Assembly: GCF_004194535.1 (NCBI RefSeq)
Contig: NZ_CP025781.1
Span: 868,001 to 932,000, forward strand
DNA from: Iodobacter fluviatilis
Lineage (GTDB): Bacteria > Pseudomonadota > Gammaproteobacteria > Burkholderiales > Chitinibacteraceae
Direction of reading: 5' to 3'
DNA: 64,000 bases
The position numbers and the translations under genes were made by a program. Under the pieces are notes generated by a model. That model worked only from the letters and a program-made list of their open reading frames with translations. It did not search any database and was not told the origin of the DNA. This document shows, in pieces, positions 1 to 64,000 of the stretch (positions within the stretch are counted from its first letter, which is position 1; every line of letters starts with the position of its first letter).

Positions 1-481
1 TCTTGATATTCTTATTTTCTTTTAGGGTATTTAAGAAACCTAAATCAATCGGGCTACCAATTAAGACTAGGTGGTCAATTGAGTGTCCATGTTTTGCATA
101 AAAATTAGCTGTTTGTGCCGCGAGTAAAGAGCCGTATGAATAACCTATCATATTGAACTGTTCCGCAGGAGCATCCATACCGCCAAGTGTCCAAGGGCCA
201 TTATCCTCATACCTAATATCAATACCCGCGCGTAGTGCGTCTACAAGTGTTCCGAGTTGGCCTATTGTTTGCGTGCTTGAATTGGTTTTACCTACAAAAC
301 AGTGTGTAATTCCTGCTTTTATGAATGCGGCTATTTGAGGTTTAACGTAATCACCATCAAGCCCAGCTCCACCCCAATATAAAGTTCCTCTGGGTTTATT
401 AACTTTAACCTTTACAGGCGATGTGTCAGATTTTAAAGTCATTGTGGCAGTGATTACTGCAATAGGCACAAAGGGAAGCAT
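1..481 (-). CDS. Lipase-like alpha/beta hydrolase, probable type VI secretion effector (3' end outside window)
   Basis: The reading frame is open from the ATG at 481-479 to the window edge (about 160 codons). It contains G-Y-S-Y-G-S around residue 120, the GxSxG nucleophile elbow of alpha/beta-hydrolase lipases, followed by an LVLIGSPID strand. Its start overlaps the stop of the PAAR gene by one base (TAATG), so the two genes are translationally coupled. Established: many type VI lipase effectors (Tle families) are encoded directly behind a PAAR or VgrG carrier. Inferred: this is the cargo of the neighbouring PAAR protein, acting on membrane phospholipids of a target cell. The Asp and His of the triad, and any immunity gene, would lie beyond position 1. 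The Tle subfamily cannot be assigned from this fragment. Confidence 0.72.
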   Translation of the reverse strand, partial: MLPFVPIAVITATMTLKSDTSPVKVKVNKPRGTLYWGGAGLDGDYVKPQIAAFIKAGITHCFVGKTNSSTQTIGQLGTLVDALRAGIDIRYEDNGPWTLGGMDAPAEQFNMIGYSYGSLLAAQTANFYAKHGHSIDHLVLIGSPIDLGFLNTLKENKNIK

Positions 482-1020
482 TAAGCATTCTCCGCGAATA
501 TTTCAATGGTGATTTCTTCAGCTGTGCCACTACTGGTTTTCTGAGTATGGCCATGTTCATCGGTACGGCCCTCTATTGTCCCGCCGCTCCACTTAATGCG
601 GTACATCCGGTTTACTAGCGGTGCGCCAGTTATCTCATCATGCAATAGAAAGTGTTGGTCGAATTTACCGGATGTGGCGGCAAGAGCTGAGGCGGCAGTT
701 AGTGCTTTAGCGACTATTGCTCTAGCTGAGCCTGATGAGGCCGCACCGTTGCCTTCATACGAACGATCTACCTCTGGCATAGAGGAGAATAGAACGGCTC
801 CACATGCCGTCATATGGCCCTCTAACGCAACGGGCTTGCCGCCAACATTCCACGAAGGGTCACCCTCAATAATTGGGCAAGCGCCGTGTCCAGGAATAGG
901 GCAGCTAACCATATCCCCAACTCGTGCAACGGCTTTGCCAAAAAAGTTACTGTGTGCAGCCCCGCTAACCACCAAGCCGCCGTGGCTGGTTCTGTCACCT
1001 TCACGTATTACTTTTTTCAC
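481..1020 (-). CDS. PAAR-domain type VI secretion tip protein with C-terminal extension
   Basis: The protein has 179 residues and starts at GTG. Residues 1-85 form a PAAR domain: REGDRTSHGG near the N-terminus, then VGDMVSCP, GHGACPIIEG and ALEGHMTACGA, the usual pattern of short repeats and His/Cys ligands that make the metal-bound cone on the VgrG spike. An Ala/Ser-rich linker (about 90-120) leads to a C-terminal beta-rich segment (FDQHFLLHDEITGAPL to the end). That segment resembles the transthyretin-like extension on PAAR and VgrG proteins that load cargo. The next gene, overlapping by one base, is a lipase-like ORF, so this is probably its carrier. No vgrG or sheath gene is visible, so this may be an orphan effector cassette. 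Confidence 0.85.
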   Translation of the reverse strand: MKKVIREGDRTSHGGLVVSGAAHSNFFGKAVARVGDMVSCPIPGHGACPIIEGDPSWNVGGKPVALEGHMTACGAVLFSSMPEVDRSYEGNGAASSGSARAIVAKALTAASALAATSGKFDQHFLLHDEITGAPLVNRMYRIKWSGGTIEGRTDEHGHTQKTSSGTAEEITIEIFAENA

Positions 1021-1301
1021 GCTTGTTACCTATGAGGAATCGAAATTAGTACAGAAATTTTAAGCCTCACTTACTGTTTAGACAATTAGTAAACGTACTG
1101 CCTAGTCTGTTATCTTTACGTAATTAGTTTACTTTCTGCACTGGGAAGTGCATAGATCTTGGCCTTGGCTTCTTCTACAAAAATACCCAGTAATAAGCAA
1201 GATCAGAAAAGAATAACTAAATAACTAGGGTCAGAGCAAAGTTAAATCCATTCTCAGTTTTCTTGCTCCAGCCAACAGCTCGCCATCAATATAACGCACA
1301 A

Positions 1302-1340
1302 TAAAAAAAGACCAGCAAATCAATTGCTGGGCTTTTTTGC
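1302..1340 (-). terminator. Rho-independent terminator of the sugar ABC transporter operon
   Basis: On the minus strand an imperfect hairpin with arms CCAGCAA and TTGCTGG is followed by TTTTTTA, just beyond the ATPase gene. A matching A-run on the other side makes it potentially bidirectional. The rest of 1021-1301 shows no gene; it holds the AT-rich upstream region of the PAAR gene, without a convincing promoter. Confidence 0.75.
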
Positions 1341-1357
1341 ATATCCAATTTAAAAAA

Positions 1358-2458
1358 TTAAACACGCTTAAGCGCCAAGCCCTGCGCATCAAATAGCAAG
1401 CAATTCTTTTCAGGGAATACTACATGAATTGAATCACCGAATTTAATTAAACCCGATTCAGCAGGCAGCTTCATGCAAAGAATTTCATTGATGCCTTTAA
1501 CTTGGATATAAGCCAGCACGATATCGCCCAAATGCTCAACCAAATCAACACGAGCAGGCACCGCATTAACGGCATCCACTGTCGACAATTGCATATGCTC
1601 TGGGCGAATACCGATGGTAACTTTATCGCCTACTTTGCAGGTAGATGCATTCACTGCCGCACGAATCTGAATGCCTTCTGGCAAACGAACGTGCGCCGAG
1701 CCTGTTTCAATGGCAACGAGATCTGCTTCTAGCAAATTCATCTTAGGCGAGCCCAAGAAGCCCGCCACAAAAAGATTCGATGGGTTTTCATACATCTCTA
1801 GTGGGCTACCAACTTGCTGAATAATCCCCGCATTAAACACCACGATACGATCCGCCAAAGTCATCGCTTCTACCTGATCATGCGTCACATAGATCATGGT
1901 GGTTTTAAGTTCTTGGTGCAGCTTAGAGAGCTCAACACGCATTTGCAGGCGCAAAGACGCATCCAAGTTAGATAAAGGCTCATCAAACAAGAATACTTTA
2001 GGCTGACGAACAATTGCGCGGCCAATCGCCACACGCTGACGCTGTCCACCTGATAAAGCCTTAGGTTTGCGATCTAACAAGTGGGTCATTTGCAGCACTT
2101 CGGCAGCACCTTTCACACGTTGATCAATCTCCGCTTTATCCGTCCCCGCCAGCTTCAGCGCAAAAGCCATGTTTTCATACACGCTCATATGCGGGTAAAG
2201 GGCGTAAGACTGAAACACCATCGCGATGCCACGCTTGGAGGCGTGTAAATCATTGGCCACTACCTCACCAATTCTTAACTCACCTTCAGTGATGTCTTCT
2301 AGGCCAGCAATCATGCGTAGCAAAGTGGATTTACCACAGCCCGAAGGGCCAACAAACACTACAAACTCACCATCTTGAATTTCTAGATCTACACCTTTAA
2401 TCACACAAACGTCTTTAGTGTAGTTTTTCTTAATTTTACTGAGCGTAACCGAAGCCAT
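1358..2458 (-). CDS. Carbohydrate ABC transporter ATP-binding protein (UgpC/MalK/MsmK type)
   Basis: This 366-residue ATPase powers the importer encoded upstream. Visible motifs in order are Walker A GPSGCGKST (about residue 38), Q-loop VFQSYALYPHMSV, ABC signature LSGGQRQRVAIGRA (about 135), Walker B VFLFDEPLSNLD, and switch His in YVTHDQVEAM. The C-terminal 120 residues form the TOBE/MalK-like regulatory domain (IGIRPEHM motif). The length is typical of the CUT1 subfamily. It is the last gene of the operon, 78 bases after the second permease and followed by a terminator. UgpC and MsmK-type ATPases can serve several importers, so the sequence alone does not fix the substrate. Confidence 0.93.
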   Translation of the reverse strand: MASVTLSKIKKNYTKDVCVIKGVDLEIQDGEFVVFVGPSGCGKSTLLRMIAGLEDITEGELRIGEVVANDLHASKRGIAMVFQSYALYPHMSVYENMAFALKLAGTDKAEIDQRVKGAAEVLQMTHLLDRKPKALSGGQRQRVAIGRAIVRQPKVFLFDEPLSNLDASLRLQMRVELSKLHQELKTTMIYVTHDQVEAMTLADRIVVFNAGIIQQVGSPLEMYENPSNLFVAGFLGSPKMNLLEADLVAIETGSAHVRLPEGIQIRAAVNASTCKVGDKVTIGIRPEHMQLSTVDAVNAVPARVDLVEHLGDIVLAYIQVKGINEILCMKLPAESGLIKFGDSIHVVFPEKNCLLFDAQGLALKRV

Positions 2459-2536
2459 TTCTCGATTCCTTGCAAACTGTCTAAATAGGGGGCCTGCGAA
2501 TAAGCAGGTGATTTCATGCCAATAAGGCGCTATTTT

Positions 2537-3376
2537 TTATTTAACCGCGCCATCCATGCCGCCGATAAAGAAACGCTGGGTAAAGGCAAAGAAAATCAAT
2601 ACAGGAATCACAGTCATAATAATTGCAGCCATCACCATGCTATATGAGGTGGCAAATGGCCCAGTTAGGTCATTAAACACCCCAACCGCTAATGGCAATT
2701 TATCCCGAGAGGAAATGACAATCGATGGCCAAATATAATCATTCCAAGCATTCACTAGCGAAAAAATCCCCAGCGCAGCAATAGATGGCCCAGTTACAGG
2801 CACCATTACCCGCCATAAAATCTGCATCTCAGTAGCACCATCCACACGGGCTGCATCAACTAAATCTTGCGGCACGGCTTCAAAAGCTTGCTTCATCAAG
2901 AAAATACCGAACGCCGCGGCAAAGTTAGGAATAATTGCCCCTAAATGCGTATCCAATAAGCCCATGTGCTTTAAAGTAATAAAGTTAGGAATAATCGCCA
3001 CTTCAGATGGCAACATCATCGTGGCTAGAATCGAAACAAAAATAAAGTTACGGCCTGGAAACTTAAGACGCGCTAGCGGATAGCCAGCTAAAATCGACAC
3101 AATTAAAACGCCCAAAATACTTTCAATCGTCATTAAGGTCGAATTCTTCATATACGTCATAAATGGCATTTCATCGAACACGCGTTTAAACCACATCAGA
3201 CTCACATCTGTAGGAATAAATGAGCGTGGAAAAAGCCATGTATTAGAAGGATCTCCCGATAAAGCCACTGACAAAGCCCAAATAAACGGAAATGTAGTGA
3301 AGATACCAAACGCAATCAAACCCGCGTATTGCCCTGATAATGTCAAGACGGTTTGTAGTTGTTTACCCATTGCCAT
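2537..3376 (-). CDS. Carbohydrate ABC transporter permease, MalG/LacG type
   Basis: This 279-residue inner-membrane protein has about six hydrophobic segments. The EAA loop that contacts the ATPase is clear (DAARVDGATEMQILWRVMVP, about residues 180-200). The N-terminal signature TTFPFIWALSVALSG and the terminal QRFFIGGMDGAVK are typical of the MalG-like half of CUT1 importers, which carry mono- and oligosaccharides. It follows the other permease gene by 17 bases, so the two are probably co-translated. A start two codons downstream (MGKQLQ) is equally possible. Confidence 0.92.
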   Translation of the reverse strand: MAMGKQLQTVLTLSGQYAGLIAFGIFTTFPFIWALSVALSGDPSNTWLFPRSFIPTDVSLMWFKRVFDEMPFMTYMKNSTLMTIESILGVLIVSILAGYPLARLKFPGRNFIFVSILATMMLPSEVAIIPNFITLKHMGLLDTHLGAIIPNFAAAFGIFLMKQAFEAVPQDLVDAARVDGATEMQILWRVMVPVTGPSIAALGIFSLVNAWNDYIWPSIVISSRDKLPLAVGVFNDLTGPFATSYSMVMAAIIMTVIPVLIFFAFTQRFFIGGMDGAVK

Positions 3377-3393
3377 GATTTCTTATTCCTCGA

Positions 3394-4281
3394 TTATTTC
3401 TTTTCGCCTAAGAAGCGAAATTGAATGGCCGCAAGAATCATGCAGAAAAAGGTCACAACCAGACCAGCCGCAGCAGCACGACCGAAGTTGTAATTGCGGA
3501 AAGCTTGATCGTAAACGTAGAACATAGCGGTATAAGTATCGGCCTGTCCCTTGGTTAAAATGGCAACCTCTTGGAACACTTTCATCGCTGCAATGGTCGA
3601 CATCAGCGTACAAAGCAAGATGGTTGGCTTAACCATCGGTACGGTTATTTTCCAAAAGCGTTGAAATACATTCGCGCCATCCAAAATAGCCGCTTCTTCT
3701 ACTTCTTTAGGAATACCTTGCAAACCTGCAAGATATAAAACCATAAACCAGCCAATCCCTTTCCAGAAGGTAAACATCATTACACCAAAGAGGGCGAAAT
3801 CAGGATTACCTAACCAATCCACTTGGCCATCCGATCCTTGTGGAATCAGGTGCAGCATTTGCAAAAACCAGGTCAGAATACCGTCGTATTTATAAACGTT
3901 TACCCAAACCACACCGGCAATTGAAACGGCAGTAATAACTGGGATATAAAAAGCAGCACGAAAAAAAGTCATTCCTGGCAATTTGTTATTAACCAGCTTA
4001 GCCACTAAAAGAGCAGCAATTTGAATCACGGGGACAATTAAAAGGTAAATCAAAGAATTTTTAAGGGCATTATGAAATAACTCTTCATGAGCAATATATT
4101 TAAAATGCTCAAAGTTATTCCAAGTAGCCACACCATCTGCAATACTGTAATTGTTAAACGCCAAATACGCGTTATACCCTACAGGCCAAAAGGTAAATAT
4201 ACCCATCAGAATAAGAGCAGGCGCCAAAAACAAATAGGCAATACCTGTATAGCTGCTGGAGTTTTTCACGGCGCTACTCAA
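3394..4281 (-). CDS. Carbohydrate ABC transporter permease, MalF/LacF/UgpA type
   Basis: This 295-residue inner-membrane permease pairs with the MalG-like one downstream. The first membrane helix (AYLFLAPALILMGIFTFWPV) carries the usual N-terminal signature of the MalF/UgpA group, and the EAA loop reads EEAAILDGANVFQRFWKITVP. It lies behind a partial terminator that separates it from the binding-protein gene. That arrangement usually makes binding protein more abundant than membrane components. Substrate cannot be told from the permease; the kinase and GntR regulator nearby favour an amino sugar or a related oligosaccharide. Confidence 0.92.
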   Translation of the reverse strand: MSSAVKNSSSYTGIAYLFLAPALILMGIFTFWPVGYNAYLAFNNYSIADGVATWNNFEHFKYIAHEELFHNALKNSLIYLLIVPVIQIAALLVAKLVNNKLPGMTFFRAAFYIPVITAVSIAGVVWVNVYKYDGILTWFLQMLHLIPQGSDGQVDWLGNPDFALFGVMMFTFWKGIGWFMVLYLAGLQGIPKEVEEAAILDGANVFQRFWKITVPMVKPTILLCTLMSTIAAMKVFQEVAILTKGQADTYTAMFYVYDQAFRNYNFGRAAAAGLVVTFFCMILAAIQFRFLGEKK

Positions 4282-4301
4282 CTATAATTTTAATATTCGG
4301 G

Positions 4302-4336
4302 AAAAAAACGGAATTACCCAAGCGGGTAACTCCGTT
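4302..4336 (-). terminator. Intercistronic attenuating terminator between binding protein and permeases
   Basis: On the minus strand a 13-base-pair stem with one mismatch (arms AACGGAGTTACCC and GGGTAATTCCGTT) is followed by a run of T. It sits between the binding-protein gene and the first permease. Such elements let most transcripts stop after the binding protein while a fraction continue. Confidence 0.7.
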
Positions 4337-4364
4337 CATTAGAACATAGAACAGCTAATTATTT

Positions 4365-5606
4365 TTACTTCTTTAGCTTTTCGTTCCAAGCAGCTACAGC
4401 TGTATCCAACGCTTCTTTCACAGATTTACGGCCTTCAACTGCATTTTGAATTTCATCTTGCAGCTTCTTAGTCATCACTGTTTCATCTGGCAATATGCCT
4501 GGAGTCAGAGTCAATGTACGTGCATTGTCCATTGATTTAGCAGCAACCGAGCGTGCGCGATCCACTACATCTGCGCTATTAGCGCCAGATTGGAAGTATG
4601 GATCCAAGTTAGCTTTCTTTGTAGAAGGCATAGTGGATTCAGTGGCTTTAGAGAAAGCAAGCTGTTGCTCATCGTTAGTCAGGAAAATACCCAGTTTAGC
4701 CGCAGCTGCTGGATCTTTTGTGCCCTTAGGGATAACGAAATCCATCATCCATGAACCCAAGTTCAGCTTACCTGCATCAAGTGGGAATGGAGCAACTTCA
4801 GTTTTATCGTAGATGGCTTTAGCGTCTGTTTCTGTACGCTTCAGGCCTTGCGCAGCGGTAGTCATCATGGCTATTTTGCCGCTGTTATAGGCAGCGATTT
4901 CTTGCTCAAAAGCCATTTTGAAAACGTCTTTAGGCATGACGCCCGCTTTATACAGATCAGCAAATTTTTGAATAAATGCAACGTGCTTTGGCGAATTAAA
5001 TACGGCCTTACCATCAGTAATAACTGGCAAACCTGCATAGTAGAAGAAGCCGATCATATCGCTCATTTTAGGAGCGAAAGCGGCTACGCCAGTTTTTGCC
5101 TTAATTTGTTTACCCATTACAATAAATTCGTCAAATGTTTTTGGCGCGTTTTTGATACCAGCTTTAGCAAAAATATCTTTGTTATAAGCAATAATTTGTG
5201 TGGAGTTGTACCAAGGGAAGGCATACATTTGGCCTTTAACTTGTACATCTTTCACTGCATTTGTAGAGTAAATTGCTTTGTTTGCACCAAGGAATTGATT
5301 AATAGGCAAAATATTACCTTGCGCAGCAAACTCATGTACCCAAGGCACATTAAAATTAACCAGTGCAGGTGGATTTCCAGCAGCAATAGAAGCAATCAGC
5401 TTAGGCTGAATTTGATCCCAGTTCATATCAACCCATTTAGCCTTCAGGCCTGGATTGGCTTCATTGAACTTAACAATGGTTTGATCAAAGTAAGTATTGA
5501 ACTTAGCTAAGTTCATAGTCCAGAATTCCAATTCCATATCTGCAGCTTGGGCATGAACGCCAGCAAACAAAGCCGTGCCAACAATCAACATTTTTTTGAG
5601 TTTCAT
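4365..5606 (-). CDS. Sugar ABC transporter substrate-binding protein 1
   Basis: This 413-residue periplasmic protein of the extracellular binding protein 1 family has a signal peptide (MKLKKMLIVGTALFAGVHAQA, cleaved before ADMELEFW). The fold markers are the ELEFWTMNL start, FNEANPGLKAKWVDMNWDQ, an MYAFPWYNSTQIIAYNKDIF segment in the hinge region, and a lysine-rich end. It delivers sugar to the permease pair encoded downstream. A second, clearly homologous binding protein lies just upstream (5781-7043); shared blocks include VDxxWDxxQxK, PWYxxT and ALDxAVxxWNxKL. The pair therefore arose by duplication. The two may differ in ligand while sharing one membrane complex. Confidence 0.92.
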   Translation of the reverse strand: MKLKKMLIVGTALFAGVHAQAADMELEFWTMNLAKFNTYFDQTIVKFNEANPGLKAKWVDMNWDQIQPKLIASIAAGNPPALVNFNVPWVHEFAAQGNILPINQFLGANKAIYSTNAVKDVQVKGQMYAFPWYNSTQIIAYNKDIFAKAGIKNAPKTFDEFIVMGKQIKAKTGVAAFAPKMSDMIGFFYYAGLPVITDGKAVFNSPKHVAFIQKFADLYKAGVMPKDVFKMAFEQEIAAYNSGKIAMMTTAAQGLKRTETDAKAIYDKTEVAPFPLDAGKLNLGSWMMDFVIPKGTKDPAAAAKLGIFLTNDEQQLAFSKATESTMPSTKKANLDPYFQSGANSADVVDRARSVAAKSMDNARTLTLTPGILPDETVMTKKLQDEIQNAVEGRKSVKEALDTAVAAWNEKLKK

Positions 5607-5712
5607 CTTGTCTTCCTCTTGGGGTTTTCGACCAATCTAGTTGGAATATATTCCACTACTTTTATTACCACATTAAATTAATTTTATTCTCAATTAATAT
5701 TGTGGTTTTTTT

Positions 5713-5752
5713 ATTCATCTGAGTAACCCTAACAGAAATGACTCAGATGAAT
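5713..5752 (-). other. Intercistronic stem-loop between the two binding-protein genes
   Basis: The arms ATTCATCTGAGT and ACTCAGATGAAT form a perfect 12-base-pair stem with a 16-base loop. On the coding strand it is followed by A rather than T, so it is not a normal terminator. It more likely stabilises or processes the mRNA between the two binding-protein cistrons. Confidence 0.5.
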
Positions 5753-5780
5753 TTTATTCAAAGCAGAATCAAATTTATCT

Positions 5781-7043
5781 TTACTTCTTAACCGTTGCCA
5801 ATTTTTTATTCCAAAAATTAACCGCTTCATCTAAAGCTGCTTTAACTGGCTTGCGGCCTGTTACCGCTTCTAAAACAGCAGCATCCAGCGCTTTATTCAT
5901 GCCCGCTTCATCAGGCAATCCGCTCACTGAAAGAGTGCGTGAAATTTTGATATGCGTTGCAGCCACCGCCGTGCCTTTTTCTACCGGATCAGTTGATTGA
6001 GCACCTGATTGGAAATAAGCATCATCCAGCGATTTATTCGTTGATGGAAAAGTTGATGACGCTTTAGCAAATACCAATTGCGATTCATCATTAGTCAGGA
6101 ATTTACCCAATTTAATGGCTGCATCTACATTTTTTGCGCCTTTAGGCACAGACCACATAAATAAGAAACCACCAAATGGTGTTGCACCGCCCGCTAATGG
6201 AAAGCCTGCTACGCCTGTGCCATTGTAAACTTTAGGCGCATCAGTTTTAGTGCGTTTCAAAGCATGTGCACCATCGGTAAACATAGCAATTTTTTGTGCG
6301 CCATACGCTGCAATGCGATTTTCAAATTGCATTTTGAACACGTCTTTTGGAAACGCACCTGAAGCATATGCATCTTTAAATTGTTCAATCAGTTTAATGT
6401 GTGCAGAGCTATTGAAAACAGCCTTATTGTCTTTTACAACATCTAGCCCTTCATACAAAAACCAAGCAGAGAATTCTTCGTTTACTTTAGGAGCAAAGCC
6501 CGCTACGCCGGTTTTTTCTTTAACTTGCTTTGCCACTTGCAGCAGTTGGCTAAAAGTGGCTGGCGCTTCTTTTACACCGGCCTTAGCCAGCAACTCTTTG
6601 TTATAAAACAGCACACCAGTCACTTGGTACCAAGGCATACCGTAAATTTGTTTATCACCCGCGTAAGTTGCATCTTTCAAAGCACCTTCGGTGTAAACAT
6701 TTTTAAAACTGGCAACTTGTTTAGTGATTGGCTCAATCATTTTTGATTGGGCAAGCTGATCCATCCAAGGCTTAGGTAAATTCACCAAGCCAGGTACATT
6801 GCCACTGGCTACAGCCGTAATGACCTTTTGCTGGAAGGCATCCCAACCTACATCAACCCACACCGCTTCTACTTCGCTTTGCGAAGCATTGAACTTAGTA
6901 GTGAGCTCTTTCATTGCGCCATCAAATTTTGGTGACAGGCTATTAGACCAATACTCAACCTTTACTTTTTCAGCGGCTAAAGCACTCATCGTTGTTACAG
7001 AAAAAACTGCAGCGGATACGACCAAAATGAATTTCAATTTCAT
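5781..7043 (-). CDS. Sugar ABC transporter substrate-binding protein 2 (paralogue)
   Basis: This 420-residue periplasmic protein has a signal peptide (MKLKFILVVSAAVFSVTTMSALA, cleaved before AEKVKVEYW). It shares the family layout and many blocks with its neighbour at 4365-5606, for example KFNASQSEVEAVWVDVGWDAFQ, YGMPWYQVTGVLFYNKELL and AVNFWNKKL. It is the first gene of the operon and closest to the likely promoter. Having two binding proteins for one permease pair is uncommon but known in CUT1 systems, and usually widens the range of ligands. Inferred substrate: amino sugar or chitin-type oligosaccharide, on context only. Confidence 0.9.
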   Translation of the reverse strand: MKLKFILVVSAAVFSVTTMSALAAEKVKVEYWSNSLSPKFDGAMKELTTKFNASQSEVEAVWVDVGWDAFQQKVITAVASGNVPGLVNLPKPWMDQLAQSKMIEPITKQVASFKNVYTEGALKDATYAGDKQIYGMPWYQVTGVLFYNKELLAKAGVKEAPATFSQLLQVAKQVKEKTGVAGFAPKVNEEFSAWFLYEGLDVVKDNKAVFNSSAHIKLIEQFKDAYASGAFPKDVFKMQFENRIAAYGAQKIAMFTDGAHALKRTKTDAPKVYNGTGVAGFPLAGGATPFGGFLFMWSVPKGAKNVDAAIKLGKFLTNDESQLVFAKASSTFPSTNKSLDDAYFQSGAQSTDPVEKGTAVAATHIKISRTLSVSGLPDEAGMNKALDAAVLEAVTGRKPVKAALDEAVNFWNKKLATVKK

Positions 7044-7109
7044 TACTGTATCTCCAAAGTAAATTGTAAGTACCTGCCAGAGCTAGCTATTTCTTATTCG
7101 GGCGCGGTT

Positions 7110-7139
7110 ACCATAATGAACAATCTCGCTATACGTCAA
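7110..7139 (-). promoter_or_regulatory. Candidate sigma-70 promoter of the sugar transporter operon
   Basis: On the minus strand TTGACG (7139-7134) and TATGGT (7115-7110) are separated by 18 bases, about 70 bases upstream of the first binding-protein gene. The -35 box is strong and the -10 box has four of six consensus bases. The remaining stretch 7140-7538 is AT-rich, with no gene and no clear operator. Confidence 0.4.
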
Positions 7140-7538
7140 TTCATTTATGTACAACGGCCAACAGCCAATTCAAGGCATATCCATGCCGGTAAAAGCCCCC
7201 ATTGACTACCTTTTAAAAATTTGAATCACAAGAAAAGTGGTATCAACAAACGAGCAACCAACCTCCAAAAAATGGCTAAAAATAAGGATTTTTATTCATT
7301 TATTATGTAAAAACACCTAGAAAGTGGACTTATAGTTTTACTTACACCTACCCAGATTACAACAAATTACCGTAATCGTGAATAGCCCAAGTCAAAGGAA
7401 GAAGGGGGAAGAAGCAGAGAGGCGGAAAAAGGCAGAAGTGGCCCACAAAACAGAAATGTAGGCAACAACAAGGTATATTTTAAAATGACTACATTAATTC
7501 ATATCATTTAAATAAATATACCAATACACAACAATAGC

Positions 7539-8282
7539 TTACTTATGTAGCTCAACTACAAAATCGTAGTAGTCATTGCGAAAATAGGAATGTGTTAGCT
7601 CGCAAACCACTCCATTCTCTAGATATCCAACTCGAGTTAAATGCAACATTGCCTCGCCAGGTGCCACATCAACAAGTTGAGATAATGCTTCGGTTGCATT
7701 GATTGCTGCAATATTTTGTATCGCCCTTACAACAGATAAACGTACACTGCGCATATATTCATACAGAGAATCCCCAATAAGCGAGGGGTCTGGCACCAGT
7801 AAAAAAGGCAATGCTGTTTCCTCTAAGGCCATCACCACATCATTGGCGGTGCGCACGCGCTGTAAGCGACTGACTTTACAATTCGCAGCAAGATTAAGCT
7901 TGAGCTGCTCTTCTGCATTTGCCAGCGCCACCTCCCGTTTAAGCCAACGAGAGCCTGGCGTAAAGCCACGCTGCTTAAGCATCTCAGATAAATTGGTTAG
8001 CTTATTTAGTGGTTGCTCTAGTTTTGGCGTGATATAGGTGCCTGCACCATGACGCCGAATAATCAAGCCATCAGCTAAAAGTAAATCCAATGCCTTGCGT
8101 GCTGTCACCCTTGATACACCAAGCATTTCACATAAATTGCGCTCTGAAGGCAACGGATCATCCGCCAGCCAAAAACCAGCGTGAATAGCCGCAGCTAATT
8201 TATGCCCAAGCTGTAAATAAAGGGGTGTTGAGCTATCTGCGTCAGGGCGAAGCGCAAGTAGTTTTTGTTGTGGCAGCATCAT
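7539..8282 (-). CDS. GntR-family transcriptional regulator (HutC/NagR-like, UTRA domain)
   Basis: The protein has 247 residues. Residues 15-80 form a GntR winged helix: PLYLQLGHKLAAAI, then SERNLCEMLGVSRVTARKALDLL and GLIIRRHGAGTYI. Residues 95-245 form the UTRA effector-binding domain, ending in LTHSYFRNDYYDFVVEL. Members of this subfamily (NagR/YvoA, DasR, NagQ) respond to amino-sugar phosphates such as glucosamine-6-phosphate. It lies between the transporter operon and the kinase gene, all on the same strand, and is the obvious candidate regulator of both. Repeated TGGTATTA boxes upstream of the kinase are possible operators. Confidence 0.9.
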   Translation of the reverse strand: MMLPQQKLLALRPDADSSTPLYLQLGHKLAAAIHAGFWLADDPLPSERNLCEMLGVSRVTARKALDLLLADGLIIRRHGAGTYITPKLEQPLNKLTNLSEMLKQRGFTPGSRWLKREVALANAEEQLKLNLAANCKVSRLQRVRTANDVVMALEETALPFLLVPDPSLIGDSLYEYMRSVRLSVVRAIQNIAAINATEALSQLVDVAPGEAMLHLTRVGYLENGVVCELTHSYFRNDYYDFVVELHK

Positions 8283-8780
8283 CGATCTTCTTTACGGCGA
8301 TTTATTTTAGAAATAATGCGAACATTTTATAGTGATGAACGCGAGAAAATACCAATATCCAGCGTTTATGCCGATTTGAGCCAGCGCAGCTGCATTCACC
8401 CAAAAGACTTCATTCACTAAAAACGCTAAAACCACGGCAAATCCTGATATCGCTTCATCCGTAGGCTAAATGAACAGGGGCTTCAGGCTTTTAAAATTTT
8501 TCAAACGTGAGTGAAGCCTCGTTTTAGGCTCGGCCCAGCATCAATTACAGTTCAAAATAAAGGAGAGCTAAAAGCCCTCCTCTCGTTTTAGTGCTTTTTG
8601 CTAAGCTCTGTTGATATTTGATTTGCAACTTAACACAGCACTTAATCAAACGAAATAGTACACAGCATGCTACAAACTTAAGCTAGCCTATCAAAAAACG
8701 CGTAATAAATGAATAAATACAGTATTTTTGTCCTAAGTTATTTCCAATACTTACAGACCACTCACTTGCCTACTTAACAA
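8283..8780. other. Non-coding gap between kinase gene and gntR
   Basis: No ORF with coding character is seen. The stretch is AT-rich and has a weak GGAG/CTCC hairpin near 8560-8585. The segment near 8480-8535 carries two inverted GGCTTCA/TGAAGCC copies, which could be a degenerate mobile repeat. No tRNA or small RNA could be recognised. Confidence 0.4.
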
Positions 8781-9662
8781 TTAATGAGCCAGCGACTGAT
8801 AAATTAAAATTAATGCACCAGAACATGAGTCTTTTTGTGCTCGAGTGGTTGTCGCCAAAAAATCAGCAGAAATATAAGGCCGCATCGCTTCTGATAAGCC
8901 ACCACCACAAATTGCTAGCGGCAGATAGGGGTGCTTCGCCCGCAACGCTTTACCAATTGCTTCGATTTCTTGCCCAGCCTCAAGCAAAAATGCCCTTGCG
9001 TATTCATCACTCAAACCAAATTCAACCACAACAGGCGATAAAGAAGCACACTCACCCTGCTTCATTTTTCCCATCCAAGCAAAAACTTTGGCCTTGCTGC
9101 GACCCGTAATCGTGAGTAATTTTCGGCCAAAATCAGTGATTGGGCGACGACCATCGATGATGCGTTGCACATGGTTAATTGCTTTAAAGCCCAAAGATGC
9201 GCCGCTACCTTCGTCTGACGTTGGAAAGCCCCAGCCACCGACCTCTAGCCGTTGACCATCGGGTAGCCACGCTTCACCAATAGAGCCTGTGCCAATAGCG
9301 ATAATGCCGCCATATTGGCCATTGGTCGCACCTAGCAAAGTAGAAAAACCATCTGTTTCCACAATGATTTTGGCAAAGCCTGGATTTTTTTCCGCAAACT
9401 CAGCAGCCCACGCAGCGTTATGTACGCCCGACATCCCCAAGCCCAGCGCGCATTCTGCATAGTTTGGCGCTTGAATTCCTAGTGCGGCAAAACCAGCATT
9501 AATCGCTTGAGTAATATGCAGCCAAGCCTTATCAATACCCTGGCCCAAAGCCGATGCGGCTCCATCACTACGAATTTTCTCAACACCATCCAAGCCCGCA
9601 ATACAGATGCGAGTACCCGTGCCACCGCCATCTACACCAATTAGATATTGAATTTTGCTCAT
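8781..9662 (-). CDS. BadF/BadG/BcrA/BcrD-type sugar kinase, probable glucosamine or N-acetylglucosamine kinase
   Basis: The protein has about 293 residues and the ASKHA (actin-like ATPase) fold: phosphate-1 motif GVDGGGTGTR near the N-terminus, connecting and adenosine regions IIAIGTGSIGEAW, VGGWGFPTSDEGSGASLG, and AICGGGLSEAM near the C-terminus. Homologues include the glucosamine kinase GspK of vibrios and human-type GlcNAc kinases. The start ATG at 9662-9660 is preferred over GTG four codons upstream because AGGTGA lies eight bases before it. With the GntR/UTRA regulator and CUT1 importer it suggests entry of an amino sugar followed by phosphorylation in the cytoplasm. Substrate identity is an inference. 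Confidence 0.85.
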   Translation of the reverse strand: MSKIQYLIGVDGGGTGTRICIAGLDGVEKIRSDGAASALGQGIDKAWLHITQAINAGFAALGIQAPNYAECALGLGMSGVHNAAWAAEFAEKNPGFAKIIVETDGFSTLLGATNGQYGGIIAIGTGSIGEAWLPDGQRLEVGGWGFPTSDEGSGASLGFKAINHVQRIIDGRRPITDFGRKLLTITGRSKAKVFAWMGKMKQGECASLSPVVVEFGLSDEYARAFLLEAGQEIEAIGKALRAKHPYLPLAICGGGLSEAMRPYISADFLATTTRAQKDSCSGALILIYQSLAH

Positions 9663-9684
9663 CTGGGTTTTCACCTGTTTGATT

Positions 9685-9813
9685 TTAATACCAATTAAGT
9701 ATACAAATTAATACCATTTACTCAAGGAAATTACGCCTGATACCTAATAAATTAGATATTTAGCCATCAAGTGACATTTGTTACAGCACCAATTTAAGCA
9801 GAGAGTAATACCA
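9685..9813 (-). promoter_or_regulatory. Cluster of TGGTATTA boxes upstream of the sugar kinase gene
   Basis: Three copies of TGGTATTA (minus strand) occur at 9693-9685 (with one further A), 9716-9708 (with one further A) and 9813-9806. The first two are spaced 23 bases apart around a GTATAC core. They lie directly upstream of the kinase gene and are plausible operators for the neighbouring GntR-type regulator. No experimental motif is claimed. Confidence 0.4.
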
Positions 9814-9833
9814 TTTTAATGGGATTGAAACAG

Positions 9834-9860
9834 AAAAAAAATACCCGCAGCAGCGGGTAT
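9834..9860 (-). terminator. Rho-independent terminator of cysH
   Basis: On the minus strand ATACCCGC, loop TGCT, GCGGGTAT, then eight T, beginning five bases after the cysH stop codon. This is a textbook strong terminator. Confidence 0.9.
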
Positions 9861-9864
9861 CGTT

Positions 9865-10548
9865 TTATTTTTTCACATGTAATCCACATTCCTTATTTGC
9901 TGGATCTTCCCACCACCAACGGCCTGCTCGTACATCCTCGCCAATAGAAATAGCGCGGGTACAGGGCTCACAGCCTATCGAAGGATAATGCTGATCGTGC
10001 AGGGCATTGTAAGGTATGTTGTTATCTCGTAAATAGGCCCAAACTTCTTTTTCTGTCCATTCAATCAATGGGTTAAATTTTTCTAAGCCATTACCGCTAT
10101 CGTATTCTTGATTGCCCAAATCGGTGCGGGTAGGTGATTGCTCACGGCGCAGCCCCGTTACCCACGCTTTTTTTCCCGCTAGAGCACGCTTTAAAGGCTC
10201 GATTTTACGAATCTGGCAACAAGCTTTACGTAGCTCAACTGATTCATAAAAAGCATTAATTCCGTGCTGATTTACAAAATTTTCTGTGGCCGCTGTTTGT
10301 GGAAAAAACACCTTAATCGGCTGACTTGGATATTGCTCAGCTGACTTTTGCATTAATGCATAGGTTTGCGCTGGCAAGCGGCCAGTATCCAAGCTAAATA
10401 TATCGATATTTGCTTGTGATTTAGCGATTAAATCGGTAATCACCATATCTTCTGCACCAAATGAATTGGCAAATACTGCGGGGCTAAACTCACCGGCAAT
10501 TTTATGCAGTAGCGCGATCGTCTCGGCCAATTTTTCTTCAAAAGTCAT
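9865..10548 (-). CDS. cysH: Assimilatory phosphoadenylyl/adenylyl-sulfate reductase
   Basis: This 227-residue cytoplasmic enzyme reduces activated sulfate to sulfite with thioredoxin in cysteine synthesis. FSLDTGRLPAQTY marks the nucleotide-binding PAPS-reductase fold, and TGLRREQSPTR is a conserved substrate loop. The four cysteines of the [4Fe-4S] form are present: C110-C111 (ACCQIRK) and C193/C196 (GCEPC). The catalytic cysteine is C221 in the C-terminal KECGLH. The CC-plus-CxxC pattern belongs to the iron-sulfur type that uses APS, as in plants, Pseudomonas and many betaproteobacteria, rather than the cluster-free E. coli PAPS type. A TauE/SafE exporter and a CysB-type regulator follow on the chromosome. 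Confidence 0.94.
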   Translation of the reverse strand: MTFEEKLAETIALLHKIAGEFSPAVFANSFGAEDMVITDLIAKSQANIDIFSLDTGRLPAQTYALMQKSAEQYPSQPIKVFFPQTAATENFVNQHGINAFYESVELRKACCQIRKIEPLKRALAGKKAWVTGLRREQSPTRTDLGNQEYDSGNGLEKFNPLIEWTEKEVWAYLRDNNIPYNALHDQHYPSIGCEPCTRAISIGEDVRAGRWWWEDPANKECGLHVKK

Positions 10549-10716
10549 GGTGATTAACCCTTAATTAAGAGCCGAGATGGCTCAGCAAAAAACTATTTTT
10601 TGCACTAGAGAGCACACAAAATGCAAGAACTATCACAGAGAAAAACCAAGATAGTATCCCCAGTACTCGCTGCTTTTACTCCTGCCTTTGGTGTTTAGCT
10701 TAGTGAATAATTGATT

Positions 10717-11493
10717 TCAAAATACCAGCTTACTACCAATCAAAGCCAGCATCAGCGCCAAACAGGGACGTAAGACTGCTTCAGGTACACGGCCAGTTAA
10801 ATGGCTGCCAAAATAGATGCCAGGCAATGACCCCATTAATAGAAACGATAAAAGATGCCAATCGATATGCCCCAAACCAGCATGACCCAAACCTGCCACC
10901 AAGGTCAGCGGAACCGCATGGGCGATTTCTGTACCAACCAAGCGTGATGTTGAGATCAATGGGTAAAGCAAAAATAAAGCCACCGTGCCCAAGGCCCCCG
11001 CGCCAATTGAAGAAAGCGTAACAATCGCCCCTAAAATCACCCCAACAACTAAGGTCAAGCCGTTTAGCCTAGCGGCAGGCAAATGAAACCAAGACTTTGC
11101 ATGCTGCTGCCCCCATTTAAGCAATAGGGGTTTAAAAACAATCGCAATCGCAGTAAGCAGCAGCGCAATACCTAAGGATTGTTTAATCAACGCATTGATG
11201 GCTTGAAGATCGGAATGCAGATGGTGCAAAATAAATAGAGTAACAAGCGCAGCAGGTACACTACCTGCAGCCAACCAGCCCGTTATTTTCCAATCAATAT
11301 TTTTCTTTTTATGGTGAACAAAAATACCACTGCCCTTGGTAATCGCGGCATAAAGCAGATCCGTGCCCACTGCGGTAGCGGGGCTAATACCAAACCAGAG
11401 CAGGATAGGGGTCATCAAGGAGCCGCCGCCCACGCCTGTCATACCAACAATAAAACCGACCAGCAGGCCTGCGATGATATATCCGAATTCCAT
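10717..11493 (-). CDS. TauE/SafE-family membrane protein, probable sulfite/sulfonate exporter
   Basis: About 258 residues with seven to eight hydrophobic helices. The two glycine-rich half-repeats of the family are visible: GLLVGFIVGMTGVGGGSLMTP at the N-terminus and GAIVTLSSIGAGALGTVAL in the middle. The start ATG at 11493 is chosen because it opens directly into the first helix and has AGG about eight bases upstream; an upstream ATG would add a poorly hydrophobic 13-residue leader. Established: the family moves sulfur-containing anions. Its position between cysH and a CysB-type regulator supports a role in sulfite handling, though the exact ion is unknown. Confidence 0.85.
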   Translation of the reverse strand: MEFGYIIAGLLVGFIVGMTGVGGGSLMTPILLWFGISPATAVGTDLLYAAITKGSGIFVHHKKKNIDWKITGWLAAGSVPAALVTLFILHHLHSDLQAINALIKQSLGIALLLTAIAIVFKPLLLKWGQQHAKSWFHLPAARLNGLTLVVGVILGAIVTLSSIGAGALGTVALFLLYPLISTSRLVGTEIAHAVPLTLVAGLGHAGLGHIDWHLLSFLLMGSLPGIYFGSHLTGRVPEAVLRPCLALMLALIGSKLVF

Positions 11494-11672
11494 GATGTTG
11501 CCTAAAAGCAAAACAGCTCGCCAGCATAGCAACTGGTTTTATAATCCCATAGACGAATATGTTAAGATTTTATACGAATGAGTTATTATGGTTTGCAGGA
11601 CGCGTGTTTTGCGGATCAGGGAAGGCAACTTGCCCCCTATTCTGTGATGATATTTTTGTGAAAGGATTTGCC

Positions 11673-12608
11673 ATGAAGTTGCAACAACTGCGCTATTTAG
11701 TGGAAGTGGCTAAACAAGGCCTGAATGTTTCAGAGGCCGCCGAAAAACTCCACACCTCTCAACCCGGCATTTCCAAGCAAATTCGCCTGCTAGAAGACGA
11801 ATTAGGCGTACAAATTTTTATTCGCAATGGGAAGCGCGTGGTAGATATTACCGCTCCAGGTAAAGAAATTTTACGCATCTCTGAACGCATGCTGATGCAA
11901 GCCCAAAACTTAAAACGAATCGGCGAAGATTTTGTTAATGTGGAAGGCGGCAGCCTGACTATTGCCACCACCCACACCCAAGCACGTTACGCCCTGCCAG
12001 AACCCATTCATAACTTTATGCTGCGTTACCCTAAAGTGCGCTTTTCAATTAAGCAGGGTAGCCCTACCCAGATTAGTGAAATGGTGGTTGAAGGCTCTGC
12101 CGATATTGCGATTGCCACAGAAGGGATCGATCATTATCCTGAGCTGGCCATGCTGGATTGCTACAACTGGAACCGTAGCATTGTGGTGCCGCTTGGCCAC
12201 CCGCTAACCACACTTGATCGACCAATCACACTGGAAGACGTGGCTGCTTGGCCTTTGATTACTTACGACTTTGCCTTTGCAGGCCGTAATAAAATTAACC
12301 AAGCTTTTGAAACAGCCAATCTCACTCCTAATGTTGTGCTGACAGCCATCGATTCAGACGTCATCAAGACTTACGTAGGGCTTGGCTTAGGCATCGGTAT
12401 TTTAGCTAGCATGGCCTTTGAAGCTGAGCGTGACCAACAGCTCGTTGCCATCGATGCGTCGCATCTGTTTGCCGATTCCACCACCCGCATCGGTATCCGC
12501 AAAGATGCCTATTTACGTGGCTATGCTTACGATTTTATTGAGCTATTTGCCCCGCACTTAAGCCGCAAAGTAGTGCAAGCCGCCTTGATGTGCGATACCG
12601 AAGAGTAA
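11673..12608 (+). CDS. cysB: CysB-family LysR-type regulator of sulfur assimilation
   Basis: About 311 residues. The N-terminal helix-turn-helix MKLQQLRYLVEVAKQGLNVSEAAEKLHTSQPGISKQIRLLE is diagnostic for CysB/Cbl, including the unusual LNVSEAA and TSQPGISKQI. The C-terminal periplasmic-binding-like domain contains the sulfate/acetylserine-binding region (TTHTQARYALP, KQGSPTQI). The ATG at 11673 is preferred over the far upstream ATG at 11559 because AAAGGA precedes it and family members start with MKLQQLRY. It is divergent from the TauE/SafE gene and near cysH, both expected targets. CysB activates sulfur genes with N-acetylserine and represses its own gene. Cbl is the alternative name. Confidence 0.9.
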   Translation: MKLQQLRYLVEVAKQGLNVSEAAEKLHTSQPGISKQIRLLEDELGVQIFIRNGKRVVDITAPGKEILRISERMLMQAQNLKRIGEDFVNVEGGSLTIATTHTQARYALPEPIHNFMLRYPKVRFSIKQGSPTQISEMVVEGSADIAIATEGIDHYPELAMLDCYNWNRSIVVPLGHPLTTLDRPITLEDVAAWPLITYDFAFAGRNKINQAFETANLTPNVVLTAIDSDVIKTYVGLGLGIGILASMAFEAERDQQLVAIDASHLFADSTTRIGIRKDAYLRGYAYDFIELFAPHLSRKVVQAALMCDTEE

Positions 12609-12611
12609 GCT

Positions 12612-12690
12612 TAGGGGCACGGCATGCCGTGCCTTATTAGCCAAACCAATAGCTTCAATGAAGCTCACATAGGGCACGCCGCGCCCCTAC
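12612..12690. repeat. Short REP-like unit with inverted GGCACGG/CCGTGCC arms
   Basis: The unit starts TAGGGGC and ends GCCCCTA. Inside are the palindrome GGCACGGCATGCCGTGCC (12616-12633) and GGGCACGCCGCGCCC (12672-12686). Similar sequences occur at 50089-50106 and twice within 61231-61450. It directly follows the cysB stop and may act as its terminator. Confidence 0.65.
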
Positions 12691-12701
12691 AATTTATATC
12701 T

Positions 12702-13511
12702 ATGTTCTCCTCCAGCGATAAAGCCGCCATCTACCTTGTGCTCTCTGATCATGAATCAGGCTCGCCCCGCCAATGGTATTTCTTAGAGCTGGCCGCACTA
12801 GAGGCAAAAGAGCCGCGCTCTAAACGGGCACGCTTTTGGATTTTTTTGCTGGCAAAGTTAGGACCAGCGTTGCTTACACCCGCATTGATTAAACGCGGCT
12901 TAAACGGCGCAATACTCTATCAAAACGCCGCCCAACATCGCTACCAACTCATCTGCCAGAGTTTAAACGACACTATCTTACTTAACGTTAGCCTATTAGC
13001 CCTGCTGGCGGGCTTTGAGCGGCTTACTGCATCGCTGCAGTTTTCCCTCTGGCTACTCGCTATTGGTGGGGTTGGCTGGCAAACTTGGCGAGCGCGCGCT
13101 ACTTTTATCGAGCCAGCACCACACAGCCTACCCGGCGCTGAAGCCAGCCTTGGTCTATATGGCTTGTTAATTGCAAAGGGCTTAGCGCCAACCCTTGCCA
13201 CACAGCTGCTTCATGACTTACGCAAACAGTCAGTACACGCTATCGCTTCGTTACAAAAACACCTACCTGAGCTCATCCCACCCACGGGCAGCCGCCATGC
13301 CAAATCGTTTAAAGCTTGCAGCTGGCTCATCCCCCTGCTGCCTTGCGCCTGGCTACTAGGCTTACTACCCGCTGATTGGGGCTGGATGATCTGCTGCATG
13401 CTGCTAATTGCAGCCACTTACCTTGTCAACCGACAATGGCAAACCCCCGCCTTAGTTGGCCTCGCCACGGTCTGTGTCTACGCACTGGCAAGATTAGTGC
13501 ATTGGTGGTGA
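12702..13511 (+). CDS. Uncharacterised multi-pass membrane protein
   Basis: About 269 residues from MFSSSDKAA; an upstream ATG at 12624 lies inside the REP-like repeat and is unlikely. There are two pairs of hydrophobic segments, near residues 95-140 (LLNVSLLALLAGF, LWLLAIGGVGW) and near 210-265 (WLIPLLPCAWLLGLLPADWGW and the last helix). A cytoplasmic-looking stretch lies between them. The protein is rich in Leu, Ala and Trp. No family was recognised. It stands alone between cysB and the GbsR-type regulator, with no overlap to either. Coding use looks like its neighbours, so the ORF is probably real. Confidence 0.6.
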   Translation: MFSSSDKAAIYLVLSDHESGSPRQWYFLELAALEAKEPRSKRARFWIFLLAKLGPALLTPALIKRGLNGAILYQNAAQHRYQLICQSLNDTILLNVSLLALLAGFERLTASLQFSLWLLAIGGVGWQTWRARATFIEPAPHSLPGAEASLGLYGLLIAKGLAPTLATQLLHDLRKQSVHAIASLQKHLPELIPPTGSRHAKSFKACSWLIPLLPCAWLLGLLPADWGWMICCMLLIAATYLVNRQWQTPALVGLATVCVYALARLVHWW

Positions 13512-13589
13512 GGAGCGATCCCTTAGCAACCAAGATTACCTATTAATTAGCAGCAAGCCGCAACCTCCCTCTGCCCATACATCTTTCAC

Positions 13590-13618
13590 TTGCATTTCAT
13601 CTACATTCGGAGTATAAT
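13590..13618 (+). promoter_or_regulatory. Sigma-70 promoter of the GbsR-type regulator gene
   Basis: TTGCAT at 13590-13595, a 17-base spacer and a perfect TATAAT at 13613-13618. The candidate operator begins on the last base of the -10 box, so a bound regulator would block transcription initiation. Confidence 0.75.
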
Positions 13619-13635
13619 TTCTCTAAAGACAGAAA
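13618..13635 (+). promoter_or_regulatory. Candidate GbsR-type operator, copy 1
   Basis: TTTCTCTAAAGACAGAAA, an inverted repeat TTTCT-N8-AGAAA, placed on the start region of the regulator gene. The same element, with two changes and a similar purine-rich tail (CAAAGGAAA here, CAAAAGAAA there), occurs at 14809-14826 upstream of the SDR-DoxX gene. Confidence 0.55.
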
Positions 13636-13648
13636 CAAAGGAAATGAC

Positions 13649-14197
13649 ATGCAGCTCAGCCCAACTATGGAGAAATACATCGCTCACTGGGGCGAAATGG
13701 GAACTAAATGGGGGGTGAACCGCAGTGTGGCGCAGATTCATGCGCTGCTGTTTTTGGTAAACCAGCCATTAACTGCTGAAGAAATCAGTGAAACCCTAAG
13801 CCTAGTGCGATCCAATGTCAGTAATAGCCTAAAGGAATTGCAAAGCTGGGGGCTTATCAAAAAAGATCAACCCATATTGGGCGAGCGGCGCGATTATTTT
13901 ATTGCCCTGCAAGATGTGTGGGAAATATTCCGTGTGATCACCGAAGAGCGTAAAAAACGCGAGCTAGATCCCACGCTCACCGTGCTCCGCCAGTGTGCGA
14001 TTGAAGCCGAAACCGATACGGCGATCGAAGCTGCCACCCGTGTAAAAATGGATCAAGTGCTGGAGTTTTTAGAAGTGCTGCTGCATGGCTACGACGACTT
14101 TAAAAACCTCCCGCCCAGCGTATTGCTAAAACTGTTAAAAATGGGCGGAAAAATCGGCCAGCTGGCGGCGATGTTTGGGAAAGATGAATCAGCATAG
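13649..14197 (+). CDS. GbsR/MarR-family transcriptional regulator
   Basis: This 182-residue protein begins YIAHWGEMGTKWGVNRSVAQIHALLFL, characteristic of the GbsR subgroup of MarR-like repressors. It continues with a winged helix (TAEEISETLSLVRSNVSNSLKELQSWGLI) and the wing LGERRDYF. The rest is helical and probably dimerises. It is the first gene of the 13649-20383 cluster and has its own strong promoter (13590-13618). A matching 18-base palindrome lies in its promoter and in front of the SDR-DoxX gene. It is therefore probably an autoregulated repressor of the operon. A MITE (14253-14342) separates it from the next gene. The effector is unknown. Confidence 0.85.
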   Translation: MQLSPTMEKYIAHWGEMGTKWGVNRSVAQIHALLFLVNQPLTAEEISETLSLVRSNVSNSLKELQSWGLIKKDQPILGERRDYFIALQDVWEIFRVITEERKKRELDPTLTVLRQCAIEAETDTAIEAATRVKMDQVLEFLEVLLHGYDDFKNLPPSVLLKLLKMGGKIGQLAAMFGKDESA

Positions 14198-14252
14198 TTT
14201 GGCACTGAGGATGGCGAAGCCCAACATTTTGATCATATCTCAAAGCTTCTTT

Positions 14253-14342
14253 TAGGGTCTGTTGACGTTTCATTCACGGCTGCGTTTGGCCCAGTTTTGG
14301 GGCTGAGCCGGAAAATGGCGAATGAAACGTCAACAGACCCTA
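14253..14342. mobile_element. MITE family A, copy A1 (90-bp internally deleted form)
   Basis: The ends TAGGGTCTGTTGACGTTTC and GAAACGTCAACAGACCCTA are perfect inverted repeats of more than 20 bases. The middle matches the left third of the 194-base copy A3 and then jumps to its right end. No coding capacity. It lies between the regulator and the DCC gene. Confidence 0.85.
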
Positions 14343-14403
14343 GCACCAAGCTCCTATTTTTTTGCCTCACTACATAGCAACGATTAGATACAAGGAATAG
14401 AAA

Positions 14404-14793
14404 ATGTCTGCCTACACTCTTTTTTATGACCATGCCTGCCCAATGTGCCGCCATGAAATGCTACGGCTTAAACGGCTGGATAAGCTGAATATCTTTACGC
14501 TGAGTAATATTAGCGCGCCTGATTTTGAGTTAACCACCGCCCCAGCCAGTATGGAAAAAATGCAGGCCCTGCTGCATATCCGCCGTGATGACGGGCTAGT
14601 TTTAATCGGAGTAGAAGCCATTGCCACGCTTTACCGTGCAATAGGCAAGGGCTGGTGGACTGGCCCGCTCATCTGGCCCGCAACGCGTGGTTTAGCCAGC
14701 TGGATTTACGCCCGCATCGCCCGCCATCGCTATGGCATTAGCGTTTTGCTTGGCTTTAACCCAGCCTGCCGCGATGGCGTTTGCAAACTGTAA
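14404..14793 (+). CDS. DCC-family (DUF393) thiol-disulfide oxidoreductase-like protein
   Basis: This 129-residue protein opens with TLFYDHACPMCRHEM, the DxxCxxC active-site motif that names the DCC family (YuxK-like). It is followed by the thioredoxin-like DDGLVLIGVEAIATLYRAIG strand-helix and a hydrophobic WPATRGLASWIYARIA segment. A further pair of cysteines sits near the C-terminus (FNPACRDGVC). The family is thought to act in thiol-disulfide exchange, but no substrate is established. It is the first structural gene after the regulator, and the regulator-like element at 14809 follows it. It may therefore form its own unit or be read from the regulator's promoter. Confidence 0.85.
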   Translation: MSAYTLFYDHACPMCRHEMLRLKRLDKLNIFTLSNISAPDFELTTAPASMEKMQALLHIRRDDGLVLIGVEAIATLYRAIGKGWWTGPLIWPATRGLASWIYARIARHRYGISVLLGFNPACRDGVCKL

Positions 14794-14808
14794 AAATTTA
14801 TGCATGTA

Positions 14809-14826
14809 TTTCTCTTAATACAGAAA
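14809..14826 (+). promoter_or_regulatory. Candidate GbsR-type operator, copy 2
   Basis: TTTCTCTTAATACAGAAA, differing from copy 1 at two positions and keeping the TTTCT-N8-AGAAA palindrome and the following CAAAAGAAA. It lies about 100 bases before the SDR-DoxX start. The promoter here is weaker than at copy 1 (TGTATTT in place of TATAAT). Confidence 0.5.
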
Positions 14827-14923
14827 CAAAAGAAAAAATGCCATCATCCAGCAAAAATTGCTCCGTCGTGACGTGCATTTATACGTTTAATCTCGCCCCA
14901 AAATTGTTTTAAGGTAAAACGCA

Positions 14924-16177
14924 ATGAACATCTTATTACTCGGTGGTAGCGGGCTAATCGGCAGCCGCTTAAGCAAGGCCTTATTAGCAGCGGGGCATAA
15001 CCTCACGCTACTTAGCCGCAGCGCAGGCAACGCGGCTGATTACACTTACATTCAGGCCGATTTTGCAGCGCTGCAAAGCGCTGATGACTGGCTACCCCAT
15101 CTGGCAGGCATTGATATTGTGATTAACGCGGTGGGCATTTTTGCTGAATCTGCAAGGCAAAAATTTGCCGATATTCATATTGCAGCACCACAGGCCTTAT
15201 TTGCCGCTTGCGAATTGACAGGTGTGCGGCGGGTGATTCAAGTCTCCGCACTAGGTGCAGCACCTAATGCACCTACAGCCTACTGGCGCAGCAAAGGTAT
15301 TGCCGATGCCAGCCTTGCAGCATCAAGTTTAGACTGGACGATTATCAGGCCGTCTTTGATTTATGCGCCGGAAGGGGCCAGCTGCCGAGTGTTTTGCAGC
15401 CTAGTCACGCTACCCTGTATTGCCAACTTAAGCGGCGCGGCAAATGTGCAGCCGGTGCATATCGATGACCTGATTACGCTGCTAGTCAAGCTTACTGTGC
15501 AAGCACTTGCTATCAAACAGGTGATCAACGCCATAGGGCCTGAAGCCATGCCACTCAGCCACTGGTGGCAAAGTTTACGGCTGGCAATGGGGCTAGCCCC
15601 AGCCTTTAGTATTCCACTTGCACCATGGCTACAAAATATGGCGGCCAGATGCTTACCAAGTGCCTTACTCACCACAGATAGCTTCACCATGCTGCGCAGC
15701 GGTAATAGCGCCGATTCGCAGCTCTTTGCCACCTTGCTGGGAAGAGCTCCACAGCCCGCCCTTCCTACTCAACAAGATAAAACCGAGGTAAAGCGTCATG
15801 CTCTGTTGGGCTGGCTGCTACCGCTCTTACAAATATCTGTCGCTCTAGTCTGGCTCTGTACCGCTGCAGTTTGCTTATGGGCGTGGCCGCGTGCAGAAAG
15901 CTATGCCTTGCTTGGCAAGACAGGTATTCCAAGCGCGTGGCAGCCGTTGCTTTTTTATGGATCAGTGGCAATGGACTCCCTGTTTGGTGTGCTTTGCCTA
16001 CTGGGAAAAGGCTGGCGTATGCAGCTCTACCTCGTATTGGCTTACAGCATCATTATTGCCTGCAAGCTGCCAGAGTTTCTGTGGCATCCCTTTGGCCCTT
16101 TGCTTAAAAACCTGCCGATCCTGGCACTGCTGATGCTGTTTGATCAGCTTGCATATCTTAAAAGGCCTGAGAAATGA
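14924..16177 (+). CDS. Atypical SDR epimerase fused to a DoxX-like membrane domain
   Basis: The protein has 417 residues. Residues 1-270 form an extended/atypical short-chain dehydrogenase: NAD(P)-binding LLLGGSGLIGSRL, then LIYAPEGASCRVF. There is no clear YxxxK; AYWRSKGIAD around residue 125 is the nearest match (Y-W-R-S-K). Residues 285-410 contain four hydrophobic helices ending MLFDQLAYLK, matching DoxX-like proteins that accompany such oxidoreductases. The last codons overlap the next gene by four bases (ATGA). It is probably a membrane-anchored oxidoreductase working on a lipophilic or quinone-like compound. The substrate is unknown. Confidence 0.82.
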   Translation: MNILLLGGSGLIGSRLSKALLAAGHNLTLLSRSAGNAADYTYIQADFAALQSADDWLPHLAGIDIVINAVGIFAESARQKFADIHIAAPQALFAACELTGVRRVIQVSALGAAPNAPTAYWRSKGIADASLAASSLDWTIIRPSLIYAPEGASCRVFCSLVTLPCIANLSGAANVQPVHIDDLITLLVKLTVQALAIKQVINAIGPEAMPLSHWWQSLRLAMGLAPAFSIPLAPWLQNMAARCLPSALLTTDSFTMLRSGNSADSQLFATLLGRAPQPALPTQQDKTEVKRHALLGWLLPLLQISVALVWLCTAAVCLWAWPRAESYALLGKTGIPSAWQPLLFYGSVAMDSLFGVLCLLGKGWRMQLYLVLAYSIIIACKLPEFLWHPFGPLLKNLPILALLMLFDQLAYLKRPEK

Positions 16178-16641
16178 ACTACTACCTTACCCTCAAGTTT
16201 CTGCATATTTTGTCCGCCACGCTGATGTTTGGTACTGGCCTTGGCACTGCGTTTTATATGTTTGTGACCAATCGCAGCGGCAATGTACAGGCGATAGCCG
16301 TGGTTTCCCGCTGGGTTGTGCGTGCGGACTGGTTATTTACCACGCCAGCAGTAATTTTTCAGCCAATTTCTGGGCTGCTGATGGCTTACTCCTCAGGCTA
16401 TCCACTGACCGCAAACTGGCTATGGATTTCTATGGCGCTCTACGCACTGGCAGGGGCTTGCTGGCTGCCCGTAGTGTGGATTCAGCTCAGAATGCGCGAT
16501 ATGGCACAAAGCGCAGCCCAAGATAACAGCGCCTTGCCAGCCAAATACTGGCGCTATGAGCGCATCTGGACGGCTCTGGGGTTCCCAGCGTTTATTAGCC
16601 TGATCGTGGTGTATTGGCTGATGGTGAATAAGCCTTTTTAA
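16174..16641 (+). CDS. DUF2269-family integral membrane protein
   Basis: This 155-residue protein has four helices. The N-terminal LTLKFLHILSATLMFGTGLGTAFYM with its membrane histidine, then RWVVRADWLFTTPAVIFQPISG, match the DUF2269 family. Its start overlaps the SDR-DoxX stop (ATGA), indicating translational coupling. The function of the family is unknown. His residues in helix 1, with the neighbouring DoxX-like and epimerase proteins, suggest a membrane redox assembly, which is inference only. Confidence 0.85.
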   Translation: MNYYLTLKFLHILSATLMFGTGLGTAFYMFVTNRSGNVQAIAVVSRWVVRADWLFTTPAVIFQPISGLLMAYSSGYPLTANWLWISMALYALAGACWLPVVWIQLRMRDMAQSAAQDNSALPAKYWRYERIWTALGFPAFISLIVVYWLMVNKPF

Positions 16642-16665
16642 ATTAACGCTTGCGAGGAGTAAGCC

Positions 16666-17173
16666 ATGACCATCGTTCTGTATTTATTAGTCATCCAAGG
16701 GCTGATGGGGGCGTTTGATACCCTCTACCACCATGAATTAACCGTGGCCTTGCCAAGCGAAAAATCCGCCCAGCACGAGCTCTGTTTACATGCGGTCCGC
16801 TTCGCTACTTTATGCAGGGGTATTTGCTGGCCTTGCTTGGTTTGAATGGCGTGGCCTGTGGCTATGGGGCTTATCGGCGCTGATTCTGATCGAAATTATA
16901 TTAACGCTTTGCGATTTTGTTGAAGAAGACAAAAGCCGCCTCTTACCCGCCACCGAGCGGGTCACCCACACCGTTTTAGCCATGAATGGCGGCGCGCTCT
17001 TTGGGCACTGGGCCATCAGTATTGCCCCAACTTGGGCCAGCCAGAGTAGTGATTTACACTTTGTAAGCTATGGCATCTTTAGCTGGGTATTAAGCCTGTT
17101 TGCGCTTGGCGTGGGTTTATCTGGCATTCGGGATGGATTTGCCAGCTGGAAAATTTTTAAGGAGGCACAGATC
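16666..17173 (+). pseudogene. Frameshifted four-helix membrane protein (partner of TIGR01777 epimerase)
   Basis: The ATG at 16666 has GAGGAG upstream and encodes MTIVLYLLVIQGLMGAFDTLYHHELT. After about 45 codons the frame runs into a stop near 16845. The expected continuation (LLYAGVFAGLAWFEW, then LCDFVEEDKSRLLPATERVTHT) lies one base over, so one extra base near 16795-16803 explains the break. The second part has three further helices and runs, without a stop, into the TIGR01777 gene. The DTLYHHEL and DFVEED...ERVTHT blocks are the family signature. Either this is a genuine lesion (others exist in this operon) or a sequencing error. Confidence 0.7.
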
Positions 17174-18109
17174 ATGACAAGCAATCCCTTTTTTAACCTG
17201 CCACAGCAACGCATTTTAATCACTGGCGGCACCGGCTTTATTGGCGCAGAGCTAACAGAGCAACTGCTGGCCGCCGGGCATAGCCTCTGCCTATACAGCC
17301 GTCATCCACAGGCCACCTATAGCCGTTTTCAGGGCAGAGTACGGGCTTTTTCTAGTTGGCAGGCGCTGTCATCCAATGAGGGATTTGACGCGGTTATCAA
17401 TTTAGCCGGTAGCCCAGTCGTTGGCCCGCGCTGGAGCGCTGCGCGAAAAAAAATCTTACTCGCCAGCCGCGTCGCCACAACCGAAGGCCTGCTGGGTTGG
17501 CTAGCCCGCGCTGCGCACAAACCCAGCGTACTCATTAATGGCTCGGCCATTGGCTATTACGGCTGCCGTGGCGATGAGCCGCTAGATGAAAATGCCGGCC
17601 CACAAGATGAATTTATGTCGCAACTTTGCCGCGAATGGGAGGCTGCGGCCTGCCAAGCAGAAGCCTTTGGTCTACGGGTAGTACGGTTGCGGCTTGGGCT
17701 CGTCTTTGGCCCAGGCGGCGCACTGCCTAAGCTCTTAATGCCTTACTACTTTGGTTTGGGTGGGCGCATGGGCGATGGCCGTCAGGTAATCAGCTGGATA
17801 CACCGAGATGATGTGCTGGCCATCATCTCCCAAGCACTCAGCGATAGCCGCTTTAATGGCGCTTACAACCTTACCGCCCCCGAAGCCCCCACTCAAGCCC
17901 AGTTTGCCCAAACAGCCGCTCGCCTACTGCACCGCCCAAGCTTCTTCACTACGCCTGCGTGGCTGATCGACGCACTGGCTGGTGAAATGGGCGCGCTGTT
18001 TACCAAGGGCCAGCGGATCATTCCTCAGCGCTTGCTTGATGCGGGCTACCGCTTTAAATACCCAGACTTAGTCAGCGCTTTACAAGCGCAGCTTAGTAAA
18101 TCCAAATGA
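17174..18109 (+). CDS. TIGR01777-family NAD(P)-dependent epimerase (SulA/YfcH-like)
   Basis: About 311 residues. The Rossmann motif ILITGGTGFIGAELTEQL opens the protein. The family blocks follow: FDAVINLAGSPVVGPRWSAARKK, INGSAIGYYGCRGDEPLDE, and VRLRLGLVFGPGGALPKL. The C-terminal DUF1731-like tail ends RLLDAGYRFKYPDLVSAL. The ATG at 17174 is chosen because a perfect AAGGAGG lies eight bases upstream and the length matches the family. The frame is also open upstream, which would fuse it to the membrane protein (from 16790). The physiological reaction of the family is not known. Confidence 0.88.
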   Translation: MTSNPFFNLPQQRILITGGTGFIGAELTEQLLAAGHSLCLYSRHPQATYSRFQGRVRAFSSWQALSSNEGFDAVINLAGSPVVGPRWSAARKKILLASRVATTEGLLGWLARAAHKPSVLINGSAIGYYGCRGDEPLDENAGPQDEFMSQLCREWEAAACQAEAFGLRVVRLRLGLVFGPGGALPKLLMPYYFGLGGRMGDGRQVISWIHRDDVLAIISQALSDSRFNGAYNLTAPEAPTQAQFAQTAARLLHRPSFFTTPAWLIDALAGEMGALFTKGQRIIPQRLLDAGYRFKYPDLVSALQAQLSKSK

Positions 18110-18134
18110 GCCAAGCGCAGATTGGTAAACAACA

Positions 18135-18671
18135 ATGAGCCAAGCCTCACTTTATCAGCAAGCCCTCGGCAGGGATTTTTCTTTACTGAGCCCCCTACTG
18201 CAAACCCTACACCTGAATGGGCAGCAGCTCTGGCAAGGGCAAGCCGATATAAAATGGGGTAAGCCACGGCTTATCCGTGGCCTACTTGGCTTGGCGATGC
18301 TCCTACGTATTTTGCCCGCAGAAGGGTGCAAAGTGCCCTGCCAAGTAAGAATTAGCCCAGATGCCCAAGGTGAAACTTGGCAACGCCGCTTTGCAAAAAA
18401 CCCAATGCAATCGCGCCAAAACTGGCGCAATGGCCAGCTTTGGGAGCAAATGGGCCCGTTGGCACTGCAATTACATAGCCAAGTTATAAACGGCCAGCTG
18501 CTACAAATCAGCCAACAAGCCCGCTACTTTGGCCTGCCGCTGCCCTTACACGTACAGGCTAAGGAATGGGCCATCGCTGATAAGATGTATTTTGACGTTG
18601 AAATAAGCTTCAAACGAGGCGGCATGATTTTGCATTACACCGGCGAGCTAAAACAGTCAGCCACCGTTTAA
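18135..18671 (+). CDS. DUF4166-domain protein
   Basis: This 178-residue protein matches the DUF4166 layout: SLYQQALGRDFSLLSPLLQTLHL at the start, GLLGLAMLLRILPAEGCKVPCQVRI, WQRRFAKNPMQSRQNW, and MYFDVEISFKRGGMILHYTGEL at the end. DUF4166 is often found next to, or fused to, saccharopine-dehydrogenase-like or epimerase proteins, as here. It lies 25 bases after the epimerase and 12 before the next gene. The start region repeats ATGAGCCAAGC, which also overlaps the previous stop codon, a small local duplication. No catalytic residues are known. Confidence 0.8.
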   Translation: MSQASLYQQALGRDFSLLSPLLQTLHLNGQQLWQGQADIKWGKPRLIRGLLGLAMLLRILPAEGCKVPCQVRISPDAQGETWQRRFAKNPMQSRQNWRNGQLWEQMGPLALQLHSQVINGQLLQISQQARYFGLPLPLHVQAKEWAIADKMYFDVEISFKRGGMILHYTGELKQSATV

Positions 18672-18683
18672 ACAAAGAAACCT

Positions 18684-19964
18684 ATGAAAAAACTATATCT
18701 ACTTGCCGGTAATGGCAGTGCAAGCGACTGGTGGGACGATGTTTTACCGCATTTTGAAGCCTATCTGCCACAGACCATAGAGCTGCCCAGCTTTGGCGAC
18801 AATACCGAGCCGCTGCCTGATTCCTTGCAAGCGCTATCGCTTGCGTTAGAAAAACAACTAGAACCTGGCCATGCTATTTTGGCCAGCGGCATTAGTGCGC
18901 TGCCCGTTTTGCATTTACTGGTGCGCCGCCCCGGCTTTTTTTCACGCGTGGTTTTGCTTTCACCGGTAGGCGTTTTACTTTGGAAACGGCGTTTACCTCG
19001 GCTAATGGCCGTGCCTGGTGTATTAGCACTGGTACACACCTTGCTCTCCCGCTACCCCAAACTGTTTCACCGCCAATATGCCGCCGCTGGCTTTTCACCC
19101 AACTATCAAAGAATCGCCAGCGGATATCGTCGCTGCCGCGCTTTTCAAGCTTACTTTGGCTGGGTACAGCCCGATTCGGCGCTGACTTTATTTGAGCAGA
19201 TCAATGATCCGATCGAGCTAGTCTGGGGAGCAAATGACAAGGTTGTCAGCCCCGCACACGCGGCAGCATGGGAGGCCGTGCTCTGCCGCGCCAATTTAAC
19301 CGTCACCTTGCAGCCAGGCTGGGGCCACTATCCTTTCTGGCAGCAGCCTGCCGCCTTTGTGCAATGGCTAGAGCAAGGCCCGCCAGGCTTTGCAGCGCAT
19401 ACCAAGGCTGGGCGTTTACAACTTGCCCGTCATGCGGGGCTGCCCGTGCCCGCTTTAATCAGCATTCAACACGCGAATGACCCTAATTTAACCGCCTTTT
19501 TACAAACGGATGCGCCACATGGCTGGGCCGTGCGCTCATCAGGAGACGACGAAGACGGCATTGATATTGCCAATGCCGGACGCCACCAGACTTTTCTGCG
19601 CGTTGCCAGCCGTGATGTCGCCGCGAAGAGTGCAGATATTCTAGCGAGTGGTGTTAGAACCGTTGCCGTACAAGCAATGATCGAGCCGGTTTTATCGGGG
19701 GTAGCCTTTGTTCGCCCGCTGGCCGCACATATTGAATGGGTAGAAGGCCATTTAGCAGCCTTAGTGGACGGCACAGCCAGCCCTCACACCATGCTGCTAT
19801 CTCGCATAGGTGGCGCATGGGGGCAGCAAGCCAAAATACTTAATCAGGTAGGCCCCGATCCGCGCCGCTTATGGGATTTTCTACAAAGTATTGTGGCAAC
19901 GTTTCACCAAGCACATCTAGATATCGAATGGGCATGGGATGGCCAGCAGTTCTGGATGTTGTAG
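18684..19964 (+). CDS. Alpha/beta hydrolase fused to PEP-synthase-like ATP-grasp domain (5' part of a gene split by an amber codon)
   Basis: The ORF has 426 residues. Residues 1-232 are an alpha/beta hydrolase with nucleophile region LASGISALPV, acid in LVWGANDKVVSP and His in PGWGHYPFW. Residues 240-426 are an ATP-grasp, pyruvate-phosphate-dikinase-type segment: WAVRSSGDDEDG, VAVQAMIEPVLSGVAF and DIEWAWDGQQFWML. It then stops at TAG (19962-19964). Reading through gives A-R-P-V-T-I-Y-P-W, so TAG stands where the conserved LQARP motif needs CAG. The following ORF continues in the same frame, so this was one long protein related to rifampin phosphotransferase and PEP synthase. The hydrolase-kinase fusion is unusual. 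Confidence 0.75.
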   Translation: MKKLYLLAGNGSASDWWDDVLPHFEAYLPQTIELPSFGDNTEPLPDSLQALSLALEKQLEPGHAILASGISALPVLHLLVRRPGFFSRVVLLSPVGVLLWKRRLPRLMAVPGVLALVHTLLSRYPKLFHRQYAAAGFSPNYQRIASGYRRCRAFQAYFGWVQPDSALTLFEQINDPIELVWGANDKVVSPAHAAAWEAVLCRANLTVTLQPGWGHYPFWQQPAAFVQWLEQGPPGFAAHTKAGRLQLARHAGLPVPALISIQHANDPNLTAFLQTDAPHGWAVRSSGDDEDGIDIANAGRHQTFLRVASRDVAAKSADILASGVRTVAVQAMIEPVLSGVAFVRPLAAHIEWVEGHLAALVDGTASPHTMLLSRIGGAWGQQAKILNQVGPDPRRLWDFLQSIVATFHQAHLDIEWAWDGQQFWML

Positions 19965-20383
19965 GCGCGGCCCGTGACGATTTACCCGTGGCAACGCTGG
20001 CTCACTTCGGCCAATATCGATGAAATCCTGCCCGAATCCCCCAGCCAGTGGATGGAAATGGCACAACGGGGAGCAGCTGCCAGCATTCCTCAGGTCTACG
20101 CCCGCTGGGACACGCGGGTGCTGGATGATAATGAGCCCTTTACGGCCATTTTTAATGATGCAAGCTATATCAATAGCGATCTATTCCTTGCCAGAATGGC
20201 CGACTGGGGCATGGATGGCCAGCAATATGCGCGTGAAATTGGCGGTAGCACGCCAGCCATGCCGAAGCGCCCTTGGCGCTGGCTTGCTTCCATACCGGTG
20301 TTTATCCGCATGCTATTTGCCAGCCGCCTTGCGATTAATCAGCTGGATAGTGGGCTGGCCCAGTGGCAGGCAGAATTAAATTA
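19965..20383 (+). pseudogene. 3' continuation of the hydrolase/PEP-synthase-like gene, truncated by IS200
   Basis: The frame of 18684-19964 continues after the TAG with ARPVTIYPWQRWLTSANIDEILPESPSQW. This resembles the start of the substrate-binding middle domain in rifampin-phosphotransferase-like enzymes, which typically begins with a TRANxGEVLPxPLSP block. A GTG at 19974 could restart translation. The frame runs to about 20383, where the IS200 hairpin array begins; the last 17 residues of the ORF (to 20435) are encoded by the IS. The rest of the middle domain and the swivelling phosphohistidine domain are missing. Function is therefore probably lost. Confidence 0.75.
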
Positions 20384-20457
20384 CCTCCGGCAAAGCCGGA
20401 GGTTTATTGCTGGGGCGCCTCGAAGGCGCTGGTAAATCAGGAGCCGCCTAAAGGCGG

Positions 20458-20889
20458 CTAGAGGCCTAGCTTCATTTGATCGTAACGATCATCCTCTTTT
20501 GCCTGATTACGAATGTAGGATCGAACCATCTCTTCATCCAATCCAACTGTCGATACAAAATATCCTCGAGCCCAAAATACCTCTCCCGTGAAATTTCGTT
20601 GCCGCCCACCAAACTGACGTGCAATTGAAATAGCACTCTTCCCTTTAATAAACCCAACGACATTCGATATCGAATGCTTTGGCGGCACGCTCAAGCACAT
20701 ATGCACGTGGTCAATCATCAAATGGCCCTCAACAACGAGGCACTCCCGTTGCTTTGCCAGCTCTCGGAATATCTCTCCGAGGTGCTTACGCAACGCGCCA
20801 TAAATCACTTTCTTGCGCCGCTTTGGAATAAACACGATGTGATATTTACAGTCCCATCTCGTGTGGCTCAAACTTTGATATTCTTTCAC
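20458..20889 (-). CDS. tnpA: IS200-type Y1 transposase
   Basis: About 143 residues from a GTG at 20889-20887. The sequence begins VKEYQSLSHTRWDCKYHIVFIPKRRKKVIYG. The HUH metal-binding motif is in GHLMIDHVHMCLSVPPKHS (H-V-H), and the catalytic tyrosine region is FWARGYFVSTVG. The GTG is preferred over an ATG 29 codons upstream because AGAAGG precedes it by nine bases and family members begin with xKEYQSLSHT. The protein looks intact, so the element may be mobile, using single-strand transposition. A stem-loop covering the ribosome binding region probably keeps expression low. Confidence 0.88.
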   Translation of the reverse strand: MKEYQSLSHTRWDCKYHIVFIPKRRKKVIYGALRKHLGEIFRELAKQRECLVVEGHLMIDHVHMCLSVPPKHSISNVVGFIKGKSAISIARQFGGRQRNFTGEVFWARGYFVSTVGLDEEMVRSYIRNQAKEDDRYDQMKLGL

Positions 20890-20929
20890 TTTGAAACGCC
20901 TTCTTTTGGTCGAGATAGAAGTTTCAAAG
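20889..20929 (-). promoter_or_regulatory. RBS-sequestering stem-loop in the IS200 leader
   Basis: On the minus strand CTTTGAAAC (20929-20921) and GTTTCAAAG (20897-20889) form a 9-base-pair stem. The last G of the stem is the G of the GTG start, and the AGAAGG ribosome site lies in the loop beside the stem. IS200 is known to repress transposase translation with such a leader hairpin. Confidence 0.65.
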
Positions 20930-20968
20930 CGACCGACGTATAGGTCAAACCTTGGTGAGTCCCCCAGC

Positions 20969-21535
20969 AGACACAAGATACCAAACCGAGTAGATATTGA
21001 CCAACGCCCTGATATTTTTGATAAAAGAAGTCGAGTTGGCGACTGGGAGGTAGATTTGGTTATTGGCGCAAATCACAAAGGAATGATCATTACCGCCAAT
21101 GAACGACGGACAGGGTTGTCGTTACAAAAATTCGTCCCGAGTAAGCATGCCGATATTATTGCTATAGGAATTATTCAATTACTTTCGCCGGTTAAAGAAT
21201 TTGTCCATACCATCACGATGCATAACGGTTTGGAGTTTGCAAAGCATGAATTCGTAAGCGCAGCACTTAAATCTGATGCTTATTTTGCAAAACCCTATTG
21301 CTCTTGGGAGCGTGGAAGTAATGAAAATACAAACCGACTTATTCGCCAATATTTCCCAAAGGGAAGTGGTTTTGAAAAAATAGATGAACAACAAATATTA
21401 AACTCAACAAACAAACTAAACCATCGGCCAAGAAAAATGCTTGGATACAAAACACCTGCTGAATTATTCGCAGAGGAAACGAAAATGAATTATAATGATG
21501 TGCTGTATTTAAATTCATTACATTTACTTTATTAA
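20969..21535 (+). pseudogene. IS30-family transposase, C-terminal fragment with mutated catalytic Asp
   Basis: The frame from about 20969 encodes the IS30 catalytic core: IPNRVDIDQRPDIFDKRSRVGDWEVDLVIG carries the first Asp, SWERGSNENTNRLIRQYFP carries the Glu, and NHRPRKMLGYKTPAELF is the usual end. The second catalytic Asp is replaced by His (TMHNGLEF where TSDNGxEF is normal). The helix-turn-helix N-terminal half is absent, cut off at the IS200 boundary. The copy is inactive and older than, or damaged by, the IS200 insertion. It marks the edge of an AT-rich island. Confidence 0.8.
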
Positions 21536-21581
21536 TTTGGCGATAGCTTCGTTTTAGAATTCACCATATTAGGATATTATT

Positions 21582-21929
21582 ATGAGTATAATTAAATTAT
21601 TTTTTATTGCTATGATTGTTTTTCTTTCGCCTATAACTTCCGCGAATCTTTCTTGTGCAGGTAAGGTGGCGTATCTCGGTATGGATCAGGCTGGGCAGGT
21701 TATCCTGGCTAATGGATCAGGAATAAATACGATATGTAGCATTACTCCTGTAGGAAATTATCAAATAAATCCTCAGGCATGCCGAATGTTTTATGGGGCG
21801 CTTTTAGCTAATCAGTTAGCAGGTAGATCTGTTACGATTTATTACAATGATCCTGGCTTGACATCCTGTTCTCAAATTGGGCAATGGAGCACTCAGCCTA
21901 GTGCGTATTTTATTGAGCTTACAAATTGA
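21582..21929 (+). CDS. Small secreted cysteine-containing protein of unknown function
   Basis: This 115-residue protein has a signal peptide (MSIIKLFFIAMIVFLSPITSA, cleaved before NLSCAG). The mature part has four cysteines, enough for two disulfides, in the pattern C-AGKV, TICSI, QACRMFYG and LTSCSQIG. It ends YFIEL. The YQINPQACRMFYGALLANQLAGRSVTIYY block resembles small periplasmic proteins seen in vibrios and related bacteria, none with a known role. It lies in an AT-rich stretch between IS remnants, 46 bases before the large PLC-like gene. Both are exported and were probably acquired together. Confidence 0.65.
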   Translation: MSIIKLFFIAMIVFLSPITSANLSCAGKVAYLGMDQAGQVILANGSGINTICSITPVGNYQINPQACRMFYGALLANQLAGRSVTIYYNDPGLTSCSQIGQWSTQPSAYFIELTN

Positions 21930-21975
21930 AAAATATTTATATTTTTAATTAAATGGCTAACAACAATGTTATCAA

Positions 21976-24315
21976 ATGATAAGGCTTGATATTTTGCTAC
22001 GATTTTGTCGAATTTTTTATATTTCTTTATTTTTTTCTTTGGGATCAGGAACTGCACATGCGTTTAAAATTGATACGCATATTTGGGTAGGGCAACAGGT
22101 TATTAATGATTTAGCAGACGATGGGAAAATTACGATTAATCTTCGTGGTAAGCCCATAGTGCTTGATGTTCCTGCAGATGTAAAAGCAGCCATTCTTGCT
22201 AATAAAACTGAATATCTTTTAGGCAATATGGGGCCTGATTCAGCGCCTGATTTAATGGTTGGTCAGACAATTGTTCATCCTGGGGTTGAGGGGGCATGGA
22301 GCACAAGTGATTGGTTACAGTTTCTATTACAAAGCTCAAAAAACAACCCTGCAGGTAAATCTTATACCTATGGTTATTTAGGCCATGCTGCTGCAGATAT
22401 GTTTGCACATACTTATGTGAATCAGTATGCAGGAGACGTGTTCAACTTGGCGGATGAAACTCTTGTGGAGCAACGCCATATTGCTTTAGAAGGATTTATC
22501 AGTAAATTGACGCCGCCTCTGCTTGATCATACGGGAAGGCCATTAGGAAGTGTGTCGGCTTTAGTTAAGCCTACGGATGCATTTGGGACTTTTGTCCGCG
22601 ATACACTTGTAATGAATGATACTGTTCAAAATCAGTATAACCGCAGTCGCTATGGGCGTCATTTATCTGCATATTATGAATATCGCAGGACGATTGATGC
22701 TATTGCTCAGGATCCTTTTTGGCAGAAATTAGATGTAGAGGTTTTAAAATTATTTTCTTCTTCAGCAGGGCTTCCTTTATCAACAAAAAATGCACAAATT
22801 ATTATAGAGAAAACTAATCAGGTTATTTCTAAATTACAGCGTGGTGAGGATAATATTCAAGCACAGGCTAATGAAATAAATGCGATTGTTCAGAGATTAG
22901 ACAATAATATTTTTTTAGAGGTAAAGGGGCTTACTCAGCAACTTTTAAGTCTGGAAGATGAGATTCTTAGGATACATATTCAGATTAGTAATGAAGAAAG
23001 TAAAATTCGCCGTACAAGTACTTGCCCAGGTTGGTGGGATCCTGGTGGGAAATATTTGTGTAATAAATTAAATGATGAAATTGATAGCTTGAATCAGAAA
23101 TTATGGAGCGCTGTTGGGTCTTTGCAGCAGGGTAAAAATAAAAAAAGAGAAGAGCTATTACAGACAGTAGTTGCTTTACGCGATGCAACTAAAAAAACAG
23201 AGCAATTAATGATTATTATCACCAATGCGCATATTGATTTTGGTCAGCGTATGGGGAAATCCACTTCGCCTATTCAGAGCGCATTGATTGGGTGGCGGAA
23301 TGATATTGATATTGCGATGAGGGAGTATGTTAAAGCAACAAGCCAATCGTTGTTAAACACGACCGAGCCTTCTGGGAGTGCATTTGCGCCTATGAGACAG
23401 TGGTTTGGGTGTTATCACTTAAGTATTATTGGCCTAGCACAAGAGCTATCTGGCTGTGAAATACGTGATGGAGCGATGAAAGCTTTTTGGGCTGTAGATC
23501 GCGTACTTAAATTGGCTGATGATTTGAGCTTTGCGGGGGCGCTGTTAAATCTTCCATCGCCTTCGGATATTCGTTCTTGGCGTGATGCGCAGTTGCAGCG
23601 TGCTAAAGAGCGATTACTCTCTGAAGTTGCTCAAAGGGCTGAGGATTTATTACCAGCAGAAGCTCGAGATATTTTGCAGTTATTTAGCCAGGACATGAAC
23701 GATCAGGCTTTAAATTCCTATTTTTCAAAGCCAGAAAATGGCATTAGCAAAGGATTATTAAGTATTCCAGATATTTCGGCACGGGTACGTGCAGAAATGA
23801 AAATTAAAAATAATGCCTTTGATCCCCAGAAGTATGCTGTCGTAAGTAATGCCATCACTTTAGCAAAGTTATCTTTGCTTGATAAAGAGGGCTTGATTAG
23901 ATTTGCGAAAATTGCAAGTGCACCGCTGAATATAAATGGTAAATCGGTATTTTTTGAAACTGATAATATACTGGCGGGGTCATTAACTAGTATTGATGGC
24001 AACCATCAATGGATGCCTACCCCACCCCCTCGACCTAATGCGATGGGTGTGCCATATACAGCGTCTGCTTCATATGCAAGCCCCGCTGGTTTTGTGCCAT
24101 GGCGTAAAGAGGTAAGGGAGTCTTTATTTCGTTCTATGTTTATTGGCCCTTTATCACCAGGGATAGATGCACCAAATGAGATAGGTTTCCCTTCCTTGTT
24201 AAAGGCTGATTATCCATATCGTTCATGTTCATCGAACCCATTTCCTGATGACCCTTTAGATAATAAATGTTTAATTGTTGGTATTTTGCCAATATTAATT
24301 ATGTTGCTGGATTGA
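21976..24315 (+). CDS. Large secreted zinc-dependent phospholipase C/S1-P1 nuclease-like protein
   Basis: This 779-residue protein has a signal peptide ending near GTAHA. The mature N-terminus FKIDTHIWVGQQVI, then YLLGNMGPDSAPDLM and YTYGYLGHAAADMFAHTYVNQYAGD, carry the His/Asp ligands of the zinc-dependent phospholipase C family (H of THIW, GPDxxPD, and the H-N4-D-N3-H set in GHAAADMFAH). Residues about 270-440 are strongly helical and probably coiled coil (repeated QxxEIxxI and KKREELLQTVVALRD). The C-terminal 250 residues are not recognised, and a hydrophobic tail (LIVGILPILIMLL) ends the protein. It is far longer than typical phospholipases. The AT-rich codon use contrasts with both flanks, suggesting transfer. 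A role as a membrane-attacking toxin or nutrient enzyme is an inference. Confidence 0.7.
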   Translation: MIRLDILLRFCRIFYISLFFSLGSGTAHAFKIDTHIWVGQQVINDLADDGKITINLRGKPIVLDVPADVKAAILANKTEYLLGNMGPDSAPDLMVGQTIVHPGVEGAWSTSDWLQFLLQSSKNNPAGKSYTYGYLGHAAADMFAHTYVNQYAGDVFNLADETLVEQRHIALEGFISKLTPPLLDHTGRPLGSVSALVKPTDAFGTFVRDTLVMNDTVQNQYNRSRYGRHLSAYYEYRRTIDAIAQDPFWQKLDVEVLKLFSSSAGLPLSTKNAQIIIEKTNQVISKLQRGEDNIQAQANEINAIVQRLDNNIFLEVKGLTQQLLSLEDEILRIHIQISNEESKIRRTSTCPGWWDPGGKYLCNKLNDEIDSLNQKLWSAVGSLQQGKNKKREELLQTVVALRDATKKTEQLMIIITNAHIDFGQRMGKSTSPIQSALIGWRNDIDIAMREYVKATSQSLLNTTEPSGSAFAPMRQWFGCYHLSIIGLAQELSGCEIRDGAMKAFWAVDRVLKLADDLSFAGALLNLPSPSDIRSWRDAQLQRAKERLLSEVAQRAEDLLPAEARDILQLFSQDMNDQALNSYFSKPENGISKGLLSIPDISARVRAEMKIKNNAFDPQKYAVVSNAITLAKLSLLDKEGLIRFAKIASAPLNINGKSVFFETDNILAGSLTSIDGNHQWMPTPPPRPNAMGVPYTASASYASPAGFVPWRKEVRESLFRSMFIGPLSPGIDAPNEIGFPSLLKADYPYRSCSSNPFPDDPLDNKCLIVGILPILIMLLD

Positions 24316-24442
24316 TTTAATACTTTCTATATTTTCAGCCGGCTGGAGTCAAATCGTCATTCGTCAGTGCAATGGATGGGAATCTAGTATTGATGCTGGA
24401 TTCCCTGTCGGTTGCAGACTGAGGGGGACTTTTTCTCTTGGT

Positions 24443-25027
24443 TCAAATACGTTGCGTGAATTCAAATAGTAAGTGCAAGGCTTGGTGATGAGTAAGGCCA
24501 TCACGCATTTCGACCGCCGCCACAAAAGCGACTTTATTTTCAGAGCCACGCCCGCGCTTACCTCCGTTACGCTCGCCGCCCAGATAAGCGTCATCAATCC
24601 GAACGTCTCCACTCAAGGGGCGGCCTGACTCACGCTGGCGCATGGCCTCCATCAACTTATGTTTCAGCAACCATGCGGCTTTCCAAGTGATTCCAAGTTG
24701 TCGGCGTAGCGATAAAGCAGCGATATCGGTTTTCAATTGCGTCACCAGATAAACAGCCAGAAACCACTTGGTCAGGGGAAGTTGCGACTGGTGCATCATG
24801 GTTCCTGCCGTCAAACTGGCTTGATGCGAACAATGACAACAATCCCATATACGCGTTTTGCCGCGTATAAATGTGCTGGCATTTTGTCTATGACATTTTG
24901 GGCAGCGAAACCCTTGTGGCCAGCGCGCTTTTTGCAATGCGTCTTCGCACTGCTGCTCTGAGCCGTACAACTGGATGAACTCAGGCAAAGACAGGCCTTT
25001 TTGCATCTGGATGCCATTAATGGGCAT
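24443..25027 (-). pseudogene. IS1595-family transposase, truncated at the C-terminus
   Basis: The 194-codon ORF has the IS1595 layout: an N-terminal zinc ribbon (CPKCHRQNA...WDCCHC), then QASLTAGTMMHQSQLPLTKWFLAVYLV, and the first catalytic Asp region VRIDDAYLGGERNGGKRGRGSENKVAFVAAV. After VEMRDG the sequence departs from the family and ends, so the second Asp and the Asn/His are missing (about 100 residues short). The flank at 24316-24442 shows no recognisable remainder. Two MITE copies lie just upstream (25202-25535). Confidence 0.82.
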
Positions 25028-25201
25028 GATTCACCTCCGCAAAGTAGAACGTTCGTTCACTTTTACGCCGCGCGAATGGCTAAATCAAGGGTTCCTGAGC
25101 AAGAGACCATAATAAGGAAAAAGTAAGCCTGCGAGATGGAAAAGTACAGCGGCTTGAATAAATAAAATAACCACAGTCATAGCGTTTAAATTCGCCCCTT
25201 C

Positions 25202-25369
25202 CTAGCAGCCTGTCGGACTTAGCATCAGTCAGCTGCAAAATCACCTGATCGGCCTATACTTCACCAGATTTTTGACCAATAACTCGTTATTGGCGCTGCA
25301 AATCCGGCAAAATATGATCTCGACCAAGCGATTTTTCGCTTCGACCGTCTAAGCCCGACAAGCTGCTAG
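25202..25369. mobile_element. MITE family B, copy B1 (inverted relative to B2-B4)
   Basis: 168 bases with ends CTAGCAGCCTGTCGGACTTA and TAAGCCCGACAAGCTGCTAG, and the inner palindrome CCAATAACTCGTTATTGG. No coding capacity. Its right CTAG is shared with the start of copy A2. Confidence 0.85.
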
Positions 25370-25535
25370 GGTCTGTTAACGTTTCATTCTCGGCTGCGTT
25401 TGGCTGCAGTTTTGGGGCTGAACAAAGAGAAAATTGCGACATGGTACGAGTTCCATGAGCGATTTTTAACTTTCGTTCCGCCCCAAAAATGTAGGCAACC
25501 CGAAGGGCTGGGCCGGAAAATACTGCGCGTCTTGT
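25367..25535. mobile_element. MITE family A, copy A2 (right end lost)
   Basis: It begins TAGGGTCTGTTAACGTTTC and matches the left third of A3 up to GTTTTGGGGCTGAAC. It then diverges; a second family-like segment (GGGCTGGGCCGGAAAAT) ends near 25532. No right inverted repeat is seen. It abuts B1. The stretch 25536-25697 holds no further recognised feature. Confidence 0.6.
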
Positions 25536-25697
25536 GGCTTAGCACTGGGTACTGTGCTGGCAGTTGCAGTGGCAGTTGGTCAATTAGACAAGCTTAAGCA
25601 AGCACTCAGAGAAATTAGCGTTAATAGTAACTTAGTCCCCTTGCCAGCCTGCGTGTGCTCCCTACAATCAGATCTCTCCTCACTTCAGGCTGGCTCC

Positions 25698-27863
25698 ATG
25701 CGCTACTTTATTCTTCCACTGCTGGCACTTAGCCCGCTGGCTCAAGCCCTTACCCTAGCCAGCAGCGACTGGACAATCGATATCGATCCAACCACGTTGG
25801 CAGCAACCGCAAAGCTGGCTGATGGCTCGCCGCTCACGCTTTCAATACCAAGCAAGGCCGTCAGCGTTACCGAGCTTAAGCAAACAGCAGCACAAGCCAG
25901 CTGGTTATGGGGCAATAGGGTAAAAGTAGAAACTCAGCTTAATGGCGCGGTGCTTTCCGTTAAATTTAGCCACACAGAAAGCGGCCAAATCAGTTGGCCT
26001 TTGATCCCTTCTGGGGCTAAAGGCTTGCTACTGCCTCTATTTGAAGGCAGTTATATTCCTACGCAAGATGCGGCTTGGCGCAAGGCATTAGGCCAAGAAT
26101 ACTCAGGAATCAACACCACAGAAGGCTTAAGCCTGCCGGTTTTAGGCTTGGATTACGGTCAGCATATCGTGTCTGTTTTATTTGCTAACCCATTTAATAA
26201 TGAGCTGAGTTTTGCCCCCGATGCCAAAGGGATAGCCATCTCCGCTAAACATGAATTTAGTCGCTTAGATTTTCAGCGCCCATACGAAGTGCAAATTGCT
26301 TTAAATGGTAAAGACTGGTTATCTCCAGCCAAACGCTACCGTGCATGGGCCATAGCCAACGGTAAGTTTACTTCATTAAAAGAAAAACTAGCCGCAGCAA
26401 AAGAGGGTGAAAAGCTGCTTGGGGCCAGCCATGTTTATGTATGGGGCCAGCGTTTGCTGAGCACGGCAGATGTAACAGATTGGAATCAGCTCGCAAAAGC
26501 CATCATCGCTACAGATTTAAAACTAGACAGCACGGGCCACAAAGCGCTACTGGCTAAAGATTTAAAACAAAACCACTACGAGCAGGGAGTGCTGCTCAAT
26601 AGCCTAGATGAAGCGCTTAAACAGCAAATCCCTGGCCACGATGCAGCGCAATTTAGTACGCGTAAAAGCTGGCTAAGCCAGCATCTAAGCAAGGCGCTGA
26701 CCAATCCTAAGCAGTGGGGCGAAGGCGCTTCTACAAAAATGATCACAGCCTTAGAAAAAGCTGGGCTGCCCAAACTATGGATAGGCCTGCCCGATTGGGA
26801 AGCAGGCTACGCCAACCCAGAGGCGGTTGCAGCGGCGCGTCTGGCGGGCTATTTAGTTGGCCCTTATGATTCTTACGATACTGCCCTGCCCGATGGCAAT
26901 AACAACCCAAGCTGGCGCTCAGCCCAACTTGGCCAAGACGCGTTTTTACGCTGCGGCATTATGCTAAAAAACGGTAAGCGTAAAACGGGCTTTCAAGGCG
27001 AAGGCGTGTATGTAAATCAAGATTGCGTTCGCCCGCTACTAGAAAAACGTGTGCCAAAAATCCAAGCCGCCAGCCCTTATAACAGCTGGTTTTTAGACGT
27101 AGCCGCCACCGGCATGATTTTTGACGACTACGACCCAGCCAAGCCCACTTCAGAAGCACAAGACGCCAAAAACCGTGAAGACGGTATGGCATGGATAGCA
27201 AAAAAGCTGGGCATCATCGTGGGCTCTGAAGACGGCCACGCCGTTGCCAATAGCCAAGTGGCTTTTGCCCACGGTACACAAACACGCGGCTTTGGCTGGA
27301 CCGATGCCGATATGCGTAAAAACACGGCTTCACCTTATTACCTAGGCCGCTGGTGGCCCAGCCAACAACCGGAGTATTTCTTTAAAACAGTCTCTATTAA
27401 GCCAGAATACCAATCACTATTTTTTGACCCAGCTAAACGCGTGCCCTTATTCCAAGCCGCGTTTCACGACAGCGTGATTACCACTCATCATTGGACGCTC
27501 GACAGCTTAAAGTTCAAACAAAGCCGTGCCAGTACCGAGTTAATGCAGCAGCTTTACAATGTGCCGCCACTGCTTAATCTAAGCTTGGAAACCAACGCCA
27601 AACGCCTACCCTATCTCAAACAGCTAGACGCCTTCTTCCGCCCAATGCATCAGCGGCTGGCCTATCAGGCCATGACCGGCTTTAGCTGGAAAAACAGCGC
27701 TGGCAGCGTGCAAGAAACGATATTTAGCGACGGCACCCGCCTGATTGCTAACTTTGGCAGTGACATATTTAAAGAAGGCGAGCACACCATTGCCGCACTA
27801 AGCGTGCTGGCAATCATGCCCGATGGCAAAACGCTGGTTTTTCAATCACCTAAGTGGCCATAA
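25698..27863 (+). CDS. Secreted glycoside hydrolase, GH101-like
   Basis: About 721 residues from MRYFILPLLALSPLAQA, a clear signal peptide; an upstream in-frame start (25554) adds a non-signal leader and is rejected. Residues 20-230 look like a beta-sandwich domain of the kind that precedes a TIM barrel in GH97 and GH101 enzymes. The catalytic half contains LPKLWIGLPDWEAGYANPEAV, NSWFLDVAATGMIFDDYDP and KKLGIIVGSEDGHAVANSQ. The Asp of FLDV and the Glu of GSEDGH are placed like the nucleophile and acid/base of GH101-type endo-alpha-N-acetylgalactosaminidases. The family call and substrate are inferred. It stands alone downstream of a mobile island. Confidence 0.6.
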   Translation: MRYFILPLLALSPLAQALTLASSDWTIDIDPTTLAATAKLADGSPLTLSIPSKAVSVTELKQTAAQASWLWGNRVKVETQLNGAVLSVKFSHTESGQISWPLIPSGAKGLLLPLFEGSYIPTQDAAWRKALGQEYSGINTTEGLSLPVLGLDYGQHIVSVLFANPFNNELSFAPDAKGIAISAKHEFSRLDFQRPYEVQIALNGKDWLSPAKRYRAWAIANGKFTSLKEKLAAAKEGEKLLGASHVYVWGQRLLSTADVTDWNQLAKAIIATDLKLDSTGHKALLAKDLKQNHYEQGVLLNSLDEALKQQIPGHDAAQFSTRKSWLSQHLSKALTNPKQWGEGASTKMITALEKAGLPKLWIGLPDWEAGYANPEAVAAARLAGYLVGPYDSYDTALPDGNNNPSWRSAQLGQDAFLRCGIMLKNGKRKTGFQGEGVYVNQDCVRPLLEKRVPKIQAASPYNSWFLDVAATGMIFDDYDPAKPTSEAQDAKNREDGMAWIAKKLGIIVGSEDGHAVANSQVAFAHGTQTRGFGWTDADMRKNTASPYYLGRWWPSQQPEYFFKTVSIKPEYQSLFFDPAKRVPLFQAAFHDSVITTHHWTLDSLKFKQSRASTELMQQLYNVPPLLNLSLETNAKRLPYLKQLDAFFRPMHQRLAYQAMTGFSWKNSAGSVQETIFSDGTRLIANFGSDIFKEGEHTIAALSVLAIMPDGKTLVFQSPKWP

Positions 27864-28033
27864 GCTTTATAAACCAACATCCGCGAAGCACGCTTAAGAC
27901 GGATTACGGCATTTATTTTCTATAAAGATATATTGGCGTAATCCGTCCCTAATTTGGCCAATCCGCCCATTAGCAAGGCAAGCATGCAGGTTTAATCTCT
28001 CACTCATCCCAACGCACTACAGAGAGATAAACC

Positions 28034-28576
28034 ATGCCAAATACAGCGCTGATCGTGATCGACGTGCAACAATCCTTCCTGCAACGCCCATTCTGGGTAG
28101 AAGACGATGTACCAGAGTTTCAGCAAAACATCAGCCAACTGATCGAAGCCTGCGTGGCAAAAAATGTCCCTATCGTGCGTATTTTTCATGTTGCAGGAGG
28201 CCCGTTTGCCCTTGAATCGGGCTTGGTTACCCCACTAGACTGGCTGCCACCGCAGCACGATGTGGTATTTCATAAGCATGTACACAACGCCTTTAGCGAT
28301 ACTGGCTTAGATTACTGGCTGCGTAAACGTAAGATCACTAAGCTGCTCATTACTGGCATCCGCACCGAGCAATGCTGCGAAACCACCGCCAGAGTAGGCA
28401 GTGATATAGGTTATGAAGTCGATTTTATCTCAGACGCAACGCTCACCTTTGCCATGAGCCACCCGCAAACCGGCCGTACCCTCAGCGCCGCAGAGATCAA
28501 AGAAAGAACCGAAGTGGTACTGGCTGGGCGCTTTGCCAATATTGTCAGTAGCAAAGCTTGCATCAATTCACTATAA
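28034..28576 (+). CDS. Isochorismatase-family cysteine hydrolase
   Basis: This 180-residue cytoplasmic protein has the Asp-Lys-Cys triad of the family: D10 in LIVIDVQQSF, Lys in DVVFHKHVHNAF, and Cys in GIRTEQCCETTARVGSDIGYEV, with the usual cis-peptide TGIRTEQC region. Relatives hydrolyse nicotinamide, N-carbamoylsarcosine or isochorismate; the substrate here is not defined. A fragment of an AraC-type regulator lies 140 bases downstream. GlxA/AraC-type regulators often accompany such hydrolases, so the regulator was probably lost to the IS481 insertion. Confidence 0.88.
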   Translation: MPNTALIVIDVQQSFLQRPFWVEDDVPEFQQNISQLIEACVAKNVPIVRIFHVAGGPFALESGLVTPLDWLPPQHDVVFHKHVHNAFSDTGLDYWLRKRKITKLLITGIRTEQCCETTARVGSDIGYEVDFISDATLTFAMSHPQTGRTLSAAEIKERTEVVLAGRFANIVSSKACINSL

Positions 28577-28714
28577 GCAGGGCATGGGCAGGGTCAAACA
28601 CCCTGCCCGCTAAAACTAAGTGGGTATAAGCCCTGCTGCTACCATCAATTTATGCCTTTCTGTAGCTTATACAGAGAGCAGTTACCTTATAAGCTGAGCG
28701 TCTGTCCATTAGGA

Positions 28715-28833
28715 ATCACCATGAAACTGCTGGATAATCCCAACCATAGCCTAGAGAAAATTGCCGAATTAGCGGGGTTTAATTCAATCAGAGATTTTCG
28801 CCGCGTATGGGCGAAGTTTGAAACGAGTTTACC
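28715..28833 (+). pseudogene. AraC-type regulator, C-terminal helix-turn-helix fragment
   Basis: The short frame encodes MKLLDNPNHSLEKIAELAGFNSIRDFRRVW, the second helix-turn-helix of an AraC/GlxA-type regulator (IAELAGF is the typical turn). The N-terminal part is missing and the frame is cut after FETSLPRQ by IS481 sequence. It is a remnant of a regulator probably linked to the isochorismatase gene. Confidence 0.6.
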
Positions 28834-29340
28834 AAGACAAACAAATAGCTACGCTGCGTTTCATCGGGCATCTTCGGTAGATATTTGATGTCGACGTGCA
28901 GATAGCCCGGATCATCGCTTTTGAAGGTCTTGCTGGGTTTAACCTCAAACTCATCCACCGGCCTCAGCTCTTTGAGTTGGTTCACGCCATAACGCGAAAA
29001 ACATGAACACAAGCCAGCGCGGGACGCCGCAGGATTGATGAATTCTTTAGTCATCACCAGCATGTCATCCACGGGCAGCAACAGCAATCGACGCAGCTAG
29101 ACCACAATAACTTCCTACGCAGGTGCCAGCGTGGTGTAAAGCGTATGCGGGCAATGCGATCGATTTGTGTATCGGTACGTGATTTCCATTTACGCACGGT
29201 AGTCTTGGTAAGGTTGTACTGTTTGGCTAGCGCGTCGACAGAAAATGATGATGCTTGGATTTCAGCCCGTACTCGGGGAGTGGTGCATGTTGTCTGGGGG
29301 GCCGTTGGTTAATCAGATCATGCATGATGTCCCTCGCCAT
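28815..29340 (-). pseudogene. IS481-family transposase remnant with frameshifts
   Basis: On the minus strand the pieces appear in order but in different frames. First comes an N-terminal TPRVRAEIQASSFSVDALAKQYNLTKTTVRKWKSR helix-turn-helix (about 29285-29180). Then come LLLPVDDMLVMTKEFINPAASRAGLCSCFSRYGV and KTFKSDDPGYLHVDIKYLPKMPDETQRSYLFV, the start of the integrase core with its first Asp. The rest of the core is missing where the fragment meets the AraC remnant. The element is inactive. Confidence 0.75.
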
Positions 29341-29421
29341 GAACAAGGGCCAACTACGCATGGGGGTATGATTACCCGAGACCCGACATTTCACGCAAAG
29401 TAGTAGAGCGTATTCTACTCA

Positions 29422-29589
29422 CTAGCAGCCTGTCGGACTTAGACGGTCGAAGCGAAAAATCGCATGGTCGAGACTAGATTTTGCCGGATTTGCAGCGCCA
29501 ATAACGAGTTATTGGTCAAAAATCTGGTGAAATATAGGCCGATCAGGTGATTTTGCAGCTGACTGATGCTAAGTCCGACAGGCTGCTAG
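29422..29589. mobile_element. MITE family B, copy B2
   Basis: 168 bases with ends CTAGCAGCCTGTCGGACTTA and TAAGTCCGACAGGCTGCTAG (perfect inverted repeat of 20 bases) and the central palindrome CCAATAACGAGTTATTGG. Non-coding. The interval 29590-29733 shows nothing else. Confidence 0.9.
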
Positions 29590-29733
29590 CTAAATCACTC
29601 TGGGTGCTAAGAGAATCTCTCCCGCACCCAGCTCAATTCTAGTTTTTAGCAAAATCAAAAAAAAGATAGCCCTAAATAAATCACCCCGCGATTAAAAAAT
29701 CTCACACGTTCCCCATAGGCAGCGGATATCCCT

Positions 29734-30315
29734 TTAGTTAAGGGCTTTCAAAGCCAGCCATTTGCGATACACCAAGAGTGCGACCTGAGCATCGTCAGCG
29801 GCATATTTCATTTGCCGCTCATTTAAGGGTGAGGCCGCCCAGTTGGAAGTACTCACTTTTTTGGATTTTTGTAAGCGCATGCCAAAAAATTGGGCCACCG
29901 CTGTTTTTGCCCCCAAATCCCCTGCGCCTTTTTCACGCATGGCTCTGGATAAATCTAAAACATGATTTGGCATAATCCCTAGCTTGGCGTGTAAGCGTTT
30001 ATGGTCATCACTTAAGCCAAATCCTACTTTTAAAATCTGCGGGGACTCCAACAAGGCCTTTACTACCGTCGTAGTTTGGCCGGCATGCAAAATGGGGAAT
30101 AAAAATACCTCGGTATCGCTTGCTAACTGAATAAGGTGGGGGCCGTTGGATTGTTGGCCTTTAAAAAACACAGGCTTGGATTCGGTATCAAAGCCCAGTA
30201 CATCGGCGTTTTTTAATGTACCCCAAGCCTGCTCTGCTTCTTGCAAGGATTGCACCAGATGCACATGGCTAAGCAAAATACCGGGATAGGGCGGGAGGAT
30301 AATGTCTGGGTTCAT
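29734..30315 (-). CDS. DEDDy 3'-5' exonuclease, RNase D/WRN-like
   Basis: This 193-residue protein consists of a single exonuclease domain. ExoI is VLGFDTESKPVF (Asp, Glu), ExoII is LKVGFGLSDDHKRL (Asp) and ExoIII is MKYAADDAQVALLVY (Tyr and Asp, the DEDDy form). It lacks the HRDC domain of RNase D, so it is more like the stand-alone WRN-type nucleases. The role is probably trimming of RNA or DNA 3' ends. It is a single-gene unit; the bases after the stop show no clear terminator. Confidence 0.88.
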   Translation of the reverse strand: MNPDIILPPYPGILLSHVHLVQSLQEAEQAWGTLKNADVLGFDTESKPVFFKGQQSNGPHLIQLASDTEVFLFPILHAGQTTTVVKALLESPQILKVGFGLSDDHKRLHAKLGIMPNHVLDLSRAMREKGAGDLGAKTAVAQFFGMRLQKSKKVSTSNWAASPLNERQMKYAADDAQVALLVYRKWLALKALN

Positions 30316-30571
30316 GGGCAGTTAGCTAAAAGCTGAAAATTTGTGAAAAACAAAGAGACTTTCTAATCGAGTAGATCAAAAGAAAAAACCAGATAGCTCC
30401 CAACTATAACTGAATGCCAACAAATTAAGCATGCTGTAAATCAGCATCCCTTCAAAACAAATCATCATTTTAAAAAATAATAGCCTTTTTAAAGATAACT
30501 CTTTCAACACAATGGCACATTTACCAGCTACAAACAATAAAACTGACTACTCATGTAACAAAGGAGAAAAT

Positions 30572-31786
30572 ATGTTTGATATTGTGATTATTGGCGGTGG
30601 TGCTGCAGGCTTGGGCGTGGCGCAAGCTATTAATAAACGGCAGAAAGGGTTAAAAATTGCGATTGTGGAGCCGACCACACAACATTTTTATCAACCCGCT
30701 TGGACACTCGTGGGTGCTGGGGAGTTCGATATTAAGCAAAGCGTTAAGCCCATGAGTCAGGTCATGCCACGCTTTGTAGAGTGGATTCAATCAGCGGCAA
30801 AGATATTTCACCCAGATAAAAATAGCATCACGTTAGAGAATAATAATATATTGCAATACCGCGCTTTAATTGTATGCCCAGGCTTATTCTTAAATTGGTC
30901 TGCGATTGAAGGATTAGAAGAAACACTGGGGAAAAATGGAGTCACTTCCAATTATCGCAGTGATTTATCTTCTTATACATGGCAATTAGTAAAAAAATTA
31001 GAAAGTGGCGTGGCTTTATTTACCCAACCAGCCATGCCAATTAAATGTGCTGGCGCACCACAAAAAGCCGTTTATTTATCTTGTTCACACTGGGAAAAAC
31101 ATAAAATACTCAACAATATTGAGGTGCAGTTTCATAATGCAGGTGCAACGTTATTTGGAGTAGCTTATTTTATTCCCATCCTTAATAAATATATGGATCG
31201 CTACCGTGTTAATTTAAATTTTTCTAGCACGTTAACAAAAGTAGATGGCGCAAAAAAAGTAGCTACTTTTGCCCATACTCATGCCGATGGCAGTATTGTA
31301 TCTACCGAAGTAGCATTCGATATGCTGCATGTTGTGCCACCACAATGCGCCCACCCTTTTATTGCTAATAGCCCGCTGGCCAATGCAGCAGGCTGGGTAG
31401 AGATAGACCCTCAGTCCTTGCAGCATATACGCTATGCAAATATTTTTTCATTAGGCGATGCCGCATCCAGCCCCAATGCCAAAACAGCTGCAGCCATTCG
31501 TAAACAAGCACCAGTTGTTGCCATTAATATCATCAGTTATTTATCTGGGTTAAGCAGTAAAGCTATTTATAATGGCTATGGCGGCTGCCCACTTACGGTA
31601 GAAAATGGCAAAATTGTATTAGCTGAGTTTGCCTATAATGGCGTACTTGATCCTACATTTAAATTTCTGGCTCCACATATCCCGAGAAGATTTAATTGGT
31701 TTATCAAACGCCATCTATTAGCCATTGTGTATTGGCATGGACTATTACGAGGCAGAGAATGGCTAGTTAAAACAAAAGTAGAATAA
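30572..31786 (+). CDS. sqr: Sulfide:quinone oxidoreductase, type II-like
   Basis: About 404 residues from ATG 30572, which has AAAGGAG seven bases upstream; an ATG 60 bases earlier lacks this. The FAD motif is DIVIIGGGAAGLGVAQAI. HFYQPAWTLVGAG is the hallmark of the mitochondrial-type (type II) branch. The catalytic cysteines are in MPIKCAGAPQKAVYLS and in PPQCAHPF, with a third possibly absent. YANIFSLGDAASSPNAKTAAAIRKQ is the second FAD segment. The enzyme oxidises sulfide at the membrane and reduces quinone. A hairpin ATGCTG-N5-CAGCAT lies at 30431-30447 in its leader. No persulfide dioxygenase gene is adjacent. Confidence 0.88.
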   Translation: MFDIVIIGGGAAGLGVAQAINKRQKGLKIAIVEPTTQHFYQPAWTLVGAGEFDIKQSVKPMSQVMPRFVEWIQSAAKIFHPDKNSITLENNNILQYRALIVCPGLFLNWSAIEGLEETLGKNGVTSNYRSDLSSYTWQLVKKLESGVALFTQPAMPIKCAGAPQKAVYLSCSHWEKHKILNNIEVQFHNAGATLFGVAYFIPILNKYMDRYRVNLNFSSTLTKVDGAKKVATFAHTHADGSIVSTEVAFDMLHVVPPQCAHPFIANSPLANAAGWVEIDPQSLQHIRYANIFSLGDAASSPNAKTAAAIRKQAPVVAINIISYLSGLSSKAIYNGYGGCPLTVENGKIVLAEFAYNGVLDPTFKFLAPHIPRRFNWFIKRHLLAIVYWHGLLRGREWLVKTKVE

Positions 31787-32004
31787 TAAATGATTAAACT
31801 CGGCGAAAGCATTTAACGTCATCTGCTTGCTGCCTAACTCTCAAGTCCCTTTGCAGCGGGTGCCAATAAGTGGCTACCCGTAAAATGGATAGCCAACCAT
31901 CATCGCCGCATGATCAGTTGGCCCTCTGTATAAATTTGATCGTGTTACTCACACCAAGCACGCTAAACTAGCAGCTGCCTCTTCACCCCTGCCTGAAAGA
32001 CGAT

Positions 32005-32448
32005 ATGAAATCTGATTTAGACTTACTTAGCCTTGATAAGCAATTGTGCTTTTCTTTGTACTCTGCCTCGCTGGCGATGACCAAAGCTTACAAGCCGCTA
32101 CTAGAAAAAATAGGCCTCACGTATCCGCAGTATCTGGTGATGCTGGTACTGTGGCAGCACGACGATGTATTAGTTAAAGACATCGGTAAAGCGCTTTTTC
32201 TAGATTCAGGCACTTTAACGCCGCTGCTTAAACGTATGGAAAGCGCCGCTTTACTGACTCGCCAGCGCGATAAAGCAGACGAGCGCCAGGTGCGTATCAC
32301 CCTCACCCCTCATGGTAAAGCGCTTAAAGAAGCGGCTCAAACGATTCCTGGGCAGCTTTTATGCGCCAGCGGGCAAAGCACTGAAACGCTAGTGCAGCTA
32401 TGCGGCCAACTGACCCAAATCCGTGATGGCCTAAACACACTGCGCTAA
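32005..32448 (+). CDS. ohrR: OhrR, MarR-type organic-peroxide-sensing repressor
   Basis: This 147-residue repressor has the redox cysteine in LDKQLCFSLYSASLAMTKAYKPLL (C15), the diagnostic N-terminal block of OhrR. The winged helix includes KDIGKALFLDSGTLTPLLKRMESAALL and the wing RDKADERQVRITLT. A further Cys is in GQLLCASG, as in the 2-Cys type. It is next to ohr, with a 36-base palindromic operator between them. Peroxide oxidation of the Cys releases DNA. Confidence 0.94.
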   Translation: MKSDLDLLSLDKQLCFSLYSASLAMTKAYKPLLEKIGLTYPQYLVMLVLWQHDDVLVKDIGKALFLDSGTLTPLLKRMESAALLTRQRDKADERQVRITLTPHGKALKEAAQTIPGQLLCASGQSTETLVQLCGQLTQIRDGLNTLR

Positions 32449-32513
32449 AAAGTGTGTTTCTGCTGACTATATCCGCCATCTAGTCCCCACCTATTCCCTT
32501 TTACAGGGGTTTT

Positions 32514-32549
32514 TTACACAATTAAGTTGTGCACAATTTAATTGTGTAA
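32514..32549 (+). promoter_or_regulatory. OhrR operator, nearly perfect 36-base palindrome
   Basis: The outer half-sites are TTACACAATTAA and TTAATTGTGTAA, and the centre is GTTGTGCACAAT. Only one symmetric pair breaks the palindrome. The arms carry the ACAATT/AATTGT elements known for OhrR boxes. It lies about 60 bases before the ohr start. Confidence 0.85.
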
Positions 32550-32610
32550 TATAGTTAACTCATCGACCTGACAGGGCCGCTACTTTTATATAAAAACCAA
32601 GGAGCATCCG

Positions 32611-33030
32611 ATGCAAATTCTTTACACAGCCAATGCAACAGCAACTGGCGGCCGTGATGGCCGCGCCACTTCTGATGATGAAAAATTGAATGTGCAGTTA
32701 AGCACGCCCAAAGAGCTAGGCGGCGTAGGTGGCGAAGGGACAAATCCTGAGCAAATGTTTGCAGCAGGTTATTCAGCCTGCTTTATCGGCGCAATGAAAT
32801 TTGTAGCTGCAGCAGAAAAAATCACGCTGCCAGCAATCACTTCAGTCAATGGCTTAGTAGGAATCGGCCCAAATGGCAAAGGTGGTTTTGGCTTACAAGT
32901 GACGCTGAATGTATCCATTCCAGGTATGGATCGCAGCGCAGCCGAAGCACTTGTGCATAAAGCGCACGAAGTTTGCCCTTACTCCAACGCCACTCGCCGC
33001 AATATTGAAGTCACGCTGGCTGTTCTATAA
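32611..33030 (+). CDS. ohr: Organic hydroperoxide resistance protein (Ohr peroxidase)
   Basis: This 139-residue cytoplasmic peroxidase has the OsmC/Ohr fold. The catalytic cysteines are in [14 protein letters not shown] and in [16 protein letters not shown]. The conserved Arg/Glu environment is visible at GGRDGRA and [12 protein letters not shown], and the length matches the family. It reduces lipid and organic hydroperoxides using lipoylated proteins. AAGGAG lies nine bases before the ATG. It is controlled by the neighbouring OhrR through the 32514-32549 palindrome. Confidence 0.95.
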
Positions 33031-33270
33031 AAAAATCAGAACATCTGCCCATTGGGTTTATCTTTATCTAGAAATAAAGTCGTACTCATGACACGACTTT
33101 ATTTTATTAAAATAATTAAAACCTGATCAGCAAACAAATTAATTTATTGATTAATCAAGATAAAGCAATCACAATTTTTCTGTTATCGATAAATTAAAAA
33201 ATATCATGTATGCCATGTTATGGCATAGCCTTAAATAAACAATATAATTTATTTTTCAGGAAACAAAACG

Positions 33271-33747
33271 ATGATAAAAAAAACCTTAGCCATTTGCTTA
33301 TTATCTATCAGCACAATATCACTTCCAACTTATGCAGAAGGCCTTAGAAACAATATGGTGCAAACTCAAACAGAAAATAGAGCTGCACTTAATGAAGCCC
33401 TGGAAGCAAGCCGTCAGTGGATTGCAGCCTTCAACAAGGGAGATGCTATTCAATGCGCAGAGACTTATATGGAAGAGGCTGTAATGGAAGCAGAACCATT
33501 CGGCGTATACAAGGGACGTCCCGCTATCCAGGCATTTTGGTCCGATTTAATTCAAAAAGGGGCCAACAATCTGCAATATGAAGCAATTAAAGCAGAGCAA
33601 GTTGATGAGAAAACGGTTTTAATCTCTGCCAAATGGTCAATGAATATTGGCGGCGGCGATATTTATGAAGAAAAATGGGTTAAAAAAAATGGTCGATGGA
33701 TGCTTGCATTTGATCATTTTGCTGTACTCAAACAAAATACCAAGTAA
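33271..33747 (+). CDS. Secreted NTF2-like (SnoaL/DUF4440-type) protein
   Basis: This 158-residue protein has a signal peptide (MIKKTLAICLLSISTISLPTYA, cleaved before EGLR). The mature part has the cone-shaped NTF2-like pattern: ALEASRQWIAAFNKGDAIQCAETYMEEAVMEAEPFGVYKGRPAIQAFW, then EKTVLISAKWSMNIG and YEEKWVKKNGRWMLAFDHF. Such proteins bind small ligands or act as isomerases; no substrate can be named. It is a single gene behind an AT-rich region and ends in a strong terminator. Confidence 0.75.
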   Translation: MIKKTLAICLLSISTISLPTYAEGLRNNMVQTQTENRAALNEALEASRQWIAAFNKGDAIQCAETYMEEAVMEAEPFGVYKGRPAIQAFWSDLIQKGANNLQYEAIKAEQVDEKTVLISAKWSMNIGGGDIYEEKWVKKNGRWMLAFDHFAVLKQNTK

Positions 33748-33759
33748 TTGATAGTAAAC

Positions 33760-33799
33760 AAAATGGAAAACGGCAGATTCACTGCCGTTTTCCATTTTT
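33760..33799 (+). terminator. Strong terminator after the NTF2-like gene
   Basis: ATGGAAAACGGCAG pairs with CTGCCGTTTTCCAT around a five-base loop and is followed by TTTTTC. The remaining 33800-34168 is AT-rich leader for yebC. No gene is supported there; small ORFs look like chance. Confidence 0.9.
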
Positions 33800-34168
33800 C
33801 ATCTAAAATAACAACGCCCCTCTTTTTAGTAAAAAAGAACTTCATTATTTATCCCGCTCATTTTTTCTACGCGTACCAAAGCAATCATATTTTTCATTAC
33901 GCAAAAAATATAAGCAGAGCCTGCCAGTATTTGATTAGCGGCCGTTAACCCAGTGCAACCCGAAAATACATGGCACTCAAAACCACATTCCACTATTGAG
34001 GCGACATGCTGTAAACACCCAAAGATCAATCACTATTTGCCCCAGATCAAGCAAATGGCGCTGCTTTTTTGCCAAATCCGCTACAAGCAAAGAATCCCCC
34101 TCTCCTCCTTCTGCCCTCTCTCTGCTAAAATCCGCCATTAAACTTTGGCTTTAACAGGACATTCGAGC

Positions 34169-34900
34169 ATGGCAGGTCACTCAAAGTGGGCAAATATTCA
34201 GCATCGTAAAGGTCGCCAGGACGCCAAACGCGGCCAGCTCTTTACTCGTCTGATTAAAGAAATTACCGTGGCAGCCAAAATGGGCGGCCCGGAAATTGAA
34301 ACCAATCCGCGTTTACGTCTGGCCATTGATAAAGCCTACGACGCAAATATGCCTAAAGACAATGTACAACGCGCGGTTGAGCGTGGTTCGGGCAATTTGG
34401 AAGGTGTAGATTACGTTGAATGCCGTTACGAAGGCTACGGTATTGGCGGCGCAGCAGTCATGATTGATTGCCTAACCGATAACCGCGTTCGTACAGTGGC
34501 AGAAGTGCGTCATGCCTTTGCCAAGTGCGGCGGCAATATGGGTGCAGATGGCTGCGTATCGTTTCAGTTTAAACACTGCGGCACGCTGATCTTTGCCCCT
34601 GGTACACCGGAAGACGCCTTGATGGAAGTGGCTCTGGAAGCAGGAGCGGACGACATCATCACTAATGACGATGGCTCCATCGAAGTAATCACCCCGCCTT
34701 ACGAATTTATCACCGTGAAAGACGCGCTAGAAAAAGCCGGCTTTAAGGCAGAAATGGGCGAAGTGACCATGAAACCACAGGCAGAAACCGAAATTCTGGG
34801 TGACGATGTGGCAAAAATGCAAAAACTTTTAGATATGTTAGAAAACCTCGATGACGCACAGGCGGTTTACACCACCGCAGTGATGGACGAAGAAGATTGA
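34169..34900 (+). CDS. yebC: YebC/PmpR-family regulatory protein
   Basis: About 243 residues beginning [22 protein letters not shown], the universal start of the YebC/TACO1 family; this fixes the start at 34169 rather than eight codons upstream, with AGGA before it. The conserved [28 protein letters not shown] and [20 protein letters not shown] blocks follow. YebC-type proteins have been reported as transcription regulators and, more recently, as translation factors easing proline-rich stalling. In many bacteria it lies beside ruvC, but no ruvC follows here. A terminator follows at 34976. Confidence 0.93.
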
Positions 34901-34975
34901 TGATTGCTAAGGCCTAAAAAAATCGGTAACACCTATGCGGTGTTTACATGTTTTTCCATCCGCATATCAACAATG

Positions 34976-35001
34976 AAAGCCCGCTCTAATGCGGGCTTTT
35001 T
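34976..35001 (+). terminator. Terminator of yebC
   Basis: AAAGCCCGC and GCGGGCTTT form a nine-base-pair stem with a six-base loop, with two further T after the stem. An additional hairpin (AACACC...GGTGTT) lies at 34928-34944. Confidence 0.85.
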
Positions 35002-35046
35002 CATTCATGCGCTATAAAGATCAGGAAACATTCTGACGAGCGCTTC

Positions 35047-36858
35047 ATGCTGCAACGTTTCTCCTACCTTTCAATTCTTGTCTTACTCAGCAGTTTGCTG
35101 TTATTGGATTACGGCTGGCTGAATTTTACTGCGGTGATTGATGATCGTGGTGGCGACTGGGTGTTGGCAAAAACGGCCAGCCAGCGGGCCGCTGCACCCG
35201 ATATTGTCATTATCGATATTGATCAGAAAAGCCTAGAAGTTATGAATGAAGTGGCGGGTAGCTGGCCTTGGCCACGGGCAATTCATGCCGAGCTACTCAC
35301 CGCAATTGCCGCCCACCAACCTAAAGCCATCGTGTTTGATGTGCTGTTTAATGAAGCAGACAGCTTTCGTGCGGACAGCGATCAGCTCTTTAGAGACACG
35401 GTTACGCAGCAGCACAATATTTATCTACCCAGTACGCTTTTGGTGGATGGCATTGGCACTAAGTTGATCGATTTACCTGCTATTTATGGCTTACAAAAAA
35501 CCAAACAAGCCAAGCTGGATGCCCGCGCCCCCCTGCTCTTGCCCTTAGTTTTACCACCTGAATCTTGGCGCGGCGGGCTAATTAATTTCAAAGAAGACCG
35601 CGACGGCATTGGCCGCCATTATTGGATGTATATCGAAACCGCAGGTTGGCGGATTCCATCCATGCCGCAGCGCCTAGCATCAGATTTAGCTTGGCCCAAG
35701 CCCAGTGGGGCCGATATCCGGCTAAATTGGTCAAAAATGCACCGGCATATCAGCTACAGCGATCTATATCTAGATTTCAACCGCGAAAAACCCCAGCGCC
35801 CCATTGATGAATTAAAAGACAAAATCATCATCATTGGCACAGCCGCTCCTGGCCTGCAAGATTTGCGCCCTACGCCTTTATCGGCCAATTTTCCTGGGGT
35901 AGAAATCCTTGCCACCGCGATTGATAATCTGCGTAACGGCGACTGGCTAAAAACGCCGGATCGAGGCAAATTTGCCCCGCTAGGCTTATTCCTGATGGCC
36001 ATGTTGTTTTTAGGCTTTCAGCACAAAGTAAATACCCTGTATTTGGGCGGCTATTTAACGCTTATTACGCTAGCGGGCTTAGCCCTATTTTGGTTTGGGC
36101 TAAGCCGAAACCAATATTGGTCTATCGCCGCAGCCACCACATGGGCTTGGATTTATTACTGGCTAGCGGCGCTATTTGCTTATCTGGCTGAAAAAGCCCA
36201 GCGCGAGCAAGCCATCAGCCTCTTTGGGCGATTTTTAGACCAACGCGTGGTGAAGCAATTGGTTTCACAAGGCGAAATTAATACCAGCCAGCAGGCAGAA
36301 TCGCGCCAACTCACCATTTTATTCTCTGATATTCGCGGCTTTACCACGCTATCTGAAACCCGCAGCCCTGAATACATTGTCAGCTTGCTCAACCGCTATT
36401 TCTCGCAGCAAGTCGAGATTATATTTCGCCACGGCGGCACCTTAGATAAGTTTATCGGTGATGCCATTATGGCGTTTTGGGGCGCGCCCATGAATGATAG
36501 CGAGCACGCCAAACACGCCGTTGCCGCCGCCATTGAAATGTCGGCTGCACTGGTCAAATTTAAAACCGAGCTAACCGATTTAGGCGCTGACTTTGATATC
36601 GGCATTGGCCTGCACACCGGCCCCGCCGTGGTCGGCTTTATTGGCTCGGATGCGCGCTTGGATTACACGATTATTGGTGACTCAGTCAACCTCGCGTCAC
36701 GAATCGAAGGCCTGACTAAGGGCATCTCCCGCGTCTTGGTATCTGACGCCACGAGGCTGGCCTGCAATGAACATTTTCAATTTGTACCGCACGGCAGCTT
36801 TCATGTGAAAGGCCGCGAGCAAGAAGTCGAGCTGTTTGAACCCCGTTTAAATTCGTAA
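35047..36858 (+). CDS. CHASE2-domain membrane adenylate cyclase (class III)
   Basis: The protein has 603 residues. A first helix (about 5-25) precedes an extracytoplasmic CHASE2 sensor (about 40-300: APDIVIIDIDQKSLE, SWPWPRAIHAELL, KIIIIGTAAPGLQDLRPTPL). Three helices follow (about 315-385), then a class III cyclase domain (about 405-600). LFSDIRGFTTLSE holds the metal Asp, DKFIGDAIMAFWGAP the adenine-selecting Lys and second metal Asp, and DYTIIGDSVNLASRIE the Thr/Asn. The Lys/Thr pair points to ATP rather than GTP, giving cAMP. It heads an operon with an SH3-like protein and an M48 peptidase (gaps of 10 and 2 bases), which may report on the cell envelope. Confidence 0.9.
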   Translation: MLQRFSYLSILVLLSSLLLLDYGWLNFTAVIDDRGGDWVLAKTASQRAAAPDIVIIDIDQKSLEVMNEVAGSWPWPRAIHAELLTAIAAHQPKAIVFDVLFNEADSFRADSDQLFRDTVTQQHNIYLPSTLLVDGIGTKLIDLPAIYGLQKTKQAKLDARAPLLLPLVLPPESWRGGLINFKEDRDGIGRHYWMYIETAGWRIPSMPQRLASDLAWPKPSGADIRLNWSKMHRHISYSDLYLDFNREKPQRPIDELKDKIIIIGTAAPGLQDLRPTPLSANFPGVEILATAIDNLRNGDWLKTPDRGKFAPLGLFLMAMLFLGFQHKVNTLYLGGYLTLITLAGLALFWFGLSRNQYWSIAAATTWAWIYYWLAALFAYLAEKAQREQAISLFGRFLDQRVVKQLVSQGEINTSQQAESRQLTILFSDIRGFTTLSETRSPEYIVSLLNRYFSQQVEIIFRHGGTLDKFIGDAIMAFWGAPMNDSEHAKHAVAAAIEMSAALVKFKTELTDLGADFDIGIGLHTGPAVVGFIGSDARLDYTIIGDSVNLASRIEGLTKGISRVLVSDATRLACNEHFQFVPHGSFHVKGREQEVELFEPRLNS

Positions 36859-36868
36859 GGAAAACATC

Positions 36869-37387
36869 ATGAAAAAACGACTATGGCTGCTACTTGCCCT
36901 AAGCAGCGGCGCTTGGGCTGAGCCCGCCAGCGTGATTCGCGATTCTGATTTACGCGACAAGCCTTTTCTGGACGCAACGGTGATTGGCCAGCTTAAAAAA
37001 GACAATGTGGTGGATATCCAAATGCGCCAAGGCGCATGGATGCAGGTCAAGAGCGATAGCAAACTCGTCGGCTGGATTAAATTGCTCAATGTTAGAACAG
37101 GCAAAGCAGGCGAGAGTAGCACCAGCTTAGCCTCATTAAACCCATTTAAAACGGGCTCTTCTGGCAGCACCGTCACCACCGGCGTAAAAGGGCTATCCGC
37201 CGAGCAGCTGCAAAATGCCCAGCCCAATCCTGAAGAACTTAGCAAGCTAAAAAACTACACGGCAAGTGACTCAGATGCGCAAAAAAGCGCCGCTAAAGAA
37301 AAGCTGATCGCACAAGAAGTGGCGTATATCGCCATGGAAAAAGCCTCTAGCAGCGATGACAGCAACACAAAAAACAGGAGAAACTAA
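36869..37387 (+). CDS. Secreted SH3b-domain protein
   Basis: This 172-residue protein has a signal peptide (MKKRLWLLLALSSGAWA, cleaved before EPAS). Residues 20-75 are a bacterial SH3 domain (RDSDLRDKPFLDATVIGQLKKDNVVDIQMRQGAWMQV...VGWIKLLNV), often binding peptidoglycan or peptides. The tail is Ser/Ala/Lys-rich and probably disordered. It is placed 10 bases after the cyclase and 2 bases before the M48 peptidase, so all three are likely expressed together. It may tether or regulate the peptidase, but that is inference. Confidence 0.82.
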   Translation: MKKRLWLLLALSSGAWAEPASVIRDSDLRDKPFLDATVIGQLKKDNVVDIQMRQGAWMQVKSDSKLVGWIKLLNVRTGKAGESSTSLASLNPFKTGSSGSTVTTGVKGLSAEQLQNAQPNPEELSKLKNYTASDSDAQKSAAKEKLIAQEVAYIAMEKASSSDDSNTKNRRN

Positions 37388-37389
37388 TC

Positions 37390-38250
37390 ATGCGTATCCG
37401 TCTAATGATGTTGGCCTGCTTATTCCCTGCTGCAGCCTTTGCCTTTGATTTTGGCAAACTGGATATCAGTAATTTAATCGACGGGGTAAAAAACACCGCC
37501 GACGCCTTTCATAAAGCCACCCCTGCTGAAGAGCAAGAAATTGGCTCTTCAGCCGCTTCGCTCTTACTCGGTGCAGCCCCACTCGTTGCCTCGCCAGCCT
37601 TGCAACAATATGTAAACCAAGTTGGCATGTGGATAGTTAAGCAATCAGAGCAGCCCACAATGATGTTCCACTTTGGCGTAATAGATAGCCCAAACATCAA
37701 CGCTTTTACCACACCCGGCGGCTATATCCTGCTGACCAAAGGCCTGTTTGATACCTTTCGCAATGAAGCAGAACTAGCAGGCGTATTAGCCCACGAAATC
37801 ACCCACACACTGAAACGCCATCACATGCAGGCGATTGAATCTGGCAAATGGCAAAAAGTAGGCGGAAATGTTGCCAAAGCGGGTGCTGATAACGTTAAAA
37901 ACAGTGCCGCTTCTCAGCTGGTATCGCTCAGTAGCCGAGGCGCTTTAGAGCTATTCGTTCGCGGCTTAGACAAAGGTGATGAATTTGAAGCCGACATCGG
38001 CGGCATGGTTTTAGCTGCCAGAGCAGGCTACAACCCCTACGGCTTAGTCTCGGTATTGCAAACACTAGGCAGCATCAACCCTGCGGAGGGCACAGTGGCG
38101 CTGATGTTCAGCACCCATCCCAGCCCAAGCGACAGGCTCAACACCATTGAAAACGTCATTGGCGACAAATTAGAAAATTACGCCGGCGGAGCAGAAAGCA
38201 CCAAACGCTTTCAAACCATTAAAGCATCGTTAGGTACGGCAAAAAAATAG
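37390..38250 (+). CDS. Periplasmic M48-family metalloprotease
   Basis: This 286-residue protein has a signal peptide (MRIRLMMLACLFPAAAFA). The zinc site is HEITH in GVLAHEITHTLKRHHMQAIE, with the third ligand Glu in DEFEADIGGMVLAARAGY. The FGVIDSPNINAFTTPGGYILLTKGLF block is the usual prelude in BepA/YggG-type peptidases. STHPSPSDRLNTIE is the conserved end. Unlike BepA there is no TPR domain. The family acts in periplasmic quality control of outer-membrane proteins or lipoproteins. Context with a CHASE2 cyclase suggests an envelope-stress link. Confidence 0.9.
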   Translation: MRIRLMMLACLFPAAAFAFDFGKLDISNLIDGVKNTADAFHKATPAEEQEIGSSAASLLLGAAPLVASPALQQYVNQVGMWIVKQSEQPTMMFHFGVIDSPNINAFTTPGGYILLTKGLFDTFRNEAELAGVLAHEITHTLKRHHMQAIESGKWQKVGGNVAKAGADNVKNSAASQLVSLSSRGALELFVRGLDKGDEFEADIGGMVLAARAGYNPYGLVSVLQTLGSINPAEGTVALMFSTHPSPSDRLNTIENVIGDKLENYAGGAESTKRFQTIKASLGTAKK

Positions 38251-38718
38251 GCCCCACCATGTAGGTCGGGTGAAACCCCATACGCGCTAAGCACATAGCT
38301 TTTTGTATTAGCAAACAGCGAAAAAGCATAATAGCCACGCTATTTGCATAGGGCCTTTTAAAGTCCCCTTGAAACACGCCGGAGCGAGGAACAAGCGGGG
38401 CGGGGGATCGCTTGGGAGCGAGGAACGAGCCAATCCCGCCCGCCGCCGCCTCGATTGTCCACAGCGCAGGAGCCTTCGTGTTTTTGAAGTTGTGGCTTGG
38501 CTTCGTTTCTTGGCCACACAAGAAAGGAAGGTCCAGCGGGACGCCCGCACCTAAATCAACGTGCCGAAGGCACTAATAAAAAGTCTTTTGACTTTAGTTA
38601 GCGCACATGCGGACTTCTCCGATCCCAACACAATAAGTAAAATCCACAAGTAAGTAAAAACACGTGCTGCACTACGCCTCGCCGTATAATCTGCCTACCA
38701 TTCTTTGGGAAAGACACC
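38251..38718. repeat. Gap with GC-rich repetitive segment
   Basis: No gene is supported. The segment 38371-38480 is much richer in G and C than its surroundings and carries a direct repeat GGAGCGAGGAAC at 38381-38392 and 38415-38426 (34 bases apart). The look is that of a REP-type intergenic repeat. A small hairpin AAAGTC-TTTT-GACTTT lies near 38580. Confidence 0.45.
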
Positions 38719-40014
38719 ATGCAGCCTTACGTAACCCGCCGTGCAACCTTGTCCACACGCTTACCTGCTGGTGTGGTTATTGTGCCGAATACGACAGAAA
38801 TCATTCGCAATGCCGATACAACTTATCCATTTCGCTATGATTCGAGCTTTTACTACCTCACGGGTTTTAACGAGCCCGATGCTATTTTTGTGCAAATAAA
38901 TCAAGCAGGCAGCATGCAAAATATTCTGTTCTGCCGCCCTAAAGATTTAGAACGCGAGATCTGGGATGGCCATCGTCATGGGCCAGAAGAGGCCAGCAAG
39001 CTGTTTGGCTTTGATGCCGCTTATTCAATTGAAGAGCTCGATAATAAAATGATCGAGCTTTTACAAAATCAGCCCCGCATTCACACCCCTTTTGGCCACA
39101 ATGCCGCCTGGGATAGCCGAGTCAGCAGCTGGGTAAACGGAGTGCGTGCCAAGGTGCGTAGTGGCGTTACCGCCCCCAATGAAATCCATGATGTGCGCGG
39201 CACGATTGCCGAAATGCGCTTATTTAAAGATGAATTTGAACTAGTGCATCTGCGTAAAGCGGGGCTGATTAACTCGGTAGCTCACACCCGCGCCATGCGC
39301 TTTGCCCGCCCTGGCCAAATGGAATACGAAGTAGAAGCCGAAATTCTGCACGATTATTATCGTCAAGGTAGCCGCTTCCCTGCTTACTCCAGCATTGTGG
39401 CCGCAGGCGCAAATGCCACCTGCCTGCATTACGGCGAAAACAACAAACGACTTCAGGATGGCGATTTAATCTTGATTGATGCCGGTTGCGAGATCGAAGG
39501 ATACGCATCTGATATCACCCGTACTTTTCCGGTGAATGGCAAATATAGCGGCCCGCAAAAAGACGTTTACGAAATCACCCTAGCCGCACAATACGCCGCG
39601 CTAGACGCTTGCCGCGTTGGCCAAAGCTGGAACGCCCCACACGAAGCAGCAGTTCGGGTGCTCACGCAGGGTATGCTCGATTTGGGCCTGCTCCAAGGTT
39701 CTTTGGATGAAGCCATTGAATCGCTCAGCTATAAGCAGTTTTATATGCACAACACAGGTCATTGGATGGGGCTAGATGTGCACGACGCAGGCGCTTACAA
39801 AATCCAAGGTGAATGGCGCAAGCTAGAAGCGGGCATGGTTATGACGGTAGAGCCAGGCTTTTATATCCGCCCAGCCCCCAATGTACCCAAGCACTTTGAA
39901 AACATCGGAGTGCGTATCGAAGATGATGTACTCATTACCCCAAATGGCATGGAAAACCTCACCGCCTCTTGCCCTAAAACCGTAGCAGAAATTGAAGCGG
40001 TAATGGCGAGGTAG
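38719..40014 (+). CDS. pepP: Xaa-Pro aminopeptidase P
   Basis: This 431-residue cytoplasmic enzyme removes N-terminal residues before proline. The N-terminal domain (RYDSSFYYLTGFNEPDA, HRHGPEEASKLFGFD) is typical of AMP-N. In the pita-bread C-terminal domain the two-manganese ligands are seen as Asp in LILIDAGCEI, Asp in YASDITRTFPVNG, His in NTGHWMGLDVHDAG, Glu in VMTVEPGFYI and Glu in IGVRIEDDVLI. It lies upstream of a UbiH-type monooxygenase gene on the same strand, the pepP-ubiH order also seen in E. coli. Confidence 0.95.
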   Translation: MQPYVTRRATLSTRLPAGVVIVPNTTEIIRNADTTYPFRYDSSFYYLTGFNEPDAIFVQINQAGSMQNILFCRPKDLEREIWDGHRHGPEEASKLFGFDAAYSIEELDNKMIELLQNQPRIHTPFGHNAAWDSRVSSWVNGVRAKVRSGVTAPNEIHDVRGTIAEMRLFKDEFELVHLRKAGLINSVAHTRAMRFARPGQMEYEVEAEILHDYYRQGSRFPAYSSIVAAGANATCLHYGENNKRLQDGDLILIDAGCEIEGYASDITRTFPVNGKYSGPQKDVYEITLAAQYAALDACRVGQSWNAPHEAAVRVLTQGMLDLGLLQGSLDEAIESLSYKQFYMHNTGHWMGLDVHDAGAYKIQGEWRKLEAGMVMTVEPGFYIRPAPNVPKHFENIGVRIEDDVLITPNGMENLTASCPKTVAEIEAVMAR

Positions 40015-40202
40015 TTAGCTGATTTATAAAGTGGGTGTACCCACACATTGCAGCTATGCATTCGCGTGGGCAAAAAAACGTTTTGCCCATGCTAAATCCA
40101 CGCACTTTATTAAAGCCACAGAATATTCCCACCCTTATTCATGGGCAAAAAGCTTACATCGCCCTACAATAGCCACCGTGATTCAAGCTTTAGGTTTTAA
40201 CC

Positions 40203-41372
40203 ATGCTTTTAGAAAAACTTCCCCTTCATGTAGACGTGCTGATTGTTGGTGGCGGCCCTGTGGGCACGCTGGTCTTGCAAAGGCTGGCGCAAGCGGGCAT
40301 TGATGCCTTGCTCGTTGATGCAAAACCTAAAATCGACGCTGATCCACGCGCCCTAGCACTCTCTTGGGCCAGCTTTGAGGCGCTTAATCGGGTGGATTTA
40401 TGGGGGGAAGATTTAAACGCTACGGCCATTAAACACGTACATATTTCGCAACAAGGCAGCATAGGCCGCACCGAGCTAAAGGCCGAAGAGCTGGGCCTGC
40501 CTGCACTAGGCTTTGTAGTGGCTTACGATAAACTCGCCAGCCACGCTTTTAATACGCTCAGCAAAAGCCCAGCTAAGGCCGCATTAGGCTTTCGTGTAAA
40601 CAGTATCAAACGCCTTGCCCGCTTCGCCCAAATCAACGTAAGTGGCCCTCATGGCGAAGAACAGCTCAGCGCTCGTTTAGTGATTCTTGCCGATGGAGGC
40701 CAGCTGATTAGCCAGCTTGATGACATCAAGCAAACGATTAAGTCTTATCAACAGCACGCTATTCTGGCGAGATTAACCCCGCTAGAACCGCATTGCGGCA
40801 TGGCTTATGAGCGCTTTGCGGACGATGCCACGCTGGCGCTACTACCCAATGGACCAGACTTTATGTTGGTTTGGCCGCAATCGCCAGAGCTTGCAGCCGA
40901 GCGCCTAGCCATGAGTGAGAGTGATTTTATCACCGCCGTCATGCAGCGTTTTTCTGGGCGTCTAGCAGGGTTTTCTAGCGTAGGCTCAAGAGCCAGCTGG
41001 CCTCTAGCGCTTAAAACCTTAGATTCTGTAGTTGGGCAAAGAGTAGTGCTAATCGGCAATGCAGCGCAAACGCTACATCCTGTAGCTGGCCAAGGGCTAA
41101 ATCTGGGGCTGCGCGACGCCAGCACTTTGGCCGAACTATTAATCTGCTCCCGCCAAGATGAATTAGGCGAGCCCAAACAACTGGCCCGCTATGCACGTTT
41201 ACGCAAAAAAGATGCCAGTTTAGTCACCCACTTTACCGATGGCTTAATCACCATTTTTGACCAGCCAGGGCCACTACTTAAACATGGCCGAAGCTTAGGG
41301 CTGATTGCGATGGATCAGATGGATAGCCTGCGTAAAGGCTTTACCAAGCGGATGGTGTTTGGTGCCAGATAA
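40203..41372 (+). CDS. ubiH: UbiH/VisC-family FAD monooxygenase of ubiquinone synthesis
   Basis: This 389-residue protein has the FAD motif VDVLIVGGGPVGTLVLQRL, the Arg of DPRALALSWASFEAL, and the second FAD motif VVLIGNAAQTLHPVAGQGLNLGLRDA, in which the usual Gly-Asp is changed to Gly-Asn. The last element is diagnostic of UbiH/UbiI/UbiF hydroxylases, which add ring hydroxyls to the ubiquinone precursor. The position behind pepP favours UbiH, but UbiI or UbiF function cannot be excluded. The start is set by ATG 40203, giving a short leader before the first strand. Confidence 0.88.
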   Translation: MLLEKLPLHVDVLIVGGGPVGTLVLQRLAQAGIDALLVDAKPKIDADPRALALSWASFEALNRVDLWGEDLNATAIKHVHISQQGSIGRTELKAEELGLPALGFVVAYDKLASHAFNTLSKSPAKAALGFRVNSIKRLARFAQINVSGPHGEEQLSARLVILADGGQLISQLDDIKQTIKSYQQHAILARLTPLEPHCGMAYERFADDATLALLPNGPDFMLVWPQSPELAAERLAMSESDFITAVMQRFSGRLAGFSSVGSRASWPLALKTLDSVVGQRVVLIGNAAQTLHPVAGQGLNLGLRDASTLAELLICSRQDELGEPKQLARYARLRKKDASLVTHFTDGLITIFDQPGPLLKHGRSLGLIAMDQMDSLRKGFTKRMVFGAR

Positions 41373-41825
41373 AAATCCTGCATAAACTCTAAAACCAGCA
41401 GCGTGCCAGATTAAGAGCTGACATGCTGCAACTACCCGAGAAAAAACTGTGGCTTTTCGCTTTTAGAGCCCATCCTTGTTGCAAGCATGCTAAAAAAGCA
41501 TGGCAGATCATAAATCTTCATACATAATTCAATGTACGTATTAATTTATGCAAAAAAATACTATAATTATCTATGGGTAAATATTGTATAATTTGCAATA
41601 ATGATTCAGTTACCCCTGTGCTTTATTTTCATAAACAAACAACATAAATTTAATATTCGTTGTTAAAAAACAGAAAGATCAACAACAATTTAAAAATAAA
41701 AAAATTAGAATAAAGTGCAATTATTAATTAATAAACTACTTGCAAATAAGACTATCACCATACAAAATAAGATATAATTTATAATTAGCATATTTAAAAA
41801 TTAGCTATTTTAATGGAATCTAAAA
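41373..41825. other. AT-rich gap upstream of the STAS-domain gene
   Basis: No gene is visible. The right 300 bases are very rich in A and T with runs such as AAAAATAAAAAAATTAGAA. They may be a curved promoter region or a target for a nucleoid protein. A hairpin GCATGC-TAAAAAA-GCATG lies near 41486. Confidence 0.4.
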
Positions 41826-42935
41826 GTGGCTTTTTCATTTATCCGCAAAATCATTGCGCCAAATACCTCAAGCAATACCACTTTAGAAAACGAGAGTGAT
41901 ACCCCACCCATCGTTGCAGAGGAGTCTAGTTTTGACTTAAACCAGCTCAGTATTGAAGTGATTGATAACGATTCACTCCTTACCCCCATCCAAGAAGAAG
42001 TGGCCATGCTGCACGCCAGCGGCCAAAGCGTAGCTGCTGCAGAAATTCTGCACTCAGAACTAAAAAAAATAGCAGGATTACACCAAACTGAAGCATGGCT
42101 CATGCTTTTTGAGCTTTTACAGCAGAATAATGATAAACAACAGTTCGATAAAGTAGCCCTATTATTTGTTTTAGAGTTTGAAAAAACACCCCCAACTTGG
42201 CACCAACATTCAGCAAAAGCCAGTAGCGAAGCACAAAACTATTATCAGTTTCCTGCCATCCTCAACCATAATAATATCGATAAAGTACTCATCACATTCC
42301 ACGCCGCCCTACAAACTTGTAGCAGCTTGCGTATTGATATGGCAAAAATCAAAGAAATAGACACTATTGCGGCGGCAGAACTATTAGCAGTTTGGCAGCG
42401 TAGCGTTAAAAAAGGTATACGCTTACAGCTATTAGGCAATCACGAAATAGAAACCCTGCTGCGCAGCCGAATTCAAACATCAAGAGCTATTCCTGCTGAA
42501 GCGCCACTTTGGTTGCTCTTGATTGAGTTACAGCAAATTCAAGGTTTACAGGATGAATTTGAAAATTTAGCCGTTGATTACGCGATCACTTTTGAAGTCT
42601 CGCCACCTTCTTGGATCGAGCCTAATAAGCATGCTGCGCCTATCTCAGCGGCCCCAATTGAGCCCGTCAAAAAGCAAGATCGTTTATATATTGAAAGCGA
42701 TATTCTAAATACTAAGCCTGAACAGATTGCGGCCATTCGCGATTACATCCAGCAAAGCGAGTTCCCAGTGCTTGATTTTAGTAATGTACGCCGAGTAGAT
42801 TTTGATTCCGCAGGGCAATTGCTGGGTCTTTGTATGGATAAGCCACAGCAAATCACCCTTTGCAATGCCAATGCCTTAGTCGTTGCCTTGTTTCGGATTA
42901 TGGGCATTACTGAGCTCGTGACGCTATCTAGCTAA
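41826..42935 (+). CDS. Uncharacterised protein with repeated helical units and C-terminal STAS-like domain
   Basis: The protein has 369 residues and starts at GTG. Two helical repeat units carry nearly the same end: FDKVALLFVLEFEKTPPTWH near residue 120 and FENLAVDYAITFEVSPPSW near 250. The region between them (KVLITFHAALQTCSSLRIDMAKIKEIDTIAAAELLAVWQ) and the C-terminus (LDFSNVRRVDFDSAGQLLGLC) both have the STAS-domain pattern of strand then DxxxAxxLL. It may therefore be two TPR-STAS modules in tandem. There are no membrane segments. It lies just before hslV; no function is known. STAS proteins bind nucleotides or act as anti-anti-sigma partners, which is only a guide. Confidence 0.7.
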   Translation: MAFSFIRKIIAPNTSSNTTLENESDTPPIVAEESSFDLNQLSIEVIDNDSLLTPIQEEVAMLHASGQSVAAAEILHSELKKIAGLHQTEAWLMLFELLQQNNDKQQFDKVALLFVLEFEKTPPTWHQHSAKASSEAQNYYQFPAILNHNNIDKVLITFHAALQTCSSLRIDMAKIKEIDTIAAAELLAVWQRSVKKGIRLQLLGNHEIETLLRSRIQTSRAIPAEAPLWLLLIELQQIQGLQDEFENLAVDYAITFEVSPPSWIEPNKHAAPISAAPIEPVKKQDRLYIESDILNTKPEQIAAIRDYIQQSEFPVLDFSNVRRVDFDSAGQLLGLCMDKPQQITLCNANALVVALFRIMGITELVTLSS

Positions 42936-43050
42936 TAAAGCCCCCCAAGCTCCCCCGTGAAAAGGTATTTCTTGGCTACAAGCGCAATCATGCTTGTATT
43001 TTGCAGCCCAAGCCGCCATCTGTTCTACATGCTTATTAAGGATGCTTAAG

Positions 43051-43584
43051 ATGGAACAATTTGATGGCACCACGATTGTCTCTGTACGCCGTGGGGATTT
43101 AGTTGCAGTAGGCGGCGATGGTCAGGTCACTCTGGGGAATGTAGTTATCAAAGGCACAGCACGCAAAGTGCGTAAGCTTTACAACGATAAAGTGATCGTT
43201 GGCTTTGCAGGGGGCACGGCAGATGCTTTCACCTTGTTTGAGCGCTTTGAAACAAAACTAGAAAAGCACCAAGGCCACCTAACCCGCGCCGCCGTAGAGC
43301 TAGCCAAAGATTGGCGCACCGATCGCATGCTACGCCGTTTAGAAGCCATGCTGATCGTGGCCGATAAAACCGCCACGCTAATTATCACCGGCAATGGCGA
43401 TGTGCTAGAGCCCGAGCACGGCATTGCGGCGATTGGCTCTGGCGGTGCATTTGCGCAATCTGCTGCCAGAGCGCTCCTAGAAAACACCGATTTAGCTCCC
43501 GATGTCATCGTTAAAAAAGCGCTAGAAATCACCGGCGATATTTGTATATATACCAATCAAAACCATACAATTGAAACAATGTAA
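43051..43584 (+). CDS. hslV: HslV (ClpQ) peptidase subunit of the HslUV protease
   Basis: This 177-residue protein starts [15 protein letters not shown], where the N-terminal Thr nucleophile (TTIVSVRR) is exposed after removing a short pro-sequence, as in other betaproteobacteria. The start ATG has AAGGA upstream; the longer frame from 42994 lacks it. [33 protein letters not shown] and [18 protein letters not shown] are family blocks. HslV forms two stacked hexamers driven by the HslU ATPase. The usual downstream hslU is absent here: a terminator and two MITEs follow instead. Confidence 0.94.
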
Positions 43585-43625
43585 GCTAAAGGTTCAATTG
43601 GCGTAGCTGGTACTCAGTGAAACGC

Positions 43626-43658
43626 AGCCCAACAATTCTATTCAGAATGTTGGGCTTC
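43626..43658 (+). terminator. Terminator after hslV
   Basis: AGCCCAACA pairs with TGTTGGGCT around a longer loop; the following bases are only TTC, so termination may be weak. It lies 42 bases after hslV. Confidence 0.6.
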
Positions 43659-43732
43659 ACATGCTCAGCACCAACCTACTTGTTACATCAGTATTAAATA
43701 CACATCATGTATTAAGCATGCTCACTTTCATC

Positions 43733-43926
43733 TAGGGCCTGTTGACGTTTCATTCACGGCTGCGTTTGGCCCAGTTTTGGAGCTGAACCCAAAGGGCAGA
43801 GCCGGAAAATGGCCATTCGCTGCATTATGCTCCTCGACAATAACCCGTTATTGCCTTCGTCACACGCCTTGTGCTTGGCCGTTTTCCGGCTCAGCGCAAT
43901 GGCGAATGAAACGTCAACAGAGCCTA
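43733..43926. mobile_element. MITE family A, copy A3 (194 bp)
   Basis: The ends TAGGGCCTGTTGACGTTTC and GAAACGTCAACAGAGCCTA are inverted repeats. The middle holds the palindrome CAATAACCCGTTATTG. It is joined to copy B3 with no spacer, sharing CTAG. Confidence 0.88.
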
Positions 43927-44091
43927 GCAGCCTGTCGGGCTTAGACGGTCGAAGCGAAAAATCGCATGACCGAGACCAGATTTTGCCGGATTTGCAGCGC
44001 CAATAACGAGTTATTGGTCAAAAATCTGGTGAAATATAGGCCAATCAGGTGGTTTTGCAGCTGACTAATGCTAAGTCCGACAGGCTGCTAG
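43924..44091. mobile_element. MITE family B, copy B3
   Basis: 168 bases with ends CTAGCAGCCTGTCGGGCTTA and TAAGTCCGACAGGCTGCTAG, and inner palindrome CCAATAACGAGTTATTGG. Same orientation as B2. Non-coding. Confidence 0.88.
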
Positions 44092-44204
44092 CCAATTCTC
44101 CCCTTTAAAAAATCTAAGGGCAATCATTCCACCGTAAATCATGTTGTCCAACAAAATGCCCATAGCCAGCTATAAAGAGATGTAAATTTAGGCGGCGATC
44201 CATC

Positions 44205-45020
44205 ATGGCAAAACACTTTTCTATTGGCGAACTACGCGTTATTTTGCTAGAGCCATCTCCAGCGCAAAATAAATTGATTACCTCTAAACTAAAACTACTT
44301 GGCATTGGCGATATCATTGCTTTTGGGGAGGGTTCGCAAGCCCTAGCCTCCTTAAAAGTGGATAGCAGCCCTAATCTGATCCTCAGTGCCATGTATTTAA
44401 AAGATATGACAGGGATCGAGCTACTTACCCAGCTGCGCAACAACCCCGATACGCAAGACATCGCTTTTATTTTAATTTCTAGCGAAACCCAACCCAAAGT
44501 ATTAGAGCCGCTTCGGCAACTTGGCGCTTGCGCAATTATCCCTAAGCCATTTACCTCAGAAAACCTAGACCATGCACTTTGTGTATCGCTGGATTATTTA
44601 TCCGAAGATTTAACGTTAGATCAAGACGATTTTGAGCTGGATAAGCTGCGCGTATTGTTAGTTGACGATTCTAAAGCCGCACGCAATTACATGCGCAAAG
44701 TATTGGAAAACCTAGGCGTGCGTAATATCAAAGAAGCTGGCAATGGTCATGAAGGAGTACAGCTTTTAGAAGAGAGCGTGTTTGATTTATTAATTACTGA
44801 TTACAATATGCCCGAAATGGATGGGAAAGAATTAATTGAATTTGTACGCAAAAATAGCTGGCAAAGCAATATCCCTATCCTAATGGTTTCATCCGAAAGT
44901 GATGGTGGCCGGCTTGCCGCCGTTACTCAAGCAGGCGTATCAGGCATCTGCGATAAGCCTTTCGAACCCTCCGTAGTACGCGGTTTACTTGAGCGAATCT
45001 TACGAGAACAACAACCTTAG
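44205..45020 (+). CDS. Tandem receiver-domain response regulator (first receiver degenerate)
   Basis: The protein has 271 residues. Residues 10-125 form a receiver with the Lys (IPKPFTSENL) but without the phospho-acceptor: NLILSAMYLKDMTG has no Asp at the end of the third strand, and the acidic pocket is reduced to LLEPSP. Residues 145-267 form a complete receiver: VLLVDDSKAAR, LLITDYNMPEMDG (phospho-Asp) and CDKPFEPS. There is no output domain. Such CheY-like doublets often act by protein contact in motility or taxis. There is no histidine kinase nearby, so the partner is unknown. Confidence 0.88.
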   Translation: MAKHFSIGELRVILLEPSPAQNKLITSKLKLLGIGDIIAFGEGSQALASLKVDSSPNLILSAMYLKDMTGIELLTQLRNNPDTQDIAFILISSETQPKVLEPLRQLGACAIIPKPFTSENLDHALCVSLDYLSEDLTLDQDDFELDKLRVLLVDDSKAARNYMRKVLENLGVRNIKEAGNGHEGVQLLEESVFDLLITDYNMPEMDGKELIEFVRKNSWQSNIPILMVSSESDGGRLAAVTQAGVSGICDKPFEPSVVRGLLERILREQQP

Positions 45021-45316
45021 AGGCTGTTCACGCTTGCTTTACTTTAGGCAAAGCCAAAACACCGGCTTTAGTCCTCACAGCTTTAAGCTGTTATATAGAT
45101 TCTTTAGCTCTACAGTTCATGATTTTGCTTTAAACCACGAGCAATCTATCGAACTGAGCATCAATCGGCTGAAAAACCACCTCAACAGCCCATATTTCAT
45201 CATTTTTTTGACCAAAAACACGTTTAGCGGCTCAGCATGGCCTTCAAATCCGACAAAATCTAGCCTCGTTGATGAGATTTTTCGCTTTCGACCGCCTAAG
45301 TCCGCCAAGCTGCTAG
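45018..45316. mobile_element. Degenerate family-B-like element (B6)
   Basis: The right end CCTAAGTCCGCCAAGCTGCTAG is a decayed copy of the family B end (TAAGTCCGACAGGCTGCTAG). The segment before it (AAAATCTAGCCTCGTTGATGAGATTTTTCGCTTTCGACCG) matches family B with changes. The left end (TTAGAGGCTGTTCACG) is only weakly similar. A small ORF across it is not supported as a gene. Confidence 0.5.
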
Positions 45317-45325
45317 AATGTCGCC

Positions 45326-46291
45326 ATGTTACATACACTTACAATCATACGTCAGCTCAATGCTGATGAATTCACCTCTGGCGAAGTGATTGCCAAACAA
45401 TTGGGCGTCTCACGCTCAGCGGTTTCAGCCGCGCTTAACCGCAGTGCCGAATTTGGTATTGAGCTAGAGCGGCGCCATGGCGTAGGTTACAAACTCACCC
45501 AACCCATTGAATGGCTAAATGCCGAAAGCATCAAACAAGCGCTCAACAGACATAGCCCATTTAGTCTGAATTTAATCGACGAAATTGAATCGACTAATCG
45601 CACTTTACGCCAAGAATGCGCCACTACTGGCTCAGTATTGGCTGCAGAATGGCAAACAGCGGGCCGTGGCCGCCTAGGCCGCCACTGGGTAGGAAGCTTA
45701 GGCGGTAGCTTATTATTTTCTGTGGTGTGGCGCTTTAATGGCGGAATCAGCCGTTTGGCTGGCTTAAGCCTTGCCGTGGGTATTGCACTGACCCGAGCAT
45801 TAGAAAAACAAGGCTATCAAGATATAGGGTTGAAATGGCCCAATGATTTACACTGCGCCAAAGGCAAACTGGCGGGCATTTTGATCGAGCTATCTGGCGA
45901 TACTTTAGGCCCCGTAGATGCGGTGATTGGAATTGGCCTTAACTTACGCCTATCCCAAAGCGAACGTCTAAACGCCAATCATGCCGCAGACTTAAGCGAT
46001 TGCAGCGGCCCCAGCCCTGCACGTAATCTGCTTTTCGCCCGCATTTTAAATGAGCTAGCCGAGCTATTACCAAGCTTTGATCAAAGCGGCTTTGCCCCCT
46101 TACGCTCAGAATGGGAAGACCGACATATCTGGCAGGGCGAGCAAGCAAGATTAATATCACCAGACGGCCTAGAAAGCAGTGGCAAAATCATTGGCATTGC
46201 CGATGATGGCGCCTTGCGCATCGCTGGGGAAAATGGCTTGCAAGTGGTTTATGCTGGAGACATTAGCTTACGTAAGGTGACCGCAGCGTGA
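45326..46291 (+). CDS. birA: Biotin operon repressor/biotin-protein ligase
   Basis: This 321-residue protein is bifunctional. Residues 1-60 form a winged helix (TSGEVIAKQLGVSRSAVSAALNRS, HGVGYKL) for DNA binding. Residues 75-270 form the ligase: DEIESTNRTLRQE, the adenylate loop AEWQTAGRGRLGRHWVG, and LKWPNDLHCAKGKLAGILIEL. The C-terminal domain ends DISLRK. It attaches biotin to carboxylase subunits and represses biotin genes. The start overlaps the degenerate MITE upstream. It is translationally coupled to coaX (4-base overlap). Confidence 0.94.
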   Translation: MLHTLTIIRQLNADEFTSGEVIAKQLGVSRSAVSAALNRSAEFGIELERRHGVGYKLTQPIEWLNAESIKQALNRHSPFSLNLIDEIESTNRTLRQECATTGSVLAAEWQTAGRGRLGRHWVGSLGGSLLFSVVWRFNGGISRLAGLSLAVGIALTRALEKQGYQDIGLKWPNDLHCAKGKLAGILIELSGDTLGPVDAVIGIGLNLRLSQSERLNANHAADLSDCSGPSPARNLLFARILNELAELLPSFDQSGFAPLRSEWEDRHIWQGEQARLISPDGLESSGKIIGIADDGALRIAGENGLQVVYAGDISLRKVTAA

Positions 46292-47022
46292 GCTTACTAC
46301 TAATAGACCTTGGAAATAGCCGAATCAAATGGGCCTATGGTGATCACCCTTGGGCCTCTGTGGGCTATAGCTTTACCGCAGACGTAGCCCAATTGCTTCA
46401 GCAACTGCTCACCCTGCCCCGCCCCGATGCCATTCATGGCTGTACGGTTGGCCAACCCGCTGCTGCCCTTTTGCTTGAGCAATTTTGCCAGCAGCAATGG
46501 GGTCACAGCATTCAATGGCTAAAAGTAAGCCGCAATGCTTTGGGAATACACAATACCTATCGCCATTTAGAACAACAAGGCCCAGATCGTTGGGCGGCAG
46601 TGCTCGGCGCACGCAGCTTGTTTCCAGAGCGCGCTTTGGTGATTGCTAGCGCGGGCACCGCGCTTACTGTGGATGCACTCACCGAAGAGAACGAGTATCT
46701 AGGTGGCATGATTTTGCCCGGATTAAGACTGATGAAATCTGCTCTTGCCCAGCAAACAGCAAGGCTCACTTTAAGTGAAGGTGCTTTCCATGATTTTCCG
46801 CGTTGCACCACCGATGCCATCGAAACGGGCTGTATCAGCGCAATGGCGGGCAGCATTATTGCCATGCAAACGCGCTTAACCCGCCGAGGCGATACACCGC
46901 TTTGTATTATTTCTGGAGGCGATGCCGCCTTGATCGCGCCTCATTTACCTAATCAACCCATTATCGCCGAACAGCTCGTCCTACACGGGTTAGCTGCACT
47001 TGCTCAGGATATTTATCAATGA
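46288..47022 (+). CDS. coaX: Type III pantothenate kinase
   Basis: This 244-residue cytoplasmic enzyme carries out the first step of coenzyme A synthesis. The ASKHA phosphate motif LLIDLGNSRIKWAY is at the N-terminus. The GPDRWAAVLGAR and ASAGTALTVDAL motifs are the type III signature (pantothenate and ATP sites), followed by GGMILPGLRLMKSAL. It overlaps birA by four bases and the next gene by four bases, so the three form one operon. No type I or II kinase is seen here. Confidence 0.94.
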   Translation: MSLLLIDLGNSRIKWAYGDHPWASVGYSFTADVAQLLQQLLTLPRPDAIHGCTVGQPAAALLLEQFCQQQWGHSIQWLKVSRNALGIHNTYRHLEQQGPDRWAAVLGARSLFPERALVIASAGTALTVDALTEENEYLGGMILPGLRLMKSALAQQTARLTLSEGAFHDFPRCTTDAIETGCISAMAGSIIAMQTRLTRRGDTPLCIISGGDAALIAPHLPNQPIIAEQLVLHGLAALAQDIYQ

Positions 47023-47729
47023 AATGGTTGTGCGCACTGCTCCTTGCTGCCAATTTTACCCTTTGGGGCTACAACTCATTGCAAACCACGCACATCAGTA
47101 CTCGAACCAATGCGCAGATTAATGCCGATAAAGTAAAACTGATAGCTAGCCTGCCCATGATTGTGGTGAATCGCCCTAGCCCAACACCGGATACTGAAGC
47201 AGCACCACTCTCGGACCCCATACCTACTCCGAGCCCAGGCCCGACGCCAACACCACGCCCTACCCCACCACCAAAAATCACGGTATGCATGCGCTGGAGT
47301 GGCACAGGGCAAGAGCAAAGCGACACCATGCGCCAGCGCCTTAAATCGCTCGGCTTAACCAGCAGCGAAACCAATATCAGCGGTAAAGTTTGGGTCTATA
47401 TTCCACCACAAACAGATTTTGAGCTGGCTAATCGTAAAGCCCAGCAGCTTAGCGGCCAGGGCGTGCAAGATTACTACGTGATTAATAATGGTGGTAGATG
47501 GCAAAACGCCATCTCACTCGGCGTATTCAGCAGCCGTGAAGGTGCTGAAAGACGTTTGAATGAATTAAAAAGCCAAGGGGTAAAATCGGCAGTAGTAAGA
47601 GAACGTGACGACAGCCCATCCCATACCGTATTTACGCTGCGTAAAATTACCCCAGAGCAGCAACAAAAACTAGAAAAGCTCAACAGTCAGCTTAAGGGTG
47701 CACAACTGCAGATCAGCAATTGTTCTTAA
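47019..47729 (+). CDS. SPOR-domain membrane-anchored protein
   Basis: This 236-residue protein has an N-terminal anchor (LCALLLAANFTLWGY) and a Pro/Thr-rich linker (about 60-95, TPSPGPTPTPRPTPPPK). The C-terminal region has a SPOR-like pattern: VWVYIPPQTDFELANRKAQQL, then ISLGVFSSREGAERRLNELKSQGVKSAVV. Established: SPOR domains bind glycan strands stripped of peptides at the septum. Its coupling to birA-coaX is conserved in betaproteobacteria. The function is likely envelope or division related. Confidence 0.85.
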   Translation: MKWLCALLLAANFTLWGYNSLQTTHISTRTNAQINADKVKLIASLPMIVVNRPSPTPDTEAAPLSDPIPTPSPGPTPTPRPTPPPKITVCMRWSGTGQEQSDTMRQRLKSLGLTSSETNISGKVWVYIPPQTDFELANRKAQQLSGQGVQDYYVINNGGRWQNAISLGVFSSREGAERRLNELKSQGVKSAVVRERDDSPSHTVFTLRKITPEQQQKLEKLNSQLKGAQLQISNCS

Positions 47730-47762
47730 TAAAATGACGAAGCGGCTGGGGCAACTTACACC

Positions 47763-48722
47763 TCAGCCCAGCACGATCCGTGGCAATAGCCATGGAGCTG
47801 CGGTGGCTATAACAGGCAGGTAACGCTCCCGCATCAGTGCAATGCTATCGTCAGCAAGCAACTCGGGGAGATGACCTAATTCATCACTCCGCGCAAGCAG
47901 GGTTAGCTCGCGGCAAAATTCGCCCTCAGGCACGGGTAAGCATTGCACGTCACCCGTTTTAATGCCGCCATGTAATAGGCATAGCGGCGTGGTTAAAGTC
48001 CAGCCTAGGCCTGCCTTGACCATTTGTAAAATCGCGTAGGAATTATCCAGCTGCATGCGCAATGGTGGATGAATACTCCAGGTTTGCAGCTGGTTTTCTA
48101 TGCTGCGGCCAATCACGGTGGATTGGTTGTAGCGAATAAAATCCAATGCCGCCGCCAGCGTGCGTAAGCTATTCACAGGCCCTTTAAAATCAAGCGGCAG
48201 CACTAAAATAAAAGGCTCGCGTAGTAGGCGGCGGCGAAAAAGCTCTGCATGCCCACTCACTGCATCGTCAGTTAAAATCAAATCAACTCGGCGATTAAGT
48301 AAGGCATCTGCATGCAGATGCGATTGCCCTGTAACCATCGACCAATGCGCAGTGCGGTGCTTAATCGCCGCAACCAATTCTTTACCTACGCTAATCGCTA
48401 ACGAATCCACTAGCGCAATCCGCACATGCTTAAGCGGCGTGGCTTCTTGGCGACGAAACTCCAAACTTACGCGTCGAGCCTCGCTTAATAAGCGCTCCGC
48501 CTGCTCATAAAACTTACGCCCCAATGGGGTTAGCATGGGTGGGCGCTGCGAGCGATCAAGTAGCTGCACATGCAATTGCACTTCAAGATTGGCTATGCTT
48601 TGGGAAACGGACGACTGCGTCATCCCCAGCCGCTGCCCCGCCGCTGTCATCCCACCCGCCTCAACAATCGCGGCGAAAACTTCCAAACTTTTTAAATCAA
48701 AACCAATCGGGCTCGCAGCCAT
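47763..48722 (-). CDS. LysR-family transcriptional regulator
   Basis: This 319-residue protein has an N-terminal winged helix FDLKSLEVFAAIVEAGGMTAAGQRLGMTQSSVSQSIANLE (residues 8-48) and a C-terminal effector domain of the periplasmic-binding fold (HVRIALVDSLA, LLREPFILVLP, MVKAGLGWTLTTPLCLL). The target genes cannot be told; it converges on the SPOR gene and has no divergent neighbour. The region upstream (48723-49007) shows no clear operator. Confidence 0.88.
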   Translation of the reverse strand: MAASPIGFDLKSLEVFAAIVEAGGMTAAGQRLGMTQSSVSQSIANLEVQLHVQLLDRSQRPPMLTPLGRKFYEQAERLLSEARRVSLEFRRQEATPLKHVRIALVDSLAISVGKELVAAIKHRTAHWSMVTGQSHLHADALLNRRVDLILTDDAVSGHAELFRRRLLREPFILVLPLDFKGPVNSLRTLAAALDFIRYNQSTVIGRSIENQLQTWSIHPPLRMQLDNSYAILQMVKAGLGWTLTTPLCLLHGGIKTGDVQCLPVPEGEFCRELTLLARSDELGHLPELLADDSIALMRERYLPVIATAAPWLLPRIVLG

Positions 48723-49007
48723 GCTGTTTCCATTGCGTTAGTTTTACTAGCTGATTTTTTTTGCCGCAAAACCCAAATCTTGCGCCCAGACAGCACAGAA
48801 TTTCATAGAGAAAAATGATTTAAAACTAGGGTGAAATATCCAGAAGTACGGCGCAAGCTTAGTTTTATCTGTGTACTCAGTATTCTCCTCACCGTGCGCA
48901 TCTACCTATTTTGTGATCAGCAGCCTTGAGGCTGGGCATGTTTCTGATGCCAGCGCGGGCACTGTCCTAGGAAACCTCCTCAATTAAAGAGAAAGCTTAA
49001 ACCAAAC

Positions 49008-49174
49008 CTAGCAGCCTGTCGGACTTAAGACTGATCTACTACGGAAAAGCCGGATTTGGCTATATTTCACGCATTTTCTCGTTGAATAGCCAGCTATTGC
49101 CTCAAAAACCCGCGAAACCTGTCTCAAACCGGTCTTTCCCTCACTACGATCGCTTAAGCCCGACAGGCTGCTAG
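49008..49174. mobile_element. MITE family B, copy B5 (diverged interior), overlapping hemF 3' end
   Basis: 167 bases with ends CTAGCAGCCTGTCGGACTTA and TAAGCCCGACAGGCTGCTAG. The interior is different from B1-B4 but keeps a central GAATAGCCAGCTATTGCC similar to their palindrome. The last 21 bases of the hemF reading frame fall inside it. The remaining gap 48723-49007 holds nothing recognised. Confidence 0.85.
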
Positions 49175-50065
49175 CCAATCCCTATCACACAAAAAATCGC
49201 TATATAAACGCGCCTCTGGGCTGCCTGCCTCCGGGTGGTAATCATAGCGCCAGTTCACCACCGGAGGCATAGACATCAAGATGGATTCGGTACGGCCACC
49301 TGATTGCAGACCAAATAGCGTGCCGCGATCAAACACTAGGTTAAATTCTACGTAGCGGCCACGACGGTAAGATTGCCAATCACGCTCACGCGCGCCGTAT
49401 TCGGCGTCTTCATGGCGCTCCACAATCGGCACATAAGCGGGTAAAAAGGCGTTGCCCACGCTTTGCATCATGGCAAAGCTGGCTTCAAAGCCAGCGGCGT
49501 TGTAATCATCAAAAAAGACGCCGCCAATGCCACGTGGCTCATTACGGTGTTTTAAGTGGAAGTAACGATCACACCAAGCTTTAAACTCTGGATAAAGTTG
49601 CGTGCCAAAAGGATCAAGCGCGTCTTTACAAGCTTGATGAAAATGCACCGCATCTGCTTCTAGCCCGTAATAAGGGGTGAGATCCATACCACCGCCAAAC
49701 CACCATACATCTTGCTCGCCTTCTTTATAGGCTCGGAACAAGCGCACATTCATATGCACGGTAGGGATATAAGGATTACGTGGATGCAACACCAACGATA
49801 CGCCCATCGCCTCAAAAGCACGCCCCGCCAGCTCGGGACGACCGGCGCTGGCTGATGGTGGCAGGGCATCGCCCATCACATGAGAGAAATTCACCCCGCC
49901 GCGCTCAAATAAATTGCCGCCTTCAATCACCCGCGTCATACCGCCGCCACCGCCCTCTCTTTCCCATTGATCGGTATGAAAAGTAGAACCATCGAGCTGC
50001 TCTAAGGTGGCGACAATATTTTGTTGCAGACTGAGGAGGTAATCTTTAACGGCAGTTGAATTCAT
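49154..50065 (-). CDS. hemF: Oxygen-dependent coproporphyrinogen III oxidase, C-terminus altered by MITE
   Basis: About 303 residues; the start at [15 protein letters not shown] (50065) has AGGGAT upstream and matches the family. The family blocks are clear: [70 protein letters not shown] and [33 protein letters not shown]. It makes protoporphyrinogen IX in haem synthesis. The last six residues (LAACRA) and the stop lie in MITE B5, so the native end has been replaced, apparently without loss of the catalytic part. Confidence 0.95.
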
Positions 50066-50088
50066 TATTATCCCTATATTTTTGTAGC

Positions 50089-50106
50089 GGCACGGCATAC
50101 CGTGCC
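50089..50106. repeat. GGCACGGCATACCGTGCC palindrome (REP-like)
   Basis: A short inverted repeat of the same kind as at 12616-12633 and 61421-61450. It lies between hemF and panD. Confidence 0.55.
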
Positions 50107-50119
50107 ATTAATGCCGCGC

Positions 50120-50152
50120 AAAAAACAGGCTGCCCCTTAAGGCAGCCTGTTC
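50120..50152 (-). terminator. Rho-independent terminator of panD
   Basis: On the minus strand AACAGGCTGCC and GGCAGCCTGTT form an 11-base-pair stem followed by TTTTTTG, 23 bases beyond the panD stop. Confidence 0.88.
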
Positions 50153-50174
50153 ATCATGGGCATACAAGCCAGCA

Positions 50175-50555
50175 TTAAGCCGCTTGCTCTGGCGCATCAT
50201 GCTTAATTTCTTTGATGCGGTTATCGCCATCCACAAACACCAGCTGCGGGTGAAAATTAGCGATTTCGGCTTCTTCAAACTGAGCAAAGGTGGCGATAAT
50301 CAGTAAATCACCCACTGCAGCTCGGCGCGCCGCAGAGCCATTAACCGAAATAATCCCCGAACCACGTTCAGCCTTAATAGCGTAGGTAGAGAAGCGCTCG
50401 CCGTTATCCACATTCCAGATATGAATCTGCTCATGCACCAAGATATTGGCGGCTTCAAGCAGGTTTTCATCAATCGCACACGAGCCTTCGTAATGCAGCT
50501 CTGAATGAGTAGTGGTACAGCGATGAATTTTCGATTTAAGCAGGGAGCGTTGCAT
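50175..50555 (-). CDS. panD: Aspartate 1-decarboxylase
   Basis: This 126-residue pyruvoyl enzyme makes beta-alanine for pantothenate. The self-cleavage site is Gly-Ser in [19 protein letters not shown] (residue 24-25). The N-terminal [19 protein letters not shown] and the [28 protein letters not shown] block are typical. The C-terminus ends [12 protein letters not shown]. It is a single gene with a strong terminator. coaX elsewhere in this window acts later in the same CoA pathway. Confidence 0.95.
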
Positions 50556-50706
50556 GATGTTTCTCCAGCCCGTTTCTGGGCAGGGCTGTTTCAGAAGGGA
50601 TCAGATTATAATCCCAGAAACGACGATTGGACAGGGTAAGGTTTAAATCAATTGACGCAGCGCAGCAATTGATAATATGGATGCGATTCAAACTCAAACA
50701 GTAAAT

Positions 50707-51255
50707 TTAGCCTCGATATATAAAACAACCATCTAGCAAAAACTCACCATCCGCCACGCGAGCATCGGGGGAGACACGGTCAAAATTTAATTGCTGACCA
50801 TCAACCACCACCCATGCAGGGATAGGCTTTGCTTGATAGCTGCCGATCACTTCAATGGCACGCTGAATATTTGCGGGGCTTATAATTCGAGGCGCTGGGC
50901 TGGCCACCACAGGTGTAGTTTCAACCTCACGCGGCGCAGCAGCGGCTTCAATTTCGGCCGCTTGCAGCGGCAAATTACGTAAATATAAATTAAAAGCAAA
51001 TTGCGGCAAGATCAGCCGACGTACTTTTTTTTCATCATCAATAATGCAGCACACACCGAACTCTGCATCGCATTTAGGGCAATGCGCTTTGGCGGCGATG
51101 GCAATATGGTTTTCTACCAAACGCGCAATACCGAGCATATCATTGGCTTGTAACATTTCTCCACAGCTCACGCAGGGCTTAGAGAATTGTTTAACCAGCG
51201 CACCATTTTTAAATTTTAATGGCAGACATTGCTTAAGACGTTGATTAGGTAGCAT
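50707..51255 (-). CDS. Uncharacterised protein with two CxxC pairs
   Basis: The protein has 182 residues. Two CxxC pairs (PCVSCGEML and HCPKCDAEFGVCC) sit in the N-terminal 70 residues and could form a zinc ribbon. The middle is Ala/Pro-rich (AAAAPREVETTPVV) and looks like a linker. The last 65 residues (ANIQRAIEVIGSYQAKPIPAWVVVDGQQLNFDRVS) may form a small separate domain. No family was recognised. It is on the same strand as panD and the RNB gene but with gaps of about 150-180 bases on each side. Confidence 0.6.
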   Translation of the reverse strand: MLPNQRLKQCLPLKFKNGALVKQFSKPCVSCGEMLQANDMLGIARLVENHIAIAAKAHCPKCDAEFGVCCIIDDEKKVRRLILPQFAFNLYLRNLPLQAAEIEAAAAPREVETTPVVASPAPRIISPANIQRAIEVIGSYQAKPIPAWVVVDGQQLNFDRVSPDARVADGEFLLDGCFIYRG

Positions 51256-51438
51256 TTATGATCATCATGGTGTGTTAAACAGGGAGTGGGGAGCAAAGAG
51301 CGGGGCACAAAATCCACCCTCCACGCCCGCATTATCCCCGCTTTTAAATCATTGCTATACGACTTTGAAAATGCGAAGGGGTGAGCAAAAAGTTAAGTAC
51401 GAATGCTCACTATTTTGCTCACGCCCTACTCCCCGCCT

Positions 51439-53286
51439 TTAAATCGTTGCCATACGCGTTTCAAGTAGCAGTTCTAATAAATCAATTTTCATCAATTGTA
51501 GACTGACCGTTGTGCCCGCTGGTAGTTCCGGTATACCTGCTCGAATCACTAAAGGCATGCCATCTACCCGCACCAAGTTTTCTTTTATGACCACGGCAGT
51601 CATTTCGCGTTTTTTCTCTTGCTGCAACCAACGCAAACACCAGTATCGTTCCATCTTATCTTGTAATTCGGCGTAAGCTGCATAAGCAGTGTCAAAACTC
51701 CCGATAATCGAATACAACTCGGCGTCGTTCTTTTGGAAACGCGGCTTGGTATTGCCCAGCAAAGCCAAAAGTTGCAGCTGATTCACGTAATCCACAGCGC
51801 GGCGTAAAGGGGAAGACGCCCAAGAGTAGCACTCCACACCCAGCCCAATATGCGGGCCCGCCTGCGTGGTGAGGCGCACACGCCCACCATTTTGACCGCG
51901 ATAAATACCCGCTACTTGGCCCTGCATCAAATCCTTGCCCCAAGTACTATTGGCCAGAATCATCAGCTCGGCCACCAGCTTATCCATCGGTGCGCCACGT
52001 TTACGCGGCACAATCCGCACACGTTTTTCGCCGTCTACCTGATCAATGTAAAAACTGTAATCGATCTTTAGCGGTGCAGTCGGGTCAGCTTTACCACGGC
52101 GGCCTTCTAATGCACCGGCAAAGTGCCATAAGAAGGTGATTTCTTCTTTCCAAGGGAAATCGGGCGCATCCGCTTTACCTGCGGTGTTTTCATTAAACAC
52201 TGGCTCAAGCTGTTCATGACGTAAGTTGGCAGCAATCGGCACCATCTCTACGATACTGCGATGTGAAAGCACATCAAAGCCCTGAGACAACTCTAAATAC
52301 ATGCTTAGCGCGGGGCAGGTTCTCCCTTCTTGCAGGGTAAACACCTCAACCACTTCGTTGGGCAACATAGTGATTTTATCGCCTGGCATATACACGGTAG
52401 ACAGGCGATCCAGAATAATTTTATCGACATCCGAGCCCGCCACAATCCCCAAAGCAGGCGCGGCAATATGGATACCCACCTGCCAATTGCCATTAGGCAG
52501 ACGCTTCAGACTGAAAGCATCGTCAATTTCTGTGGTGGTAGAGTCATCAATACTAAAGGCACGCACATCGGCCAGCGGTAAATCGCTAGGGCAAGTCACC
52601 GGCTCGGTTGGGGCAAAACCACGGCCCTTAGGGAAGGATTCAGCGAGGAAACCATCGAGTAGATAATCGGCCACATCAGGAATCGCGCCAATTTTTTCCA
52701 TCAAACGCAAGGTAGACGTTTGCATAGCGTCCGCAGCGGCAGCCAGTGTTTTCCATTCAATGGTGTTTTTATCTGGGCGATGCAGTAATTTGCTCGCCAA
52801 AGGAATAAATGACTCGGGCAAAGCGCCAGCTTGCAGCTCGGCTTGCCAAATGGCCATTTGCTCGGCTTCTTTTTTCTTTTTTTCGACCCCGGCCAAGGCG
52901 GCCTTTAGATTTTCTTCAGGGGCAGCCTTATAATGGCCACGCCCCTTACGGTAAAAATACATAGGCGCTGCGTGTAAACGAATCAACGCTGCCGCTTGCT
53001 GCTGCACCGATGGGTTAGCACCAAAGTATTCTGCGGCAATATCATTAAACGCAAACTCTTCCACACCACAACATTCCCACAGAAAATCGATATCAATTTC
53101 ATCTGCGGCGACCTGAGCCGCTTTTAGAAAGTCATCCAAGCTAATCCGCTCAAAGCGCAGCAGCACATTCGCCGCCTTCACTTTAAAACGTTTACCACGG
53201 GTATCTTCAAGCATCAGGCTAGCAGCCTGCTCTTCCTTGATCGTGGCTACCTTGAAATTACCATCTTCCTCAAAAAAAACATTCAT
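51439..53286 (-). CDS. RNB-domain exoribonuclease (RNase II/R family)
   Basis: About 615 residues. The RNB catalytic block is clear: RAFSIDDSTTTEIDDAFSLKRLPNGNWQVGIHIA (Asp cluster for magnesium) and later YSWASSPLRRAVDYVNQLQLLALL (conserved Arg). The N-terminal region (residues 1-200) has no obvious S1 or cold-shock motif. The C-terminal segment is a short S1-like remnant. It is a 3'-5' exoribonuclease, smaller than RNase R. The start at MNVFFEEDGNFKVATI is favoured over a start seven codons upstream because such homologues begin with MNVF. No essential residue appears missing. Confidence 0.88.
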   Translation of the reverse strand: MNVFFEEDGNFKVATIKEEQAASLMLEDTRGKRFKVKAANVLLRFERISLDDFLKAAQVAADEIDIDFLWECCGVEEFAFNDIAAEYFGANPSVQQQAAALIRLHAAPMYFYRKGRGHYKAAPEENLKAALAGVEKKKKEAEQMAIWQAELQAGALPESFIPLASKLLHRPDKNTIEWKTLAAAADAMQTSTLRLMEKIGAIPDVADYLLDGFLAESFPKGRGFAPTEPVTCPSDLPLADVRAFSIDDSTTTEIDDAFSLKRLPNGNWQVGIHIAAPALGIVAGSDVDKIILDRLSTVYMPGDKITMLPNEVVEVFTLQEGRTCPALSMYLELSQGFDVLSHRSIVEMVPIAANLRHEQLEPVFNENTAGKADAPDFPWKEEITFLWHFAGALEGRRGKADPTAPLKIDYSFYIDQVDGEKRVRIVPRKRGAPMDKLVAELMILANSTWGKDLMQGQVAGIYRGQNGGRVRLTTQAGPHIGLGVECYSWASSPLRRAVDYVNQLQLLALLGNTKPRFQKNDAELYSIIGSFDTAYAAYAELQDKMERYWCLRWLQQEKKREMTAVVIKENLVRVDGMPLVIRAGIPELPAGTTVSLQLMKIDLLELLLETRMATI

Positions 53287-53407
53287 TCTCAAGCCGCCAG
53301 CATTCATTTATTGATTTAGCCAAGCATTATAACAAGGTCCGCCCTACGTCGCTTGCTGGTGATAAGCCTGCCCTCATCAAACCCGAATCTTAAACCGCAA
53401 AGAAAAA

Positions 53408-53478
53408 GCAGAACACGGAGGACCACGGAGACAAACATAATAAAAACTAGGTTTTCTCCGTAAAACTCCGTGCTCTTC
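53408..53478. repeat. CACGGAG-type inverted repeat downstream of prfA
   Basis: AACACGGAGGACCACGGAGAC near the left edge faces TTTTCTCCGTAAAACTCCGTGCTC at the right. The two arms resemble each other as imperfect inverted repeats. A related CACAGAG repeat flanks the prfA-hemA gap (54630-55056). Confidence 0.55.
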
Positions 53479-53505
53479 GTAGTTCAAGATTTGGGTTTTG
53501 TGGAA

Positions 53506-54588
53506 TTACTCCGCCCCGCCCAATTGCGCCAGCAGCTCGGTTTGATGCTCGTTGACCAGGGCTTGCGTAAGGTCGTTCATGTCGCCATCCATGATGTAAT
53601 CGAGCTTGTACAGCGTGAGATTAATCCGGTGATCGGTCATACGGCCCTGCGGGAAGTTGTAGGTGCGGATGCGCTCGGATCGGTCCCCCGAGCCCACCAG
53701 TGATTTACGCTGTGCGGCCTCTACGGCGTGGCGTTCGCGGTCTTGTACGTCTTTAATGCGGGCGGCCAGCACAGATAAAGCGCGGGCTTTGTTTTTATGC
53801 TGGCTGCGATCATCCTGGCATTCCACCACAATACCGCTTGGAATATGCGTGACCCGCACGGCCGAATCGGTTTTGTTAATGTGCTGACCACCCGCACCGC
53901 TGGCGCGGAAGGTGTCGATGCGCAAATCGGCAGGGTTAATGTAGATTTCTTCTGCTTCATCGGCTTCGGCCATCACCGCGACTGTACATGCCGAGGTATG
54001 AATCCGGCCCTGTGTTTCGGTGGCCGGCACACGCTGCACACGATGCGCACCGGATTCAAATTTCAGCCATGAATAAGCACCAAAGCCCACGATGCGGGCG
54101 ATAATTTCGCGGTAGCCACCCAGATCAGATTCACTGGCGGACACCACTTCTACCTGCCAGCGATTACGCTCGGCAAAGCGGCTATACATGCGGAATAAAT
54201 CCCCTGCAAACAGTGCCGCTTCATCCCCGCCCGTACCCGCACGGATTTCCAAAAAGATATTGCGCTCGTCATTAGGATCTTTAGGCAGCAGCGCTTTTTG
54301 CAGCTCGACTTCCAAAGCTTCGATGCGCACCTTGCCTTCTTTGATTTCTTCTTCGGCCATATCCTTCATATCAGGATCGCTCAGCATTTCGGCAGCGTCG
54401 GCCATATCGGCTTCAATCTGGGTAAAGCGGTGATAAAGCGCCACCACTGGCTCTAATTCGGCACGCTCTTTGGTGAGCTTGCGATAGCTATTCATATCGC
54501 GAGTGGCTTCCTCGGTCGCCAGTAAGGCATCAACTTCTTCAAGACGGTCAGCAAGCTGCGCCAATTTGGCAGCAATAGAAGGTTTCAT
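53506..54588 (-). CDS. prfA: Peptide chain release factor 1
   Basis: This 360-residue protein ends translation at UAA and UAG. The GGQ loop is [28 protein letters not shown], and the stop-recognition PxT region reads [18 protein letters not shown]. The N-terminal helical domain ([24 protein letters not shown]) is typical of RF1. It follows hemA on the same strand, the common hemA-prfA order, but a MITE and repeats lie between them (54589-55083). The usual prmC is not the next gene. Confidence 0.95.
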
Positions 54589-54629
54589 TTTAGTTCCACG
54601 AAATTATTTAGTAATCTTAAAAGCAGATC

Positions 54630-55056
54630 TGTAGACACAGAGCTGAAGTAAGGGCACAGAGCACACAGAGAAAAACACTTAGGATCTGATTCAGATTAAT
54701 TTCCCGCTACGAAACGTCGTCATTCCCGCGCGCCTTTGGCGGGAATCCAGCTTCGCGGCTAGATCCCCGACTAAAACACTCGGGGATGACGCGTTGGTTT
54801 GACAAGTCACTACGGGATTTATTTCGAGCTAGCAGCCTGTCGGACTTAGACGGTCGAAGCGAAAAATCGCATGGTCGAAACCAGATTTTGCCGGATTTGC
54901 AGCGCCAATAACGAGTTATTGGTCAAAAATCTGGTGAAATATAGGCCGATCAGGTGATTTTGCAGCTGACTGATGCTAAGTCCGACAGGCTGTCTAGACA
55001 GATTCTTAATGCTTTTCTCTGTGTGCTCTGTGTTCTTAATGTTCTCTGTGTCTACA
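54630..55056. repeat. CACAGAG inverted repeats enclosing a nested repeat array
   Basis: The left arm (54630-54675) contains GTAGACACAGAG and GCACAGAGCACACAGAG. The right arm (55013-55056) is the inverted equivalent, ending CTCTGTGTCTACA. Between them lie a hairpin ATTCCCGC...GCGGGAAT (54722-54747), a second hairpin ATCCCCGA...TCGGGGAT (54763-54787) and MITE copy B4. The gap holds no gene. Confidence 0.7.
54829..54997. mobile_element. MITE family B, copy B4
   Basis: Ends CTAGCAGCCTGTCGGACTTA and TAAGTCCGACAGGCTGTCTAG (one extra base). Inner palindrome CCAATAACGAGTTATTGG. Non-coding, in the hemA-prfA gap. Confidence 0.88.
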
Positions 55057-55083
55057 GTTTTTTTAAAGCGAATGAAAGCGCAG

Positions 55084-56331
55084 CTACTCGTGCAGGCGGT
55101 ATAGGCGGCGTACAGTGGCGAGGGTGTTTTCTTGATCTTCGGGGAGCACATTATTTAAGGCTGCCAGTGGGGCGTGCATAAATTTATTCGCCATTTGCCG
55201 CGAAAATTCTTCCAATACCGCTGCGGCATTGTCGCCTGCGGCTAATTTTTTATGCGCTTTTTCTAATTCATGCCGTGCAATTCTATCGGCGTAATCTTTT
55301 AAATCACGAATGGTAGGCACTAGGGCGCGGCTAGCTACCCAGCGATGAAAATCACCTACCCGCTCGAAAATAATCGCTTCGGCAGATTCTACTTCGCCCG
55401 CCCGAGACTCTTGGCCTTGGCGGACTACCTCTGCCAAATCATCCACCGTATACAGATAAACATCGGATAAATCGCCGACTTCGGCCTCTACATCGCGAGG
55501 CACGGCTAAATCCACCATAAACATTGGGCGGCGCTTACGCTCTTTGAGTGCTCGCTCTACCATACCCTTACCCACAATTGGCAAGGGTGCGGCGGTAGAG
55601 GTCACCACAATATCAAATTCGGCTAATCGAAAGGGTAAATCAGAAAGCAAAATGGCCTCGCCACCAAACTGCTTGGCCAGTGCTTGGCCGCGCTCAATGG
55701 TACGATTGGCCACGGCAATATGCTTAGGATTACGAGCATGAAAGTGCGTAGCGCAGAGCTCGATCATTTCGCCTGCGCCGATAAACAGCACCTTACAGGA
55801 TGCCACGGAGGGGAATAATCGCTCCGCCAAGCGCACCGATGCGGCGGCCATAGAAACCGATGCCGCGCCAATACGGGTTTGCGAGCGCACTTCTTTCGCC
55901 ACAGAAAACGCACGTTGAAACACACCATTGAGTAACACGCCCATCGTGCCCGCATCACGCGCAAAGCGCTCGGCGTCTTTAAGCTGGCCTAAAATCTGCG
56001 TTTCACCCAATACCATAGAATCTAAACCACTGGCCACCCGAAACGCGTGCGTTGCCGCCTCGCCACCATTGAGCAAATACAAATGCGGCTCAATATCTTG
56101 AACACTATGCCCACGCGTTTGTGCCAGCCATGCCAAAACTTGCTGTGGATCACGCGTATTACAGTAAAGCTCGGTGCGATTACAGGTCGACACAATGGCC
56201 GCTTCTGTCACGCCATGTTCCGCGCTGAGCATGGCAAGCGCGGTCGGCAATTCTGCTGGAGTAAACGCAAGCCTCTCCCTGACTGCTACAGGCGCAGTAT
56301 GGTAATTCACTCCGAGAACAAGCAGGTTCAT
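55084..56331 (-). CDS. hemA: Glutamyl-tRNA reductase
   Basis: This 415-residue protein catalyses the first committed step of haem synthesis. The N-terminal MNLLVLGVNYHTAPVAVRERLAF and the catalytic Cys in STCNRTELYCNT are present, as are GLDSMVLGETQILGQLK and the NADPH-binding VLFIGAGEMIELCATHF. The dimerisation helix follows. It makes glutamate-1-semialdehyde from charged tRNA-Glu. Start and length match the family. A MITE and repeats separate it from prfA, yet both may still be expressed from the same promoter. Confidence 0.95.
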   Translation of the reverse strand: MNLLVLGVNYHTAPVAVRERLAFTPAELPTALAMLSAEHGVTEAAIVSTCNRTELYCNTRDPQQVLAWLAQTRGHSVQDIEPHLYLLNGGEAATHAFRVASGLDSMVLGETQILGQLKDAERFARDAGTMGVLLNGVFQRAFSVAKEVRSQTRIGAASVSMAAASVRLAERLFPSVASCKVLFIGAGEMIELCATHFHARNPKHIAVANRTIERGQALAKQFGGEAILLSDLPFRLAEFDIVVTSTAAPLPIVGKGMVERALKERKRRPMFMVDLAVPRDVEAEVGDLSDVYLYTVDDLAEVVRQGQESRAGEVESAEAIIFERVGDFHRWVASRALVPTIRDLKDYADRIARHELEKAHKKLAAGDNAAAVLEEFSRQMANKFMHAPLAALNNVLPEDQENTLATVRRLYRLHE

Positions 56332-56574
56332 AGGGATTTATCAGCAGCGAGCGAAAGAAAACCGCCCATTTTACCCTGAAACGGTAAGCAACTCACGGTG
56401 AAGTGGCGAATGCCATTCTGCATAATTCGGCTTGACCTTTTAGCTAAAGTTTTAATTGCCGATTTACCGCTATAAAAGCAAAAACAATATTGGCAACAAA
56501 AGTGAGCAAGTAGCACGCAAACATAAGCGATACAGCCAGCATGAGTTCATTGATTAAACGGCAAGCTTGCAGCC

Positions 56575-58134
56575 TTATTCGGCCTGATATTCAAATAAAT
56601 CGTAGCCCATTTGCTGCTCTATTAGCTTACCTGCTCGCATCAGGATTTCGCCATTTACAGTTAAAACAGATAACTCACGCTTGGCAGCAATATAACTCCC
56701 CTTAGGCGTAAGCATCATGGCCGATTGTTTTAAAGCGGGGACTTCAGGGAGCAGCAAGCCCGGCTGATATTTCACCCCAGCTAAGCCTATCGTTGGCTTA
56801 AACATCACGGCAGAAGCACGCACGGTCATAATTTGCAAGCCAATTTCGAGCTCATGACTATTCATTTGCTGCAACCATCGCACCGATGCAATCATCCAGT
56901 TTTCGCTACCCTGCGCGCGCATCGCCACGATTTCTCCGGCCCGTACCCGCTCAACGGGAATATGCTCTGCGGAAACAGCGTAGCCACCAGGGCTTTCATT
57001 CAACACTTTCCAGTGCGTAATCGGTAGCTCTTCATTGGCGCTACTCGGCTCTGCGTCTTCCAGTAAGTTTTCTTCTGGCTCGAGCAGTGCATGACCTGCG
57101 TTCACGCACAGCACAGCAGCACGAATACCGATACAAATATCCACCGGCGTATCAGAGTCAATTCTTTGGAAAGTTCGTTTGGCAGAAATAGTCCACTGTC
57201 TACAGACCCGACGCAGGATTTCCATCCACATCAAAACTTTGCTGCGATCGCTAGCCAAAGGCACTTTAACATCTAAAGCCACCAAGGATTTATGCAATTG
57301 CCGCACTAATTCTGAAGTATCCAGTAAGACTCCCCCGCCTAAATACCCTTCCATAGTGCGAGCGCCGATATATTGCGGAGCCTTATCTTCATCCAAGCTA
57401 ACTAGGAAAAAACCAGCCGAGCTGCCCAATTGGGATACCGGTTGAAAATGCGCATAACCCGCATAACTTTCAACAATATCAATGACTTTATCGAGCTCAA
57501 GCCCAGAAAAGCGCTGCGGCTCAGATAAAGCCAGCAACAAAATATATTTATACGTACGTGCCACGCTTGGGGCGTTTTTGTCGGTGGAGGCTTGCTCAAT
57601 CAGCTGCGACTCAACGGCATAGCGAAAAAGCTTATGCATCTCTAGCCAAATACCCTCAGGCATAGGCATATACACCCGATAGCTAAGCTGAGAGAGACGA
57701 TAATATTGCGCTAATATTTTTTGAATCAGCACAGGGGCCAGCTTGGTATTGCCAAAGGCAAAACGTTTATCCAAGCGATCGGTCAGGGCAACTTTATATC
57801 CATCTGCCAATTCCAAACACAGGCGACGCGCCAATAAGGCCGCCGTTTGCCCTTGATCTTTTAATGGCAAACCTGGCACGCGATAGGCCCGCTCCAAACC
57901 ACCTGACAGCAGCTCCAAGGCAGTAGCGTATTCATCCAATAATTTAATTCTATCGTCAGGGGCAATTTTTACCCGATTACACGCCGTCAGTGCATCACAC
58001 ATCTGCCGGCCTGCCCCAAGTGGATTGGCCATAGGCAAAGCGATCAACCACTCACGTAGCCGCTTGGGGTTCGTTTCCACACTACTTGCGAGATTAGGAT
58101 CGCAAACCGGCAATTTAAGCGACAGCAACATCAA
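56575..58134 (-). CDS. Uncharacterised protein with C-terminal PilZ-like domain
   Basis: This 519-residue cytoplasmic protein has no signal peptide or membrane segment. Residues 1-350 are helical and unrecognised. Residues 385-455 resemble PilZ: NESPGGYAVSAEHIPVERVRAGEIVAMRAQ...WMIASVRWLQQMNSHELEIGLQIM, the pattern of strands that binds cyclic di-GMP in PilZ proteins. The RxxxR and (D/N)xSxxG motifs are only partly kept (NESPGG), so binding is uncertain. It overlaps bioA by 20 bases, which suggests coupling. The gap to hemA (56332-56574) shows no feature. Confidence 0.65.
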   Translation of the reverse strand: MMLLSLKLPVCDPNLASSVETNPKRLREWLIALPMANPLGAGRQMCDALTACNRVKIAPDDRIKLLDEYATALELLSGGLERAYRVPGLPLKDQGQTAALLARRLCLELADGYKVALTDRLDKRFAFGNTKLAPVLIQKILAQYYRLSQLSYRVYMPMPEGIWLEMHKLFRYAVESQLIEQASTDKNAPSVARTYKYILLLALSEPQRFSGLELDKVIDIVESYAGYAHFQPVSQLGSSAGFFLVSLDEDKAPQYIGARTMEGYLGGGVLLDTSELVRQLHKSLVALDVKVPLASDRSKVLMWMEILRRVCRQWTISAKRTFQRIDSDTPVDICIGIRAAVLCVNAGHALLEPEENLLEDAEPSSANEELPITHWKVLNESPGGYAVSAEHIPVERVRAGEIVAMRAQGSENWMIASVRWLQQMNSHELEIGLQIMTVRASAVMFKPTIGLAGVKYQPGLLLPEVPALKQSAMMLTPKGSYIAAKRELSVLTVNGEILMRAGKLIEQQMGYDLFEYQAE

Positions 58135-59458
58135 TCAACTCCGACTTCTCTTGTTCTGCAGCATCAAGTGCTGCCAATGTACCCACTAATAACTGCGCCG
58201 CTTCTTCGTCAGTTACACAATAAGGTGGCATAAAATAAACCGTATTACCAATCGGCCTGAGTAATAACTCTTGTGCTAATGCTGCGGCAAAAAAACGTTG
58301 TGCAAAGCCAGGGGCGACATCGATCACATCAAAGGCCCAAATCATCCCTGTGCGCCGATAATGCCTTACCCTTGGATGCGCAGCCAGTGGGGAAAAAATG
58401 ACATCCCAACGCAGCGCTTTGCTGGTATTACGAGCAATAATGTCATCCGCTTCAAAGATATCCAACACCGCCAAAGCAGCGGCACAAGCCAAGGGATTGC
58501 CGGTATAAGAGTGAGAATGCAAAAATGCGCGGCTAATATCATCATGATAAAAAGCGGCATATATTTCATTTCTAGTCAGCACCACAGCCAAAGGCAAAAA
58601 GCCACCGGTAATCCCCTTAGAAAGGCAAAGAAAATCCGGCTTAATATTAGCCTGTTCACAAGCAAACATAGACCCTGTTCGGCCAAAACCCACGGCAATT
58701 TCATCGCAAATCAAGTGAATACCATAAAAATCACACAGAGCACGGGCTTTTTGTAAGTAAAGCGCGTCATACATCGCCATCCCTGCTGCACCTTGCACCA
58801 GCGGCTCCACAATCAGCGCTGCTATCTCTTGATGATGTGCGGTGAGTGTGGCTTCTAGCGACTGAGCTGCCCGTTCGGCCACGCTTGCTGCCGACTCACC
58901 TTCTGCTGCTTGACGTGCATCAGGGTTCATCACTACAAAGTTATCTCGCACTAAAGGTGCGTAAGCTTCCCGAAAAATAGGCACATCGGTCACGGACAAA
59001 GCCCCTGCCGTCTCTCCGTGGTAGCTATTTTCTAAATACACAAAGCGATTTTTTTGCGGCTGATTTTGGTTACGCCAGTAATGCGCCGACATTTTTAAGG
59101 CCACTTCAATCGCCGAAGCACCATCAGAGCCATAAAAAGCATGGCCTAAACCAGTCAGTTTGGCTAAGCGCTCGGATAATTCCACCACGGGCTGGTGAGT
59201 AAACCCCGCCAGCATCACATGCTCTAGACTATCCATTTGCTGACTAATCGCGGCTTTAATCCTAGGCTCACCATGGCCAAATAAATTTACCCACCAGCTA
59301 GAAACCGCATCTAAATAACGCTTGCCGTCCACATCATAGAGCCATGCCCCTTGGGCGCGGGCGATTGCAATCAGCGGAAATTTTTCATGCCGCTTCATTT
59401 GCGTACATGGATGCCATACCGCAGCTAAGCTTCGTGCCAGTAAGTTAGAGTGATTCAT
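58115..59458 (-). CDS. bioA: Adenosylmethionine-8-amino-7-oxononanoate aminotransferase
   Basis: This 447-residue PLP enzyme of biotin synthesis uses S-adenosylmethionine as amino donor. The N-terminal WHPCTQMKRHEKFPLIAI is specific for BioA. DGASAIEVALKMSAHYW, YHGETAGALSVTD and the PLP Lys in LSKGITGGFLPLAVVL are present, with HSHSYTGNPLACAAALA near the end. birA, elsewhere in this window, is the other biotin gene. No bioF, bioD or bioB is adjacent. The stop overlaps the PilZ-like gene. Confidence 0.95.
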   Translation of the reverse strand: MNHSNLLARSLAAVWHPCTQMKRHEKFPLIAIARAQGAWLYDVDGKRYLDAVSSWWVNLFGHGEPRIKAAISQQMDSLEHVMLAGFTHQPVVELSERLAKLTGLGHAFYGSDGASAIEVALKMSAHYWRNQNQPQKNRFVYLENSYHGETAGALSVTDVPIFREAYAPLVRDNFVVMNPDARQAAEGESAASVAERAAQSLEATLTAHHQEIAALIVEPLVQGAAGMAMYDALYLQKARALCDFYGIHLICDEIAVGFGRTGSMFACEQANIKPDFLCLSKGITGGFLPLAVVLTRNEIYAAFYHDDISRAFLHSHSYTGNPLACAAALAVLDIFEADDIIARNTSKALRWDVIFSPLAAHPRVRHYRRTGMIWAFDVIDVAPGFAQRFFAAALAQELLLRPIGNTVYFMPPYCVTDEEAAQLLVGTLAALDAAEQEKSELIDVAVA

Positions 59459-59545
59459 ATGAATTTATAAAGCTTCGAATAAGCCATTTTAGCTCAGACT
59501 GCCCAATACCCCAGCAAAATCCATGTTGGCCACAGTGATTAAAAT

Positions 59546-59576
59546 TAAAAAAGGCGAGCACCGTGGCTCGCCTTTA
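59546..59576 (-). terminator. Terminator of the pepA-holC-59856 unit
   Basis: On the minus strand AAAGGCGAGC and GCTCGCCTTT form a 10-base-pair stem followed by a T-run. It lies about 280 bases beyond the stop at 59856, separated from it by MITE A4. Confidence 0.85.
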
Positions 59577-59599
59577 TCAAACTACCCAATAAATCAGCA

Positions 59600-59858
59600 C
59601 GGTCTGTTGACGTTTCATTCACAATTGCGCTGAGCCAAAAAATGGCCAAACACAAGGGATGCGACGAAGGCAATAACAAGTTATTTCCGAGGAGCATAAT
59701 GCCGTGAATGGCAGTTTTCCGGCCCAGCCTCATTGCTGAGCGAGGAAAAAACCCTCGCACGCTAAGGGTTGGCTATATTTTTGGAGCTACACGGCTTGCC
59801 TTGTTAAGCCCCAAAATTGCAGCCAACGCAGCCGCGAATGAAACATCAACAGCCCCTA
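59600..59858. mobile_element. MITE family A, copy A4 (259 bp)
   Basis: Left end GGTCTGTTGACGTTTCATTC (the flanking TAG is lost). The right end GAATGAAACATCAACAGCCCCTA carries two changes. The interior combines A3-like sequence with about 100 extra bases. The last three bases (CTA) form the stop codon of the gene on the minus strand. Confidence 0.85.
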
Positions 59859-60596
59859 ATGCCCAGATTTACGTAACTCCTCTTTCACTAGTTTTTCTAC
59901 CCGTGGCAAGAGTTTGTTTTCTACTTCGGCGCTCATATCTGTGATTAAACGCTTCAGCGTCTCTTCATAAAAGCCATTCATCAAGCTGGCGAAATGCTGT
60001 CGGGTAAGTTGCTCTACCTCAGTCGCAATTTCAACGCCTAATTGTGCGGCAACGGTGGCGCTTAGCTCTGCAATCGCCCGCTCACTCAGAGGCGGATCCC
60101 GTGGCAAGGGAGCGGCTACTGCAGGCTCGGAGATATCCTGCACTGGCAAATCAAAAATCAGCTCATCGCTCCACGGCACTTCAGTGACCACAATCTGCAT
60201 TGATGTCTCAGTAGCTACTGGCGTAGGGATAAGGTATTCCTGCTCTGGAGCAGGCTTTATCTCTACAAAATCCACATGATTGCCCCAAGGGTTGACTTGG
60301 GATAGCGCATCCAAATCAAGCAAGGGCAAATCCATAAATTCTTTAAGCACTTCGGGGACATCTAGCGCAGGAATCTCTGGTTCTGACTCCAGTTCTAGAT
60401 TGAACGATGCGAGTGCTAGCTCCTCTACAGGAGCTACATCAGCTTCGGTTTCCTCTAAAGCCTCAGTCAGTACCGGAATATCGTCTGCCTCATCCAAGAG
60501 CACAGGAATAGCTTCAGAGTGGCCGGCTCCGCGATGGCGCGCCAGTAGCGCATCCATTTTATCGAAGAGCGGGGAAGGATCAGTAGCAGCGTTCAT
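59856..60596 (-). CDS. Uncharacterised acidic protein between holC and MITE A4 (C-terminus altered)
   Basis: This 246-residue protein is Glu/Asp-rich in the first 120 residues (PVLTEALEETEADVAPVEELAL and similar, probably disordered). A helical C-terminal part (SERAIAELSATVAAQLGVEIATEVEQLTRQHFASLMNGFYEETLKRLITDMSAEVE) resembles helical bundles. It overlaps holC by four bases (ATGA), so it is coupled. The stop is the TAG provided by the end of MITE A4, so a few native residues after KSGH may be missing. No function is known; a gene in this place is common in Neisseriales between holC and valS, which is not seen here. Confidence 0.65.
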   Translation of the reverse strand: MNAATDPSPLFDKMDALLARHRGAGHSEAIPVLLDEADDIPVLTEALEETEADVAPVEELALASFNLELESEPEIPALDVPEVLKEFMDLPLLDLDALSQVNPWGNHVDFVEIKPAPEQEYLIPTPVATETSMQIVVTEVPWSDELIFDLPVQDISEPAVAAPLPRDPPLSERAIAELSATVAAQLGVEIATEVEQLTRQHFASLMNGFYEETLKRLITDMSAEVENKLLPRVEKLVKEELRKSGH

Positions 60597-61021
60597 CCAG
60601 CCCTATCCATCATGTCAAAAGAAGTGGGCTTAAAGCCTTGTGCCACATAAGCTTTCCAACGCTCACGCGCAAGCGTTCGTGCCTCATCATCCAGCGAAAC
60701 CACTTCCATAACCCTCTGGTAGCGCTCAAAACCTGGCGCTAAGCCATTGGTCCAATTAAATAAGACATCGCGAACAGGTAATAGCTCAGGGCGGTAATCG
60801 AGCAAAATTGGCGTATCCGCAGCAATCGCATCATCAGCCAAGCAATGCGGTAAAAAGCCTGTTTGTGGCACTTCCCACAATAAACCATCCAAAGCCGAAG
60901 CCGCTGCTTGGCTACTGGTCAGGATATTTATGCTCAAATGCTTCGCTAAGGCTTTGCTCACCAACTGGCAAAGCGCGTGCTCGCGATTAGGGACATTAAA
61001 ATAAAATGAGATTTCGGTCAT
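60593..61021 (-). CDS. holC: DNA polymerase III chi subunit
   Basis: About 142 residues from MTEISFYFNVPNREHALCQLVSKALAKHLSINILTSSQ, the typical start of HolC. LDGLLWEVPQTGFLPHCL and LLDYRPELLPVRDVLFNWTNG follow, with the Trp and His pattern of the family. It joins the clamp loader to SSB. A longer frame (start 61177) adds 52 residues encoded by MITE A5, so 61021 is the natural start. No Shine-Dalgarno is visible before it, because the MITE end lies 5 bases away. Operon pepA-holC is usual in proteobacteria. Confidence 0.9.
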   Translation of the reverse strand: MTEISFYFNVPNREHALCQLVSKALAKHLSINILTSSQAAASALDGLLWEVPQTGFLPHCLADDAIAADTPILLDYRPELLPVRDVLFNWTNGLAPGFERYQRVMEVVSLDDEARTLARERWKAYVAQGFKPTSFDMMDRAG

Positions 61022-61026
61022 AGGCT

Positions 61027-61220
61027 TAGGGTCTGTTGACGTTTCATTTACAATTGCGCTGAGCTGGGAAACGGCCAGGCACAAGGCGTGTGACGAAGGC
61101 AATAACGGGTTATTGTCGAGGAGCATAACGCAGTGAATGGCCATTTCCCAGCTCAGCCCTTCAGGTTTAGCCCCCAAACTGGGCCAAACGCAGCCGTGAA
61201 TGAAACGTCAACAGACCCTA
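61027..61220. mobile_element. MITE family A, copy A5 (194 bp), directly upstream of holC
   Basis: Ends TAGGGTCTGTTGACGTTTC and GAAACGTCAACAGACCCTA are perfect inverted repeats. The inner palindrome is CAATAACGGGTTATTG. Same length as A3 and in inverted orientation. It contains an open frame in phase with holC, which is unlikely to be used. Confidence 0.9.
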
Positions 61221-61230
61221 GCTTATGAGG

Positions 61231-61450
61231 ATAGGGGCAAAGCATGCGGTGCCCTATGTGCATTGAATTCAGCCAATATCATACAGAGTGAATCGCGTGT
61301 GGGGAGTGAAACCCGCCAGATTTAAGCCTTAAAACGCAAATGGCGGGCTTTACCCGCCATAAAATAACGATATCACCTTAGTAAAAATAGTATTTACTGG
61401 TGATAATCGCTTTAGCTAATACACATAGAGGCACGGCAAGCCATGCCTCT
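61231..61450. repeat. REP-like palindromes and weak hairpin between MITE A5 and pepA
   Basis: AGGGGCAAAGCATGCGGTGCCCT at 61233-61255 and ACACATAGAGGCACGGC...GCCATGCCTCT at 61421-61450 resemble the units at 12612-12690. A hairpin TGGCGGG-CTTTA-CCCGCCA at 61341-61359 may end pepA transcripts. No gene is present. Confidence 0.6.
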
Positions 61451-61467
61451 TACATCTAAATTAACCG

Positions 61468-62937
61468 TTATTTTTTCTTAGCTGCGACACGCTGAGTTAA
61501 GAATTCTACCAACAGTGGCACAGGGCGGCCGGTTGCGCCTTTGGCTGCGCCAGATTTATGTGCAACGCCAGCGATATCCAAGTGAGCCCAAGTGTATTCT
61601 TTGGTAAAGCGGCTTAAGAAAGCAGCGGCGGTAATAGAGCCGGCTGGGCGGCCGCCAATATTTGCCATATCCGCAAAATTGGATTTAAGCTGCTCTTGGT
61701 AGTCATCCCACAATGGCATACGCCACGCTTTATCACCGGTTTCACGCGATGCTTTAAGTAAATCATCCGCCAGTTGATCGTCATTAGAGAACAAGCCACT
61801 TGCAACATGGCCCAAGCCAATAATGATTGCACCCGTTAAGGTTGCAATATCAATCACCAATTCTGGCTCGTAACGCGCCACATAGGTCAGCGCATCACAC
61901 AAAATCAAACGACCTTCAGCATCAGTGTTCAGAATCTCAATCGTTTGGCCGCTCATAGAGGTAACGATATCGCCTGGCTTGACGGCATTGCTAGATGGCA
62001 TGTTTTCACATGTTGGGATCACGCCCACCACATTAATGGCCAAGCCTTGCTCAGCAATAGCGCGAATCACGCCCATTACCGTGGCAGCACCGCACATATC
62101 GTATTTCATTTCGTCCATTTCTGGACCAGGTTTCAGCGAGATACCACCCGAATCAAAAGTAATGCCTTTACCCACCAATACGATAGGCTTTTCTGATTTT
62201 TTGCCCCCTTGGTACTCAAGGCAAATCAGCTTAGGCGGCTCGATGCTGCCCTGTGCCACCGACAAAAACGAGCCCATGCCCAACGCTTCCATTTCTGGCT
62301 TTTCTAGCACCGTGCATTTCATTTTGTAGCTGGCGGCCAATAAATGCGCAGCATTCGCTAAATAAGTAGGGGTGCAAACATTGCCTGGCAGATTACCCAA
62401 ATCACGGGTTAAGTTCATGCCGTGGCCTAACGCCACCCCAATTTGCAAGCCTTGCTCGGCTTTTTCTACTTCAGATTTTTTGCTTACGGCAATATTTACA
62501 GATACCAGAGCAGCGGGTGCATCTGGCTCCGATTTAAACTGCACAAAGCGATAACCCTCAAACACCAATGCCTGAGAAATAATAGCAGCGGCATCTTTTA
62601 AACCCACAGCTTTAGCAGCGGCAATGGCTAAAAAGATATCAGCAGAAGTTGATTTTCCAGCCAGCAAAACCTTAGCAGTGGCAAGCGCCGCCTTGCGTAG
62701 CGCCTCGGTATCTAGGTTTTTTTCGCTCCCCAATTGCACCAGCAAAACGCGACGGCCTGGCAATGGAATATATAATGTGGAGCCCACGGCCTCACCTAGT
62801 TCATTGCATGTTTCTGCCAACCAACCATCGTGATCCAAATCTGCAGCAAGTGCGGATAAGTGTGTACCAAATACAGGCAGCACCAGACAATCCGCTGCGG
62901 TTTTTTCGGGTACGGATAGATTTATGCTAAATTCCAT
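61468..62937 (-). CDS. pepA: Leucyl aminopeptidase (cytosol aminopeptidase)
   Basis: The protein has 489 residues. The di-zinc catalytic motif NTDAEGRLILCDALTYV is present, with LVGKGITFDSGGISLKPGPEMDEMKYDMCGAA before it. The N-terminal domain is the usual macro-domain-like module. It removes N-terminal residues and, in E. coli, also binds DNA as XerA. The gene is divergent from lptF and heads the pepA-holC unit. The start and length match the family; the C-terminus ends QRVAAKKK. Confidence 0.96.
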   Translation of the reverse strand: MEFSINLSVPEKTAADCLVLPVFGTHLSALAADLDHDGWLAETCNELGEAVGSTLYIPLPGRRVLLVQLGSEKNLDTEALRKAALATAKVLLAGKSTSADIFLAIAAAKAVGLKDAAAIISQALVFEGYRFVQFKSEPDAPAALVSVNIAVSKKSEVEKAEQGLQIGVALGHGMNLTRDLGNLPGNVCTPTYLANAAHLLAASYKMKCTVLEKPEMEALGMGSFLSVAQGSIEPPKLICLEYQGGKKSEKPIVLVGKGITFDSGGISLKPGPEMDEMKYDMCGAATVMGVIRAIAEQGLAINVVGVIPTCENMPSSNAVKPGDIVTSMSGQTIEILNTDAEGRLILCDALTYVARYEPELVIDIATLTGAIIIGLGHVASGLFSNDDQLADDLLKASRETGDKAWRMPLWDDYQEQLKSNFADMANIGGRPAGSITAAAFLSRFTKEYTWAHLDIAGVAHKSGAAKGATGRPVPLLVEFLTQRVAAKKK

Positions 62938-63305
62938 TATTGCTTCCTATTTCTAAGATGAACCAGTGGTTGAAAAGGACATCAGCGTTTTGCTACTCGT
63001 TAAAAAACGGCAATCAAGCCAATTACTCGCTAAAAGTGCCGCAAAAACATCGATCTACACAGGTATACTGCGGTTTTTGTTGGCCTAGGGCTGATTACTC
63101 CGTTTTTTACAATGGCAGTTAACTGCGCATGCTTTAAGCAAAACCCAAGTTTACACTTGTAAATAAGGTTTTTTAGGCATTTTGTAATGTGAATCTAGGT
63201 TTCTCCACATTTCTGTAAAAAAAGTGGTACAAAAGAGCGTTTGTTTGCTCAATTATTTCCTAGCTGTTGGACAAATCCAAAGCTCCCCAAAAGTCAAAAA
63301 CGCCC
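62938..63305. other. Divergent promoter region of pepA and lptF
   Basis: No gene is visible. The segment is AT-rich with several candidate -10-like stretches; none has a clearly spaced -35 box. A short inverted pair AAAACGGC/GCCGTTTT-like lies near 63005-63080. No operator was recognised. Confidence 0.4.
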
Positions 63306-64000
63306 ATGTTGTTTCGTAAAAGCCTAATTCAAGAAATGTCCTGGGTTGCCCTTGGAACATTCTTTGTGCTGCTCATGCTAATCATGACCACGCAAATTGT
63401 ACGCCTGCTCGGCCAAGCCGCTATTGGTGCTCTCGCTAGTTCTGCGGTTTGGGCCATGATGGGCTTTGCCGCCGTGCGTTACTTACCCATCCTGCTGTCG
63501 CTGATGTTATTTTTCTCGATCCTAGCCGTATTAACTCGGATGTGGAAAGACCACGAAATGGTGATCTGGTTTGTCAGTGGTCGCTCCATTGTTAACTTTA
63601 TCCGCCCAGTGCTCGAATTTACCCTGCCCGTAGTGGTGCTGATTGGCTTGCTATCGATGGTGCTATCACCTTGGGCCTTAGAAAAAGGCCAAGAGTACAA
63701 AGAAAAATCATTATCACGCCAAGAAGTCACCCAAGTATCCCCCGGTGTATTTCGCGAATCCCCTGCGGCCGATCGGGTTTATTTTGTGGAAAATTTTACC
63801 GGCGGTAATGGCAATAATGTTTTTGTACAGCTGCGCCGTGATGACAAACTCACCGTCATTTTGGCGGAAAAAGGCGGCCTCTATTTAGATAGCGATGGCT
63901 CACGCTGGCTATGGCTATCCAAAGGCCGCTCTTATGAAGGCCTACCCGGTACCGCATCGTATGAAACCCTAGAGTTTGCCTCGGCCAGATTACGTATCGA
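63306..64000 (+). CDS. lptF: LPS export permease LptF (3' end outside window)
   Basis: The frame is open to the window edge (about 231 codons). It begins MLFRKSLIQEMSWVALGTFFVLLMLIMTTQIVRLLGQAA and continues YLPILLSLMLFFSILAVLTRMWKDHEMVIW, the typical first three helices of LptF. The periplasmic beta-jellyroll follows (SPGVFRESPAADRVYFVENFTG). With LptG and LptB it extracts lipopolysaccharide from the inner membrane. The divergent placement to pepA is the common arrangement in proteobacteria. lptG is expected just beyond the window. Confidence 0.93.
   Translation, partial: MLFRKSLIQEMSWVALGTFFVLLMLIMTTQIVRLLGQAAIGALASSAVWAMMGFAAVRYLPILLSLMLFFSILAVLTRMWKDHEMVIWFVSGRSIVNFIRPVLEFTLPVVVLIGLLSMVLSPWALEKGQEYKEKSLSRQEVTQVSPGVFRESPAADRVYFVENFTGGNGNNVFVQLRRDDKLTVILAEKGGLYLDSDGSRWLWLSKGRSYEGLPGTASYETLEFASARLRI

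What the first reader, a model, noticed from the sequence alone, without database searches (positions are those of the whole stretch)
13649..20383. Undescribed regulated operon: GbsR-type repressor, DCC protein, SDR-DoxX, DUF2269, membrane protein, TIGR01777, DUF4166 and a hydrolase/PEP-synthase-like giant
These families are mostly of unknown function and seldom discussed together. Here they are collinear, closely spaced or overlapping (ATGA between two of them). Redox (DCC, DoxX), two Rossmann epimerases, membrane helices and an ATP-grasp/phosphotransfer enzyme fit a membrane-linked modification pathway, possibly of a lipid or quinone-like molecule. The chemistry is unknown.
Basis: partly seen in the sequence, partly recalled or inferred. 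Interest (0 to 1): 0.75.

Follow-up and report, generated by a model that had tools for sequence, protein, structure and literature searches.

The report
GbsR-controlled operon of uncharacterised membrane enzymes
A repressor of the GbsR family, with a DNA site it very probably binds, defines an undescribed set of membrane redox and lipid-binding-like proteins shared by many bacteria, so several protein families without a known job can now be studied as one switchable unit; in this particular bacterium the last part of the set is broken.

Summary
The cluster is real. In an Iodobacter-like genome the order is gbsR, dcc, SDR-DoxX, DUF2269, a membrane domain (MEM) fused to TIGR01777, DUF4166, and HYD (hydrolase-like/ATP-grasp/phospho-His). 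Five fetched relatives carry the whole order; shorter versions are common. In 250 genomes of the order, 21 of 59 DUF2269 genes and 8 of 23 DUF4166 genes lie within 6 kb of such a gbsR (chance 0.15 and 0.09). New here: a palindrome, TTTCTGT-N4-ACAGAAA, lies on the gbsR promoter and usually again in the operon (window 13618, 14809), with the layout of a published CydE footprint. It occurs 41 times in the 250 genomes: 32 beside gbsR, 5 before module genes lying apart from gbsR, 4 apparently by chance. This is a GbsR regulon distinct from the cytochrome-bd (CioR/CydE) branch. DUF4166 is predicted to be a calycin (lipid-binding type) barrel; MEM has an invariant Asp/Glu/His cluster. The likely job, redox modification of a lipophilic membrane compound, is inferred. 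In this strain MEM is frameshifted and HYD is broken by a stop and lost sequence beside an insertion sequence.

The parts
13590..13618 (+). Promoter of gbsR: TTGCAT (13590-13595), 17 nt, TATAAT (13613-13618)
   Evidence: read from the sequence; not tested
13618..13635 (.). Operator 1 (TTTCTCTAAAGACAGAAA), overlaps the end of the -10 box
13649..14197 (+). gbsR: GbsR-type MarR regulator, 182 aa
14253..14342 (.). Repeat with 23-nt perfect inverted ends, inserted between gbsR and dcc
14404..14793 (+). dcc: DCC1-like thiol-disulfide oxidoreductase
   Evidence: PF04134; CxxC in 40 of 40 DCC hits of the loci
14809..14826 (.). Operator 2 (TTTCTCTTAATACAGAAA), before SDR-DoxX
14924..16177 (+). SDR with C-terminal DoxX_3 membrane domain
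16174..16641 (+). DUF2269, four-helix membrane protein
16666..17173 (+). MEM membrane domain, frameshifted here; fused to TIGR01777 in relatives
17174..18109 (+). TIGR01777 SDR-type oxidoreductase (DUF1731 at its end)
18135..18671 (+). DUF4166, predicted calycin-type barrel (model made on the L068 homologue)
18684..20383 (+). HYD remnant: hydrolase-like front and PPDK_N; in-frame TAG at 19962-19964; PEP-utiliser His domain lost
20458..20976 (-). IS200-type (Y1) transposase gene beside the break
   Evidence: PF01797, E 2.1e-37

Best explanation
This is a dedicated GbsR-type regulon. The GbsR protein is an autorepressor that sits on a palindrome (consensus TTTCTGTNNNNACAGAAA) overlapping its own -10 region and, in most operons, on a second copy further in. 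An unknown signal releases it. The cell then makes a membrane-attached set: a DCC thiol-redox protein; two NAD(P)-binding Rossmann enzymes that each carry a membrane domain (SDR-DoxX and MEM-TIGR01777); DUF2269, a four-helix membrane protein with an invariant His; DUF4166, a calycin-type barrel that would hold a lipophilic intermediate; and in some genomes HYD, an ATP-grasp/phospho-His enzyme with a hydrolase-like front. The most likely job is redox modification of a lipophilic, membrane-held compound, with MEM as a catalytic membrane part, possibly at a metal site built from its invariant Asp/Glu/His cluster. Shown by computation: gene set, conservation, palindrome, regulon content, predicted folds, invariant residues. 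Inferred: that this protein binds the palindrome and represses, the signal, the substrate, the reaction, the metal site. In this strain gbsR to DUF2269 are open and the distal half is decaying, so the full activity is probably lost here.
Against: No binding, expression or product data. Most DUF2269 (38 of 59) and DUF4166 (15 of 23) genes of the sample are not near gbsR, and 67 of 80 named SDR-DoxX/DUF2269 pairs have no gbsR in the locus. The module varies: HYD and DUF4166 are often missing, other genomes use an AraC-type regulator. Some GbsR genes with the same palindrome have no module genes nearby (7 of 8 rows in group 'none'; two of those have a methyltransferase gene). The hydrolase-like domain lacks the presumed Ser in 5 of 8 sequences. 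The window copy is broken, so nothing here shows a working pathway in this strain.
Confidence: 0.55

Rival explanations
1. A respiratory or redox-stress module rather than a lipid-modifying pathway: SDR-DoxX and DUF2269 pass NAD(P)H electrons to quinone or haem, DCC repairs thiols, and GbsR answers the same kind of stress as its sister CioR/CydE, which controls cytochrome bd.
For: Sister GbsR proteins repress cytochrome bd (PMC11837568, PMC6096048; passages) and share the operator layout. DUF2269 shows weak full-length similarity to HemJ and, in print, a distant one to the PuuD membrane domain (PMC4562309, passage). DoxX proteins are recalled as quinone-linked. The set holds several membrane and redox parts.
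Against: It does not explain the DUF4166 barrel without an invariant His, nor the SRPBCC, methyltransferase and glycosyltransferase partners and the ATP-grasp/His enzyme. HemJ similarity is far below the cut-off (19 against 138 bits) and weak in hhalign.
Confidence: 0.3
2. A decaying relic in this strain: the operon worked in an ancestor and is now only residual, the distal half being lost.
For: MEM frameshift, stop and lost end in HYD; the related L070 has also lost most of the distal half.
Against: gbsR to DUF2269 are open in the window, both operators are kept, and many genomes carry only this first half, so it may work alone. This rival concerns the strain, not the system, and can be true together with the best explanation.
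Confidence: 0.4
3. The grouping is chance.
For: The member families also occur apart: 23 of 59 DUF2269 genes had no SDR-DoxX within 2 kb among the 48 SDR hits supplied.
Against: Co-localisation is about 140 times (DUF2269) and 90 times (DUF4166) the chance value, and the palindrome reappears before module genes that lie away from gbsR.
Confidence: 0.02

Closest known systems
CioR/CydE cytochrome-bd operons (GbsR-type repressors; Chromobacterium violaceum cioRAB, Alishewanella cydEAB)
   Same: GbsR-type regulator as first gene; autorepression shown in print for CioR and CydE; palindrome of the layout TTTC-N10-GAAA at the promoter
   Different: No cydAB in the module operons; the 12 cydAB-linked GbsR proteins form one clade that holds no module row; positions 5/14 of the palindrome are A/T in 9 of 9 cyd sites and T/A in 38 of 44 module sites
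GbsR/OpuAR/OpcR osmostress regulators
   Same: GbsR family
   Different: No choline, betaine or Opu genes seen in the clusters; the inducer pocket was not tested
PEP synthase and PigC-type ATP-grasp/phospho-His enzymes
   Same: PPDK_N and PEP-utiliser domains in intact HYD; weak matches to PEP synthase and prodigiosin ligase PigC models
   Different: No PEP-synthase C-terminal barrel found, all scores far below the NCBIfam cut-offs, extra hydrolase-like front domain
Calycin barrels (nitrobindin, fatty-acid-binding proteins, OlmO/OssO spirocyclases)
   Same: Predicted fold of DUF4166
   Different: No significant sequence match in the PDB (best E 0.51); no invariant His, so no haem ligand like that of nitrobindin
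HemJ and PuuD membrane domains
   Same: Small helical membrane proteins; weak full-length HMM similarity of DUF2269 to HemJ and an invariant His near the start
   Different: 19 bits against a cut-off of 138; hhalign probability 19.6%; the host has a separate, stronger HemJ match (125.8 bits)

Membership tests
GbsR-type MarR regulators | MarR-type winged helix and GbsR-like sequence | tested here: met
   PF12802 E 2.4e-9 over its cut-off; best NCBIfam match is the choline regulator CudC, 43.6 bits, below its cut-off of 218
GbsR-type MarR regulators | Operator at its own promoter | tested here: met
   Palindrome by sequence only; binding not tested
GbsR-type MarR regulators | Aromatic inducer cage for choline/betaine | not tested
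   No reference alignment was made
CydE/CioR subgroup | cydAB next to the gene | tested here: not met
   No cydAB in the window operon; the host's other GbsR has it
CydE/CioR subgroup | Lies in the cydAB-linked clade | tested here: not met
   Clade of 12 rows, support 100/99, without the window protein
TIGR01777 oxidoreductases | Score over the cut-off | tested here: met
   313.4 against 207.35 bits
HemJ (TIGR00701) | Score over the cut-off | tested here: not met
   19.1 against 138.05 bits
Calycin superfamily (DUF4166) | Up-and-down beta barrel | tested here: met
   Predicted model of the L068 homologue and PDB matches; not an experimental structure
Nitrobindin-type haem protein (DUF4166) | Conserved haem-ligand His | tested here: not met
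   No invariant or nearly invariant His in 27 sequences
PEP synthase | ATP-binding PPDK_N domain and phospho-His domain | tested here: met
   In intact L068: PPDK_N 43.3 bits, PEP-utilisers 30.8 bits, both over cut-off; the window copy lacks the His domain
PEP synthase | C-terminal PEP/pyruvate barrel and equivalog score | tested here: not met
   No such Pfam match; PEP synthase models at most 50.5 bits against 598 or more
Serine alpha/beta hydrolase (HYD front domain) | Nucleophile Ser | tested here: not met
   At the presumed position (chosen by eye) Ser in 3 of 8, Asn in 5 of 8
Metal-dependent membrane enzyme (MEM domain) | Carboxylate/His metal site | not testable with these tools
   Invariant D18, H23, E24, E38, H42, E76, D83, E87, E97, H101 in 20 of 20; no structure predicted; no Pfam match

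The most novel reading that the evidence does not exclude
A previously unknown, inducible membrane enzyme system: MEM is a new family of membrane metalloenzyme (two half-sites, each an acidic/His motif followed by ExxxH), fed with reducing power by its fused TIGR01777 reductase and by SDR-DoxX/DUF2269, with DUF4166 as substrate carrier and HYD as ATP-dependent activator, all under a paralogue of the cytochrome-bd repressor whose operator differs mainly by a swap at one symmetric base pair position.
Probability: 0.2. Interest if true: 0.85.

Novelty: new variant of a known kind. Interest (0 to 1): 0.6.

Why it matters
Families without a known function (DUF2269, DUF4166, TIGR01777, the unnamed MEM domain) and DCC and DoxX_3 proteins of unclear role are tied into one regulon with a readable operator. 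That turns several 'function unknown' labels into one testable question: derepress the regulon by deleting gbsR and see what the membrane gains. It also gives a context to part of the GbsR family that a published survey left unassigned (73 of 179; PMC6207618, passage), and a paralogue pair (CioR and this GbsR) whose sites and recognition helices differ in step, useful for studying how regulons separate after duplication.

Tried and rejected

Limits of the counts; of the 66 DUF2269 matches listed the 7 below the curated cut-off were dropped, and only the 48 best SDR-DoxX hits were supplied; the chance values assume a 4.5-Mb genome; 33 of the 81 GbsR hits were supplied; the 48 left out could only raise the number of sites near a GbsR. 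Shuffles kept base composition only; of its 47 regions two (L147, L166) belong to cytochrome-bd operons. One search fetched 18 of the 30 GbsR hits (and two further host regions). One search counts sites in whole loci for the 'two or more' figure. Gene calls in scripts are longest open frames; some frames on the other strand are spurious. Papers: for PMC4562309, PMC11267869, PMC11837568, PMC6207618 and PMC6096048 I saw search listings and found passages, not whole texts or supplements.
Full report
What is there. The window lies in a 4.59-Mb, nearly complete genome. Its GbsR protein is nearest to Iodobacter sequences (97% identity to L067). From 13649 to about 20383 on the + strand there are gbsR, dcc, SDR-DoxX, DUF2269, a membrane domain (MEM), TIGR01777, DUF4166 and a hydrolase/PPDK_N-like protein (HYD). 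DUF2269 starts inside the stop of SDR-DoxX (ATGA). In the Iodobacter relatives L067 and L068 MEM and TIGR01777 are one 480-aa protein. In the window the MEM part is frameshifted by one base. HYD is 806-846 aa in six relatives; intact L068 has a BioH-like front, PPDK_N and a PEP-utiliser His domain. In the window it has an in-frame TAG and its homology ends near 20380 beside an IS200-type transposase gene. Its end was not found elsewhere in the genome.

Is it more than chance? Of 33 loci of high-ranking SDR-DoxX hits from the order, 26 have DUF2269 just downstream and 15 have gbsR. Of 80 named loci from GTDB genomes, 80 have DUF2269 within 501 nt downstream and 13 have gbsR. The whole set is present in L067, L068, L036, L038 and L039 (DUF4166 of L036 may itself be damaged near its end); L072 lacks only DUF4166. 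In an even sample of 250 genomes of the order there are 81 GbsR hits in 60 genomes. The 19 best all have SDR-DoxX, DUF2269 or DUF4166 within 6 kb; 4 of the other 62 do. Of DUF2269 genes over the cut-off 21 of 59 lie within 6 kb of gbsR (0.15 expected), and of DUF4166 genes 8 of 23 (0.09 expected); the majority of both families thus lies elsewhere. Eighteen GbsR loci from the class-level search were opened: 13 carry SDR-DoxX, DUF2269 or MEM-TIGR01777, one is followed by a DCC gene (L163), one by cytochrome bd genes (L166), three by neither. HYD occurs in 5 of 250 genomes, 5 of 5 beside MEM-TIGR01777 and DUF4166.

The operator. Regions upstream of gbsR share a palindrome, TTTCTGTNNNNACAGAAA. TTTC-N10-GAAA is in 43 of 47 regions, against 0.095 (at most 2) in 200 shuffles. 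In the window it overlaps the end of a TATAAT box 17 nt behind a TTGCAT box (13590-13635; read), a place that suits a repressor. A second site lies before SDR-DoxX (14809-14826). Of 48 gbsR loci with module genes, 44 have a site upstream of gbsR and 35 have two or more sites in the locus. Of 8 GbsR loci without module genes 7 have it too, as expected of autoregulation. The host genome has four sites of a slightly wider pattern and none of the reversed control: the two here, one before cioR-cydAB, and one inside an acyltransferase gene. Among the 80 named loci, 13 of 13 with gbsR and 0 of 67 without carry a site. In the 250 genomes the exact pattern occurs 41 times in 27 genomes, the reversed control 3 times in 3 genomes. 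32 of 41 lie within 2 kb of a GbsR hit. Of the other nine, five stand before module genes: MEM-TIGR01777-DUF4166-HYD on another contig of G099 (site begins 61 nt before the ATG; L176), a lone DUF4166 gene in G097 (ATG about 31 nt behind the site; L173), a lone SDR in G168 (L215), and two in the SDR/DUF2269/DCC locus of G202 (L214), where no GbsR was detected. Three lie inside unrelated coding frames (L216, L217, L219) and one in a genome without a GbsR hit (L218). The published CydE footprint site 1, TATTTCAGAAATTTCTGAAAGTTCA (PMC6096048, passage), has the same layout; its second footprint does not.

A sister regulon. The host has a second GbsR just before cytochrome bd genes (PF01654, PF02322). 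Published relatives, CioR and CydE, repress cytochrome bd (PMC11837568, PMC6096048; passages). In a tree of 76 GbsR proteins the 12 cydAB-linked rows form one clade (100/99) and no module row lies in it, while the module rows need about nine changes and are not one clade. Palindrome positions 5/14 are A/T in 9 of 9 cyd sites and T/A in 38 of 44 module sites (3 A/A, 2 T/T, 1 A/T); the two residues after SNVS are MG, LG or MS in the 10 cyd rows that could be read and TS or NS in 47 of 47 module rows that could be read. The survey PMC6207618 (passages) names betaine synthesis, Opu, cytochrome bd and other transporter contexts and leaves 73 of 179 GbsR genes unassigned; I did not see its supplement.

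Variant loci hint at the chemistry: SRPBCC genes (L043, L039, L054), a class I methyltransferase (L043, and beside the GbsR genes of L185 and L186), a saccharopine-dehydrogenase-like reductase (Pfam match in L052; tblastn relatives beside DUF4166 in L174, L177, L178 or beside DUF2269 in L182, L183) and a macrolide-type glycosyltransferase in L167. Elsewhere an SDR with DUF4166, and DUF2269 in several, follows an AraC-type regulator (L058-L062, L132). With the barrel these fit modification of a lipophilic compound; they do not name it.

Literature. Searches for the family names together (none with two or more), DUF2269 (two papers, passages seen, neither on this operon), DUF4166 (none), GbsR with MarR and cytochrome bd, TIGR01777 (two listings), CydE, mixed terms and GbsR with operator terms (none) brought no description of this operon. 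The library holds open-licence papers only.

Verdict. A real, conserved and specifically regulated gene set, new, as far as these searches go, as a GbsR regulon. Its regulation can be tested at once; its chemistry is a reasoned guess. In this strain the distal half is decaying.

Noticed in passing
window 14253-14342: A 90-nt element with 23-nt perfect inverted ends lies between gbsR and dcc. The search reports 130 matches in the host genome (ends and parts counted apart), about 40 of them long, many apparently from copies near 250-270 nt: a MITE-like family, perhaps a short internal-deletion copy here.
   Followed up: partly
L147 8050-11570 (host genome C1 3448049 onward): A second GbsR gene directly before cytochrome bd genes with its own palindrome TTTCAGTAATTACTGAAA: the CioR/CydE type.
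   Followed up: yes
L070 11852-13848: A relative near Iodobacter has also lost most of MEM-TIGR01777, DUF4166 and HYD (a 112-aa end piece of HYD remains), so the distal half decays repeatedly.
   Followed up: partly
L058-L062, L132: SDR, DUF4166 and in several DUF2269 follow an AraC-type regulator whose first half looks like membrane helices, a different switch for a similar set.
   Followed up: partly
L073, L077, L078, L083-L085, L088, L094, L096, L108, L117: In Massilia and relatives a free-standing MEM gene without TIGR01777 lies divergently beside the SDR-DoxX/DUF2269 pair, often with a further unknown membrane protein of about 166 aa (no Pfam match).
   Followed up: partly
L167 8268-9527: A macrolide-type glycosyltransferase follows DUF4166 in a variant operon without SDR-DoxX.
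   Followed up: partly
window 12624-13511: Upstream membrane protein without a Pfam match, conserved with the LysR gene before it in three Iodobacter-like loci (L067, L068, L070).
   Followed up: no
window 21976-24315: A 779-aa protein with a zinc-dependent phospholipase C-like domain (PF00882, E 4.3e-7).
   Followed up: no
control genomes: Bacillus subtilis is the only one of 14 control genomes with a DUF4166 match, so a tractable model organism holds a member of the family.
   Followed up: no
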